From a virus, in IMG/VR virus record IMGVR_UViG_3300020396_000014, positions 1 to 41,612 of that record: a stretch of 41,612 nt of DNA. One strand, 5' to 3'. Position numbers and translations under genes: made by a program. Each line of letters opens with the position of its first letter. The stretch's first letter is position 1. Below the pieces are notes generated by a model. It did no database searches and was not told the DNA's origin. It saw only the letters and a list, made by a program, of their open reading frames with translations. Below, piece after piece: positions 1 through 41,612 of the stretch.

Positions 1-2
1 CT

Positions 3-1310
3 ATTGGTGTCCTCATGTCAGCATTCACAGGAATTAAGAAATTTCAAGAAGAGTCTGGAAAAGGTGAGAACTGGGCAAAGTCCTTTGCTGAAGGACTTAC
101 TACTGCGATATCTAATTTTCTTGGAGCACCATTTGATTTAATTAAAAACGCAATGCTATGGATTCTTAGAAAACTATTACCGTGGGGAGTTGGTGAAGAC
201 GGTAAGTGGGATGACGGATCTATGATAGGAAAAATTGGTATCTGGGCCGAACAGTTTTCCTTTGAAAAATTATTTAAAAGCTTATTAATGGCTCCGGTTC
301 GAACCATGGAACGTGTAGTAGTATTCATTAAAGATATATTTTCTGGTAAATCACTTAAAGAAGCTTGGAGTAAAGCGTACCAAGGTAGTTTTATGGAAGA
401 TATAGTAGAATCTGTTGGTGGCGTACTGACAGGTATAAAAACCTTGATGGGATTTGGTGATAAAGATCCAATAGCTATGAGAAAAACTGGTGAACTTAGT
501 ACGATCCAAAAAGCTTGGAGCGGTGTCACAAGTATATTTACAGTAGCTCTTCCTAATAAAATAGAAAGTATAGTAACAAATTTTAAAGAAGGTATATCGC
601 TGTCAGCCGGTGCTCTTTGGGATGATTTAAAAAATGTATTTACAGGTCTTATTCCTAAAATGATTTCAGACATTGTTGCTGAAGGCAAACAGATGATGAA
701 CGGAATTGTTGAATCGGTTGTAGAAAAATTACAAGGGCTGATAGATATGATATTTGATTTTATTCCTTCGGCTGCAGACATAAAAAAGAATGTTGTAAGT
801 ACGATTGGCGATATGCCAATGGGAAGTAAAATATTAGAAACATTAGGTTTAAAAGCAAAGCCTGTTGCGCTTCTCGATATGAATGCAGAATATCAAAGAG
901 AAGCATTCGGCACACTTCCAACAGTTAAAAGTTTTGAAGCAGAAGTTGTAGAAGCTGTCACGGGTGCAGTAAAGATGGGTGTTGCTGCTGCCGTTGGCAC
1001 CAAACCAGAAGATCAAACTCTAGAGGGAGCTGGGGTTGCATTGTATAATGCATTAACCGGTACTGCAGTTACAAAAAAACTTATGCCTTCTCAGCAAAGA
1101 GTTGCTGATGATTTAAAAGCCGCTTTCACTGCAATGGAAGCTAGCAAGTTTCATAACACACAGGGTGTAGTAATTGGAAACATTGACAATAGCACAACTT
1201 CAACCTCCTCAGCAGTAGTTGGCGGACATGCTCCGGCTGGATCTTCTTTTGCCAAAATGGACCCTAGATTTGAAGGATGGGGGCCACCAAATAGGCAACA
1301 CCTTCGATAG
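3..1310 (+). CDS. Phage structural protein, C-terminal part (possible tail tape-measure type), cut by left edge
   Basis: The frame is open to the left edge, and the first ATG (position 15) has no ribosome binding site, so this is probably the end of a longer gene. About 430 residues are visible. They are mostly amphipathic helices with hydrophobic stretches (roughly residues 30-60, 85-110 and 205-260), then a low-complexity Asn/Ser/Thr-rich tail near residues 388-410. This composition resembles the C-terminal part of tail tape-measure or other long tail proteins, but no enzyme motif is visible and the family is not recognised. It is one of two plus-strand genes and converges on gene 32. Its stop codon lies in a 16-bp tandem duplication that replaces the original last codons. 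Confidence 0.55.
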   Translation: MGVLMSAFTGIKKFQEESGKGENWAKSFAEGLTTAISNFLGAPFDLIKNAMLWILRKLLPWGVGEDGKWDDGSMIGKIGIWAEQFSFEKLFKSLLMAPVRTMERVVVFIKDIFSGKSLKEAWSKAYQGSFMEDIVESVGGVLTGIKTLMGFGDKDPIAMRKTGELSTIQKAWSGVTSIFTVALPNKIESIVTNFKEGISLSAGALWDDLKNVFTGLIPKMISDIVAEGKQMMNGIVESVVEKLQGLIDMIFDFIPSAADIKKNVVSTIGDMPMGSKILETLGLKAKPVALLDMNAEYQREAFGTLPTVKSFEAEVVEAVTGAVKMGVAAAVGTKPEDQTLEGAGVALYNALTGTAVTKKLMPSQQRVADDLKAAFTAMEASKFHNTQGVVIGNIDNSTTSTSSAVVGGHAPAGSSFAKMDPRFEGWGPPNRQHLR

Positions 1311-1322
1311 GCAACACCTTCG
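1291..1322. repeat. 16-bp perfect tandem duplication over a stop codon
   Basis: Two adjacent copies of ATAGGCAACACCTTCG lie at 1291-1306 and 1307-1322. The stop TAG (1308-1310) of the upstream plus-strand gene is made by the junction. Without the duplication the frame would read through the copy and end three codons later (LRVY, then TAA). Because 16 is not a multiple of three, the duplication changes the C-terminus. Confidence 0.9.
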
Positions 1323-1340
1323 CGTATATTAATAAAAAAA

Positions 1341-1361
1341 ATGCCGGCATAAAGCCGGCAT
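1341..1361 (-). terminator. Hairpin terminator shared by convergent genes, strongest for gene 32
   Basis: A perfect 8-bp stem (ATGCCGGC / GCCGGCAT) with a 5-nt loop is followed on the minus strand by seven T residues, as in an intrinsic terminator for gene 32. On the plus strand only TTT follows, so it is weaker for the gene ending at 1310. Confidence 0.85.
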
Positions 1362-1382
1362 TTCTCAGTTATATTTAGCTAT

Positions 1383-2282
1383 TTAATCATTGACTAAATT
1401 AGCAAAATGGGACATAATATCATCTTCATCATCCGAACTTGACACCGCACTCATTGCAGGTTCAGGCACTGCTTTAATAGCAGGGGCTGGTCGTTCTTCA
1501 CCTAGACTACGCTCCTGAGCCATGGTAGGCGCGCCGGCAACTGCTGCCTCACCTAGTACACTCATTAGCTTGGTCTTTAGTTCGGCATAAGACTTAAAGC
1601 CATCTTTTGTATATGCATTTAAATCGTGCATAGAGTTGTAAAGACCTTCAAGTTTTGCATCATCTTCAGAAAGTACTTCTTGAGAAGCAAATTCTGATTT
1701 ATCGTAGTTGCGATAACCTTCAACATCCCGAATTTTTAGTTTGAAGTTAGCACCAGTCCAAAAATCAAATGGATTGATTGGTTCTTCATCTGCAAATTCT
1801 GGCTGCATAGCATCCATTAATTTGTCAAAGATTTTCTTACCGTATTGATAGAGAAATACCTTACCTTCATTGGCAGGATTACCTGGATCAGATACAACTA
1901 GGATATTTGACACATGATGTAGACGACGTTTTTGTCGGCGAGCTGTTTCTTTATCAGCTTCCAATCCAGTATTCCATAGCTTACTATTAAGCTCTCCAAC
2001 TGGATCATCTTGACCAATAGATGTAAGCGATTTTTCAATATACCATTTACCGGTAGGACCTTTAAAACCATGATCCCAATAACGAACCCATGGAAGTTCG
2101 GCACCTTCGGTAGCTGGAAGAAAGCGAATAACGGCATAACCGTTATTCTGTTTATCAACAGTAGGCTTCCACATACGATCATCTGTATATTTATTTGAAG
2201 AAGCCCCTCCACCAACAGCTTCGGCTGCTGCGACGAGTTTACTGATTTGACCGCGGTCACGTTTAAGATTTGCAAAAGACAT
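1383..2282 (-). CDS. 32: Single-stranded DNA-binding protein gp32
   Basis: T4-type gp32 of 299 residues coats ssDNA in replication, recombination and repair. Visible parts: a basic N-terminal cooperativity region (LKRDRGQ near residues 6-12), the OB-fold core with VIRFLP (51-56), DHGFKG (70-75), NILVVSDP and EGKVFLYQYGKKIFDK, and an acidic C-terminal tail used in T4 to recruit partner proteins. T4 gp32 binds zinc through one His and three Cys. Here His71 is kept but the Cys positions are Ser85, Asp/Gln near 91-93 and Gly96, and the protein has no Cys at all. The start has AAGGA upstream and a strong promoter at 2329-2357. T4 gene 59, the neighbour of 32 in T4, is not seen here. Confidence 0.97.
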   Translation of the reverse strand: MSFANLKRDRGQISKLVAAAEAVGGGASSNKYTDDRMWKPTVDKQNNGYAVIRFLPATEGAELPWVRYWDHGFKGPTGKWYIEKSLTSIGQDDPVGELNSKLWNTGLEADKETARRQKRRLHHVSNILVVSDPGNPANEGKVFLYQYGKKIFDKLMDAMQPEFADEEPINPFDFWTGANFKLKIRDVEGYRNYDKSEFASQEVLSEDDAKLEGLYNSMHDLNAYTKDGFKSYAELKTKLMSVLGEAAVAGAPTMAQERSLGEERPAPAIKAVPEPAMSAVSSSDDEDDIMSHFANLVND

Positions 2283-2328
2283 ATTATATTCCTTATATTT
2301 GCTGAAGTATTTTTTATATTACTGAATT

Positions 2329-2357
2329 ATTATACAATGTATTGTACGCTTTGTACA
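2329..2357 (-). promoter_or_regulatory. Promoter for gene 32 (TGTACA, 17 nt, TATAAT)
   Basis: On the minus strand -35 TGTACA (2357-2352) and -10 TATAAT (2334-2329) are separated by exactly 17 nt. It shares the TGTACA -35 with at least seven other promoters in the window, but has the best -10 and lacks the GCATTT upstream element of the others. Confidence 0.8.
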
Positions 2358-2370
2358 TCACTATATATCA

Positions 2371-2565
2371 TTATTTCCTGATAAACATAACTGTTTCTTT
2401 ACCAGTGTCTGGATTAACTGATGGGATTGCGACATGACCTTCAGGAACTGGTTGAGTTCCAGTATATTGCCATGTACGGCCAGCTTCTTTATTTGCCGGT
2501 CCGGCATTAAAAAACTCTTCATTGTCATTTAAAAAGAGCATTGTGATCATAATTAGTTCAAACAT
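2371..2565 (-). CDS. Small conserved-type phage protein, unknown function
   Basis: 64 residues with a hydrophobic N-terminus (MFELIMITMLFL) and a soluble part with GRTWQYTG and VPEGHVAIPSVNPDTGK. AAAGGAACC precedes the ATG. It overlaps the upstream 44-residue gene by 8 nt, so it is read in the gp33 operon and just before gene 32. The product is not recognised. Confidence 0.7.
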   Translation of the reverse strand: MFELIMITMLFLNDNEEFFNAGPANKEAGRTWQYTGTQPVPEGHVAIPSVNPDTGKETVMFIRK

Positions 2566-2692
2566 TTTGGTTCCTTTGTTTTGTGTGTTTATATAGTTGA
2601 TAGTAATAGTCGAAAGTTGCCGGATAGTTGTCTGGGTCTGGTAACACTCCTTTAAACATTTTAATAAATTCTTGTATTTCGTTATCTGTCAT
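2558..2692 (-). CDS. 44-residue acidic small protein
   Basis: Short gene beginning MTDNEIQEFIKMFKG and containing LPDPDNYP and FDYYYQLY. Its start lies inside the preceding 58-residue gene (11-nt overlap) and its stop overlaps the next gene by 8 nt, which fits translational coupling. I recall similar short proteins in marine T4-like phages, but this is memory, not a search. Function unknown. Confidence 0.7.
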   Translation of the reverse strand: MTDNEIQEFIKMFKGVLPDPDNYPATFDYYYQLYKHTKQRNQNV

Positions 2693-2858
2693 TTTCCATA
2701 CTCTGTCTTTTATCGCAGTACATTACCCACATATACCAAGAAGCGTACAGAGGTATGATAGCGTTAAAATTAATTATTGGAGGTAATATCATTATTGCGG
2801 CTGGAAACATGAACACTGTCATGATAGCCACTGCTACATAATCGTACCAACGTATCAT
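2682..2858 (-). CDS. 58-residue membrane protein
   Basis: Starts MIRWYDYVAVAIMTVF, has two hydrophobic segments (about residues 7-28 and 31-47) and ends with a charged tail (CDKRQSMENDR). The ATG overlaps the stop of gene 33 as ATGA, so it is coupled to it. It sits where T4 has gene 59, but shows no likeness to that protein. Unknown function. Confidence 0.7.
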   Translation of the reverse strand: MIRWYDYVAVAIMTVFMFPAAIMILPPIINFNAIIPLYASWYMWVMYCDKRQSMENDR

Positions 2859-3088
2859 TCAAATAGCAATTCATTTTGCTTTGGTAAAAAATTAAGACTC
2901 ATCGCTTCAGCCTCGATTTTTTCTTTAATTACTTTTGAGATAAACTTTTTAACATCTTGTGGATCGATATTTGTCATATCACACGTTTCAATTACTGCAT
3001 CCATATACGATAGCTTCTTATCAATTACCTGTGATTCAATAATTTTACTAAATTTTGCACGATTCATAAATTGTATTTCTTCGCTCAT
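2855..3088 (-). CDS. 33: Late-promoter transcription coactivator gp33
   Basis: 77 residues, shorter than T4 gp33 (112) through a shorter N-terminus. The central part (KLSYMDAVIETCDMTNI, then VIKEKIEAEAMSLNFLP) lines up with the T4 segment MSYLEATTAFLEEN and IIEKIQSEAIDENLL. The C-terminus NELLFE corresponds to the hydrophobic-acidic sliding-clamp-binding tail of T4 gp33 (LDFLL). In T4, gp33 binds the RNA polymerase beta flap and, with gp55 and the gp45 clamp, activates late promoters. Its position upstream of gene 32 is as in T4. TATAAATA promoters in this window are its expected targets. Confidence 0.88.
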   Translation of the reverse strand: MSEEIQFMNRAKFSKIIESQVIDKKLSYMDAVIETCDMTNIDPQDVKKFISKVIKEKIEAEAMSLNFLPKQNELLFE

Positions 3089-3099
3089 TTTATTCCTTT

Positions 3100-4227
3100 C
3101 TACTTTGCCAAAGCTCTTAATATGATAACATCTTTATTAATACGACCATTAACATTTTTTGATATTTTAGTCGTAAGCTTTGACCATTCTTTATTGATCT
3201 GTGTTGATGATTTACTCAAGATTGCTGGAATAAATTCATCAGGCTTACGGAGACGTGTACTACGACATAAGTCAGCATCTAGACCAAGGATAGTCGTACC
3301 TTTGACTTCAAAGCCGATTGCCTTTTGGCACACGTATTCAGTTAATTCTCTATACTTTGTATTAAAAGTGTAAAGCCGCATTGCACCAATAATTGAAGTA
3401 GGTGTAATAGACGTTAGCTTATATTCTTTTGACTCTTTTGCGTAGTTAAGTTTTTCAACTTGTTTGTCTGCGGTTTTAACTTTAGGCTTACGAGTAGCGC
3501 GTAAAGCTTTTTTCGAAGCCATATACTTTTCGATTTCAGCACATAATTCGGTAAGAAATTTTAAATACTTTTTACGACGTGATGTTGACCAGCTTGAATA
3601 TGCCTCAAGAAGATCTTCAGGCTTATCATTGACAAGCTCATTGATTTCATTCACCTGAGGTGTATAATATGCGAAAGCAGTCTTAGCCATATTATATGGA
3701 GCGTCGATTTTCTTTAATTCATCATAGACTGAATAGTCGCCAGCAGTTTCCCAATTATCTACTATATTATCAATACCGCCAATAAATTCGGATGTGCGCT
3801 CTTGAATAATTTCTTGAATTGTTTTCTTTACTAGACCAGCTTCTTCTGGCTTATTAGCCTTTTCAGCTTGTTTAGCTCTACCGCGTGCTAGTAATTCCTT
3901 CACATGCTTTTTCAGAACCTTATCAGCATCCCACCATGCTGGGAATTCTTTATCCATTTCTTTCCATACAATAGTAGATGCCAATAAAGGTAGACCCGCA
4001 AAGGACCACTCAGGCGCGTCCATAGCAATTCTGGCATCAGCTTTAGGAACAGATTTTCTGATATAAGACTTAATCTTGCTTATAACATCTTTCTTATCAA
4101 CTTCTGTCCGGACGTAATCATTAAAATCACGAAAGTTATCTTGAGGTGCTGCCGCAAAACCAGTCTGTGCACGTCGAGAAAATGTTGGCTTAACTTTAAC
4201 TTTTCTTGCTGTCTTACGCGCTACCAT
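3100..4227 (-). CDS. Conserved-type basic phage protein, unknown function
   Basis: About 375 residues, rich in Lys and Arg. The N-terminus is very basic (MVARKTARKVKVK). The middle has WSFAGLPLLASTIVWKEMD and a charged helical stretch. The second ATG (4227) is the likely start because AAAGG lies 9 nt before it; the first ATG (4233) is too close. It overlaps the upstream gene by 14 nt and is followed 11 nt later by gene 33. No enzyme motif was recognised. The basic character suggests nucleic-acid or structural binding, which is inference. Confidence 0.75.
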   Translation of the reverse strand: MVARKTARKVKVKPTFSRRAQTGFAAAPQDNFRDFNDYVRTEVDKKDVISKIKSYIRKSVPKADARIAMDAPEWSFAGLPLLASTIVWKEMDKEFPAWWDADKVLKKHVKELLARGRAKQAEKANKPEEAGLVKKTIQEIIQERTSEFIGGIDNIVDNWETAGDYSVYDELKKIDAPYNMAKTAFAYYTPQVNEINELVNDKPEDLLEAYSSWSTSRRKKYLKFLTELCAEIEKYMASKKALRATRKPKVKTADKQVEKLNYAKESKEYKLTSITPTSIIGAMRLYTFNTKYRELTEYVCQKAIGFEVKGTTILGLDADLCRSTRLRKPDEFIPAILSKSSTQINKEWSKLTTKISKNVNGRINKDVIILRALAK

Positions 4228-4447
4228 TATCATAATCCTTTATCTTAATCAAGTCGTAATCGCCATCATCCATTTCTTCATAATGAATATAGCCTTCATG
4301 ACATAATTTTGTAATTACGAGATCCACAATACCTTCAACTTCGGCTTCCTTAGCATTACGCTGGCCGAGTACATAAGAAACAAAAATAAGACCAGCGATG
4401 CATACACCGAAAGTAATATTAGAGTTAATTGATAAGAATTCGTTCAT
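4214..4447 (-). CDS. Single-span membrane protein with small cytoplasmic domain
   Basis: 77 residues starting MNEFLSINSN. The start at 4447 is chosen because TAAGGAG precedes it and because the promoter -10 at 4471-4476 excludes the longer reading. One membrane helix (about residues 10-29) is followed by a domain with EVEGIVDLVITKLCHEGYI. Such an N-terminal helix plus a small acidic domain is common in T4-like marine phages, as I recall. Function unknown. Confidence 0.72.
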   Translation of the reverse strand: MNEFLSINSNITFGVCIAGLIFVSYVLGQRNAKEAEVEGIVDLVITKLCHEGYIHYEEMDDGDYDLIKIKDYDNGSA

Positions 4448-4470
4448 TGATATCTCCTTAGCATAAGATA

Positions 4471-4499
4471 ATACTATCACAGTTTAAAAGCAATGTACA
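4471..4499 (-). promoter_or_regulatory. Promoter of the TGTACA family
   Basis: On the minus strand TGTACA (4499-4494), a 17-nt spacer ending TGTGA, and -10 TAGTAT (4476-4471) with extended TGn. GCATTTAAAGG precedes the -35. It serves the 4447-to-gp33 operon, possibly reaching gene 32. Confidence 0.8.
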
Positions 4500-4517
4500 C
4501 CTTTAAATGCGTTTTGT

Positions 4518-4745
4518 TTAATTTTTTCCGTTAGTAACGTATGAACCTTCAGCCATATCATAGGCCGCTATCAATTCTTTTAACATGTAAGGTGATATCA
4601 CAACAATATTAAAATCATCGTCATCACTGTATTGACGAATATAGCAAAGTTCCTCATCAACTATAATTTCTACATCATCAGTCTTTCCTTGATTATCGAG
4701 GATGGTGATGATACTGTGATCAAATTCATGTTCAACTGTAATCAT
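4518..4745 (-). CDS. Small acidic protein, unknown
   Basis: 75 residues (MITVEHEFDHSIITILDNQG start) with a DDDDF acidic stretch and VVISPYMLKELIAAYDMA. The ATG overlaps the stop of the preceding 39-residue gene as ATGA. It is the last gene of the operon that begins at 5474. Not recognised. Confidence 0.7.
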   Translation of the reverse strand: MITVEHEFDHSIITILDNQGKTDDVEIIVDEELCYIRQYSDDDDFNIVVISPYMLKELIAAYDMAEGSYVTNGKN

Positions 4746-4861
4746 ATTTTTTTAATTAAACCCTTTAATCTTGATATTTCAGCATTTGTAAGCGTACGAA
4801 CCGAAGCATTTATTAATCTTTCAACTGTCTGAATAATAAAGTCTCTATCGTTCTGATTCAT
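4742..4861 (-). CDS. 39-residue small helical protein
   Basis: Starts MNQNDRDFIIQTVERLIN and ends RLKGLIKKI. It is linked at both ends by ATGA overlaps, with 4858-5145 upstream and 4518-4745 downstream. This tight packing is the main support for it being real. Function unknown. Confidence 0.65.
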   Translation of the reverse strand: MNQNDRDFIIQTVERLINASVRTLTNAEISRLKGLIKKI

Positions 4862-5145
4862 TTCTTAACGGTCTTTCTTAAGTTCTCCAGCGCATCAAGA
4901 ACGATGTTTGGATATTTTCCAATATAACTACCAGCTTCTAACATGTCTTTACTCAATAGATATTTATGATAGTGTTCAATACTATCCCACTGTTTTAGAA
5001 TTTTCTTTGCTAATTTATCGTAAAAATCATCAGACAATATAGGATCGTCTTTCTCATAATAAGCATACGATGCCATAAGATAATATGGCACCGTCATATT
5101 CACATTATCACTGATCACTTTAATAACATGTTTATCTAAAATCAT
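4858..5145 (-). CDS. Small conserved-type phage protein resembling the start of NAD-dependent DNA ligase
   Basis: 95 residues. The segment YYEKDDPILSDDFYDKLA resembles the Ia segment of NAD-dependent DNA ligases (YY..D.P.ISD.EYD.L), but no adenylation domain follows, so it is not a ligase by itself. It is coupled by ATGA to the gene before and after. A role in binding NAD or a nucleotide is only a guess. Confidence 0.72.
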   Translation of the reverse strand: MILDKHVIKVISDNVNMTVPYYLMASYAYYEKDDPILSDDFYDKLAKKILKQWDSIEHYHKYLLSKDMLEAGSYIGKYPNIVLDALENLRKTVKK

Positions 5146-5474
5146 CGGCGCATATTAGCTGCATCGATGATACCTTGCTTGTTATCTTTACGAATTGGCA
5201 TAAGATTACTTTTATGCGTAACAACAATACCAGCGATCTCATTACCAGTGTATTTATTCGTTTCTTTGAGCACACCATTGTCGATAGTATTTGACAGCTG
5301 ATCTCTTGAAACTTTAAACTTTGGACGCTCGTGACGATAATCTTGCTTAGTACCTTTCACACCCATACGATCAAGAAAAGCCTGATGTTCAGCTTCTCTT
5401 GCTTTCCAACCAGGCTTCTTTTTAATTTTAGATTTGCCGTGTACTTGTACACCTTGAATCATATGCATAGACAT
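5142..5474 (-). CDS. Conserved-type basic phage protein, unknown
   Basis: 110 residues. N-terminal part is basic (KSKIKKKPGWKAREAEHQAF), followed by a C-terminal segment ETNKYTGNEIAGIVVTHKSN and ending in AANMRR. AAGGAATATATA precedes the ATG. It is the first gene after the promoter at 5500-5528. I recall similar proteins in T4-like cyanophages. No function known to me. Confidence 0.75.
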   Translation of the reverse strand: MSMHMIQGVQVHGKSKIKKKPGWKAREAEHQAFLDRMGVKGTKQDYRHERPKFKVSRDQLSNTIDNGVLKETNKYTGNEIAGIVVTHKSNLMPIRKDNKQGIIDAANMRR

Positions 5475-5499
5475 TATATATTCCTTTTTTGTTAATACG

Positions 5500-5528
5500 A
5501 TTCTACCATAGTTTTAAAGCGATGTACA
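5500..5528 (-). promoter_or_regulatory. Promoter of the TGTACA family
   Basis: TGTACA (5528-5523), 17-nt spacer with CTTTAAAACTATGG, then -10 TAGAAT (5505-5500) with extended TGn. The upstream element GCATTTAACTA is shared with the sites at 7493 and 18157. It drives 5474 to 4518. Confidence 0.82.
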
Positions 5529-5541
5529 TAGTTAAATGCGG

Positions 5542-5826
5542 CTATACAGAATAAACTTTTTGGCGATAAACATATTTACATTCCTGCACGCCATCAACAC
5601 GAAAAGACCGCCAGCCTTCTGCCTTTGTATCCCAGCAAGGAATGACTTCAGGATTTACGGCACGAACTTTCCTTTGAGTAATAGGCTCATCTTTTTCAGC
5701 CGATGGAATCATACCTTCTAGCAAAGTACAAGTCATAACTCGCTTATCGCCATTTACTTTTGTAAAGGTCACTTCACATACGCCTGATGTAAGCATATTC
5801 ATATAGTTATCACGATCTTCAGTCAT
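5542..5826 (-). CDS. WYL_2/DUF2693-like small SH3-barrel protein
   Basis: 94 residues starting MTEDRDNYMNML at 5826; AAAGGGT lies before this ATG, so the longer reading (5856) is not used. The pattern SGVCEVTFTKVNGDKRVMTC ... EVIPCWDTKAEGWRSFRVD is that of the DUF2693 (WYL_2) family of small phage proteins with a predicted beta-barrel. WYL-type barrels often bind nucleic acids or ligands. The role in phage is not established. It overlaps the upstream gene by 8 nt. Confidence 0.8.
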   Translation of the reverse strand: MTEDRDNYMNMLTSGVCEVTFTKVNGDKRVMTCTLLEGMIPSAEKDEPITQRKVRAVNPEVIPCWDTKAEGWRSFRVDGVQECKYVYRQKVYSV

Positions 5827-6193
5827 TGATATTACCCTTTCCGGTAAATGCATCATTTTCTAAATGATACTTGTTAATAAGTTTTCTTAAGAATTTATTA
5901 GTATCGCTTGCTTCATCTCTTTGCCGTTCGATACGACTCATAGATCTCCACATATGATCTTGTATTTCCTTTTCTTTTTGCAAAGCATTTTCAAGCTCAA
6001 TAATATATTCAGCTGCTTTCCAAGCATAATGCTCAGTACATCTGGACTTCCATTCTTCACCTGCTTGATTTTTAAGTGATTGAACAACTTCAGATTGCTG
6101 TGGGCGAGGCTTAATATCTAAATAAACCTTGTCCACAACATCATGTTCATTTTCCTCCTTTTCGAACCCGTGAGTTTGAATTTCTGATACCAC
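5819..6193 (-). CDS. Charged coiled-coil-like protein, unknown
   Basis: 124 residues from a GTG start; GGAGG lies 6 nt upstream, which decides it. The C-terminal half is strongly helical and charged (ALQKEKEIQDHMWRSMSRIE ...), likely a coiled coil. It lies between the HD hydrolase gene and the WYL_2-like gene in one operon. Not recognised. Confidence 0.68.
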   Translation of the reverse strand: MVSEIQTHGFEKEENEHDVVDKVYLDIKPRPQQSEVVQSLKNQAGEEWKSRCTEHYAWKAAEYIIELENALQKEKEIQDHMWRSMSRIERQRDEASDTNKFLRKLINKYHLENDAFTGKGNIND

Positions 6194-6224
6194 TATTGCC
6201 CTCCTTTAAAATGCCAGCTGAATA

Positions 6225-6773
6225 TCAGCTGGACCATTGACGATCCAAAAGTATCTTACGATATCGTTCAGCTTCTGTATAGTATTCGTCGTCTTGCATA
6301 CCCATAGCTTCAAGCAATTCATCAGTTTCTTGCTTGAATATTTTATAGAACTTTGGATCATGCTTTTTGATACTTTCGCAGTTGTGCTCGATATCAAATT
6401 TCTTGATCAATTTTACCCACTCTGGCGCATTTGCCAAACGATCACGATCAAGCTTTTTACGGAGTTTACGATTGCCAACAAACGATTCAGTGTCAGTCAG
6501 AAACCATACACCCATTGCAATCTCGTCTGAAAACCGCTCTCTGATGTCCATATGATCAAATGATGTATCTTCAACAACATCATGCAGCATAGCCACAGAC
6601 ATCGCCACAGTGGTTGAGACATCAACCACGTGCGTGTCCAGGTACTCTTCGATCATATCAGAAACCGCTACACAATGCGAAAAATATTTCTCATCTGTAT
6701 ACTTACGTTTTTGATTAGCGTGAGCACGTTCTGCAAATGAAAATGCTTTTGCGAATGTTTTGCAATCTTCCAT
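6225..6773 (-). CDS. HD-domain hydrolase of the RSH/MESH1 type (probable alarmone hydrolase)
   Basis: 182 residues, about the size of single-domain small alarmone hydrolases. The order of metal and substrate residues fits the RelA/SpoT hydrolase domain: His33 (YFSHCVAVS), His64-Asp65 and Glu68-Asp69 (LHDVVEDT), then Asp127 and Asn131 (KKFDIEHN). Related enzymes remove the 3'-pyrophosphate of (p)ppGpp with manganese. No synthetase domain is present. AAGGATATGTA precedes the ATG, which also overlaps the stop of the upstream membrane peptide as TAATG. Lowering ppGpp in starved marine hosts would favour phage growth; that is inference. Another small-nucleotide substrate is possible. Confidence 0.8.
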   Translation of the reverse strand: MEDCKTFAKAFSFAERAHANQKRKYTDEKYFSHCVAVSDMIEEYLDTHVVDVSTTVAMSVAMLHDVVEDTSFDHMDIRERFSDEIAMGVWFLTDTESFVGNRKLRKKLDRDRLANAPEWVKLIKKFDIEHNCESIKKHDPKFYKIFKQETDELLEAMGMQDDEYYTEAERYRKILLDRQWSS

Positions 6774-6919
6774 TACATATCCTTACGTATAAACATATCC
6801 CAAAACATCCACACTAAAGCGGCGGCTTGCATCAGCATAATTCCTACAAGTACACTTACAAGTAAACTAAAAGAAATTATTTGTAGTAATTCTAACAATT
6901 TATTTGTTATGTATTCCAT
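6773..6919 (-). CDS. 48-residue membrane peptide
   Basis: Starts MEYITNKLLELLQIISFS and has one long hydrophobic segment (about residues 10-41), then a basic end (FIRKDM). TAATG overlaps join it to the gene before (6919) and the HD hydrolase after (6773). Unknown role. Confidence 0.65.
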   Translation of the reverse strand: MEYITNKLLELLQIISFSLLVSVLVGIMLMQAAALVWMFWDMFIRKDM

Positions 6920-7005
6920 TACCGGTTTCCTACATCTACGCACATTACTATTACAGCAATTACTACAGGGACTGTAACCATTAAGATAATAAGCTCATTA
7001 GTCAT
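6919..7005 (-). CDS. 28-residue membrane peptide
   Basis: MTNELIILMVTVPVVIA... is one hydrophobic helix ending in VGNR. It starts inside the end of the 59-residue gene (8-nt overlap) and ends in a TAATG overlap. Support is the coupling and the clean hydrophobic pattern. Unknown role. Confidence 0.55.
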   Translation of the reverse strand: MTNELIILMVTVPVVIAVIVMCVDVGNR

Positions 7006-7177
7006 TTTCATAATCCTCATCATCTTCGATGAACAGTTGACCTGTATTGTTTGCTACGAACAACCAACCCAATACACCGAAGCAAATTAAGTATCCTGAA
7101 AGCGAGTCTAGTACTATAAGACAAATACCAAGCCCACCGAAAAATAGAGTGAATGCGATCCATAATGGATTAATCAT
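6998..7177 (-). CDS. 59-residue two-helix membrane protein with acidic tail
   Basis: Starts MINPLWIAFTLFFGG, has two hydrophobic segments (residues 4-22 and 28-43) and the acidic tail FIEDDEDYEND. Its ATG overlaps the stop of the upstream gene as TAATG. Unknown function. Confidence 0.65.
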   Translation of the reverse strand: MINPLWIAFTLFFGGLGICLIVLDSLSGYLICFGVLGWLFVANNTGQLFIEDDEDYEND

Positions 7178-7467
7178 TAGTAGTTACCCCAATCTGTGTC
7201 ATGACGAGTTGTCTCGTGAAGAGTTTCGCCATAATATGTTTTAGCATACTTAGATGCGTCAGTATAGTGATTGATATTTTCCTGACCGCCAGTGAAATCT
7301 GAAAGCTTTTTATCTTCAGCTGTACGCTTTTTACGAGCTACGACCTGAACCTTTGCAGTGTTTTTGCGAATGACTGAAAGCCGATTTTTACGAGCATTTT
7401 CATTCTTACGCTTTTCAGCAATCGCGGCGATCATTGCAAGACGGTCTGCCATATTTGTTGCAATCAT
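7177..7467 (-). CDS. Basic small protein, unknown
   Basis: 96 residues starting MIATNMADRL. The start at 7467 is used because GGAG lies 7 nt upstream; the earlier ATG (7494) lies within the promoter -10. Lys/Arg-rich middle part (RKNRLSVIRKNTAK), C-terminus acidic and aromatic. First gene of the operon that runs through the HD hydrolase. Confidence 0.68.
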   Translation of the reverse strand: MIATNMADRLAMIAAIAEKRKNENARKNRLSVIRKNTAKVQVVARKKRTAEDKKLSDFTGGQENINHYTDASKYAKTYYGETLHETTRHDTDWGNY

Positions 7468-7492
7468 GATATTCTCCATTTGATTTAAGGTC

Positions 7493-7521
7493 ATACTACC
7501 ACAGTTTTAAAGGGATGTACA
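7493..7521 (-). promoter_or_regulatory. Promoter of the TGTACA family, overlapping nearly to an upstream stop codon
   Basis: TGTACA (7521-7516), 17-nt spacer with CTTTAAAACTGTGG, -10 TAGTAT (7498-7493) with extended TGn. The upstream element CGCATTTAACTG also encodes the last codons and stop of the gene 7525-7920. It drives the 7467 operon including the HD hydrolase. Confidence 0.82.
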
Positions 7522-7524
7522 CAG

Positions 7525-7920
7525 TTAAATGCGGTTCCATGAATAAAAAAGCTCTTTTTCTTTCTTAAATGCATCTATTTCCCATGGACGATCATTGTAA
7601 TCGAGATGTCCGAATGACTCTCCATTCCAAGTTTTTTCAAAGTCATCAAAGACTCCGTGAAGAACTTGCTGTACGTGTACCAGCTCGTGAAATATTGTAG
7701 TAACAATCTCATCGATAGTATTTTTTGTGTTGACTTCAATACCAGCAGTAGAGTCATCATCAAATCCATCGAAGTAGCCACAAGCATCATTCTGTGCTTT
7801 AAAACGAATTACTAGTTCATCAAGATCTGAAAGATCGAGAACCTCGTTCGCATGATTAACAATTGAGTCAATCATTTCTGGTTTAATCTTTTTTGGAAGA
7901 TTGATTGTATCAAGAATCAT
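7525..7920 (-). CDS. Zinc metallopeptidase-like protein (HELVH)
   Basis: 131 residues starting MILDTINLPKK. GAGG lies upstream of 7920, and the longer reading (8001) would overlap the gene before it heavily. The motif TTIFHELVHVQQ is the HExxH zinc signature, with downstream DRPWEIDAFKKE giving a possible third ligand (Glu). This resembles small SprT- or ImmA-like peptidases. The substrate is not visible. It follows the gene ending at 7925 with a 4-nt gap. Confidence 0.68.
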   Translation of the reverse strand: MILDTINLPKKIKPEMIDSIVNHANEVLDLSDLDELVIRFKAQNDACGYFDGFDDDSTAGIEVNTKNTIDEIVTTIFHELVHVQQVLHGVFDDFEKTWNGESFGHLDYNDRPWEIDAFKKEKELFYSWNRI

Positions 7921-7924
7921 ATTA

Positions 7925-8125
7925 TTATACCTCGATAAGGTCAAAAGGATCGTAAGGATCGTCGTATAGTTGTTCCCAGCATTCTTGAAGGGCATCCTCA
8001 TTGTTTGAAGAAAAAGTAACAGTGTTATCAGGATTGATTGTGTAGTTAACTTCTAATCCATCAGTGAAGATAGGAAGAAGTGAAAATTGAAAGGTTGGGT
8101 TAGGTTGAAAAGTAAAAGATTTCAT
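7925..8125 (-). CDS. Small acidic protein, unknown
   Basis: 66 residues (MKSFTFQPNPTFQFSLLP start) with an acidic C-terminus (YDDPYDPFDLIEV). AAAGGAAACCAA precedes the ATG. It is directly followed by the HELVH gene, so the two may work together. Not recognised. Confidence 0.65.
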   Translation of the reverse strand: MKSFTFQPNPTFQFSLLPIFTDGLEVNYTINPDNTVTFSSNNEDALQECWEQLYDDPYDPFDLIEV

Positions 8126-8171
8126 TTGGTTTCCTTTTTGGTTGTTTTGTTTTGATATTGATTGGATATTT

Positions 8172-8384
8172 TTAATTAAATTCGTGTGGAGTATTTTTGA
8201 ATGTTTTAATAAGTTGATTTAAAGTTAAAAGAAAGAATGTAGAAGTTATTTGATTATGTGATGGAAAAATCATATATTGTGTGTTTTTTGGAAGATTTAG
8301 TGATTTGATATGAGAGATGATTTGAGGAATGGTATCGAAGTCGGAAAGTGAAGTTTGGTTTTGATTTAAAAGTGCGTATGTCAT
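8172..8384 (-). CDS. Small protein, unknown
   Basis: 70 residues starting MTYALLNQNQT at 8384, with GGAG seven nt upstream; the earlier ATG (8396) is too near the promoter. Rich in Asn, Gln, Thr and Leu. First gene after the promoter at 8408-8436. Not recognised. Confidence 0.6.
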   Translation of the reverse strand: MTYALLNQNQTSLSDFDTIPQIISHIKSLNLPKNTQYMIFPSHNQITSTFFLLTLNQLIKTFKNTPHEFN

Positions 8385-8407
8385 GTTTATCTCCATTTGA
8401 TAATACC

Positions 8408-8436
8408 TTTGTACAATACTTTTAATAGAATGTACA
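8408..8436 (-). promoter_or_regulatory. Promoter of the TGTACA family, weak -10 variant
   Basis: TGTACA (8436-8431) and TACAAA (8413-8408) at 17-nt spacing, then GGTATT as in the sites at 9780 and 23082, where the -10 is TATAAA. A second TGTACA at 8415-8410 overlaps the -10. It starts right after the terminator at 8443-8462. Confidence 0.65.
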
Positions 8437-8442
8437 ACAAAA

Positions 8443-8462
8443 AATGCGCCGAAAAGCGCATT
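8443..8462 (-). terminator. Intrinsic terminator joined to a promoter
   Basis: Stem AATGCGC / GCGCATT with 6-nt loop, followed on the minus strand by TTTTGTTG. The T-run leads directly into the next promoter's TGTACA. Ends the operon whose last gene is 8496-8702. Confidence 0.85.
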
Positions 8463-8495
8463 AATTTAGAGTGTGACATAAATGTTACAGCAGCA

Positions 8496-8702
8496 TTACC
8501 ACTCTTTGTGACAACCATCGGATTCATTTTCATCAAATCCAGCCCAATAGTCGTTTACTTCTTCTTTTGTCATTCGATCTTCAGTGATATGAATACCCTG
8601 ATAAGATCCACCAGTCCAATAGTGCGGTTCTGGATAACGACGGTACCAGCTATCTGCTGATCCTCTATCATATGGCCCACCATGACGTTTATTGTATGCC
8701 AT
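8496..8702 (-). CDS. Conserved-type small phage protein (MAYNKRHGGPYDRG)
   Basis: 68 residues. The N-terminus MAYNKRHGGPYDRGSADSWY with Arg/Gly/Tyr-rich character, and MTKEEVNDYWAGFDENES, are features I recall from many marine T4-like phages. Function unknown. AGGAG precedes the ATG. Last gene before the terminator at 8443-8462. Confidence 0.78.
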   Translation of the reverse strand: MAYNKRHGGPYDRGSADSWYRRYPEPHYWTGGSYQGIHITEDRMTKEEVNDYWAGFDENESDGCHKEW

Positions 8703-8712
8703 TATATTTCTC

Positions 8713-8778
8713 CTATGTTAACGTTGCAATAAGAAGACATGCTAGGAAGATGCCTTCGAGAATTGGTTGCTCGAACAT
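8713..8778 (-). CDS. 21-residue hydrophobic peptide
   Basis: MFEQPILEGIFLACLLIAT is a single hydrophobic helix. GAGG lies 7 nt before the ATG. It overlaps the end of 8742-8951 by 37 nt in another frame and ends 11 nt before the next start. Support is the ribosome site and hydrophobicity only. Confidence 0.45.
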   Translation of the reverse strand: MFEQPILEGIFLACLLIATLT

Positions 8779-8951
8779 TTTTGTACCTCAATTTGTTTCA
8801 TTGTGTATTCCATGTAGGTTGATCCTACTTTGTTCTTTACTTCTTTAATAATCAATTTGTCATCAATGTTGTCAGCCAACCGTTTTGATACCAGCTTAGA
8901 AATAAATTCTAAATCGTGATAATCATATAAGGCTGGCTGACATATTTTCAT
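8742..8951 (-). CDS. Small protein, unknown
   Basis: 69 residues (MKICQPALYDYHDLEFISK start), mixed helices. The ATG overlaps the stop of the peptidase-like gene 8948-9586 as ATGA. Not recognised. Confidence 0.62.
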   Translation of the reverse strand: MKICQPALYDYHDLEFISKLVSKRLADNIDDKLIIKEVKNKVGSTYMEYTMKQIEVQKCSSNQFSKASS

Positions 8952-9586
8952 GATGACATCCTTTCTTTCCGAGCGGCTGTTAACCGATCATAGCTTTTCT
9001 TCCAGACTTCTGGAGATTTGATATTCGATGACTCGGTAACTTTTAACTTCTTTTCTTTGAAGCAAGCTTTGAGATAAGCAGCATTTTCGCTACTCATAAA
9101 ACGAGAAACCAGTTTAAGAAGAGTGATACGAAAGCGTACATCATGGTGCATATTGCCTGCGCTATGTGCCATCTCATGGAGAAGAACATATTGATTTAAA
9201 CCGCTTCTACGATTAAGATCAATATTATGAGCCCATGCACGGCCAGCTGTTCTGCTACCAGACATTTCAGCCAAAGCAATATTTCTTACACCGGCAGTTG
9301 ATATTTTTTTCCAAGTCTTTGAAGCTAAAACTTTGTCACAATATTTTTGAGCTTCTTCAAGATTTTGAAACTTTTTACCCTGACCATAAGTACGTTCGTA
9401 CTTAAACTCAGCACTATAAACTTTTGATTTGTCTGAGTCACGAGAATATTTACCGTTCTTACGACCAGTTTTAATCAAAGTTTCTTTCTTATTTACATAG
9501 TCAAGAAACTTCATAATAGTATCATCGTCCCAACCTTTACCTTTGAGATCAACTACAACTGGCTTTTGATAAGAGTGATAAATCAT
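8948..9586 (-). CDS. Putative zinc metallopeptidase (HEMAH)
   Basis: 212 residues. The motif VLLHEMAHSAGNMHHDVRFR carries HExxH followed by further His and Asp residues, as in SprT/WLM-like peptidases, where a His or Asp downstream is the third ligand. The N-terminal 120 residues are basic and unplaced. Second HExxH protein in the window; the two share little beyond the motif. Coupled by ATGA to genes on both sides. Substrate unknown. Confidence 0.65.
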   Translation of the reverse strand: MIYHSYQKPVVVDLKGKGWDDDTIMKFLDYVNKKETLIKTGRKNGKYSRDSDKSKVYSAEFKYERTYGQGKKFQNLEEAQKYCDKVLASKTWKKISTAGVRNIALAEMSGSRTAGRAWAHNIDLNRRSGLNQYVLLHEMAHSAGNMHHDVRFRITLLKLVSRFMSSENAAYLKACFKEKKLKVTESSNIKSPEVWKKSYDRLTAARKERMSS

Positions 9587-9756
9587 AATTCATTCCTTTG
9601 CATTTCTACAATCATATCCAATTCGATACTGTCGGCTTTATCATCAAAAAGTTCTGATAGAGCCAGGATACGACCCGCTGGAATTGGATCTTCTGATGAT
9701 TGCGTGTTGGCGATTAGCTTCCGAAGCATCTGAGAAATTTCACGATATTCTTGCAT
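9583..9756 (-). CDS. 57-residue small helical protein
   Basis: Starts MQEYREISQMLRKLIANTQ and contains PIPAGRILALSELFDDKAD. AAGGAG lies before the ATG, and the stop overlaps the next ATG as ATGA. First gene after the promoter at 9780-9808. Unknown. Confidence 0.68.
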   Translation of the reverse strand: MQEYREISQMLRKLIANTQSSEDPIPAGRILALSELFDDKADSIELDMIVEMQRNEL

Positions 9757-9779
9757 TATGATCTCCTTATCATGGTACC

Positions 9780-9808
9780 TTTATACCACAATATGAAGAG
9801 AATGTACA
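9780..9808 (-). promoter_or_regulatory. Promoter of the TGTACA family
   Basis: TGTACA (9808-9803), 17-nt spacer ending ATTGTGG, -10 TATAAA (9785-9780) with extended TGn, then GGTACC. Directly follows the terminator at 9815-9834. Drives 9756 to 8496. Confidence 0.82.
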
Positions 9809-9814
9809 ACAAAA

Positions 9815-9834
9815 AATGCGCAGTTAAGCGCATT
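9815..9834 (-). terminator. Intrinsic terminator joined to a promoter
   Basis: Stem AATGCGC / GCGCATT, loop of 6 nt, then TTTTGTTG on the minus strand running into TGTACA. Near-identical to those at 8443 and 23117. Confidence 0.85.
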
Positions 9835-9862
9835 AATTTAAAGTGTAATATATTTGTTACAG

Positions 9863-10111
9863 CTAACCTTTATAGATTTTTGTAAGATGCGTTTCAAATG
9901 ATTCAACTTTTGCAAGTCTATCCGGCCAAAGAATGTATTCTTTTTCAGGATTTTTCTTTAGATTATTTAATAGTGGAATAATTGCGTTATACAAATCGTC
10001 TAATCTTGTTTGACTTGATTCAGCATCAACGGCTGAATTCATAGCTTGTTTTGAAACTTCTAATTCATCTTCGGTAACAGCTGTAAAGCCAAAATCAAAC
10101 ATATCACTCAT
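9863..10111 (-). CDS. Conserved-type small phage protein
   Basis: 82 residues (MSDMFDFGFTAVTEDELE start, then IIPLLNNLKKNPEKEYILWP and a KIYKG end). I recall this pattern from T4-like cyanophages; function unknown. Overlaps the gene upstream by 8 nt and is last before the terminator at 9815-9834. Confidence 0.78.
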   Translation of the reverse strand: MSDMFDFGFTAVTEDELEVSKQAMNSAVDAESSQTRLDDLYNAIIPLLNNLKKNPEKEYILWPDRLAKVESFETHLTKIYKG

Positions 10112-10310
10112 CGGTAGTTCCTCTATCTTTTAATATATCTTTCATAGTATCGGATGCTGTAGTAGTAAATAGACTTGGAACAACACTATGAACAAGCAAA
10201 AGTGGTACTAATGCCTGTAATTTAACTGCAATTGTTACTGCATTATACATATGATCTATTGCGGTTTCATTTACCTCATTTAAATGTGATTGACATTGCT
10301 TGCTAAACAT
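10104..10310 (-). CDS. DUF6356-like membrane-associated protein
   Basis: 68 residues. HLNEVNETAIDHMYNAV, a hydrophobic middle (VKLQALVPLLLVHSVVPSLF) and TTTASDTMKDI follow the pattern I know from DUF6356. One membrane helix is likely. Function unknown. Confidence 0.7.
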   Translation of the reverse strand: MFSKQCQSHLNEVNETAIDHMYNAVTIAVKLQALVPLLLVHSVVPSLFTTTASDTMKDILKDRGTTDE

Positions 10311-10515
10311 TAGTGGTATCCTCTATTTCTTTATATCTTCTAGCTATGTACGCATGATAACTTTCTTGTTTTTCAACTGGTGTAACACTTAAATCCATTA
10401 GCTTGCTTCTTTGTTGTGCTTCATGCATGTTTCGTCTGAAATTTTTTGATCGTTCAATATGATAATAATCAGACATTTGTCTACTCAATTCAATTTCAAT
10501 TTCAGCTTCAGTCAT
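10303..10515 (-). CDS. Small charged protein, unknown
   Basis: 70 residues, Glu/Arg/Tyr-rich and helical (MTEAEIEIELSRQMSDYYHI start). Coupled by short overlaps (8 and 4 nt) to its neighbours. Not recognised. Confidence 0.65.
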   Translation of the reverse strand: MTEAEIEIELSRQMSDYYHIERSKNFRRNMHEAQQRSKLMDLSVTPVEKQESYHAYIARRYKEIEDTTNV

Positions 10516-10784
10516 ACCATTTCGCCTTCTGGTTTCTTTTCTTTGTTTTTATTAATTATTGGAACCCTTTTCATAGGATCACCACCTTTTTCTACGCATC
10601 CAATTTCTAATGCTTTCCATGTATTTTCGCCATAAGTATTATTTAATTTTGATATTAGCGATTGAGATAGTTCTACAATATTTTGTGTTGTCATTTGGAC
10701 GCATTGAGCTTTACTATGATATTGTGTTCCTTCAAAGACAAATCTCTCATTCGGCTCTACAAGCAAAAAAAGCGAGTATAGCAT
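10512..10784 (-). CDS. Small, possibly exported protein with two cysteines
   Basis: 90 residues starting MLYSLFLLVEPNERF. The start at 10784 is chosen because it follows the stop of the upstream gene by about 10 nt; the ATG at 10835 would overlap that gene by 41 nt. The N-terminus is short and hydrophobic. Two Cys (KAQCVQ and EIGCVE) could form a disulphide. It follows two clearly exported proteins. Confidence 0.58.
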   Translation of the reverse strand: MLYSLFLLVEPNERFVFEGTQYHSKAQCVQMTTQNIVELSQSLISKLNNTYGENTWKALEIGCVEKGGDPMKRVPIINKNKEKKPEGEMV

Positions 10785-10794
10785 CCATACGCCG

Positions 10795-11244
10795 TTACCC
10801 ACCGTCTCTGCCGCCAGCAATAAAGTCAGTGCCAACTGTTATAAGACATGTATAGCCACTTTGGCTTACAACCATAGACCATTTACCACTATCCATATTT
10901 ACATAAAAAGATACAGGGGCTGTGAATGGTTGAGCAAACTGTGGAGGACGACCAGGAGGAATCATATACAATACGCCTGCTGCATCAAATAGTTTTTTCT
11001 CACCATATCCTTCTAGCAAGTTGATTACATATTCTGTATTATCACACGGAATTCTCATTGCCTGCTGGGTCGGATTTCTTGGAAGTTCTGTAGGTGGAGC
11101 CGCATAGTTTTTATCTTTTTTGTCATTTAATGTATTAGGCGCTGAGGGTTCTAAATACAGTTCTGGATCTGCTTTTACTGATATACTCGCTGTACATGAC
11201 GTAACAATGAATACTGCACTTGCTAATAATACTTTTTTAAACAT
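10795..11244 (-). CDS. Putative lipoprotein
   Basis: 149 residues with a signal sequence (MFKKVLLASAVFIVTSC) ending in a lipobox-like VTSC, so Cys17 may be lipidated. The mature part is Pro-rich first (APPTELPRNP) and then has a domain with VINLLEGYGEKKLFDAAGV and WSMVVSQSGYTCLITVG. Probably periplasmic. It lies with a signal-peptide glycine-zipper protein (11686-12045). Envelope modification or superinfection exclusion is possible but unproven. Confidence 0.65.
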   Translation of the reverse strand: MFKKVLLASAVFIVTSCTASISVKADPELYLEPSAPNTLNDKKDKNYAAPPTELPRNPTQQAMRIPCDNTEYVINLLEGYGEKKLFDAAGVLYMIPPGRPPQFAQPFTAPVSFYVNMDSGKWSMVVSQSGYTCLITVGTDFIAGGRDGG

Positions 11245-11392
11245 TTGTTAATTCCTTAATTCTTTTTATATAAGCATACTTTTCTTTCACTTCTTCTTTT
11301 ATTTGTTTTCTCAATATTTCTATTTCATTTGCTTGTTGCAAAAGTATTTTACGATAGCGTTCAGCTTCTGTATCGTCTGTTAACTGCACCAT
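11237..11392 (-). CDS. 51-residue coiled-coil peptide
   Basis: Starts MVQLTDDTEAERYRKILLQQ and continues as a charged helix (KQIKEEVKEKYAYIKRIKE). AAGGAG lies before the ATG, and the stop overlaps the lipoprotein start by 8 nt. Unknown. Confidence 0.65.
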   Translation of the reverse strand: MVQLTDDTEAERYRKILLQQANEIEILRKQIKEEVKEKYAYIKRIKELTNV

Positions 11393-11410
11393 AATTATAC
11401 TCCTTCAACT

Positions 11411-11686
11411 CTAATGTATATATTTGCTTTGTGAAGCCATTATCATATCTTCAATACTAGCTTTTTCAGTTCGAATAAATGGACTTATACTATCTCGACT
11501 TTTACTAATTTCGTCAATCATAGCCTGATAGTCATCATCTTTTAATATTGATTTATAAATACTTAACGAACAAGCAGCCAATATGCCGGCAACTAATTCA
11601 GGTTCATTACCCTCATCCATTAATTTACAGCTAATATAATTTATAATCTCTGTCATTCTTTCCATGTCCATATCATCTCTTTTCAT
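11411..11686 (-). CDS. Small helical protein, unknown
   Basis: 91 residues (MKRDDMDMERMTEIINYIS start) with LVAGILAACSLSIYKSILKD. Its ATG shares a base with the stop of the glycine-zipper gene (TAATG). Probably cytoplasmic. Not recognised. Confidence 0.65.
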   Translation of the reverse strand: MKRDDMDMERMTEIINYISCKLMDEGNEPELVAGILAACSLSIYKSILKDDDYQAMIDEISKSRDSISPFIRTEKASIEDMIMASQSKYIH

Positions 11687-12045
11687 TATGGTAACCCATC
11701 CACATATATTGTAGATCCTAAATATTGATCTCCTCGAACAATTGTGCTACCTCGATATAGTCTCCCATAACTTTGAGCCTGCCAAAAAACTGTTCGAACT
11801 TTATAGCATCTTTTGTTATTATTATTTAATGATGATAGCGCGGCCCCGGCAATCGCGCCTCGGTCATTTCCAGTAATTATTTTTCCGAGTGCAGCTCCAA
11901 CGATTATAGAGGTTAAAAAATTAGAATTATCTTCACACTGATAACCATTATTTTGAATATGCGTCACATGAGCTAATCTTGTCGCAGCGCTACTAGACGT
12001 TGCGATGAATGTTAATGCTGAGCACATTAATATTAGTTTTCTCAT
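11686..12045 (-). CDS. Exported glycine-zipper protein
   Basis: 119 residues. The N-terminus is a type I signal peptide (MRKLILMCSALTFIATSSSA). The middle has IIVGAALGKIITGNDRGAIA, a glycine-zipper of the type found in 17-kDa surface-antigen-like outer membrane proteins. The C-terminal part has CYKVRTVFWQAQSYGRLYRG. First gene after the promoter at 12071-12099. Likely in the periplasm or outer membrane of the host; its job there is unknown. Confidence 0.68.
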   Translation of the reverse strand: MRKLILMCSALTFIATSSSAATRLAHVTHIQNNGYQCEDNSNFLTSIIVGAALGKIITGNDRGAIAGAALSSLNNNNKRCYKVRTVFWQAQSYGRLYRGSTIVRGDQYLGSTIYVDGLP

Positions 12046-12070
12046 TTATATCTCCATTTTATCTCATATA

Positions 12071-12099
12071 ATTATATCATATTTTTGTACAAAAGTAAA
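12071..12099 (-). promoter_or_regulatory. Promoter (TTTACT, 17 nt, TGaTATAAT)
   Basis: On the minus strand TTTACT (12099-12094), 17-nt spacer and TATAAT (12076-12071) with extended TGA. A TGTACA occurs, but inside the spacer. Drives the exported-protein operon down to 9863. Confidence 0.75.
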
Positions 12100-12102
12100 T
12101 AA

Positions 12103-12180
12103 CTATTTGTGTAAAACAGACACCCAGTGAGTGCAGTCGTCACAGGGGTCGTCAATCAACCAATTTGCAGGAAAATCCAA
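12103..12180 (-). CDS. Possible TTG-started 25-codon ORF, in frame with the lipase stop
   Basis: Reads LDFPANWLIDDPCDDCTHW... to TAG. CAGGAG lies about 8 nt before the TTG. It is in the same frame as the lipase gene, separated from its TAG by six codons. It may be a separate CxxC micro-protein or a readthrough tail. Support is weak. Confidence 0.35.
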   Translation of the reverse strand: MDFPANWLIDDPCDDCTHWVSVLHK

Positions 12181-12198
12181 AAGTAGTCTCCTGGATCT

Positions 12199-12966
12199 CT
12201 ACTCTTTCATATTTTTTATATTCTCTATGTAACAATCCATACTATGATCGCTAAAGTTATCTATTTTTAATTTTATAATACCAGCAGCCATGCCTTTTAA
12301 TCTATCCCAAAATCTTTTTAAACCAGATACATTTACAAATTCTCCATTAGAATTCATATAATGCTCTGTTCCATGGTGTCTATAGCCCATCATTACCAAG
12401 GGCACGCGTGTAACAACATCGTTATTATTTACGAATCTATGATGAATTACACCAAGAGAATTACAATATTTTTTAAATCCTACGCGAGGAGAACCGAATG
12501 TATATAACTCAACTGGATCTTTTAGGAATAAATTATGTAAGCACCGTGACGACATGATAGTTGCCATACCAGCACCAAGAGAATGCCCGCAAAACCAAAG
12601 TGTTTTACTATTATTTTGTTTTCTATTTAGATCTTCGCATATAGCTGGCCAAAGCTCATCAACTTCGGCTTTAAATCCTTTATGAACTCGGGAAACAGTT
12701 TCAGCCATTACTGGAATAGATTGTAAATCAGCTTTAATATCATTAAATTCTGTAGGCTGAGTTCCTCGGCAAGCAATGATACAATCATACTTATTCATAA
12801 ATCTATATGCCTGTGCGCCATTGACATCATAAAATTCAATTGTATTGAATTCGAGCCGGCGCGCAGCGGCCTTAGCTTCTTTAAGGCCGGAGTACGCAAT
12901 TGCTGATAGTTGAGCAAACAGGAGGCTTCTGGCTTTAAAACTTAATTGATTTATTGGTTGTGCCAT
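12199..12966 (-). CDS. Class 3 lipase family hydrolase
   Basis: 255 residues of alpha/beta-hydrolase fold, lipase class 3. The nucleophile elbow is WFCGHSLGAG with Ser129. The acid is Asp183 (NNNDVVTRVP) and the base His241 (SDHSMDCY), in the right order. CRGTQ (residues 66-70) is the oxyanion strand. No signal peptide, so it would act in the cytoplasm or after lysis. A T4-like late promoter lies at 13000-13007 and AAGGT precedes the ATG. A late lipase could attack host membrane lipid during lysis or be part of the virion. Ends in TAG with an open frame after it. Confidence 0.88.
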   Translation of the reverse strand: MAQPINQLSFKARSLLFAQLSAIAYSGLKEAKAAARRLEFNTIEFYDVNGAQAYRFMNKYDCIIACRGTQPTEFNDIKADLQSIPVMAETVSRVHKGFKAEVDELWPAICEDLNRKQNNSKTLWFCGHSLGAGMATIMSSRCLHNLFLKDPVELYTFGSPRVGFKKYCNSLGVIHHRFVNNNDVVTRVPLVMMGYRHHGTEHYMNSNGEFVNVSGLKRFWDRLKGMAAGIIKLKIDNFSDHSMDCYIENIKNMKE

Positions 12967-12999
12967 AATAGTATTACCTTGTATTCTTTTAGATAATAC

Positions 13000-13007
13000 T
13001 ATTTATA
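13000..13007 (-). promoter_or_regulatory. T4-type late promoter TATAAATA
   Basis: TATAAATA on the minus strand, followed by G, 34 nt before the lipase ATG, with no -35 needed in gp55-type late promoters. It lies between the 13011-13202 gene and the lipase. Confidence 0.7.
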
Positions 13008-13010
13008 TAT

Positions 13011-13202
13011 TTACTCGCTTAGAAAGACTGCTTGTCCCTTAATGACTCCGCCTTCCTCACGAAGTTCAGCTTTTGCTTTTTTTTCGTCTTCTAACTTTTT
13101 AATCTTAGCTGCTTGATCTCTAATAATTTTTTGTTGTGTTTCAATATCCATAAATTGTTTATCCAATTCTGATGTTTGAGGAAATTCAATAATTTTACTC
13201 AT
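13011..13202 (-). CDS. 63-residue coiled-coil protein
   Basis: MSKIIEFPQTSELDKQF, then a charged helix (QKIIRDQAAKIKKLEDEKK), and a C-terminal GGVIKGQAVFLSE. AAGGAGATAGTGA precedes the ATG. It lies just after the atypical tRNA and probably shares its transcript from 14220. Unknown. Confidence 0.7.
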   Translation of the reverse strand: MSKIIEFPQTSELDKQFMDIETQQKIIRDQAAKIKKLEDEKKAKAELREEGGVIKGQAVFLSE

Positions 13203-13241
13203 TCACTATCTCCTTATAATATATACTATTCTATATATATT

Positions 13242-13351
13242 TGGCTCCAAGGGCAGGATTCGAACCTGCACGAATATAAATATTCTTTTGCTAAGACTAT
13301 ATATTCACAGCATAAACAGTGCTGCGTGTCTACCTATTCCACCACCTTGGA
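13242..13351 (-). tRNA. Atypical class II tRNA, anticodon GUU (Asn), 110 nt, CCA encoded
   Basis: On the minus strand: acceptor TCCAAGG / CCTTGGA (7 bp), Leu-type D-arm (GTGGAATAGGTAGACAC), anticodon stem CAGCA / TGCTG with loop CTGTTTA (anticodon GTT), T-arm GCAGG TTCGAAT CCTGC, G73 and encoded CCA. Between anticodon stem and T-stem lie 38 nt forming a 7-bp stem (GAATATA / TATATTC) with a large loop. Normal variable arms have 4-5 or about 11-20 nt. G73, U1-A72 and the CUGUU loop resemble tRNA-Asn. Position 37 is U, where ANN-decoding tRNAs usually have a modified A. The D-arm is identical over 21 nt to the tRNA-Leu at 15839. It starts 6 nt after the synthetase-like gene. Confidence 0.82.
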
Positions 13352-13357
13352 TTATTC

Positions 13358-14182
13358 TTATTTTTTAAGAGTATCAAGCGCACTAATCATGCGGGTCATA
13401 CCAATTCCTCCACCAACTCTTGGAAAGAAATCAAATTCAAGAAACTTTTCAAGTTCAGCTTCAACACGATCTTTACCAAATAACTGGTTAATAAGACCGG
13501 CATATTCACCATTTGAAATAGTGTGGAATGTGTCTCGCATTTGGTCTTTATCAGTGCTACGCTCAGCACTACCAATTGTTTCCATGCCACCAAGGATAAC
13601 ATCAATCTTCTTACTTGTACCATCTTCATTTCTTGACATATTCCAAAATGGGCTTGTAAATTCTGGAAAGTCTGTAATCATACAACTATTAAAACCGGCT
13701 TGCATCGCTAGTTCGTGCTGCGCATCTAATTCAGTTGTAGCACTTAAGCCATAATGCTGTTGCCACTCTCTGTATGTTTTTTCTGTTAAATCATCGAATC
13801 CTAGATGGGCACACAGTTGCCTTTCCATTACTCTGAGATCATTAATATCTCCTGGCATTTCGAATTCAAACATCGGGAAAATCGTGTCATGTCTGCCTGG
13901 AATTGCATTCGGTTCTTGTCTGTAAGAAGTCGAGATACAAAAAAACCCCTTCGAAGAGGGGCGAGTTAATAATTCATATTCCAACCACATTTGGCCAGTC
14001 TGCGGAAGAGGCCAAACTTGCCCTTCGTAGTTATATGTTGCAACATTTTCTGGATCTTCGCATGCTGCTAAAATGCTTAAACGGTTCTGCGTATGTACTT
14101 CATGGAAGCCTCTATTTAAAAAAAATGACCTTAAAAGGTCAACGGCTTTTGTAAATTTTTGTGGATCAATCAATTGTGTCAC
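13358..14182 (-). CDS. Class II aminoacyl-tRNA-synthetase-like catalytic core (AsnRS/AspRS/AsnA type)
   Basis: 274 residues from a GTG start; GAGAGGA lies 6-7 nt upstream, and the ATG at 14212 would put this site inside the gene. Motif 2 is SYRQEPNAIPGRHDTIFPMF (residues 86-105) and motif 3 is GGGIGMTRM (257-265). HEVHTQNRLS and FPEFTSPFWNM fit the subclass IIb core. AsnRS is about 430-470 residues with an N-terminal OB anticodon-binding domain; that domain is absent here. Size and motif 3 also recall asparagine synthetase A (330 residues). The next gene is a tRNA with Asn anticodon GUU, which favours tRNA charging; amino-acid or peptide modification is the alternative. A late promoter lies at 14220. 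Confidence 0.82.
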   Translation of the reverse strand: MTQLIDPQKFTKAVDLLRSFFLNRGFHEVHTQNRLSILAACEDPENVATYNYEGQVWPLPQTGQMWLEYELLTRPSSKGFFCISTSYRQEPNAIPGRHDTIFPMFEFEMPGDINDLRVMERQLCAHLGFDDLTEKTYREWQQHYGLSATTELDAQHELAMQAGFNSCMITDFPEFTSPFWNMSRNEDGTSKKIDVILGGMETIGSAERSTDKDQMRDTFHTISNGEYAGLINQLFGKDRVEAELEKFLEFDFFPRVGGGIGMTRMISALDTLKK

Positions 14183-14219
14183 GAATATTTCCTCTCTATA
14201 TGCAATGCTCAATTGACAT

Positions 14220-14227
14220 TATTTATA
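14220..14227 (-). promoter_or_regulatory. T4-type late promoter TATAAATA
   Basis: TATAAATA on the minus strand, 38 nt before the GTG start of the synthetase-like gene. Supports the GTG start and late expression of synthetase plus tRNA. Confidence 0.7.
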
Positions 14228-14244
14228 CCGGAAAACGCTAAGTT

Positions 14245-14934
14245 CTAAGATAAAATATTTTTTATTTTCCATGGCGTAAAACATACTGATCCAAGGCTTA
14301 CGTAATTAGCACCTCGATTAAAATAATTTTCAGCATCTTTTTTTGTAGTCACACCTCCACCAGCGATGATCGTTACATGAGGATATTTTGTTTTAATATA
14401 TTCGATAATTCTATTTGTATATGGTATTAATATTGTTCCGCTTTGGCCGCCATGAATAGAATATAAAGTATTACTAGCATGAATTTGACTGTATCCAGAA
14501 TCAACTATTTGATCAATAAGGCTTTCTGTTGCAGTAGGAGGTATTTTGCAAATACACCAATCTCTATTAGTTGATGGCCATAAGTCAAATCCTGGTAAAC
14601 TAACTGCTCCAACATCTTTATCTAAATTAGGACAACTAATATTAATTTCTAAAGAAGTATTACTTGGAACAATGCTATCTAGATTAATCCAATCCCAATG
14701 ATCAATAGCTGCTAAGCTTAAAACATCATTGGGACCAGATCTTTTTAGTCCTTCTTTTATTCCGGCATTCCTCAGACCTATTTTATTTCGCCATCCATCC
14801 TTAGTATAACGAAGTGTTTTTAAGATCTGAGGAAATAGCCCTGGGCGATTCTGATAAGTCCAGCTTCCAGTTACGCTAATCGCATTTGATAGTTTTATAT
14901 AATTTCCAAATGGAGCAGCAATAAAATATTTCAT
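14245..14934 (-). CDS. Dihydroorotate-dehydrogenase-like FMN protein
   Basis: 229 residues, short for the family (about 300-340). Visible family motifs: NKIGLRNAGI (active-site region), LEINISCPNLD with the SCPN signature, CKIPPTATESLID with the FMN lysine, SNTLYSIHGGQSG, and the phosphate-binding IIAGGGVTTKKDAENYFNRG then VSLGS. Family enzymes oxidise dihydroorotate to orotate in pyrimidine synthesis. The N-terminal part of the barrel is trimmed (starts MKYFIAAPFGNY), so activity is uncertain. It could supply UTP/dTTP for phage DNA. Overlaps the gene upstream by 4 nt. Confidence 0.78.
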   Translation of the reverse strand: MKYFIAAPFGNYIKLSNAISVTGSWTYQNRPGLFPQILKTLRYTKDGWRNKIGLRNAGIKEGLKRSGPNDVLSLAAIDHWDWINLDSIVPSNTSLEINISCPNLDKDVGAVSLPGFDLWPSTNRDWCICKIPPTATESLIDQIVDSGYSQIHASNTLYSIHGGQSGTILIPYTNRIIEYIKTKYPHVTIIAGGGVTTKKDAENYFNRGANYVSLGSVCFTPWKIKNILS

Positions 14935-15131
14935 TCAAAATGCTTACTTAACATTTCAAGACGTTCACTTGCATGACCCATAGTGCTAAGCTCTTTTTGC
15001 ATAGCCTCTACAACATCACTATGTTCGCCAATGCCAGTAGGATTATTTAAATAAACCATAAAATTAGTTTTAGCTCTTTCAAGCTCACCTTCGGCATGCA
15101 TACGACATGCTTTGATCAATTGTTCTTTCAC
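14931..15131 (-). CDS. Conserved-type small phage protein
   Basis: 66 residues (MKEQLIKACRMHAEGELERA start, then NPTGIGEHSDVVEAMQKEL). I recall this pattern in many T4-like marine phages. Helical, cytoplasmic, unknown role. ATGA overlaps on both sides. Confidence 0.78.
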   Translation of the reverse strand: MKEQLIKACRMHAEGELERAKTNFMVYLNNPTGIGEHSDVVEAMQKELSTMGHASERLEMLSKHFE

Positions 15132-15478
15132 TTAACTATCTCCCCTAGTGGAATTACATCTTTTGAATCGATATAATCGTTTGGTGTATATTTTCTTACA
15201 TTGACTTCTTTTATCATTAACCCATCACGCATTTTATACGTAATAAATTCTTGTCTAATTACTCCTTCTGTTGATGCTTCAAATGCAGATTTAAATGGGC
15301 CAGACGTGTCTACATCTGATGTAGTAATTGCTTTTCCACTTATAGAGAAAGCATAATCAGTCATATCATAAAGAGTGTCTACCATATAGCTTTGTTCATG
15401 TTTATTATGTTCGCCATGTCCCCAACCAGAATAGTATTTTGGTGGAACAATATCATTTGGTCCAATCGATTTAGTCAT
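15128..15478 (-). CDS. Phage protein, unknown (possibly structural)
   Basis: 116 residues with a Pro/Tyr/Gly-rich start (VPPKYYSGWGHGEHNKHEQS) and a mixed beta region (FITYKMRDGLMIKEVNVRKY). Linked by short overlaps to 15475-15738 upstream and 14931 downstream. Not recognised. Confidence 0.68.
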   Translation of the reverse strand: MTKSIGPNDIVPPKYYSGWGHGEHNKHEQSYMVDTLYDMTDYAFSISGKAITTSDVDTSGPFKSAFEASTEGVIRQEFITYKMRDGLMIKEVNVRKYTPNDYIDSKDVIPLGEIVK

Positions 15479-15738
15479 GCTTGTATGTCCACTGATTTTC
15501 TAGTCGACCCTTCGACTGGTTGGGGTTCACTCTTAATTTTACCAGATGAGTTATATGTTTCAGCTGCAGCATCATAAGATTGTTTCATTTCTCTATGATT
15601 TTCTACAGTTTTTTCTACCCAGTTTCTTTGTTTTACTGCTAAATCCATTTGTATTTCTTTTGCCGCTTGAGTCTTTACTATTAATTCAAGTGGTTGAGTT
15701 GCGTAATGATGTGAATAACCTGGTCCTTTTATATCCAT
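15475..15738 (-). CDS. Phage protein, unknown
   Basis: 87 residues (MDIKGPGYSHHYATQPLELI start); the middle is helical (KEIQMDLAVKQRNWVEKTVE) and the end Pro/Ser-rich. AAAGGATATAAA precedes the ATG. Lies just after the tRNA pair. Not recognised. Confidence 0.66.
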   Translation of the reverse strand: MDIKGPGYSHHYATQPLELIVKTQAAKEIQMDLAVKQRNWVEKTVENHREMKQSYDAAAETYNSSGKIKSEPQPVEGSTRKSVDIQA

Positions 15739-15757
15739 TTTATATCCTTTTAATTAT

Positions 15758-15833
15758 TGGTGTTCGGAGTAGGATTTGAACCTACGATCAACCCGTTATG
15801 AGCGGGGGGCTTTAACCGCTAAGCTATCCGAAC
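15758..15833 (-). tRNA. tRNA with anticodon CAU (elongator Met or lysidine-type Ile)
   Basis: Acceptor GTTCGGA / TCCGAAC, A73 and encoded CCA, anticodon loop CTCATAA, T-arm GTAGG TTCAAAT CCTAC. G1-C72 pairs, so it is not an initiator. In AT-rich phages a CAU tRNA is often an Ile tRNA for AUA after lysidine modification, but Met cannot be excluded by eye. The outer anticodon-stem pair is mismatched. Confidence 0.9.
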
Positions 15834-15838
15834 TTTAC

Positions 15839-15924
15839 TGGTGCTCCCACCCGGACTTGAACCGGGACGGCCTATGGCCAACAGATTTTAAGTCTGGCGT
15901 GTCTACCTATTCCACCATGGGAGC
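15839..15924 (-). tRNA. tRNA-Leu(UAA)
   Basis: Class II tRNA: acceptor GCTCCCA / TGGGAGC, A73 and encoded CCA, anticodon loop CTTAAAA (UAA), variable arm GGCC-ATA-GGCC, T-arm CCCGG TTCAAGT CCGGG. Lies 5 nt from the CAU tRNA. Its 5' end overlaps the end of the gene 15907-16122 by 18 nt. Confidence 0.95.
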
Positions 15925-16122
15925 GCATGCATTGGCAAATACTTCTTTTATATTATCACCATTTAAATCTTTTGGTATTGGGAAACTAGTTACCCTACCA
16001 TTTTCAGTATAGACATTTAAACTGTCTCTAATCTTTAAAAAATAATATGTTCCTTGTGTGGGAAACATACGTGTGTCATCACCTATCCATAACGATCCTG
16101 CAATTATTAAACATGTTAGCAT
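15907..16122 (-). CDS. Small protein ending inside tRNA-Leu
   Basis: 71 residues (MLTCLIIAGSLWIGDDTRMF start) with a hydrophobic N-terminus that may be a signal or membrane segment, then TYYFLKIRDSLNVYTENG. AAGGAGAGCGCA precedes the ATG. The last six codons (including the stop) are the first 18 nt of the tRNA, so mRNA translation and tRNA processing compete on one transcript. Confidence 0.62.
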   Translation of the reverse strand: MLTCLIIAGSLWIGDDTRMFPTQGTYYFLKIRDSLNVYTENGRVTSFPIPKDLNGDNIKEVFANACAPMVE

Positions 16123-16137
16123 TGCGCTCTCCTTATT

Positions 16138-16362
16138 TTATCCGCTTATATAAACCTCATTTTTTGGCCGGTACCACTCTTTTTGATTATGTAGTCTACC
16201 TAATAAATTATGTATATTATTAATTTCGTAATCTATACGATTTATGCTTGAATTTTTCTTTACTTTTTCTCTGCTATCCGTCAATCTTTTTAGTCGATAA
16301 ATCAATGAGGCTTCAATAATATCTATATCATTTAAATCTAAACTAAACTCATTGTTATACAT
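16138..16362 (-). CDS. Small charged protein, unknown
   Basis: 74 residues (MYNNEFSLDLNDIDIIEASL start), helical with DSREKVKKNSS. Overlaps the upstream gene by one base (TAATG). Not recognised. Confidence 0.6.
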   Translation of the reverse strand: MYNNEFSLDLNDIDIIEASLIYRLKRLTDSREKVKKNSSINRIDYEINNIHNLLGRLHNQKEWYRPKNEVYISG

Positions 16363-16544
16363 TAAGCTACTTTCACAAATTCTTCTACAACTTTAGCATT
16401 TAATATTTTGGCAACTTCAAGTGCTTTGTCCCTATTATCAAATGTCAAATTAATTATAACCGGTGTTTTATATATCATATATCCTACTTCACCTGTCATG
16501 ACAATTTGCTGGACTATTTTATTATTTCTCATTAATTTATACAA
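16362..16544 (-). CDS. Small protein, unknown, probable TTG start
   Basis: 60 residues if started at TTG 16544, which has AAGG about 9 nt upstream; the first ATG (16532) has no such site. Contains MIYKTPVIINLTFDNRDKAL and AKILNAKVVEEF, looking like a small alpha/beta domain. First gene after the terminator at 16630. The 85 nt between hold AT-rich sequence with an imperfect inverted repeat (ATGGTATTA / TAATACCAT). Confidence 0.58.
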   Translation of the reverse strand: MYKLMRNNKIVQQIVMTGEVGYMIYKTPVIINLTFDNRDKALEVAKILNAKVVEEFVKVA

Positions 16545-16629
16545 CTTGTTAATCCTTAACTAATATTATGGTATTACTAATCGGCTTAAAATAGGTATTA
16601 ATAATACCATTGTATTATTAATTAATCAA

Positions 16630-16657
16630 AGAGGGCGCCTTCCTAGGTGCGCCCTCT
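16630..16657 (-). terminator. Strong GC-rich hairpin terminator after tRNA-Arg
   Basis: 9-bp perfect stem AGAGGGCGC / GCGCCCTCT with a 10-nt loop; the minus strand continues TTGATTAATTAAT, the plus strand TCTATC. It closes the tRNA-Arg transcript. Confidence 0.82.
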
Positions 16658-16663
16658 TCTATC

Positions 16664-16786
16664 TGCATTTTACGTATGCAGCAACCGGCTGAGTTTCGCG
16701 GTATCAGCGAATGTACCGACCTATAAATTGGGGCCTCCAAAATCTATAGGGTTTCACTGAGTAATCGTTTAAACTTCATACTCAGT
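16664..16786 (-). ncRNA. Possible structured RNA: string of five hairpins between tRNA-Arg and its terminator
   Basis: No ORF. Successive stems seen by eye: ACTGAGTA/TACTCAGT (16756-16786, 8 bp), CCTATA/TATAGG with inner pairs (16720-16750), CGGTA/TACCG (16699-16718), CAGC/GCTG (16679-16691) and TGCAT/ATGCA (16664-16680). All lie on the transcript that starts with the Arg tRNA and ends at 16630. T4 has two stable RNAs of unknown role (C and D) beside its tRNA cluster, next to tRNA-Arg; analogy only. Some stems may be chance. Confidence 0.5.
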
Positions 16787-16789
16787 TTC

Positions 16790-16866
16790 TGGCGGACCCT
16801 AGAGGATTCGAACCTCTGACCTAGTGCTTAGAAGGCACTTGCTCTATCCAGCTGAGCTAAGGGACC
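16790..16866 (-). tRNA. tRNA-Arg(UCU)
   Basis: Acceptor GGTCCCT / AGGGTCC with a U3-U70 mismatch, anticodon stem AGTGC / GCACT with loop CTTCTAA (UCU), T-arm AGAGG TTCGAAT CCTCT, G73 and encoded CCA. Reads AGA/AGG, frequent in AT-rich phage genes. Confidence 0.94.
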
Positions 16867-16876
16867 AATACTTATA

Positions 16877-17113
16877 TTATATCACAGTTTGTTCAGTATG
16901 TAAAATCATTTCTGGTCTTAATTTAGCATCTTGTTGCTGTTGACTGCCTGGAGCATCTAATTCAAAAGAATGAATACATGACTGATATTTTGGATTTCTC
17001 ATAAGCTCAATGTTGCAAGCCTCTTGGGCTAGTTTTTTAGAACTAAATGTTCCAACTAAAATACTATGAGGATTTTCTGTATCAGTGTATACCATTTGTG
17101 CTACATAAATCAT
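16877..17113 (-). CDS. Small protein, unknown
   Basis: 78 residues starting MIYVAQMVYTDTENP; the ATG overlaps the stop of the Fe-S carrier gene as ATGA, which decides the start. ILVGTFSSKKLAQEACNIEL looks like a small alpha/beta domain. The end is Gln-rich. Lies just before tRNA-Arg. Not recognised. Confidence 0.65.
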   Translation of the reverse strand: MIYVAQMVYTDTENPHSILVGTFSSKKLAQEACNIELMRNPKYQSCIHSFELDAPGSQQQQDAKLRPEMILHTEQTVI

Positions 17114-17418
17114 ACTGCAAAACTTTCTCCACATCCACATTGAGCTGTTGCCTGTGGATTTTTTACAACTAAATAGTTTCCACCTAGTTCGGTTATATAA
17201 TCAACCGTACAACCAAATAAAAACATTTCAGCCATAGCATCTACAACCAAAGTACTATCTATAACTGTTCCCTTTGAGTCATCGTTTACATACGTCCAGT
17301 CATATTTAAATCCACTACATCCCCCGCCTTTGACTTCAAGAAGTACATAATTTTTCTCGGCTAACGCTAGCTGAGTTATCATATATTCTTTTGCCTTTTC
17401 AGTGAGAGATACCATCAT
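17110..17418 (-). CDS. A-type iron-sulfur carrier (IscA/ErpA/HesB family)
   Basis: 102 residues, the usual length. The three cysteines of the family are present: Cys34 in VKGGGCSGFKYDW, and Cys94 and Cys96 in QCGCGESFAV. Family members hold and pass Fe-S clusters to target enzymes in the cytoplasm. HesB-like genes are known in marine T4-like phages. Possible clients are host or phage Fe-S enzymes; none is proven here. Linked by ATGA overlaps on both sides. Confidence 0.92.
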   Translation of the reverse strand: MMVSLTEKAKEYMITQLALAEKNYVLLEVKGGGCSGFKYDWTYVNDDSKGTVIDSTLVVDAMAEMFLFGCTVDYITELGGNYLVVKNPQATAQCGCGESFAV

Positions 17419-17666
17419 TCCTGTATATATTCCAATAGTTCTTGATTGCTAGTTTCTAAAACAACGAAATGACCAAAATATTTTTCAAATACTTTTACTA
17501 ATTTATAGTAATCTGTACCTGCACACATTTCAGACATAATGGGAGATGCTTTCATCCCCATTGAATGCGCGTATTGTTTTGCTACACCCATTAAATAAAA
17601 TGCGTTACCATTAGGACCATCAAGGTCAATAACTATCTCAGAAGCTCGTGTTGATTTGCGAATCAT
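17415..17666 (-). CDS. Conserved-type small phage protein
   Basis: 83 residues starting MIRKSTRASEIVIDLDGPNG; the start at 17666 lies 1 nt after the stop of the upstream gene, so the TTG at 17696 is rejected. Contains GNAFYLMGVAKQYAHSMG and YFGHFVVLE, a pattern I recall in many marine phages. Unknown function; next to the Fe-S carrier. Confidence 0.75.
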   Translation of the reverse strand: MIRKSTRASEIVIDLDGPNGNAFYLMGVAKQYAHSMGMKASPIMSEMCAGTDYYKLVKVFEKYFGHFVVLETSNQELLEYIQE

Positions 17667-17667
17667 A

Positions 17668-17790
17668 TTAAGGCACCGAATACATAAGGATTTCAAGATA
17701 TTTGCACAATGCGCAAAAGGCTAAGAACCATACAATACTTTTAAACGTATCTGAAATGGTATCAATAAAAATTTTGATAGCTTCTATCAT
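17668..17790 (-). CDS. 40-residue peptide with one hydrophobic helix
   Basis: MIEAIKIFIDTISDTFKSIV, then WFLAFCALCKYLEI. Starts in an ATGA overlap with the gene before it and ends 1 nt before the next start. Unknown. Confidence 0.6.
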   Translation of the reverse strand: MIEAIKIFIDTISDTFKSIVWFLAFCALCKYLEILMYSVP

Positions 17791-17897
17791 TTTTTAGAGT
17801 CTGCCCATGCATGTTTCATACCAAGAACATAGCCAATCACAAAAGCTGAGATTGACATTGTGCAAGCAATGAGGGTGATACTAACTTGATAATCCAT
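17787..17897 (-). CDS. 36-residue single-span membrane peptide
   Basis: MDYQVSITLIACTMSISAF..., one membrane helix, then GMKHAWADSKK. TAATG overlap upstream and ATGA overlap downstream. Unknown. Confidence 0.62.
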   Translation of the reverse strand: MDYQVSITLIACTMSISAFVIGYVLGMKHAWADSKK

Positions 17898-18133
17898 TAT
17901 ACATTACCCTCTTTAGTGTGAACTAAGATTTGTGGACCAAGAGCAATTGCAAAACCGTTATATTCGGTTTCATATACACTATTCTGTGGTTCATAACGAG
18001 GATCAACCACTTTAGCTTGAACCATCGATACAGACTGTTCGCCTTGAACGTCCGGTGCATGAATGCGTAGAAGCTCATTAACGATTGCTGATTTTACTAG
18101 AATTACTGGCTGTGGGGTATTTGCATTAATCAT
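17897..18133 (-). CDS. Small protein, unknown
   Basis: 78 residues starting MINANTPQPVILVKSAIVNE. AGGAG lies 6 nt before the third ATG (18133) of an ATG run. Contains VVDPRYEPQNSVYETEYNGF. First gene after the promoter at 18157-18185, leading the operon to tRNA-Arg. Not recognised. Confidence 0.68.
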   Translation of the reverse strand: MINANTPQPVILVKSAIVNELLRIHAPDVQGEQSVSMVQAKVVDPRYEPQNSVYETEYNGFAIALGPQILVHTKEGNV

Positions 18134-18156
18134 CATCATCTCCTTTTGATATTACC

Positions 18157-18185
18157 ATACTACCATAGTTTTAAGGCAATGTACA
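18157..18185 (-). promoter_or_regulatory. Promoter of the TGTACA family
   Basis: TGTACA (18185-18180), 17-nt spacer with CCTTAAAACTATGG, -10 TAGTAT (18162-18157) with extended TGn. GCATTTAACTG upstream. Drives 18133 through the Fe-S carrier to tRNA-Arg. Confidence 0.82.
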
Positions 18186-18190
18186 CAGTT

Positions 18191-18211
18191 AAATGCGGCA
18201 TAATCGCATTT
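18191..18211 (-). terminator. Hairpin ending the ADP-ribosyltransferase array, joined to a promoter
   Basis: Stem AAATGCG / CGCATTT with 7-nt loop, followed on the minus strand by AACTG and the TGTACA of the next promoter. The T-run is short on the minus strand and long (8 T) on the plus strand. Confidence 0.65.
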
Positions 18212-18214
18212 TTT

Positions 18215-19231
18215 TTAATCTTGTTTATGGATCGTGCAATGATGTACATCGATTCTATGATGATCGTCATCGCCCTGATCTGGTAGTGTATGATAATGAT
18301 GTGTAGTATGCGAATATTTTAACTGTGTTCCAGGTGGAAGTACAGTTTCTGCTTCAGCAGCATGTTTGTTACCTTCTACGCCACTCATATGAATACCTTT
18401 ATCACTAGCTTTAGCGTCAATGTGAAGCATATGTTTAGTTGTTTTACCTACATATTGAGTATCCGTATTTTTATTTAAAGGTCTAACATGCTCATTCTCG
18501 TGTCCGGAATGAATTGCAAATCCAGCTGCGGTGTGCACATCATGAGTAGCACAAACATGAGCCGATGAACGAACAACACCATCTGTATGTTTTTCTGCAT
18601 GTTTGATAGCTTGTACAAATGAAGGATGAACACCAGAATAAAGATGTACCCTATGGCCAAGAGGTTTAGCTGCGGTTTTAAGATGTTCTGCAGTGTCTTT
18701 ATCTTGACCAACAAGTGCATGTGGATGGTACTCACCCAATTTTTTATTTTCTGTCTTATGTTTGTGCTCAGCGATGTAATGTCGAGCTATCTGACTAGAC
18801 GCCCATTTTTTACCATCGCCAACTGTGTCAGATTTTCCAGTTGTAAAATGACGAAAAGCTTTGTGTTGCGCTGGTGTCATTTTTTGTTCAAGTTTACTTG
18901 ATAAAGAGCCTACTTCTTCTATGTTAGATCCACGATGTGCTGTGCTGAGTTCATGACCAGTTTCACCGTAAATATTTTCATTAAATTGAGCATCATCCAT
19001 ATGTGTTCTTTTCTTATTATCATGTAAGTCATTGCGAGGTTCGTGATGTTGATGATCGACCCGTTTTTCTGTTTTTGCTTGCTTAAAACCGGTAGTATCA
19101 AATCCTTCAAATATACCTCTTTCAATTCTCTTTGTTCTAGGAGTTTTGTCACCTATAGCTTTACTGAGAGTAACTACACCATTGCTCATATAAAAGCCCT
19201 GATCTTTTATAAATGAGTTGAATCTTTCCAT
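18215..19231 (-). CDS. ADP-ribosyltransferase-like protein D (divergent copy)
   Basis: 338 residues, His-rich. C-terminal half has the ADP-ribosyltransferase order: HRVHLYSGV (first strand; usual Arg replaced by Ser), SSAHVCATHDVHTAAGFA (second strand, usual STS), and AEAETVLPPGTQLKY with the ExE pair. The N-terminus MERFNSFIKDQGFY resembles the T4 capsid-targeting sequence (MKTYQEFIAE) and is followed by a GFYMSNGVV motif matching its neighbours. Last gene of the array, joined to copy C by TAATG. Likely injected with DNA to modify host proteins, as T4 Alt is; this is inference. Confidence 0.75.
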   Translation of the reverse strand: MERFNSFIKDQGFYMSNGVVTLSKAIGDKTPRTKRIERGIFEGFDTTGFKQAKTEKRVDHQHHEPRNDLHDNKKRTHMDDAQFNENIYGETGHELSTAHRGSNIEEVGSLSSKLEQKMTPAQHKAFRHFTTGKSDTVGDGKKWASSQIARHYIAEHKHKTENKKLGEYHPHALVGQDKDTAEHLKTAAKPLGHRVHLYSGVHPSFVQAIKHAEKHTDGVVRSSAHVCATHDVHTAAGFAIHSGHENEHVRPLNKNTDTQYVGKTTKHMLHIDAKASDKGIHMSGVEGNKHAAEAETVLPPGTQLKYSHTTHHYHTLPDQGDDDHHRIDVHHCTIHKQD

Positions 19232-20154
19232 TACTTACTCCCGTCGTGATGAATTTCAAAATGATCAACATGATGTTCTGTAGTATGTTCATCATAACTG
19301 CCATCCATATTTCTAGAAGCATGTTTGACGTAGTGCTTTGTAGTACCGATATGTTTTAATTTATCTTTAACTAAAACTTCCCTCTCTTCTTTCCATGTGC
19401 TATTATGTTCAGTACTAAGAACTTTGTCTTTCGGTTTTGCATGTATGCACATGTAATGATGTTTACCATATGGCTGTTTTACTCCATCAGGACCTTTAGT
19501 CTTTTTAGCTGCAAAGGTCTGTCCAACATCTTTATCTAACGTAGTAGATACGTGGCCCCCACCTGGATGAATTATACCGTCTTTCGATTTTTTTACTGCT
19601 TTGCTAACTCTAGAAGATACTCCAGCCCATAGCTTGAAATGTCCTCCCATAGGATGATAAGCATCACTCAAATGTTTATGCATTACATCATGCCTAGCTC
19701 TTTCCTTGTCATCAGGAATTCCATTCATGCCATCCCAATGGTGGTCTGGAACTTTTCTACGAGACTTTAATGTGTGCTTTTCGATTAAATGTTTATTAAA
19801 TCTTTCTGAAAATCGCGTATATTCTTTGATAGAGTGTTTTTGATCACGGCTTAAAGGTTTTTTCTCTTGATGCTTTTCATGATGCTTCAATAATTGATCT
19901 GACTTTTCTTCAACATGTTCGTCATTTTCTATTTCATCATCATCATCATGAATCGATTTATGACTCCAATTCAGCCAGCTTTTGTTTTTAGCCATATGTT
20001 TGACATCAGAAGCATCTTCTTTAACAACTTTTTTAGGCTTATTGATACTTTTAGGTTTATCACCATGGCCTAAAATATCAGTGAATACAGCAACGCCGTC
20101 ATCATCAATATAATAACCTTCAGCTTCTTTTGAATGCTGTTTAAATGTTTTCAT
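19231..20154 (-). CDS. ADP-ribosyltransferase-like protein C
   Basis: 307 residues, His- and Lys-rich. Visible parts: N-terminal MKTFKQHSKE, a GYYIDDDGVAVFTDILG motif (13-29), a charged linker, then the catalytic half with KLWAGVSSRV (174-183), GGGHVSTTLDKDVGQTFA (198-215) and KEEREVLVKD with the ExE pair Glu257/Glu259. This is the R-S-E class layout, but the first-strand Arg is missing. Close paralogue of copy B. AAAGG lies 8 nt before the ATG. The MKTFKQ start is like T4 internal-protein capsid-targeting sequences, suggesting packaging in the head. Confidence 0.77.
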   Translation of the reverse strand: MKTFKQHSKEAEGYYIDDDGVAVFTDILGHGDKPKSINKPKKVVKEDASDVKHMAKNKSWLNWSHKSIHDDDDEIENDEHVEEKSDQLLKHHEKHQEKKPLSRDQKHSIKEYTRFSERFNKHLIEKHTLKSRRKVPDHHWDGMNGIPDDKERARHDVMHKHLSDAYHPMGGHFKLWAGVSSRVSKAVKKSKDGIIHPGGGHVSTTLDKDVGQTFAAKKTKGPDGVKQPYGKHHYMCIHAKPKDKVLSTEHNSTWKEEREVLVKDKLKHIGTTKHYVKHASRNMDGSYDEHTTEHHVDHFEIHHDGSK

Positions 20155-20220
20155 GATTCGTGCCTTTTATGAATGATCCAAATCTTTCCATTACTTATTT
20201 CCTTTGTAATGAATTTCGAA
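20141..20220 (-). pseudogene. Relic of a copy-C-end/copy-D-start junction between B and C
   Basis: About 65 nt (20155-20220) match the junction at 19191-19256: the end of a gene (FEIHYKGNK then TAA) followed by TAATGGAAAGATT and a 16-codon ORF MERFGSFIKGTNHENI. This mirrors FEIHHDGSK, stop, MERFNSFIKD of copies C and D. It is most simply the leftover of a deleted extra copy. It now forms the 3' end and spacer of copy B. Confidence 0.6.
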
Positions 20221-21130
20221 CCGTCGTCAGGTTCTTTTTTAAAAAATGTAAATATTTATTTTTTGGTTTACTCTCGTCGTGATGAATTTCGAAATGATCA
20301 ACATGATGTCGGATGTCGCCTGTGGTATAGCCAGTCTTTTCGTAGTGTGTTGTAGTGCCTATATGTTTTAATTTATCTTTAACTAAAACTTCTCTCTCCT
20401 CTGGGTGCGAGCCATGTTTTTCAGTACTAAGACCCTTGTCGTGCGGTTTTACATGTATACACATGTAATGATGTTGGCCCGTATGGTTCCCCCAGTCAGT
20501 CTTTTTAGTTGCAAATTGGTGAGCGATGTGTTTGGCCAGTGAAGTAGATACATGTCCTCCGCCTGGATGAATTATACCATCTTTTGATTTTCTTACTGCT
20601 TCGCTAACTCTAGAAGATACTCCAGCCCATAGTTTATGATGTCCTCCAAGAGAATGATAAGCCCCGCTCAAATGTTCGTGCATTTCATCATGCGCAGCTC
20701 TTTCCTTGTCATCAGGACGTCCTTTCGTTTTGGCCCAATGATTGTCTGACTCTTCTCTACGCCAACGCGTGCCTGCATGCTTTTCGATTAAATGTTTATT
20801 AAATCTTTTTGAATCATTTGAATACGATTTTATCGCTTTTTTTTGAGCATTACTTAAAGGATTTTCTTCTTGATGCTTTTGATGATGCTGCAATAATTGA
20901 TGAGACTTTTCTTCAACGTGTTTATCATTACCTATTTTTGACCAATTGGTGTTTTTAGCCATATCTTCGACGTCAGAAGCATCTTCTTTAACAACTTTTT
21001 TAGGCTTATCACTACTTCTAGACTTATCGCCGTGTCCTAAAATATCAGTGAATACGGCAACGCCGTTATCATCAATATAATAACCTTTATCTTCTTTTGA
21101 TTCTTTTGAATACTGTTTAAACGTCTTCAT
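20195..21130 (-). CDS. ADP-ribosyltransferase-like protein B
   Basis: 311 residues. Same layout as copy C: MKTFKQYSKE start, KGYYIDDNGVAVFTDILG, linker, KLWAGVSSRV, GGGHVSTSLAKHIAHQFA (a full STS) and HPEEREVLVKD with ExE. After HFEIHHDESK, where copy C stops, it has a 23-residue basic tail (KPKNKYLHFLKK...) encoded by the relic. The sequence A-AAA-AAG, a known -1 slippery heptamer, lies in this tail (20240-20234); a shift would add 27 residues and end at 20151, overlapping the start of C. ATG overlaps the stop of copy A as ATGA. Confidence 0.76.
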   Translation of the reverse strand: MKTFKQYSKESKEDKGYYIDDNGVAVFTDILGHGDKSRSSDKPKKVVKEDASDVEDMAKNTNWSKIGNDKHVEEKSHQLLQHHQKHQEENPLSNAQKKAIKSYSNDSKRFNKHLIEKHAGTRWRREESDNHWAKTKGRPDDKERAAHDEMHEHLSGAYHSLGGHHKLWAGVSSRVSEAVRKSKDGIIHPGGGHVSTSLAKHIAHQFATKKTDWGNHTGQHHYMCIHVKPHDKGLSTEKHGSHPEEREVLVKDKLKHIGTTTHYEKTGYTTGDIRHHVDHFEIHHDESKPKNKYLHFLKKNLTTVRNSLQRK

Positions 21131-21912
21131 GATTTGTGTCTTTTAAAGTGATCTATAATATGTCTGCGACCTACACCACCTAGGTGTCTTGTAGTTCCTA
21201 CATGTTTCCATACACTATGCGGTTTAATAGTAACTTCGTGTTCATCTGTATAATTTGGATCAGGATACACGGCGGTATGCGGATGAACATGACACACCTC
21301 ATCGTCCTTATCGATATGATAAGCAGCATAATGCAGATTATCTCCACTTATATCAGTATGCTTTTTTAAGTCTGCAAATTGTGTAGCGCCTGCAGGATGA
21401 ACTGAAGCAGATATGTGTGTATGCGACGTATGCAATTTGTCAGGAGAAGCTTTCATATTCTTATGAACTCTATTACTTACTCCAGCATATGCCACAAAAC
21501 TAGTACCAGCTTTTCGATAGCCTTTCATCATATCATCGTGAACACTCATATCTTCTTCTGGATGAGGTAATGGTTTGTTTTGATGTTTTGCAATTAAGTT
21601 TTGATTGAGTTCACGAGAGCCGGCTGAATAGCTTTTAATACCGGCCTTAGTTTTATCACTTAGCTTTGGTGATGTACGCTCTAGTTTGTCATGAATACTA
21701 TCTGCGGTTAGATCATGTTGATGATTACCGGTTTTATGATGAAGGAATAGAGGATTATGCTTTTTACCATCTATTTCTGGTCCAAATTCTTCTGAAACAT
21801 TTTTGCTATTTCGAGGTCTATGATTACCAATAAGATCAAGAATGACAGTTACGCCATCCTTGTTAATATAATACCCTTTGTCTTCTTTTGAATGCTGTTT
21901 AAACGTCTTCAT
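21127..21912 (-). CDS. ADP-ribosyltransferase-like protein A
   Basis: 261 residues starting MKTFKQHSKEDKGYY at 21912, chosen because the N-terminus then matches copies B and C; the ATG at 21960 lies inside the upstream leader gene. KGYYINKDGVTVILDLIG motif, FVAYAGVSNRV, THISASVHPAGATQFA (SAS for STS) and DEHEVTIKPHSVWKHVGTT with ExE (EHE). Less similar to B and C than they are to each other. Overlaps the leader gene by 14 nt and copy B by 4 nt. Confidence 0.74.
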   Translation of the reverse strand: MKTFKQHSKEDKGYYINKDGVTVILDLIGNHRPRNSKNVSEEFGPEIDGKKHNPLFLHHKTGNHQHDLTADSIHDKLERTSPKLSDKTKAGIKSYSAGSRELNQNLIAKHQNKPLPHPEEDMSVHDDMMKGYRKAGTSFVAYAGVSNRVHKNMKASPDKLHTSHTHISASVHPAGATQFADLKKHTDISGDNLHYAAYHIDKDDEVCHVHPHTAVYPDPNYTDEHEVTIKPHSVWKHVGTTRHLGGVGRRHIIDHFKRHKS

Positions 21913-22009
21913 CTTCGTCGCCATCCTCGCCATACGGATATTTAAAATGGATAGGTTCAAGGATAACTGCTACACCGTCGTCATCAATATAAAAGCCTTC
22001 TTCTTCCAT
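21899..22009 (-). CDS. 36-residue leader gene with the array's N-terminal motif
   Basis: MEEEGFYIDDDGVAVILEPI, then an acidic end (EDGDEDEDV). The core EGFYIDDDGVAV is the same motif found after the start of copies A to D. AGGAAAA lies before the ATG, and its end overlaps the start of copy A by 14 nt. It may be a relic of a fifth member, or a free-standing form of a packaging or scaffold-contact module. Confidence 0.62.
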   Translation of the reverse strand: MEEEGFYIDDDGVAVILEPIHFKYPYGEDGDEDEDV

Positions 22010-22034
22010 AATTATTTTCCTAGATATTTTATTC

Positions 22035-22042
22035 TATTTATA
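22035..22042 (-). promoter_or_regulatory. T4-type late promoter TATAAATA for the ADP-ribosyltransferase array
   Basis: TATAAATA followed by G on the minus strand, 26 nt before the leader gene. It overlaps the last codons of the gene 22038-22289. Late expression fits proteins packed into the head. Confidence 0.72.
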
Positions 22043-22289
22043 AGTTTATACCCTTTAAGTTAGCTTCATCAAGGATATTCTTAATCATCTTAAGAGCTAG
22101 TTCAACTTCATCTTCATCAAGGCATTCAAGATGACCGGAATATGCATCCGCGATAAACATATCGATGATTTTTTCTTTATCAAACTTTGGCTGATGATAA
22201 CCCGCTAAAAGCGCATGAACACATAGCTCATCCGCTCCGGTTGTAGGCACTGGACCTCCATCTCGAAATGAGTTTAAGAAATCTTCCAT
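22038..22289 (-). CDS. Small acidic protein, unknown
   Basis: 83 residues (MEDFLNSFRDGGPVPTTGAD start) with CVHALLAGYHQPKFDKEKI and an acidic helix (CLDEDEVELALKMIKN). Joined to the upstream membrane peptide by TAATG. Not recognised. Confidence 0.68.
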   Translation of the reverse strand: MEDFLNSFRDGGPVPTTGADELCVHALLAGYHQPKFDKEKIIDMFIADAYSGHLECLDEDEVELALKMIKNILDEANLKGINL

Positions 22290-22390
22290 TAATAAATTCC
22301 CCCTGGAATTAAGAAATAATCGATAGCAATCATTACAGCTGCAAGATAAAAGCCATATAATACAACATCAAATGTATCTAAGTTTTTCAT
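22289..22390 (-). CDS. 33-residue membrane peptide
   Basis: MKNLDTFDVVLYGFYLAAVM..., one hydrophobic helix, ending PGGIY. ATGA overlap upstream and TAATG overlap downstream. Unknown. Confidence 0.62.
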   Translation of the reverse strand: MKNLDTFDVVLYGFYLAAVMIAIDYFLIPGGIY

Positions 22391-22548
22391 GATTTAACCT
22401 TTTCTAAGTTTTTCATTTCGATAAGAGCATGACCTTCACGATGATACTCATTACAAAATTTAACAGCCATCGTTTTATTTATATTAGACGACCATGCAAC
22501 GAGGGTTTTAACGCCCTCGATCCAGTCGTAGCAACGAACTTCATACAT
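22387..22548 (-). CDS. 53-residue small protein
   Basis: Starts MYEVRCYDWIEGVKTLVAWS and contains MAVKFCNEYHREGHALIEMK. Start overlaps the upstream stop (TGATG); end overlaps the next ATG (ATGA). The aromatic, Cys-containing sequence looks like a small folded domain. Unknown. Confidence 0.65.
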   Translation of the reverse strand: MYEVRCYDWIEGVKTLVAWSSNINKTMAVKFCNEYHREGHALIEMKNLEKVKS

Positions 22549-23057
22549 CAATAATCTTCCTCTTCGTCTTCGAACATTTCATTTAAATGGTCTTCGCAAG
22601 AGTCACATATATGACCATCAAATTGATCTAATTCATCACCACATTCTTCGCAAAATTGTTGCTCTTCCTCTTCGGCATCAAACATGCTTTCAGTATTAAG
22701 CTCTGTTTCTAGACCAGGATTCTTGATGATGTGAAAGAGAGTCTGATCAATAGCACTTTCAACCGCTTTCTGGAATGTATCACCATTGTAATTGCCTTCA
22801 TAAAGACGACCACGTGTAAATGGATAGATTATTTTATGAGTAGCAGCATCGATACAATCGTGGTTGAGAAGAAAGTTAGCAGCGCCTGAGCTGTTATTTC
22901 CCATGCCGTTATTATATAGCTCATGTCCTAAGCGGCTAACGCTCCGGATCATTTCGCCTGCTACAGTATCGGCATCGCCGGTACCTGGCATTAGATTAAC
23001 CAAACGAGCATAGTCTGATTGAAACCGGCCTTTGCCTGAGTAATAAGTATTTTCCAT
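22548..23057 (-). CDS. Conserved-type phage protein with C-terminal zinc ribbon
   Basis: 169 residues starting MENTYYSGKGRFQ; AAAGGAG lies 7 nt upstream and the promoter at 23082 excludes the longer reading (23135). The N-terminal domain has GEMIRSVSRLGHELYNNGMG. The C-terminal part has two CxxC pairs (FCEECGD and ICDSCEDH), a zinc ribbon, then an acidic end. I recall similar proteins without clear function in T4-like marine phages. First gene of its operon. Confidence 0.78.
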   Translation of the reverse strand: MENTYYSGKGRFQSDYARLVNLMPGTGDADTVAGEMIRSVSRLGHELYNNGMGNNSSGAANFLLNHDCIDAATHKIIYPFTRGRLYEGNYNGDTFQKAVESAIDQTLFHIIKNPGLETELNTESMFDAEEEEQQFCEECGDELDQFDGHICDSCEDHLNEMFEDEEEDY

Positions 23058-23081
23058 AGTATATCTCCTTTTGTTGATACC

Positions 23082-23110
23082 TTTATACCATAAGTAGAGA
23101 TCAATGTACA
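23082..23110 (-). promoter_or_regulatory. Promoter of the TGTACA family
   Basis: TGTACA (23110-23105), 17-nt spacer ending TTATGG, -10 TATAAA (23087-23082) with extended TGn, then GGTATC. Directly follows the terminator at 23117. Confidence 0.84.
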
Positions 23111-23116
23111 TAAAAA

Positions 23117-23136
23117 AATGCGCTGAAAAGCGCATT
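23117..23136 (-). terminator. Intrinsic terminator of the sugar island, joined to a promoter
   Basis: Stem AATGCGC / GCGCATT, 6-nt loop, then TTTTTATG on the minus strand leading into TGTACA. Confidence 0.86.
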
Positions 23137-23178
23137 AATTTAGTATTAGATAACAGTGTGACATTTATGTTACATTAA

Positions 23179-23781
23179 TTATTTAACTCCTTTACGAACT
23201 TCAACATTTTTAGGCATTTTAATTAACGATGTATCAGTTGTTCTATTATGAATAACAAATTGTGTATCTTTAAATTCGTTAAATAAACCTTTCCATATAG
23301 GTCTCCAATTACGTGTGAGTCTTTCAGTATTGAGATTGTCTCTAGATGATTCAAGATAATAATCAGAAGATGATGTAATGTCAAAACCAAATATGGAATC
23401 AAATCCATACATATGAATCTCATCACATTTTAGTTTATTAGCAGTATAATGTGTAGCCATATGTCCACAGTTAAAATCAGTATAATTCGAAGCATACTTT
23501 GGTAAAACCATATAAAATTCTTTAATCTGTCGAGAGTATTTCATATAGAAATCATTACGTATTTCCATCCATTTATGCGGTCTTGCTCCAAGAACCCAAT
23601 CACCAGGAACAGTAAGAATACCATCATGAATAGCCTTCATCATTTTAAAATCAACCATTACCGTAGCATATACGTTATTAACTGTCATGGGAGCAAGATT
23701 ATTTAATATTTTTAAACCCTTTGCTGGTTTATAGAATCCAGCGCTTGGACCATTACCAATTACATGTGCAGTTTTTGTCAT
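23179..23781 (-). CDS. Putative sugar/nucleotide-binding protein (GNGPS motif, DUF115/sialyltransferase-like)
   Basis: 200 residues. The N-terminal AHVIGNGPSAGFYKP resembles the GNGPS start of DUF115/MAF-type and some sialyltransferase-like proteins that handle nucleotide sugars. Later HMYGFDSIFGFD and a basic end. Last gene of the sugar island, overlapping the gene before it by 4 nt. Probably a sugar transferase or modifier of the same glycan; substrate unknown. Confidence 0.55.
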   Translation of the reverse strand: MTKTAHVIGNGPSAGFYKPAKGLKILNNLAPMTVNNVYATVMVDFKMMKAIHDGILTVPGDWVLGARPHKWMEIRNDFYMKYSRQIKEFYMVLPKYASNYTDFNCGHMATHYTANKLKCDEIHMYGFDSIFGFDITSSSDYYLESSRDNLNTERLTRNWRPIWKGLFNEFKDTQFVIHNRTTDTSLIKMPKNVEVRKGVK

Positions 23782-24449
23782 TTATTCATTAAGCTCCTGA
23801 TATGATCTTTTCCTTTAATACCTGTCCAATGAATAGCCTTTTTCTTAACACTATTTTGACCATCTAATAATTGAACTCTTAACCAATTATATTCATTTGG
23901 CAAGTCAGTGATATATATCATTCTTTGTATAGGATGTATTCTCAACATACTATGTAATACTTCTTGATCACCTCTTAAGTTAACTTTAGTAATATTTTCA
24001 GCCCAATCTAGTAAAATTTGAGGACTATCCTTAAAAGCGACAATGCCTGAATTATGCCAGGTTTCACCAGATCTTTTTGACCATGGTTTGTCTTCTACCA
24101 TTGACAATCTATTTTCTTCTACATAATTAAATACACTTGACATATCTGAAAGTATTTCAAAGTCAGTATCAATCCAACACGTGTAGTTGCATAGTTTAGA
24201 AGCTTCTAGCATTGATTTAGGTTTTTTAAACCATCCTTTATCTTCTGTTTTTGTCATATCAATAGTATGTTTAATCGGATTATTTTTAGATTTACCCGAT
24301 ATAGCTTTTAAACAATCCTTTGATACGCCAAAGTTTGCGAATATTAAAGGTGCATCATTATATTTACAGTAATTTTCTAGAAACCACGGTAGCATCCATT
24401 CAGTTGTTTTATCACATCCAGTAAGAAAAGCTTTATTAAATAATGTCAT
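23778..24449 (-). CDS. Glycosyltransferase (GT-A fold, GT8-like)
   Basis: 223 residues starting MTLFNKAFLTGCDK. The metal- and nucleotide-sugar-binding DxD is Asp-Thr-Asp in TCWIDTDFEILSD. GDQEVLHSM and the C-terminal KAIHWTGIKGKDH match the GT8-like pattern. Overlaps the upstream gene by 14 nt. Works in the cytoplasm. Acceptor unknown. Confidence 0.75.
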   Translation of the reverse strand: MTLFNKAFLTGCDKTTEWMLPWFLENYCKYNDAPLIFANFGVSKDCLKAISGKSKNNPIKHTIDMTKTEDKGWFKKPKSMLEASKLCNYTCWIDTDFEILSDMSSVFNYVEENRLSMVEDKPWSKRSGETWHNSGIVAFKDSPQILLDWAENITKVNLRGDQEVLHSMLRIHPIQRMIYITDLPNEYNWLRVQLLDGQNSVKKKAIHWTGIKGKDHIRSLMNK

Positions 24450-25089
24450 ATGCTTCACCATATCCGTGTTTTGCTAAGCAACCTTCTGTTTGTTGAATAG
24501 TAGTAAAACTATCTTTTGCTTCGGCAACCCAGGGATATAATTCTTGAATCCATGGAAATCTGCCATTATTAATAAACACATCCGTAGGTTGACCACCTAA
24601 TGCTCGAGCGCTATTAATCAATTCTTTAGCTCCCGTGGGCGTGACCACGTACGCGTGTGCACCTGGCAGATATTGTTTTGACACTAACTTATTAATACCA
24701 AAATCTGGAGTTACCCATTTACCATACGATGGATGACCAATGTTACATAAGTGTGTAGTTTTCATTTCAAGATTATGTGGTAACTGAGCCGTGAATACTG
24801 CATCGTGTTCACAGATAATAATTGTTTCTTCTAAGTGAATACAATATTCCCATAAACTAAGATGCGAACAAAACGCAGCTTTGCAGTTATCAGTTCTAGA
24901 ATACACTTCATCGAATTGTTGTTGGCCAATAAAGTTATATTCTAGAATTTGTTTTGGATTATCTTTAGGTGTCTTAGCCTTCCACAACGCAGCGTCATGG
25001 ATTCCATAATATTGCGCAGTTTTTACTCCACGTTTTGCAACCTGCAATGATCGAGGGTTATCCATAATCGTAATAAAAAAGGTTTTCAT
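24436..25089 (-). CDS. Family 25-like glycosyltransferase
   Basis: 217 residues. The features of LPS-type GT25 enzymes are visible: start MKTFFITIMDNPRSLQVAKR, AAFCSHLSLWEYC, the acidic IICEHDAVF, and PGAHAYVVTPTGAKELI. Related GT25 enzymes add galactose or other sugars to lipo-oligosaccharide. A paralogue lies at 27087. Confidence 0.78.
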   Translation of the reverse strand: MKTFFITIMDNPRSLQVAKRGVKTAQYYGIHDAALWKAKTPKDNPKQILEYNFIGQQQFDEVYSRTDNCKAAFCSHLSLWEYCIHLEETIIICEHDAVFTAQLPHNLEMKTTHLCNIGHPSYGKWVTPDFGINKLVSKQYLPGAHAYVVTPTGAKELINSARALGGQPTDVFINNGRFPWIQELYPWVAEAKDSFTTIQQTEGCLAKHGYGEAYDII

Positions 25090-25090
25090 A

Positions 25091-25954
25091 TTAATAGCTC
25101 TGTGCGAGGCGCCATTTCAAATACTCGAGACTCTCAATGGGTTCATGTTTATCAATACCGCCCATCAGATTCTTAACCATAGTACCAGGTGTAGGATCAA
25201 CAAAGTGTGGCATACTGTATCTAGTCTTATGTATATGGCTGTTAACTACACGATGTTTGGTACTTTTAAAATAATCATTTGTCCAGCGCTGCAGTAAGTC
25301 ACCAATATTACAAACCACGCCGTTTGACGCATATGGAACTGGATGCCATTTACCTTCAAGATCTTGAACTTCTAAACCTGGAACATCATTGATTTGCCAC
25401 AATAAAGTAATTGTACCATAGTCACTATGTTCACCAATCCGCATTTGACGATCTTCAAGAGGACCAGTGTAAGCCGGATAATGAATGACTCGAGTCGTGT
25501 TAAAAGGTTTTAGATGTGTATCTACAAGCGTATTGCCGCATTTTAAAATTTCATCGAATTTAGATAAAATATTGATAGTAAGCTTATCAGCAACAGCCAC
25601 ACTTTGAAGAGCAGTTGATTTAAAGCTAGGTAGTTCTACTGGCCATAGTGCTTCAGACATGCGGTCAGTATTATTATAGTTAAAGCTTTCCTTCATATCC
25701 TTTGGTGCTGTTGGATCTACGTTTTCATCACCAACAACGCTATATCCTAAATTAGTATCACCTTCATATGGATATTTGTTCTTTGTCTCTTGATCTAATT
25801 CAAAGAATGATTTCATTTCATCAAACCAACAATTCATATCAGTTTGATCTTTTGTGTCAAGTGCATTTGTAAATACTGCAAATCCAACAGTAGTATAAGC
25901 ATCTTCAATTTGTGTTAAAACATTTGAGCTTTTTAAATCAATTACTGGAATCAT
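25091..25954 (-). CDS. 2-oxoglutarate/Fe(II) oxygenase, isopenicillin-N-synthase-like
   Basis: 287 residues with the full facial triad His176-x-Asp178 (GEHSDYGTITLL) and His234 (STKHRVVN), plus Arg245-x-Ser247 (TRYSMPHF) that binds 2-oxoglutarate. N-terminal region IPVIDL ... VGFAVFTNAL is typical. Such enzymes hydroxylate or desaturate small molecules; 2OG oxygenases are common in marine T4-like phages. Inside a sugar island it might modify a sugar, nucleotide or amino acid; unknown. Confidence 0.88.
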   Translation of the reverse strand: MIPVIDLKSSNVLTQIEDAYTTVGFAVFTNALDTKDQTDMNCWFDEMKSFFELDQETKNKYPYEGDTNLGYSVVGDENVDPTAPKDMKESFNYNNTDRMSEALWPVELPSFKSTALQSVAVADKLTINILSKFDEILKCGNTLVDTHLKPFNTTRVIHYPAYTGPLEDRQMRIGEHSDYGTITLLWQINDVPGLEVQDLEGKWHPVPYASNGVVCNIGDLLQRWTNDYFKSTKHRVVNSHIHKTRYSMPHFVDPTPGTMVKNLMGGIDKHEPIESLEYLKWRLAQSY

Positions 25955-25972
25955 ATATTTTCTCCAAAGTAA

Positions 25973-25992
25973 GGGAGACCCGAAGGCCTCCC
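25973..25992 (-). terminator. GC-rich hairpin between binding-protein and oxygenase genes
   Basis: Stem GGGAG / CTCCC with inner CC-CGAA-GG pairs. The minus strand continues TTACTTT, so it is a weak intrinsic terminator or an attenuating hairpin. Confidence 0.55.
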
Positions 25993-26001
25993 AAATTAAT
26001 A

Positions 26002-27060
26002 TTAGCCAGGGAATCGAGCAGTGATTCCTTCGACATAATAAGTCATACTATTTAGTTCACCATCAGTAGCTACTTTACCAGCTTGGATGCGAATTTCGCC
26101 TGCTTGATCTTTAATAGGACCAGTAAATGCAAAATACTCACCATCACTAATTTGTTGCATAACCTTAGTTGCCATAGCTCGGACATCATCTGGCATATTT
26201 GTGAATGGTGCCATTTGAACAACGCCTTCATTCATATGACCAAAATAATCTTCGCTTTCCCAGTTACCATCGATAACAGCTTGAACCTTGCGAATATAGT
26301 AAGGTGACCAGTTATCAATAGTTGCAGTCAATTGTGCTTCAGGAGCAAATGCAATTTGATCTGATGCCTGACCAAAGCCGTGTTTACCTTGTTGTTCTGC
26401 AGCTTGAAGCGGTGCTGGAGAATCAGTATGTTGTGCAACCATATCACAACCTTGAGCCATTAGAACTTTAGCAGCATCTGATTCTTTTCCTGGATCATAC
26501 CAAGTATTTACCCAAACGATATCCATCTCAACGTCAGGATTCATTCTGCGAGCTCCCATGAAATATGTGTTAATTTCACGAATTACTTCAGGGATTGGAT
26601 AGGCACCGATATAACAAATCTTATTAGTCTTTGTCATCATTCCAGCAATAATGCCTTGAACATGTCTTGCTTGATATAAACGCAATCCATAGCTTGACAT
26701 ATTTTTAGATTGTTTGTATCCAGTTGCATGCTCAAATTTTACATGTGGATAACGATTAGCCATTTTTAGAGTAGGTTCCATATAACCAAACGAAGTTGTA
26801 AAGATAATGTCTGCGCCCTGTAGGACCATAGCATTGATTACACGCTCTGCATCTGGTCCTTCACCCACACTTTCTACGAAAAATGTTTCGACTTGATCTC
26901 CAAAATGTGCTTCAACATCTTGTCTACCAATGTCATGACGATATGTCCATCCATGATCGCCAGTTGGTCCGACATATACGAACCCTACTTTAACCTTATC
27001 CCCAGCCCATGCGCTTGTTGCTAGCATGGCTGCTGCTACGATTGTTAAAAGTTTTTTCAT
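26002..27060 (-). CDS. BMP-family periplasmic substrate-binding protein
   Basis: 352 residues. Signal peptide MKKLLTIVAAAMLATSAWA, then GFVYVGPTGDHGWTYRHDIG, DIIFTTSFGYMEPTLKMA and YGLRLYQARHVQGIIAGMM as in the BMP/Med family (nucleoside-type ABC transporter binding proteins). A bacterial protein kept at full length with no transporter genes nearby, so it would work with host permease and ATPase. Could raise nucleoside or related uptake. Probably acquired from a host; the signal peptide looks functional. Confidence 0.9.
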   Translation of the reverse strand: MKKLLTIVAAAMLATSAWAGDKVKVGFVYVGPTGDHGWTYRHDIGRQDVEAHFGDQVETFFVESVGEGPDAERVINAMVLQGADIIFTTSFGYMEPTLKMANRYPHVKFEHATGYKQSKNMSSYGLRLYQARHVQGIIAGMMTKTNKICYIGAYPIPEVIREINTYFMGARRMNPDVEMDIVWVNTWYDPGKESDAAKVLMAQGCDMVAQHTDSPAPLQAAEQQGKHGFGQASDQIAFAPEAQLTATIDNWSPYYIRKVQAVIDGNWESEDYFGHMNEGVVQMAPFTNMPDDVRAMATKVMQQISDGEYFAFTGPIKDQAGEIRIQAGKVATDGELNSMTYYVEGITARFPG

Positions 27061-27086
27061 GTCTTTTTTTCTCTTTCTTTTTTAAG

Positions 27087-27794
27087 TTAATGTTGAGTGG
27101 TCGTACTGGTTAACCCTTGAACTCGTGTATAGAATGTTTTACTAACGCCTAAATTATCTACTAATTGTTTACACATCAATGCGTCGTTTGGCCAAAGGCC
27201 ATATTTAAAGACGAGTTCTATCATTTTCTCAGCTCCAGATGGTTTAATTATATATGCTGAGTTTCCAGCCAGTCCTTGTGGAATATTGAACTCGTCGATA
27301 GTTGGAACTGGCTGTATTTCTTTTTTATTTTTTTGTATAATATCATGAAATGCTTGAGCTCGGCGTGTTGCACCAAGTGGATTATTAATACCTATTATAT
27401 CATATTTTGAATCCAAAAGATACTGGTAATCTAGCTTTTTAATAAAAAGTGCGTCGTGTTCTAAAACTAAAATGGGTTCTTTTTTCTCAAAGCATTCTGT
27501 CCACAGTCGAAAATGACTTACTGCTGCAGCCATTCTTCTTTCTTTAATAGCTGTCGCATATGCCGATTTGATAAGACCGGTGGCTATACAACTAACTTTA
27601 CCTTCCCATGGATAATTCCACACCAGATCCCAGTCGATTATTTCTTTCTTGACAGTATCTTCAGTGCTTGCATTAAACTTTTGCACATAAAAAGCATTCC
27701 CTACGCTTCTGCAACTTCGCCAGCATTCGTTATAACCCTTTTCGGAAATTGGATTATCTTTTACAGTAATACAATATGTATTCAATAAGTTCAT
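27087..27794 (-). CDS. Family 25-like glycosyltransferase
   Basis: 235 residues, paralogous in layout to 24436-25089: MNLLNTYCITVKDNPISEKG start, AAAVSHFRLWTECF, acidic VLEHDALF, and GNSAYIIKPSGAEKMIE. Probably transfers a sugar onto a phage- or host-made glycan. Confidence 0.76.
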   Translation of the reverse strand: MNLLNTYCITVKDNPISEKGYNECWRSCRSVGNAFYVQKFNASTEDTVKKEIIDWDLVWNYPWEGKVSCIATGLIKSAYATAIKERRMAAAVSHFRLWTECFEKKEPILVLEHDALFIKKLDYQYLLDSKYDIIGINNPLGATRRAQAFHDIIQKNKKEIQPVPTIDEFNIPQGLAGNSAYIIKPSGAEKMIELVFKYGLWPNDALMCKQLVDNLGVSKTFYTRVQGLTSTTTQH

Positions 27795-27872
27795 TATTTT
27801 CCCTTTTAGGGTTTACAAGTTGATGGATACATGGTATAATAAAGAGTATTCTTTAAACAGGGGGATAGTATC

Positions 27873-28835
27873 CTAATTGACTTTGTAATATTCTTTGTAC
27901 CAAGATACAAATTTTTCTACACCTTCAGCAATCGAAACTGTAGGTTTGTACCCTAGTTTTTGTAGCTTAGTAGTATCAGACCAAGTGGTATGGGTATCAG
28001 CTGGATGCATTGGTACTAATTTACGTATTGCTTTTCGACCAAGATTCTTTTCAATCTCATCTACAAAGTCCATTAACATTACTTTCTCACCACGACCAAT
28101 GTTATATATTTCTTTGCCGCTGGTGTTTAAAAGAAGTAAGACTCCGTTTACGATATCATCGATATATGTGAAATCTCTGGTCATATCACCGTTGTTGAAT
28201 AGCTCTATAGGATTGCCGGCAATGATGTTTTTAGTAAAATCGAATAGTGCCATGTCTGGTCTACCCCAAGGACCATATACAGTAAAAAATCTAAGTCCAA
28301 TAGTATTTTTAATTTTGCTAGTTTTGAACTGAGATTCTGTGGTCGCTTTTGTAAATCCATAAGGATTTAATTGATGCCCTAAGTTCACGTCCTCTTTCCA
28401 AGGTAGGGGATTACCCGCCATAACGCATGATGTTGACGCATATAAAATTCTATTTACACCGTCTTTTTCGCATCTGTCAATTAAGTTTTGTGAAGCGATA
28501 ATGTTATTCTGAATATAAAGATGTGGATCTAACATTGAATGTCTAACACCAGCATATGCTGCAAGATGCATAACAGTTTCAACACCTTCTAATGACGGCT
28601 GAGGAGTAGTAAGACGGTGAGCGTTTTTATAAAATTTGAATGAGTCGGAGGTTAGATCGCAGTCGAATACCTCTATTCCCAAGTCAGTCAATTTAGATTC
28701 TCTGGTTCTTTTTAGTGATGAATCATAATAATCATTAAAGTTATCTAATCCTGAAACATCATGTCCTTGAGAGAATAGCTTTCTTGCAAGATGATAACCT
28801 ATAAATCCTGCAATACCTGTAATAAATATTTTCAT
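27873..28835 (-). CDS. NAD-dependent sugar epimerase, UDP-glucuronate 4-epimerase type
   Basis: 320 residues, SDR extended fold. N-terminal TGIAGFIGYHLA is the GxxGxxG NAD site, followed by GLDNFNDYYDSSLKR, typical of UDP-glucuronate epimerases. Active-site Tyr-x3-Lys is in NPYGFTKATTE. VYGPWGRPDMALFDFTK is the substrate loop. Makes UDP-sugars for the transferases next to it. Confidence 0.88.
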   Translation of the reverse strand: MKIFITGIAGFIGYHLARKLFSQGHDVSGLDNFNDYYDSSLKRTRESKLTDLGIEVFDCDLTSDSFKFYKNAHRLTTPQPSLEGVETVMHLAAYAGVRHSMLDPHLYIQNNIIASQNLIDRCEKDGVNRILYASTSCVMAGNPLPWKEDVNLGHQLNPYGFTKATTESQFKTSKIKNTIGLRFFTVYGPWGRPDMALFDFTKNIIAGNPIELFNNGDMTRDFTYIDDIVNGVLLLLNTSGKEIYNIGRGEKVMLMDFVDEIEKNLGRKAIRKLVPMHPADTHTTWSDTTKLQKLGYKPTVSIAEGVEKFVSWYKEYYKVN

Positions 28836-28914
28836 TTTAAAATCCGTGACTTATGCTTAAGTTTTTCAAAGAGAATGTAAAGTAATCTGGAGTTATACAT
28901 TATAATTATATATA

Positions 28915-29625
28915 TTAGATATTTTCATGTATTTTTTTCATATATGGAATCAAAAAGTTTTTTCTATGGGCGCAGAAGTGTATTAGAGATGCATTTTTTT
29001 CAGAATCTTCTGGTTGATTTGCAAATTTTCTATCAAATCTATCATAATTTCTAACATGAATATCTGAAAGATTTACACCATCACGTCTCATGCAAATTTC
29101 ATAATATGATTTATCTTTTAGTAAACCAGTATTCCAGAACAAATAATGCAATACTAACTCATCAGAGCCATAATTATAATTTATACACTCGTTAAAGTAA
29201 CTCCAATTTATAAATTTTCTTAATTCTTTTCTCATATCTTTGGTTAATTTTATAACGCTGCCGAAAAAAACATGATGACCCTGTTTATACAACTTATTAT
29301 TTTCCCATCTATTCTTAACATTAGATGCTGACTTCATCGCCCTATCATGTAAAACACCAATCTGTGGTATATCAAATATATTTTCATATGTTTTAGTAGC
29401 AGCTACATCCATATCCAACATCAATACTTGATCATAATCATCATATTTTTCATTTAACATATGCATTTTCTGCGTGTAAGGTCCTTGCTCTTTACCACAT
29501 GGCATACCTACTACATGTTCGTAATCTACTCCAATTTCTAATGCATACCTTTCAACCGTTTTTTTAGCTACCTTAGCCCAGTCTGGTAAATCTCCGTCAA
29601 AATGCTGAAGAATAATATTATCCAT
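28915..29625 (-). CDS. Glycosyltransferase, GT-A type (ILQHFDG subfamily)
   Basis: 236 residues, start MDNIILQHFDGDLPDW; DxD in VLMLDMDVAATK. The start and DxD region are shared with 31863-32537, so the two are paralogues. The linking segment with SDELVLHYLF is as in GT8-like folds. Confidence 0.74.
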   Translation of the reverse strand: MDNIILQHFDGDLPDWAKVAKKTVERYALEIGVDYEHVVGMPCGKEQGPYTQKMHMLNEKYDDYDQVLMLDMDVAATKTYENIFDIPQIGVLHDRAMKSASNVKNRWENNKLYKQGHHVFFGSVIKLTKDMRKELRKFINWSYFNECINYNYGSDELVLHYLFWNTGLLKDKSYYEICMRRDGVNLSDIHVRNYDRFDRKFANQPEDSEKNASLIHFCAHRKNFLIPYMKKIHENI

Positions 29626-30274
29626 TAATAACCTTCTTTAATAATTCTGCATCATAGTTCAACCACCGCTGAGATCTTTGCCACATATATGCGTCATTTG
29701 CTCGAGTCCAATTTTTCTCAGACCTTTTAGTAGTATCATCCTGTAAATTTTTAGAATTAATAGCACTTACGTGCACGTCTTCCATTCTTATATATCTGTT
29801 AACTTTTCGCGCTAGGTTTCTTGTCCACGTGTCGACATACCATTGATGAAATTGATGAGGAACAAAATATCCTAAAACTCTTTTCCAGTTTTGATGTAAC
29901 ATAAAATGAGGATTTTTTTCTGACATATCATGTTTTGGAAAAATGCATGCTAACTTATCTGGAACTCTATCAAAATATCCTACACTCATTTCATCCCAAT
30001 TTTTAGTAATAAACCATAAATCATCTCCTACTAGAAAGTGTATATCACGCTTTGATTTATCTGATAACAAATTCCAACTGTACCCTGGGCTTCTGTCCTG
30101 TCCCACTTCTATATATTTTGAATCAATGGTGTCTCTATATTCATCGAGACAAGGATCATTATCGTTTAAATATAATAATATTTCAATGTCGGTTGCTGCA
30201 GTAGCTAATGCGCTATCTATCATTTTCTTTGCTAATTTTGGCCGTCCTCTAGTCGGACATAGTAAACTAATCAT
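29618..30274 (-). CDS. Glycosyltransferase family 2-like
   Basis: 218 residues; start MISLLCPTRGRPKLAKKMID is the GT2-like strand and helix, and FLVGDDLWF gives the acidic metal site. C-terminal region has RNLARKVNRYIRMEDVHVSA. Overlaps the neighbours by 8 nt. Confidence 0.72.
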   Translation of the reverse strand: MISLLCPTRGRPKLAKKMIDSALATAATDIEILLYLNDNDPCLDEYRDTIDSKYIEVGQDRSPGYSWNLLSDKSKRDIHFLVGDDLWFITKNWDEMSVGYFDRVPDKLACIFPKHDMSEKNPHFMLHQNWKRVLGYFVPHQFHQWYVDTWTRNLARKVNRYIRMEDVHVSAINSKNLQDDTTKRSEKNWTRANDAYMWQRSQRWLNYDAELLKKVING

Positions 30275-30860
30275 TATATTTTCCTAAATTATTTAAAAAT
30301 AAATCATGATCATCTTTAGTTTTTGAAACTACCCAAGAATAAAGAGGTCTTGCTGATGGGGTAGGCCAATTAGCATCCGGATCATGATCTTTATTTGAAA
30401 TATCATCAGACACGTAAGTTAAATAATAATCATTTGTATCTAACCAATCCATAACTGCTTTTCTAACTCCAAATTCTGCTATAGATTTCAGATTACCCAT
30501 TATTGTTCCTTCAGGTATCCAGTCGTGTCCAGCAAGCCAGCGAGTAGCTACCGGTGTAAAATCTCTTAGATCTTTAGAAACCTCTTCATATGAATGCATT
30601 CCATCGATATATACCATATCTACTTTACCAATATTTGGTATCATATCTTCAAAAGTTCCTTTTAAAAAAGTTACATTTTCATGTTGATTATTAAATTTTT
30701 CAACATCGCTATTTGTTTTTATGTCTATTAAATATAAATGATCAGGGTCTAGCCACTTCTCACTAATCATGTATTTTGCATATACACATCTACGAGTACC
30801 TGCTTCGCATACTTTTAATTTGCGCGGGAATCCTTTTAACATTTCAACTCTAGTTGTCAT
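30267..30860 (-). CDS. SAM-dependent methyltransferase (class I)
   Basis: 197 residues. KVCEAGTRRCVYAKYM is the SAM-binding strand-loop, LYLIDIKT holds the acidic end of strand 2, and VDMVYIDGMHSYEEVSKDL is the family motif of small-molecule methyltransferases of Methyltransf_24 type. Probably methylates a sugar in the same glycan. Confidence 0.75.
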   Translation of the reverse strand: MTTRVEMLKGFPRKLKVCEAGTRRCVYAKYMISEKWLDPDHLYLIDIKTNSDVEKFNNQHENVTFLKGTFEDMIPNIGKVDMVYIDGMHSYEEVSKDLRDFTPVATRWLAGHDWIPEGTIMGNLKSIAEFGVRKAVMDWLDTNDYYLTYVSDDISNKDHDPDANWPTPSARPLYSWVVSKTKDDHDLFLNNLGKYND

Positions 30861-30861
30861 T

Positions 30862-31863
30862 TTAAATTAACCTATTCTTCCATGTTTTAGGTGTTTTTTC
30901 ATTTATAATCTCTAATGGAAAACTATAATCAAAAGATTTAACACCTCTATTTCTTATATAATCTGTAGTCTTTTCTACAGCAGTTTTAACTTCAACTGTA
31001 GTTCTATAGTTAAGCAAATCTCTAGCTTTATCAGCTGAACACATAGCGTGTTTTACTTCGGCCGGACGGTCGTCCATATGAATGGGTTGCATATTACAGC
31101 CGGTAGAATTAGCAACTAAACTAGCTAACTCTTTAATGGTAATTGTGCCTTCGTCCGGACCAATATTAATAATTTGATTTATGATATTTGAATCAAGTGT
31201 CATTTTTTCTAAGCAATTTACACAATCGTCAACATAACTAAAACACCTCGTTTGTTTACCATCACCATATATAATAGAAGGTTTCCCCTGTAGGTTTCTA
31301 TTAATCATAATGCTCATTACATTTCTAAACGGATCATCGTATCTTTGCCTAGGTCCTACAATATTATGTGGTACTGCAATATTCCATTCCATTCCATGAG
31401 CTAACGATAATACTTTTAGAACTTCTTCTCCGGCTACTTTTGCAATACCATAAGGGTCTACTGGCTTTGGAGTCATATCTTCGGTGAATGGCGTCTGCTG
31501 ATTTCCGTATCTAGCCATAGATGTGCAATACACAAAACGCTTTACTCTATTTTCAACTGCAGCTGATATAGTAGAAACACTTGCTTGAAAAATATTCTTA
31601 GTAATAAAATCCGGGCTGAATACGCTTAATCCTTCATGAGCAGTTGCAGCAGCATGAACCACTATATCCATACCTTTTGTTATTTCTAACATTTTTAATC
31701 TATCACAGCAGTCGACTTCATAGAATGTCACGGCCTTATCTATATTATCTACGTATCCTCCAAGTAAAGTATCATTACCATAAACTGAATGACCGAGACT
31801 TATAAATCTATCAGCTAAATGACTTCCTAAAAATCCACCAATGCCGGTAATAAAAATCTTCAT
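30862..31863 (-). CDS. NAD-dependent epimerase/dehydratase (UDP-glucose or GlcNAc 4-epimerase type)
   Basis: 333 residues; TGIGGFLGSHLAD NAD site, VYCTSMARYG, active-site DPYGIAKVAGEE (Tyr-x3-Lys), and IVGPRQRYDDPFRNV substrate loop. Sequence differs clearly from the epimerase at 27873, so two different sugars are probably made. Shares a base with the gene before it. Confidence 0.86.
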   Translation of the reverse strand: MKIFITGIGGFLGSHLADRFISLGHSVYGNDTLLGGYVDNIDKAVTFYEVDCCDRLKMLEITKGMDIVVHAAATAHEGLSVFSPDFITKNIFQASVSTISAAVENRVKRFVYCTSMARYGNQQTPFTEDMTPKPVDPYGIAKVAGEEVLKVLSLAHGMEWNIAVPHNIVGPRQRYDDPFRNVMSIMINRNLQGKPSIIYGDGKQTRCFSYVDDCVNCLEKMTLDSNIINQIINIGPDEGTITIKELASLVANSTGCNMQPIHMDDRPAEVKHAMCSADKARDLLNYRTTVEVKTAVEKTTDYIRNRGVKSFDYSFPLEIINEKTPKTWKNRLI

Positions 31864-32537
31864 TAAATAATTCCCATATCAACTAATCGATTATAATTTA
31901 TGATCTTATCAACCTTACCGCCATTATCCCATGAGCCGTTTAAATGCCCAGGTTTTTTTGTTCGTATATGAATCATTTTAGCTTTATCTATATCAGGTAA
32001 ATAACTATCATAATTCCATTTAACGTCTATATAATTTTCAGCTAAATTCGCTCTCATTGCTAATACTGAAAGAATGCCTTCATCTTCATATGTATATGCT
32101 CGATTAAATTCTTTCCATTGATCGAAGATTCCGATTTTATCCCTTAATCTTTTTCTCTCTTCTCTATTAAATTTATAAAAAGAACCAGCCCAATACGGAG
32201 TGCTTTCCTTAATAACTCGAGCTCGGCAAAGTCGCTCTTTTAATCTAATCTGCCATGTATAATGTGTGCCATTACCTAAATTATCAAACACATTTGTTGT
32301 TAAATCTTTAGCCACAAACATATCTGGATCAAGCATTAATACTTCATCGTAGTCATCCCATTCATGTGAAATGCAATGTACTTTCTGACATGGGTTTGTT
32401 AGATTTTTACTGAAAGGTTTACCGGTAACAAGCTGATAATCTACATTTATACGTTCTGCATATTTTTTTATATTTTCTACAGAAAGCTTATCTAGTTCAC
32501 GTAGTTCGCCATCAAAATGTTGTAAAATAATATTCAT
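31863..32537 (-). CDS. Glycosyltransferase, GT-A type (ILQHFDG subfamily)
   Basis: 224 residues, start MNIILQHFDGELRELDK; DxD in VLMLDPDMFVAKD. Same subfamily as 28915-29625. IHIRTKKPGHLNG near the end. Confidence 0.74.
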   Translation of the reverse strand: MNIILQHFDGELRELDKLSVENIKKYAERINVDYQLVTGKPFSKNLTNPCQKVHCISHEWDDYDEVLMLDPDMFVAKDLTTNVFDNLGNGTHYTWQIRLKERLCRARVIKESTPYWAGSFYKFNREERKRLRDKIGIFDQWKEFNRAYTYEDEGILSVLAMRANLAENYIDVKWNYDSYLPDIDKAKMIHIRTKKPGHLNGSWDNGGKVDKIINYNRLVDMGII

Positions 32538-33230
32538 TTAAAATACTCCATTTCTAGATGATATAACACCACCTAAAAAGTTAGTATGATGATCATTAAA
32601 TGGTTCGCTCATAGTTTGATAAAATCCCCATTCGGCAGGAAGTAATTCTTTATCTTCATGTAATTTATACACATAAGAAGTATCAAACCATTCAGGTTTA
32701 TGAAATATACAATTATCTGTTAACATTCCGTCTGATCGCCGACTGGTTTTTAATAATTCTGATGGATTATTTAAAAGGTTATAATCCATCCTTGCTTGAT
32801 ATCCATATCCATGAACTCCTTCTTCATAAGATTTTTCCAACAATTCTTTATAATCTAATTTATCTGAAAAATATAAGTCCCACCTTAGTCTTACTATCAT
32901 ATCATATTTACGATTTAGATTGTCACATAAATAAGCGTGCGCTAAAATTTGTTTAGACGCATGTTGAAATTTTTCGCTTTTTTTCTTTTTTCTTTTTTCT
33001 TCAAGTATTACACCAGCTTTGTGCTTTACATCTAATACTGGATGATAATCTATTTTTGGCTGTGCTTGCTTATGTATTTTAGGATAATCGTATAATACAT
33101 TATCTATCCATGTGTGATAGTAAAAATCAGCGTCTACACTACTAAATGCTTCTTCCATTCTGCTATCTAAAATTGATCGATCTATTGAGGTTTTTCTTTG
33201 TTGACCACTTATACAAACTGCTATTTTCAT
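32538..33230 (-). CDS. Putative glycosyltransferase-like protein
   Basis: 230 residues; start MKIAVCISGQQRKTSIDRS, DMIVRLRWDLYFSDK (an R-x-D acidic site) and NCIFHKPEWF. The pattern fits a GT-A-like protein in phage and capsule islands, but the match is loose. A Lys-rich insert (EEKRKKKKSEKF) is unusual. Confidence 0.58.
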   Translation of the reverse strand: MKIAVCISGQQRKTSIDRSILDSRMEEAFSSVDADFYYHTWIDNVLYDYPKIHKQAQPKIDYHPVLDVKHKAGVILEEKRKKKKSEKFQHASKQILAHAYLCDNLNRKYDMIVRLRWDLYFSDKLDYKELLEKSYEEGVHGYGYQARMDYNLLNNPSELLKTSRRSDGMLTDNCIFHKPEWFDTSYVYKLHEDKELLPAEWGFYQTMSEPFNDHHTNFLGGVISSRNGVF

Positions 33231-33670
33231 TTTTTAACTTTCGATTGATCAACAATCTTTTGTTTAATAATAGTAGAGCTAACATCTTTTGTATAAGGTA
33301 TGTATACCATAACTATGTCCCTAATATCTAACCACTCTTGACTAAATCCCATCTGTCCATAATAATCTTTAGATGCCCAATCTGTACCAATTGCAATAAT
33401 GTGTGGTTGAACATGTTCGATAGCTTCCGTGCTATCTTCATTACCGGTATTACAAACAACTTTATCGCAGTATATACACGAATTAAGTATAAGTTTTCTT
33501 TCTTCAAAGGAATGAAATGGTTTAAATCCTTTGTAATCGTATATAAACTTGTCGCTATTTAAAGACACAACTACAATATCAGCAATTAATTTACAGCGTG
33601 ATAAAAAATTTACATGGCCTGAATGGAATAAATCAAAAGTTCCGCCTGTATATAATATTCTTTTTGTCAT
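33227..33670 (-). CDS. Nucleotidyltransferase of the TagD/RfaE cytidylyltransferase type
   Basis: 147 residues, the usual length. The nucleotide-binding signature YTGGTFDLFHSGHVNFL contains HxGH, and KDVSSTIIKQK is the C-terminal SSTxI motif. Family members make CDP-glycerol, CDP-ribitol or ADP-heptose. Would activate a sugar or polyol building block for the neighbours. Confidence 0.85.
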   Translation of the reverse strand: MTKRILYTGGTFDLFHSGHVNFLSRCKLIADIVVVSLNSDKFIYDYKGFKPFHSFEERKLILNSCIYCDKVVCNTGNEDSTEAIEHVQPHIIAIGTDWASKDYYGQMGFSQEWLDIRDIVMVYIPYTKDVSSTIIKQKIVDQSKVKK

Positions 33671-34495
33671 TTATAAATCAAACTCTGTTGGAATATTCCA
33701 TAATGATGGGGGTAAATTTACCATTTGATAATGTTCACTTTCTCCCCAATCGTCTGCTCCAGATATTTGGACATGAACAAAATTAGTATCTGGCTTGCGG
33801 CGATCATTTACTGACTTTGAATTTCCATTTCGAATCCAATGTAATTGAGAATTCCATTTTGTATCTAGCATTTTAAAATCAACTCCTGAAACATGTAACA
33901 TTGTTCCATAATATGTTTGATCAGAAAGGTAAAATCCAGAAAAGCCATCGTGCTTCATATAATCAATATGTTTTTGAAATTGAGTAAATTTTTCACGGGC
34001 TTGAATCAAACCTTCTCTTGTATATATCATCATTCCTGCGTTGTATACAAGAGGTCGATTTTTAGAATCACGATTCACTGAAACGTTGTATTCCTTTTTA
34101 ACCACATCCGCCCATTTGTTATCATTTTTATTATTAATATAACTATTATTACTGCTGCCAGATGTGTCTCTTAATCTCGGTTGGTCAATTTCAGGACAAA
34201 TTCCAATGTGTTTAATATCCTCTTCAAAAATGTTTTCAGTACAATTCTCTACTGCAAAAATATCCATATCTATGTACATAACTTTGTCGTATTGTAAAAA
34301 CGCATCATCATAAATAGGTCTTCCAGATGAATACATTTTTTGTCTTTCACATGGTCCACCAAAAAATTCTGGATCTCTGTAATAGATATAATCAGCTCCA
34401 ACCATCTTAGCATATTTTTTCATGTTTGCTTGGCCAACTAGTGCCGATTCTCTAGGCTCATCTCCGAACCAATATTGGTAAATTGCATTTTTCAT
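33671..34495 (-). CDS. Glycosyltransferase, GT-A type
   Basis: 274 residues; QYDKVMYIDMDIFAVEN holds the DxD. Start MKNAIYQYWFGDEPRESALV and FVHVQISGADDWGES are shared in part with 34492-35271. Acceptor not known. Confidence 0.74.
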   Translation of the reverse strand: MKNAIYQYWFGDEPRESALVGQANMKKYAKMVGADYIYYRDPEFFGGPCERQKMYSSGRPIYDDAFLQYDKVMYIDMDIFAVENCTENIFEEDIKHIGICPEIDQPRLRDTSGSSNNSYINNKNDNKWADVVKKEYNVSVNRDSKNRPLVYNAGMMIYTREGLIQAREKFTQFQKHIDYMKHDGFSGFYLSDQTYYGTMLHVSGVDFKMLDTKWNSQLHWIRNGNSKSVNDRRKPDTNFVHVQISGADDWGESEHYQMVNLPPSLWNIPTEFDL

Positions 34496-35271
34496 TCTAC
34501 TAACTTTCTTAGTTCATCTACATTTTCACCGCGGTTAGGCAACTTGTCTTTTAAGAAGAAGTGCACAAAATGGCATTCTTTAATTTTGGTATTAGCTGTA
34601 AATAGTCCGTTCCATTTCCAATTCATATTCTTAACTGGCATTTTTTCTTCTTTTACCCAAGTATTTAGAAGTGTTTGATCTGTTGACCACTTCCATGCAC
34701 CCATGCCATCAACAAATGGTTTAAATTCTGGCCTACGAATAAATTGAATTGGAGTTTCACCTCTTAAATATTTGGAAATTTTTTTATTCATTACCATCAT
34801 TCCCATATTAAAGAATTCAGCACCTAAATCATTCCATTTCCAATTTATGCTTTTTAAATTTCCGTATTGCATCCTTGAATAGTTTTGAATTTTACTTTTA
34901 TAAGCTGAATTAAGTGGCATGGTTCTTTCCACAACTCCGCCAAAGGCGTATTCTTCCTCTAAGTCTTCAAAAATATTTGGAGCGTCTGGCCTAATCCATA
35001 TGTCTGCATCGATAATAGCTACTTGATCATAGCTTTTTAAATATGCAAAAGCATTTTCTTTCTCATAGATTGGTAAATATCCACCATATTTTTCATATGA
35101 TTCTTTACTTCTATTTGTTTGAAAAATATCTGGTTTAATCATTAGAATTGGAGTTTTTTGTACTTCATGGTCAATGCCATATTTTTTACAATATGCTTTT
35201 ACTGAAGCTACACAATGATCATATAGTTTAGATTTTTTACCAACATAAACTTGGTATATTAATCTTTTCAT
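34492..35271 (-). CDS. Glycosyltransferase, GT-A type
   Basis: 259 residues from MKRLIYQVYVG (35271), with AAAGG before it. DxD in DQVAIIDADIWIRPD. GAWKWSTDQTLLNTW is the typical later motif. First gene of the sugar island after the hairpin at 35295. Confidence 0.75.
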   Translation of the reverse strand: MKRLIYQVYVGKKSKLYDHCVASVKAYCKKYGIDHEVQKTPILMIKPDIFQTNRSKESYEKYGGYLPIYEKENAFAYLKSYDQVAIIDADIWIRPDAPNIFEDLEEEYAFGGVVERTMPLNSAYKSKIQNYSRMQYGNLKSINWKWNDLGAEFFNMGMMVMNKKISKYLRGETPIQFIRRPEFKPFVDGMGAWKWSTDQTLLNTWVKEEKMPVKNMNWKWNGLFTANTKIKECHFVHFFLKDKLPNRGENVDELRKLVE

Positions 35272-35294
35272 TTTCAAACCTTTCATAATTATTA

Positions 35295-35322
35295 GGTCTT
35301 AGCAAGCGTACCTGCTAAGACC
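35295..35322 (-). terminator. 10-bp perfect hairpin between EF-hand gene and sugar island
   Basis: GGTCTTAGCA / TGCTAAGACC with an 8-nt loop. No T-run follows on the minus strand (TAATAATTA), so it may be a terminator of lower strength or an RNA processing or stabilising hair-pin for the sugar operon. Confidence 0.5.
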
Positions 35323-35355
35323 GATTCATGTATATCTATATGTTATTTAGAAATA

Positions 35356-35709
35356 CTATTTGCCTTTTGTATAACCTTCCTTTGCATAGAATGCTGCTAC
35401 AATTGCTGCGACCGATACAAAGTATGTTGGAGCCATATCACCTAAAATATTTGGTGCAGCATCTAAACCAAGCCAATTTGCAAGTAGAACTGCGAATGGA
35501 TAAAGAAGCATTCCAGCAAGAGCAAACCATGCCATTCCACGCTGAGCATCTTCTTTCTTATCTTCGTTTTCTATTCTTTCACGTTTTGCTTCAAGGTCCA
35601 TTATCTTATCTGCTTGTGCCATTTCTTCGTCAGAAACAACACCATCTCCATCAGTGTCTAAATGTGCATACTTAGAATCGTCTTGTAGTGTTTTACTTTT
35701 CTTAGCCAT
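35356..35709 (-). CDS. EF-hand membrane protein
   Basis: 117 residues. A canonical calcium loop (HLDTDGDGVVSDEEM, residues 16-30) is followed by a charged helix and two membrane helices (about 59-80 and 91-108). I recall similar EF-hand plus two-helix proteins in pelagi- and cyanophages. A calcium-gated membrane role (e.g. holin-like) is a guess. AAGGAAATAAC precedes the ATG. Confidence 0.78.
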   Translation of the reverse strand: MAKKSKTLQDDSKYAHLDTDGDGVVSDEEMAQADKIMDLEAKRERIENEDKKEDAQRGMAWFALAGMLLYPFAVLLANWLGLDAAPNILGDMAPTYFVSVAAIVAAFYAKEGYTKGK

Positions 35710-35746
35710 GTTATTTCCTTGTAAAGTTTACATGACAAAAAATAAT

Positions 35747-35974
35747 TTATTCAGCTTCTGCTGTATCACTTTCAGGTTGTGGTGGAGGATTTTTAGCAAT
35801 AAAATCATTGACAATCCCATTTACTTTATCAAACACTGAACCGACTGCAGAAAGATCTGCTGCTTTAAAAATTCCGGCCTGTGTCGACGCGTCAATAACA
35901 GCTCTCATAATCATTAGATCGTTCATGGTAATTTGAACATTTTGCTCTTCTGCAACTTCTGTTTCAGTAGTCAT
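35747..35974 (-). CDS. Conserved-type small phage protein
   Basis: 75 residues; VQITMNDLMIMRAVIDASTQ is a helical core, and the end is Pro/Glu-rich (AKNPPPQPESDTAEAE). A late promoter (36031) precedes it, so it is probably a virion or late accessory protein. Unknown. Confidence 0.75.
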   Translation of the reverse strand: MTTETEVAEEQNVQITMNDLMIMRAVIDASTQAGIFKAADLSAVGSVFDKVNGIVNDFIAKNPPPQPESDTAEAE

Positions 35975-36030
35975 TTTAATTTTTCTCCATTAATTAATTA
36001 CTTTATTATATATACTATACGTTAATGAAA

Positions 36031-36038
36031 TATTTATA
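36031..36038 (-). promoter_or_regulatory. T4-type late promoter TATAAATA
   Basis: TATAAATA followed by TTTC on the minus strand, 57 nt before the 35974 gene and touching the hairpin that ends the tmRNA transcript. Confidence 0.68.
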
Positions 36039-36059
36039 TGAAAAGCTCTAGTCTTTTCA
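36039..36059 (-). terminator. Hairpin ending the tmRNA transcript
   Basis: Stem TGAAAAG / CTTTTCA (7 bp) with 7-nt loop, then TATAAATATTT, which is also the late promoter of the next gene. Confidence 0.6.
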
Positions 36060-36114
36060 TTTAAGATTTAATGTACGACTTTTCTGTTGCTAGGTAAGTC
36101 GCCAACCCCCTGTG

Positions 36115-36162
36115 TTAGGCTGCTATTGCAACGTAACCAGATGGAGCACAATTATTGTTTGC
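36115..36162 (-). other. tmRNA proteolysis-tag reading frame
   Basis: 15 codons and TAA: ANNNCAPSGYVAIAA. The Ala resume codon GCA and the small hydrophobic end (AIAA, like the ALAA of E. coli) are as expected for degradation by ClpXP. Longer than the 10-12 residue tags typical of many bacteria. Confidence 0.85.
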
Positions 36163-36235
36163 ACTTGTAAAGTTCTTCGCGTTAACCCAGCTTAGATCGG
36201 GATAGTCTCCATGTTTCCGTCAACACCTGTCGATC

Positions 36236-36373
36236 CTATTTCAGCCCCATCAAAAAGACACGAATAAGTAATGGACCAATACGATAATTCTTATATGGAT
36301 TGCCGTTATTGTATCTAAAATCTCCCCATTGAAAGGGTTCTCCTTTAGTCCAATTTATCCAATGAAAGTCCAT
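36236..36373 (-). CDS. 45-residue ORF filling the intervening segment of the permuted tmRNA
   Basis: Starts MDFHWINWTKGEPFQWGDF and continues to LIRVFLMGLK. AAGGATACTAAATA places a ribosome site 8 nt before the ATG. It begins 16 nt after the CCA of the acceptor piece and its last 13 nt are the 5' end of the coding piece. The Trp/Phe/Tyr-rich, Gly/Asn-containing sequence looks like a real peptide. In known permuted tmRNAs this segment is removed and non-coding, as far as I know. Could be chance, but length, site and composition speak for coding. Confidence 0.6.
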   Translation of the reverse strand: MDFHWINWTKGEPFQWGDFRYNNGNPYKNYRIGPLLIRVFLMGLK

Positions 36374-36459
36374 TATTTAGTATCCTTATGGTGGAGCTGT
36401 CGGGTACCGCCCCCGAGTCCAGTATGCATCTAGTTAATATCATCAACTACATAATATAT

Positions 36460-36488
36460 ATACTAACACATTTTACATTAATTGTAAA
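36460..36488 (-). promoter_or_regulatory. Promoter of the tmRNA gene
   Basis: TTTACA (36488-36483), 17-nt spacer ending TGT, -10 TAGTAT (36465-36460) with extended TGn, on the minus strand. Predicts a start near 36453, giving an acceptor piece of about 65 nt. It begins just downstream of the SbmA-like gene's stop. Confidence 0.78.
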
Positions 36489-36496
36489 CGGCTAAT

Positions 36497-37480
36497 TTAT
36501 ACTTCTTTTTCTCCTTTAGCTATGCATAATTCAAATTCTCTTAGTCTCTTCCATATACTTATAAGCTCTACAACTGTTGCCCAAGATTTAACAACATATT
36601 GTAAACTACTTTCAACACGCCCAAATGCTCGAATTGTTTGTTGCAATGCGCCAAGAGTAATAGTACCAGCAAGAATAGTTGGCCCAAGCGCCAAATAAGG
36701 AACAAGAACCATTCCTTGAAAATAACTATATCTGGCTAAATTAAAATAAGCATAATGCATATACGATTTAAAATGAATGTCTCTTACCCAACTAAATAGC
36801 TCAGCAAGAGTTTTAGGCTGACCAGCTTTTGGATCATCTTCAGCATGGACTAAAACTTTACGATATCCAGCTTCTCGTTTTTGGATATCATATTCGATTC
36901 CTGGCAATTTAATACCAACTGCGGCAAGCAACATAGTACCACCAAGAGCAGTTGCAAGTGCAACCCACATTAAAGAGTTTGATACTTCTCCAAGAATTGG
37001 AAGATGTGTAACGGCAGCCGATAGTCCTATTAGAATAGGAATAAAAGCAATAAGAGTCATAACAGAATCCATGAGTCCTACACCAAGATCTTCCATAATA
37101 CGGGCAAACTTGATTGTGTCTTCTTGAATTCGCTGAGATGCTCCTTCTAGTCCACGAGCATATTTAAATTTATCATGATAGAATTCAACCATACTTGTAC
37201 GCCATCTAAATATCCAATGAGAAACAAAGTATTTAGTAATTACCATAATTACAATGAATTTAGCAGCCAACCATCCGAAACTTGCAAGAGATCCATAGAA
37301 CTCTGCAGCTGAAAGTGAACCAGGTTCGGCAAGTGCTTTTTGAAGATTATCGTAAAAACCTCCAAACCATTCATTTATAGCGACATCAATTTGTACTTGA
37401 TACCAAGTTGAAAATAAAATTATAAGTGTTCCAAGTATTGACCAATGCATCCATTGCCGCTGAATAAAAAATTTAAACAT
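36497..37480 (-). CDS. SbmA/BacA-family inner-membrane peptide transporter
   Basis: 327 residues, close to SbmA/BacA in length (about 400) but shorter. Membrane segments near residues 14-30, 66-86, 135-155 and 165-190. WRTSMVEFYHDKFKYARGLE and EGASQRIQEDTIKFARIMED are family motifs of the SbmA_BacA domain; no ATP-binding domain follows. Bacterial homologues import peptides such as microcin B17 or bacteriocin-like NCR peptides using the proton gradient. The start ATG lies in the end of the Rieske-type gene (8-nt overlap). A phage copy is unusual. Confidence 0.85.
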   Translation of the reverse strand: MFKFFIQRQWMHWSILGTLIILFSTWYQVQIDVAINEWFGGFYDNLQKALAEPGSLSAAEFYGSLASFGWLAAKFIVIMVITKYFVSHWIFRWRTSMVEFYHDKFKYARGLEGASQRIQEDTIKFARIMEDLGVGLMDSVMTLIAFIPILIGLSAAVTHLPILGEVSNSLMWVALATALGGTMLLAAVGIKLPGIEYDIQKREAGYRKVLVHAEDDPKAGQPKTLAELFSWVRDIHFKSYMHYAYFNLARYSYFQGMVLVPYLALGPTILAGTITLGALQQTIRAFGRVESSLQYVVKSWATVVELISIWKRLREFELCIAKGEKEV

Positions 37481-38531
37481 GATATGGATCCATATCTAAA
37501 TATTTTCCCCATTGAGTATAATAGTGACGCATACCAACTTCGTCATGTATTGTTGAGTTTTCGTATCTTCCATGTAAAATATGCCTGTCTTCTGTGCCTT
37601 CTCTCATTGTAGTACCCTGTCCAGTTACACCTAATAAATCTTCATGTAAGTTGCGTCCAAATGGTCCCCAAATTGTATTGTGATGCTTAATGCGAGTTTG
37701 TCGTTCTTCTGGAGTGTCTTTGCGTAATCCATATCCTCTAAATTCTATTAGCACTTTATTAGGTCCTAGTGGAGTAACACTATCTGATCGATAAGCACTG
37801 CCCCGTAAGTTAAAGTTAAAGCCTGGAAATAAGTCTACCATGTACCATTGGTTTGGTGGCAAATTAGGAAAACTCAATTCTCCTCTATCACCGTCTTTAT
37901 CGAACTCAGTATAGTTTACAGTAAAGCTACTAACATTCACATGTCCATTATCAAATGCAATATTCTTTCTAGCAAAGTATTCGTCATTAAATCCTGTTAC
38001 ACGATTAAAGTAATGCATGAAGTCATGATAGAATTCGCTGTTAGTATCATGCCATAGTTTATAGTTAGTAGGAATAACTGCTTTGTGGTAATGAAAAATT
38101 TCTAGTTCTTCTGTATCGATAGCATCTGCAATACAATCAAATGCGCCTGCTGTCCATTGTTCTACATCCATTGTCGGATTAGGATCTAGTGTTACCCAAA
38201 CCATACCGCCATGCTTTATTTCGCTGTATAGCTCTGGATCACTAGTTACAATAGGTGCTTGTAGTTTGCCAGTTGGCTTTTGTACGCTATGGTTATAATA
38301 CGCACGAACTCCGTTACCTGTGTTATATACAATAATATTATGTCCAGCAATTTGTGACGTGCGGTAATCTAATTCGTTATACATTTCACTAATATGACAT
38401 ACCGGTACCCATACCTTACTAAATATGCTTTCAATCTCTTCGTTAAATATTCTTTGACTAGAATATATTTCGCTACTAACTGATTCTATACTAGGTTGCT
38501 TCAACCAATTTTTATGATTACGTGGTGGCAT
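37473..38531 (-). CDS. Rieske-type ring-hydroxylating-oxygenase-like protein without cluster ligands
   Basis: 352 residues. The catalytic half has the mononuclear iron signature: NYKLWHDTNSEFYHDFMHYF gives Asp162, His169 and His173, and HEDLLGVTGQG supplies the usual later acidic region. In the N-terminal half the Rieske fold start is recognisable (IFNEEIESIFSKVWVPVCHI, AGHNIIVYNTGNGVRAYYN), but the CxH ... CxxH ligands of the 2Fe-2S cluster are missing (YYNHSVQKP in their place). So it may need an outside electron donor, or use iron only. AAAGGAG precedes the ATG. Coupled to the transporter downstream. Confidence 0.78.
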   Translation of the reverse strand: MPPRNHKNWLKQPSIESVSSEIYSSQRIFNEEIESIFSKVWVPVCHISEMYNELDYRTSQIAGHNIIVYNTGNGVRAYYNHSVQKPTGKLQAPIVTSDPELYSEIKHGGMVWVTLDPNPTMDVEQWTAGAFDCIADAIDTEELEIFHYHKAVIPTNYKLWHDTNSEFYHDFMHYFNRVTGFNDEYFARKNIAFDNGHVNVSSFTVNYTEFDKDGDRGELSFPNLPPNQWYMVDLFPGFNFNLRGSAYRSDSVTPLGPNKVLIEFRGYGLRKDTPEERQTRIKHHNTIWGPFGRNLHEDLLGVTGQGTTMREGTEDRHILHGRYENSTIHDEVGMRHYYTQWGKYLDMDPYHV

Positions 38532-38545
38532 AGTAATGCTCTCCT

Positions 38546-39004
38546 TTATGGATCTATATTTTTTATAAAAGCCTCTCCATCCAATTCACTTCTATCTGCA
38601 ATGAATAAATTTGGATAATTATTTGAATTACTACTGGTTTGAAATGTGCCAGATTGTGGAGTTCCACTTTGAGATTTATTTTTTGCTTGTTGTAATTTTT
38701 TGGCGGTTTCTCTATCGTATTCTATTTTATATAACCTATTACCTTTTTCAGTATAGTTTGCCCAAATGTATATATTATCTCCACCATCCATTATTTCATG
38801 GTGGACATAATTCCAATTATCTTTTGGAAATTGTTCTATAGGCGCACCTGCTTTTATAATCAATAAGTAAATAAGTCCGACAAGAAAAATTGACATTGTC
38901 GGTAAGCCAACTAATTTAAAGACAAATGAAGCATTTGAATAATACATCAATACAGCTAAATATATGCATAGTAGAACAGCAAAACCAATAACTAATTCAA
39001 TCAT
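38546..39004 (-). CDS. Membrane protein, third gene of the stator-like module
   Basis: 152 residues with two membrane helices (about 2-21 and 29-50), then a soluble part with EQFPKDNWNYVHHEIMDGGD and a Gly/Ser/Thr/Asn-rich linker. The ATG overlaps the stop of the MotB/ExbD-like gene, with GGAG upstream. Family not recognised; its place suggests a part of the same complex. Confidence 0.65.
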   Translation of the reverse strand: MIELVIGFAVLLCIYLAVLMYYSNASFVFKLVGLPTMSIFLVGLIYLLIIKAGAPIEQFPKDNWNYVHHEIMDGGDNIYIWANYTEKGNRLYKIEYDRETAKKLQQAKNKSQSGTPQSGTFQTSSNSNNYPNLFIADRSELDGEAFIKNIDP

Positions 39005-39678
39005 CTTGATTCTCCACGATTTGGTGTTCGACGTAATGCCCTATTACCATTTCCATCTATAAAATTAGACATTTCACCGGGTTTGGTAGGTCTAATTTTT
39101 ACTTGTATCCTATCATTAATGTCGCTAATAACGCCCTTTGAATCTACCACAAACGAAAATACCGATACTTCTTCTTTGTAGTGTACAATTACCCTTTTAG
39201 ACATCTTTACTCCATATGGTCGTATATCCATCAAATCAATAAAGACTGGTGTTGGATATTCTTCATTTTCATCTTCATAGGACGTATTATAGTTATGAAC
39301 TGAAACAAAATATTCACCCGGAACAATTGCATTAATACTGAGAGTTTCTAAATTTCGCTCAATAAGATGTGATTCACCATTAAAAAAATATCTATCATTA
39401 TTATCACCTAAGTCATCTCGTTCAAGAACCATGTATTTACCATCTTGAGATGGAAATCCAACAATAGTATCATCGGGTCCTTTCACCCAAAGATCCATAT
39501 CAATTCCAGAACTATCATCCCAATTCATTGTAATTAAAAATTCTACTTCAGGATCGATCTTACCTTCCTCTGCAATAGGATTAATAAGAAGGAATGCAAT
39601 AAGAAGTAAGCTAGTAAAACCAATTAAAAGATTAAATAAAAGATCTGTAAAAGCTATATTTGAACTATATTTCCTCAT
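39001..39678 (-). CDS. MotB/ExbD-like single-span membrane protein with periplasmic beta domain
   Basis: 225 residues. SSNIAFTDLLFNLLIGF gives a membrane helix (13-33) with Asp12 at its start, where MotB, ExbD and TolR carry their essential proton-binding Asp (compare MotB VAYADFM). Then a long outer domain with WDDSSGIDMDLWVKGPDD, resembling DUF2135/YfaP-like beta domains. No OmpA-type peptidoglycan domain is seen. Overlaps the MotA/ExbB-like gene by 14 nt. Confidence 0.72.
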   Translation of the reverse strand: MRKYSSNIAFTDLLFNLLIGFTSLLLIAFLLINPIAEEGKIDPEVEFLITMNWDDSSGIDMDLWVKGPDDTIVGFPSQDGKYMVLERDDLGDNNDRYFFNGESHLIERNLETLSINAIVPGEYFVSVHNYNTSYEDENEEYPTPVFIDLMDIRPYGVKMSKRVIVHYKEEVSVFSFVVDSKGVISDINDRIQVKIRPTKPGEMSNFIDGNGNRALRRTPNRGESR

Positions 39679-40138
39679 TTGAATTTTCCATCATCACTAA
39701 TTGCAATTTTAAAATAATAGATGTTACGAGTCCCATCAATGAAGTCATAAGAGCAATTCCCATGCCACTAGCAAGAGTACCGATTACTTCTTTCATTGCT
39801 GCAGCCGATGTCGTGTCAATATCAGTAAATGTTGTTGTAAGAACTATAAGAAATCCAATAAGTGTTCCTACCATACCAATAGACATAACTACATCACTAC
39901 TAAACCACAATAAATCGTGTGAAGTTTTTTCAGCATAAATGTCTGGCTCTTCAAACTGGCTTTTCCAACTTAAAAATCCAATACGGGCAGTAGCCAATAA
40001 AAATATAGCTGCAATAATCATAGTAATTTTTGTGGGATCATTTTCATATACAAATCCCAATATATTAAGTTCATATTGTACATAGCCTAGTGATAAAACT
40101 AATACAACGATACTTGTCCACCATTTCCAAAAAGGCAT
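39665..40138 (-). CDS. MotA/TolQ/ExbB-like proton-channel protein
   Basis: 157 residues with four hydrophobic segments (about 8-22, 37-54, 84-103 and 118-145). The C-terminal pair SIGMVGTLIGFLIVLTTTF and GTLASGMGIALMTSLMGLVT is the MotA_ExbB pattern: a Gly-rich helix, a loop with many Ala/Thr and a second pore helix. Shorter than ExbB (244). With the next gene it makes a 5:2-type ion-driven motor unit. GGAG precedes the ATG. Confidence 0.78.
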   Translation of the reverse strand: MPFWKWWTSIVVLVLSLGYVQYELNILGFVYENDPTKITMIIAAIFLLATARIGFLSWKSQFEEPDIYAEKTSHDLLWFSSDVVMSIGMVGTLIGFLIVLTTTFTDIDTTSAAAMKEVIGTLASGMGIALMTSLMGLVTSIILKLQLVMMENSNEEI

Positions 40139-40173
40139 AAAATATTCTCCAGTTTAACTAATTTTTAATATAT

Positions 40174-40181
40174 ATAAATAA
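40174..40181 (+). promoter_or_regulatory. T4-type late promoter TATAAATA on the plus strand
   Basis: TATAAATA, 31 nt before the ATG of the two-helix protein, between divergent genes. Confidence 0.68.
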
Positions 40182-40211
40182 TCTTATGACAACTATAAAA
40201 GGAGTTATAAG

Positions 40212-40442
40212 ATGGAAGTTTTAGATAAAGTTCGTAATTGGTGCAAAGGTTTAGCTGAGCTTGGCGTAAGCGTTGCAGCTTTGTTAATTATTTTAGAAGT
40301 GTTGGGAGTTGGTGCAATACCATTTGTTCCAGCAACTAGTGTTGTTGCAAATGTTACAACTATCCTTGCCGGTCTTGGCTCTCAAGGATTGATTGGATTA
40401 GTGGCTATTTGGGTCCTATATGAAATCTGGTCAAAGAGATAA
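40212..40442 (+). CDS. Two-helix membrane protein (holin-like candidate)
   Basis: 76 residues: MEVLDKVRNWCKGLAELG, then a membrane helix (about 17-35), a short loop with VPATSVVANV, a second helix (55-71) and WSKR. AAAAGGAG precedes the ATG. Small, late and with two helices, so a holin or a virion membrane protein is possible; I recall similar proteins in marine T4-like phages without a clear function. Confidence 0.68.
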   Translation: MEVLDKVRNWCKGLAELGVSVAALLIILEVLGVGAIPFVPATSVVANVTTILAGLGSQGLIGLVAIWVLYEIWSKR

Positions 40443-40449
40443 TAAAAAA

Positions 40450-40474
40450 GTAAGAGGGGTTTTTTCCCTCTTAC
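40450..40474. terminator. Bidirectional hairpin terminator between convergent genes
   Basis: Stem GTAAGAGGG / CCCTCTTAC (9 bp), loop of 7 nt. The minus strand continues TTTTTTATT (ends the adhesin gene) and the plus strand ACTAATTCTTTTT. Confidence 0.88.
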
Positions 40475-40485
40475 ACTAATTCTTT

Positions 40486-41612
40486 TTATACATAATTCGT
40501 TGCAGTGTCTATCCATGAAGCTTCGCCTGTACTACTTGCATACCAAATACGAACAAGTCCGCCAGCACCAGAACCTCCTGTCCAACCATCAACACCACCG
40601 CCGCCGAAAGATCCACCGCCGCCACCCAAATTTTGCGCCGAGCCGCCAAAGGCGGGCGAGGAACCGCCTGCGGGGCCAAGTCCAGCAGCACTACCACCAA
40701 CTAATATATTCCCATTATTATACGAAAATCCACCATTATATCCATATGTTCCACCCGGCGCTGGTCCCTCGGAGCTGGAGTTTCCAGATCTACCACCGCC
40801 GCCGCCAAATCCAATTCCCTCTCCGTCAGATAAGGTTGCGTTTGCCCAATTACCACCGCCTCCACCGTGAGATAGTATTCCCGCAGGTTGTCCAGCTACT
40901 GCAATGGGAAGTGCCTTTGTCGAAACAGCTGTTCCGCTTATAGTCCCTGGCCCGCCAGAACCTTTAGATAATACTGTGACGCCATTACCAGTTCCACCGT
41001 CAGTTAAATCGGTATTAGCACTATCGCGACCTGATGTACTATTCCCTTTGCCACCACCCGCACGAAGTAAAACTGTTCCATCTGCCCGCAAAACTGATGA
41101 ACGACCGCCATCATATCCAGTACCTTCTGCAATACCACCGAGTCCTAATTCTAAAGTAAGAACTTCGGCGGCCGCTACAGTTATATATGCCTCTATTCCA
41201 GCTCCACCTTGCCCTCCTTGTACATTACTGCCGCTGCCAGCGCCGCCACCCGCTCCTATGACTATTGCTCTTATTTTTGTACAACCGGCAGGAACTGTAA
41301 ATGTAGTGATCTGGTGACTAGCAGTAGTAGTTTCAGCAGAGGTGTAGAACTCTGCCCCTCTACCGCTTAAAATAGTATTGCCATAAAATGGGCTTGGAGT
41401 ACTAAATGCGTCCAATAAAAAGCTTAAATCAACAGTAACGATAGCCGGTGTAAACAATACTCCGTCTGATGCTTTTGTTCTGAACACAAAAGACCCTGCA
41501 TTTGCTTCCACAGAACTGCCTGTTAAAGAAAATACCCCATTTGATTCTGATATAGATGTTAGTTGTGGTGGTAAGCTAGATGCATTATATACGGTCGCCC
41601 CACTATGCCCAT
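40486..41612 (-). CDS. Glycine-rich tail fibre or adhesin, cut by right edge
   Basis: Open frame to the right edge (GHSGATVYNASSLPP near the edge), so the true start is outside; the GTG at 41511 is internal. The visible 375 residues begin with repeat-like TGSSVEANAGSFVFRTKASD and then FTVPAGCTKIRAIVIGAGGG. Then come several Gly runs (GGGGGNWAN, GFGGGGGRSGN, LGGGGGSFGGGGVDGW), ending GGSGAGGLVRIWY and a short tail. Gly-rich sandwich domains of T-even gp38-type adhesins bind host receptors. Composition and position fit a receptor-binding tail protein. It converges on the two-helix gene. Confidence 0.75.
   Translation of the reverse strand, partial: GHSGATVYNASSLPPQLTSISESNGVFSLTGSSVEANAGSFVFRTKASDGVLFTPAIVTVDLSFLLDAFSTPSPFYGNTILSGRGAEFYTSAETTTASHQITTFTVPAGCTKIRAIVIGAGGGAGSGSNVQGGQGGAGIEAYITVAAAEVLTLELGLGGIAEGTGYDGGRSSVLRADGTVLLRAGGGKGNSTSGRDSANTDLTDGGTGNGVTVLSKGSGGPGTISGTAVSTKALPIAVAGQPAGILSHGGGGGNWANATLSDGEGIGFGGGGGRSGNSSSEGPAPGGTYGYNGGFSYNNGNILVGGSAAGLGPAGGSSPAFGGSAQNLGGGGGSFGGGGVDGWTGGSGAGGLVRIWYASSTGEASWIDTATNYV

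Follow-up and report, generated by a model that had tools for sequence, protein, structure and literature searches.

The IMG/VR virus record analysed here over its whole length (41,612 bases; the window) carries a phage-borne, circularly permuted tmRNA gene of the alphaproteobacterial type in which the removable intervening segment is probably occupied by a small protein gene. The spacers of permuted tmRNAs have so far been treated as throw-away RNA. If phages do use them to house protein genes, conserved genes have gone unrecorded in many annotated phage tmRNA loci, one of them in a cultured phage. The arrangement would be a non-intron route to nesting a protein gene inside a non-coding RNA gene, and it would tie RNA processing and translation to the rescue of ribosomes in infection in a way that can be tested.

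The tmRNA is complete and occupies the minus strand at about 36,072–36,492. It matches two Rfam models over their full length, RF01849 (1–355 of 355; 103.8 bits, E = 2e-27, cut-off 50) and RF04321 (1–213 of 213; 110.8 bits, E = 6e-21, cut-off 47), and ARAGORN places a permuted tmRNA with the tag ANNNCAPSGYVAIAA at 36,024–36,482. As expected of the permuted order, the acceptor (3′) piece comes first, at 36,389–36,450, with a 5′ end that the RF04321 and RF01849 alignments and ARAGORN fix approximately. It contains the T arm, the CAGCTCC strand (36,393–36,399), A73 (36,392) and CCA (36,389–36,391), the last two both being encoded. Next is the intervening segment (ITS/IVS), the 140 nt between the end of CCA and GGGGCTG in the Rfam alignment (36,249–36,388), and then the coding (5′) piece (36,072–36,248), which starts with GGGGCTG (36,242–36,248) and has an approximate 3′ end set by the extent of the RF01849 match. 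CAGCTCC and GGGGCTG form a 7-bp acceptor stem that includes G3–U70. The tag frame, ANNNCAPSGYVAIAA and its stop, lies at 36,115–36,162 (321–368 of the ARAGORN gene). The tmRNA strand folds 3.4 sd better than its shuffles, and both the acceptor helix and its extension into the spacer are present in the fold. Every element named in the original prediction (two permuted halves, the 7-bp stem, G3–U70 and A73) was thus found, on the minus strand; the covariance search that it proposed gave the full-length matches above, and its piece ends at 36,389 and 36,248 agree with the Rfam models. Upstream of the tmRNA, a consensus scan picked out a promoter-like TTTACA-17-TAGTAT with a TG (36,460–36,488, minus strand), although sites of this kind are about as frequent in the region as chance would give.

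That this tmRNA belongs to a phage, as had been proposed, is supported by the ARAGORN and Rfam results together with a T4-type gp32 encoded in the window, the nearest relatives of which are from the Kyanoviridae phages C48C1, Melnitz and HTVC008M. The same locus was found in a related 91.7 kb viral contig, L170, where the gene order is the same and the flanking proteins on both sides of the tmRNA are 97–100% identical. Host contamination is ruled out by gp32, by the synteny with L170 and by the isolate genome of Melnitz. A near-identity search of the window against phage records gave no match. Since phage two-piece tmRNAs have already been published, the headline of the original prediction is not new. 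Marine-phage examples, Melnitz and Mosig, were described in 2022, in a survey that counts 53 two-piece forms among 133 unique phage tmRNAs, 50 of them from marine or aquatic phages (PMC9004378), and the tmRNA database includes 79 bacteriophage sequences (PMC11915505). The original prediction also proposed that the phage took the gene from its host. In the published tree of related phage tmRNAs, that of Melnitz groups with alphaproteobacterial tmRNAs and not with its own host (PMC9004378).

What the original prediction overlooked is an ORF of 45 codons in the spacer. Almost the whole of the 140 nt is one reading frame, encoding a protein of 45 aa, MDFHWINWTKGEPFQWGDFRYNNGNPYKNYRIGPLLIRVFLMGLK (36,236–36,373, minus strand), that is recognised by its translation, its homologues and its dN/dS. 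A Shine–Dalgarno-like AAGGA (36,383–36,387) lies 9 nt 5′ of the ATG. The frame runs 13 nt beyond the spacer to its stop codon, TAG, within the conserved GAAATAG of the mature coding piece, so that the final residues and the stop are encoded by the 5′ end of that piece. The spacer is predicted to be closed by a helix of eight consecutive pairs between AAGGATAC (36,380–36,387) and GTGTCTTT (36,254–36,261), and the spacer ends co-vary across loci; the AAGGA motif overlaps the 5′ strand of this helix. Homologues of the protein were found on 57 viral contigs, nearly all of them within tmRNA spacers. Compared with the diverged (L084-type) subgroup of its own family, family B, the protein has a dN/dS of 0.15–0.27 and, by this sequence measure, is under purifying selection. 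Searches found no homologue of it in isolate phages and no PHROGs family at E = 1, and the PHROGs search gave no likeness to nucleases, integrases or transposases. The AlphaFold model is of low confidence (pLDDT 65).

Filled spacers of this kind are common among viral tmRNAs. Two scans of sequence collections with DNA patterns, one for the acceptor piece and one for the coding piece, yielded at least 128 distinct parsed viral permuted tmRNAs; the viral contigs are for the most part fragments. Among the matches listed, 47 distinct viral spacers were 100 nt or longer, and 28 of these contain an ORF that starts within the first 30 nt and covers 70% or more of the spacer length. When the spacers were shuffled with dinucleotides kept, the mean was 2.45 and the maximum 8; the reverse strand gave 3. 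An SD-like motif precedes 19 of the 28 ORFs, while the other 9 lack a recognisable one. About 40% of the long viral spacers do not contain such an ORF, and some of them have apparently structured RNA instead. A recurring spacer of that sort, non-coding and apparently structured (GAACTAGAAGTGG ... GACTAAGTT ... GGGGGCGGATCCC), was seen in L399, L098 and L101 and also makes up the 3′ half of the spacers of L207 and L223; in L399, Rfam identified only the tmRNA itself.

Chromosomal permuted tmRNAs are different in this respect. Among the matches listed for the acceptor pattern and parsed in the same way, spacers of 100 nt or more were found in 20 of 71 viral tmRNAs and in none of 56 chromosomal ones (Fisher p = 2.5e-6), where the range was 5–71 nt. 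RF04321 matched in 270 of 289 alphaproteobacterial genomes, and the two longest tmRNA spans among the matches listed (L459 and L460) were fetched. The 165-nt spacer of L460 contains no ORF, and inspection by eye of the long, repeat-like spacer of L459 showed none. Whether or not it is coding, the viral spacer appears to pair at its ends: the mean run of consecutive pairs is 9.8 in ORF-bearing spacers against 6.6 with swapped partners, and 10.6 against 6.0 in spacers without an ORF. The better pairing with the spacer's own partner suggests that the presumed maturation role of the spacer is kept.

The spacer proteins, roughly 20–80 aa in length, fall into 25 clusters, at least 12 of them with several members, and the families are unrelated to one another. 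When dN/dS was computed over the spacer-internal codons, most pairs in families A, B, E, F, H and G and the pairs L019/L446 and Melnitz/L438 gave values of 0.08–0.34: 0.08–0.23 in family A, 0.16 in E, 0.11–0.34 in F, 0.15 in H, 0.30 in G, 0.11 for L019/L446 and 0.21 for Melnitz/L438. Constraint is weak in families C and D (0.48–0.68). A tblastn search with seven nested proteins returned no homologues among isolate phages. The family A model, of three helices, matched no PDB fold significantly. In four spacers (L401, L419, L431 and L432), two short ORFs overlap and are joined near an A run, the second encoding a single-helix, membrane-type peptide; these pairs are candidates for an operon or a frameshift site.

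Like the window, the Methylophilales phage Melnitz and the Pelagibacter phage Mosig are marine and T4-like (Kyanoviridae), with a permuted tmRNA of the alphaproteobacterial type. The spacer of Mosig is short and lacks an ORF, in contrast to the 140-nt coding spacer of the window. Melnitz, which is a cultured phage, does share the feature: the present analysis found an ORF in its tmRNA spacer, at record positions 46,096–46,260, preceded by GGAG and missing from the annotation of the record, and no mention of it was found in the available text of PMC9004378. The encoded protein is unrelated to that of the window, and its stop lies 42 nt beyond the cleavage site. Homologues are present on 18 viral contigs, and in all 12 distinct sequences examined, they sit between the CCA end of the tmRNA and the coding piece. 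Indels in the family are 24 nt long and in-frame. Given this isolate genome, it is unlikely that the spacer ORFs are an assembly artefact. A glutamine riboswitch lies downstream of the Melnitz tmRNA (L449:1856–1904). It is said to control the tmRNA (PMC9004378); with the riboswitch in that position, the gene that follows is the more likely target.

Spacers also move. Some that are 98–99% identical are found inside tmRNAs with coding pieces only 61–70% identical, and near-identical spacers in such divergent tmRNAs point to a swap in which everything from CCA to GGGG, spacer and ORF together, is exchanged. In L207 and L223, a whole cassette follows CCA and precedes a structured spacer that is itself intact and resembles that of L399; the insertion point is CCA^TAA. 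Intact copies of the window's ORF occur outside tmRNA genes in L199, L206, L221 and L181, and with those of L206 and L221, part of the 5′ end of a tmRNA has been left behind. The cassette is located in an unrelated region in L212, and in L222, L224 and L225, the ORF follows the acceptor piece and the coding piece has been lost. Family A likewise has standalone members (L230, L232 and L233), two of which are directly 3′ of a tRNA gene. What sequence comparison establishes, then, is the permuted tmRNA itself, a conserved ORF with selection on the encoded protein, the exchange of cassettes and the existence of standalone copies. It was also seen that remnant tmRNA halves (or a relocated ORF of the window's type) lie directly upstream of another tmRNA gene in L224, L225 and L181, which suggests that phage tmRNA genes are duplicated in tandem and replaced.

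In the proposed scheme, a single transcript would span both tmRNA pieces and the nested gene. Host enzymes would free the two pieces, with RNase P cutting at GGGG and 3′ processing taking place at CCA, and the released pieces would pair and, together with SmpB from the host, act like any other tmRNA. Four complete related phages (Melnitz, HTVC008M, Mosig and one other) and ten contigs with spacer ORFs were searched for an SmpB gene and none was found, so the host protein would have to serve. Cargo would be tolerated at this site because the host's tRNA-processing enzymes discard the spacer and leave the tmRNA unharmed. The nested gene, with its own ribosome-binding site, would be translated from the shared transcript before processing or in competition with it, giving a 45-residue phage accessory protein; a small accessory function in infection is the default guess for its role. 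Spacer and ORF together would constitute a cassette that moves from one phage tmRNA gene to another and occasionally leaves them altogether.

Several other explanations must be weighed against this scheme. The simplest is that the reading frame arose by chance in the AT-rich, functionless spacer of an ordinary phage permuted tmRNA. Most permuted tmRNA spacers are indeed short and non-coding, and many viral ones have no ORF, but the 28 filled spacers against a shuffle mean of 2.5 (at most 8), the reverse-strand control, dN/dS values well below 1 and the in-frame indels rule chance out as a general explanation, and the conserved proteins occur outside tmRNA genes as well. Chance is thus highly improbable; the conservation of families A, B, E, F and H and of the Melnitz family refutes it for these, and it could hold for some single-member ORFs. 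The cassettes might instead be selfish mobile elements, comparable to the endonuclease genes borne by introns, that use a neutral site without benefit to the phage. This fits the exchange between tmRNAs, the insertion at CCA^TAA in L207 and L223 and the copy in an unrelated region of L212. Against it, the proteins are only about 20–80 aa long, PHROGs showed no nuclease or integrase similarity for that of the window, and many unrelated families share the one site. The standalone copies, moreover, remain intact, suggesting that the protein itself has a function, and a purely selfish nature is considered unlikely.

The position of the stop codon raises the idea of a self-limiting circuit, in which the RNase P cut at GGGG precedes the stop, the spacer becomes a nonstop mRNA and its product is tagged by the same tmRNA, so that the protein accumulates only if processing or trans-translation is saturated. 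The control of ArfA in E. coli is a comparable case. In the window's family, with its stop past the cleavage site, a fragment lacking a stop codon would be left after processing, and the position of the stops (13 nt past the site in the window's family, 42 nt in that of Melnitz) and the overlap of the window's SD motif with the spacer helix are consistent with such a circuit. Over the 25 clusters, though, the stops are mixed: they lie within the spacer in 13 clusters, at the final bases of the spacer in 6 and past the site in 3, while another 3 clusters vary, and family A includes both types. A stop past the RNase P site is thereby ruled out as a general rule, and the circuit is improbable. 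The broader proposition, that phage tmRNA spacers are a recurrent mobile cargo bay in which, for families such as the window's, a stop past the RNase P site produces a nonstop cargo mRNA and lets the tmRNA control its passenger, is a speculative one and judged unlikely. According to the original prediction, the phage may employ a tag of its own to change how stalled products are rescued or degraded late in infection. The tmRNA and its tag are complete, as this would require, but the tag bears no mark of altered function. Its frame has a degron-like tail (ANNNCAPSGYVAIAA), the near relatives read ANNNCAPSGYALAA, and the ARAGORN tags of loci with spacer ORFs end in LAA in 27 of 34 cases and in IAA in 4, much like those of chromosomal permuted tmRNAs (LAA in 32 of 44). 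With such ends and such relatives, the tag has the look of a standard degron of the host type. Redirection by the tag found no support and is very doubtful. Late use is equally unsupported; early expression is the published proposal for the Melnitz tmRNA.

The nested-gene reading can be set beside known systems. Members of RF01849 and RF04321 share with the window the gene order, the acceptor stem with G3–U70, the T arm, the tag and the two pieces; it is the 140-nt coding spacer that departs from the short spacers of the chromosomal members parsed. Group I introns carrying homing endonuclease genes also place a protein gene in a removed part of a tmRNA gene (PMC11915505). There, the intron is in the T-loop, splices itself and encodes an endonuclease, whereas the type seen in the window occupies the permuted spacer, which tRNA-processing enzymes would remove, and comprises small proteins of many families, with no endonuclease seen. 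A tRNA-Ala gene located in the intervening sequence of a permuted tmRNA (PMC11915505) is cargo in the same place as in the window, but that cargo is RNA and known from a single archaeal MAG, while the phage cargo is protein-coding, recurrent and viral. No prior description of spacer ORFs in permuted tmRNAs was found among the open-licence papers searched.

Elsewhere in the window, Rfam found a tRNA that ARAGORN missed (13,245–13,351, minus strand; 49.5 bits). It has a leucine-tRNA-like body, a very long variable arm and the anticodon loop CTGTTTA (apparent GUU), and lies just downstream of a gene for a 284-aa protein resembling class II aminoacyl-tRNA synthetases (13,358–14,212, minus strand). 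The latter matches PF00152 (Asp/Asn/Lys type), and no specific synthetase model scored above cut-off. Directly upstream of the tmRNA is a gene for an SbmA/BacA-like peptide transporter (36,497–37,480, minus strand; Pfam, 436.7 bits), which is also present in L170, with a distant copy in L390. Next to it is a gene for a protein resembling ring-hydroxylating oxygenases (37,473–38,531, minus strand). Homologues of the latter (66–84%) occur in many tmRNA-bearing viral loci (L170, L380, L420, L418, L019, L161 and others), which suggests that this gene is part of a conserved phage tmRNA neighbourhood.
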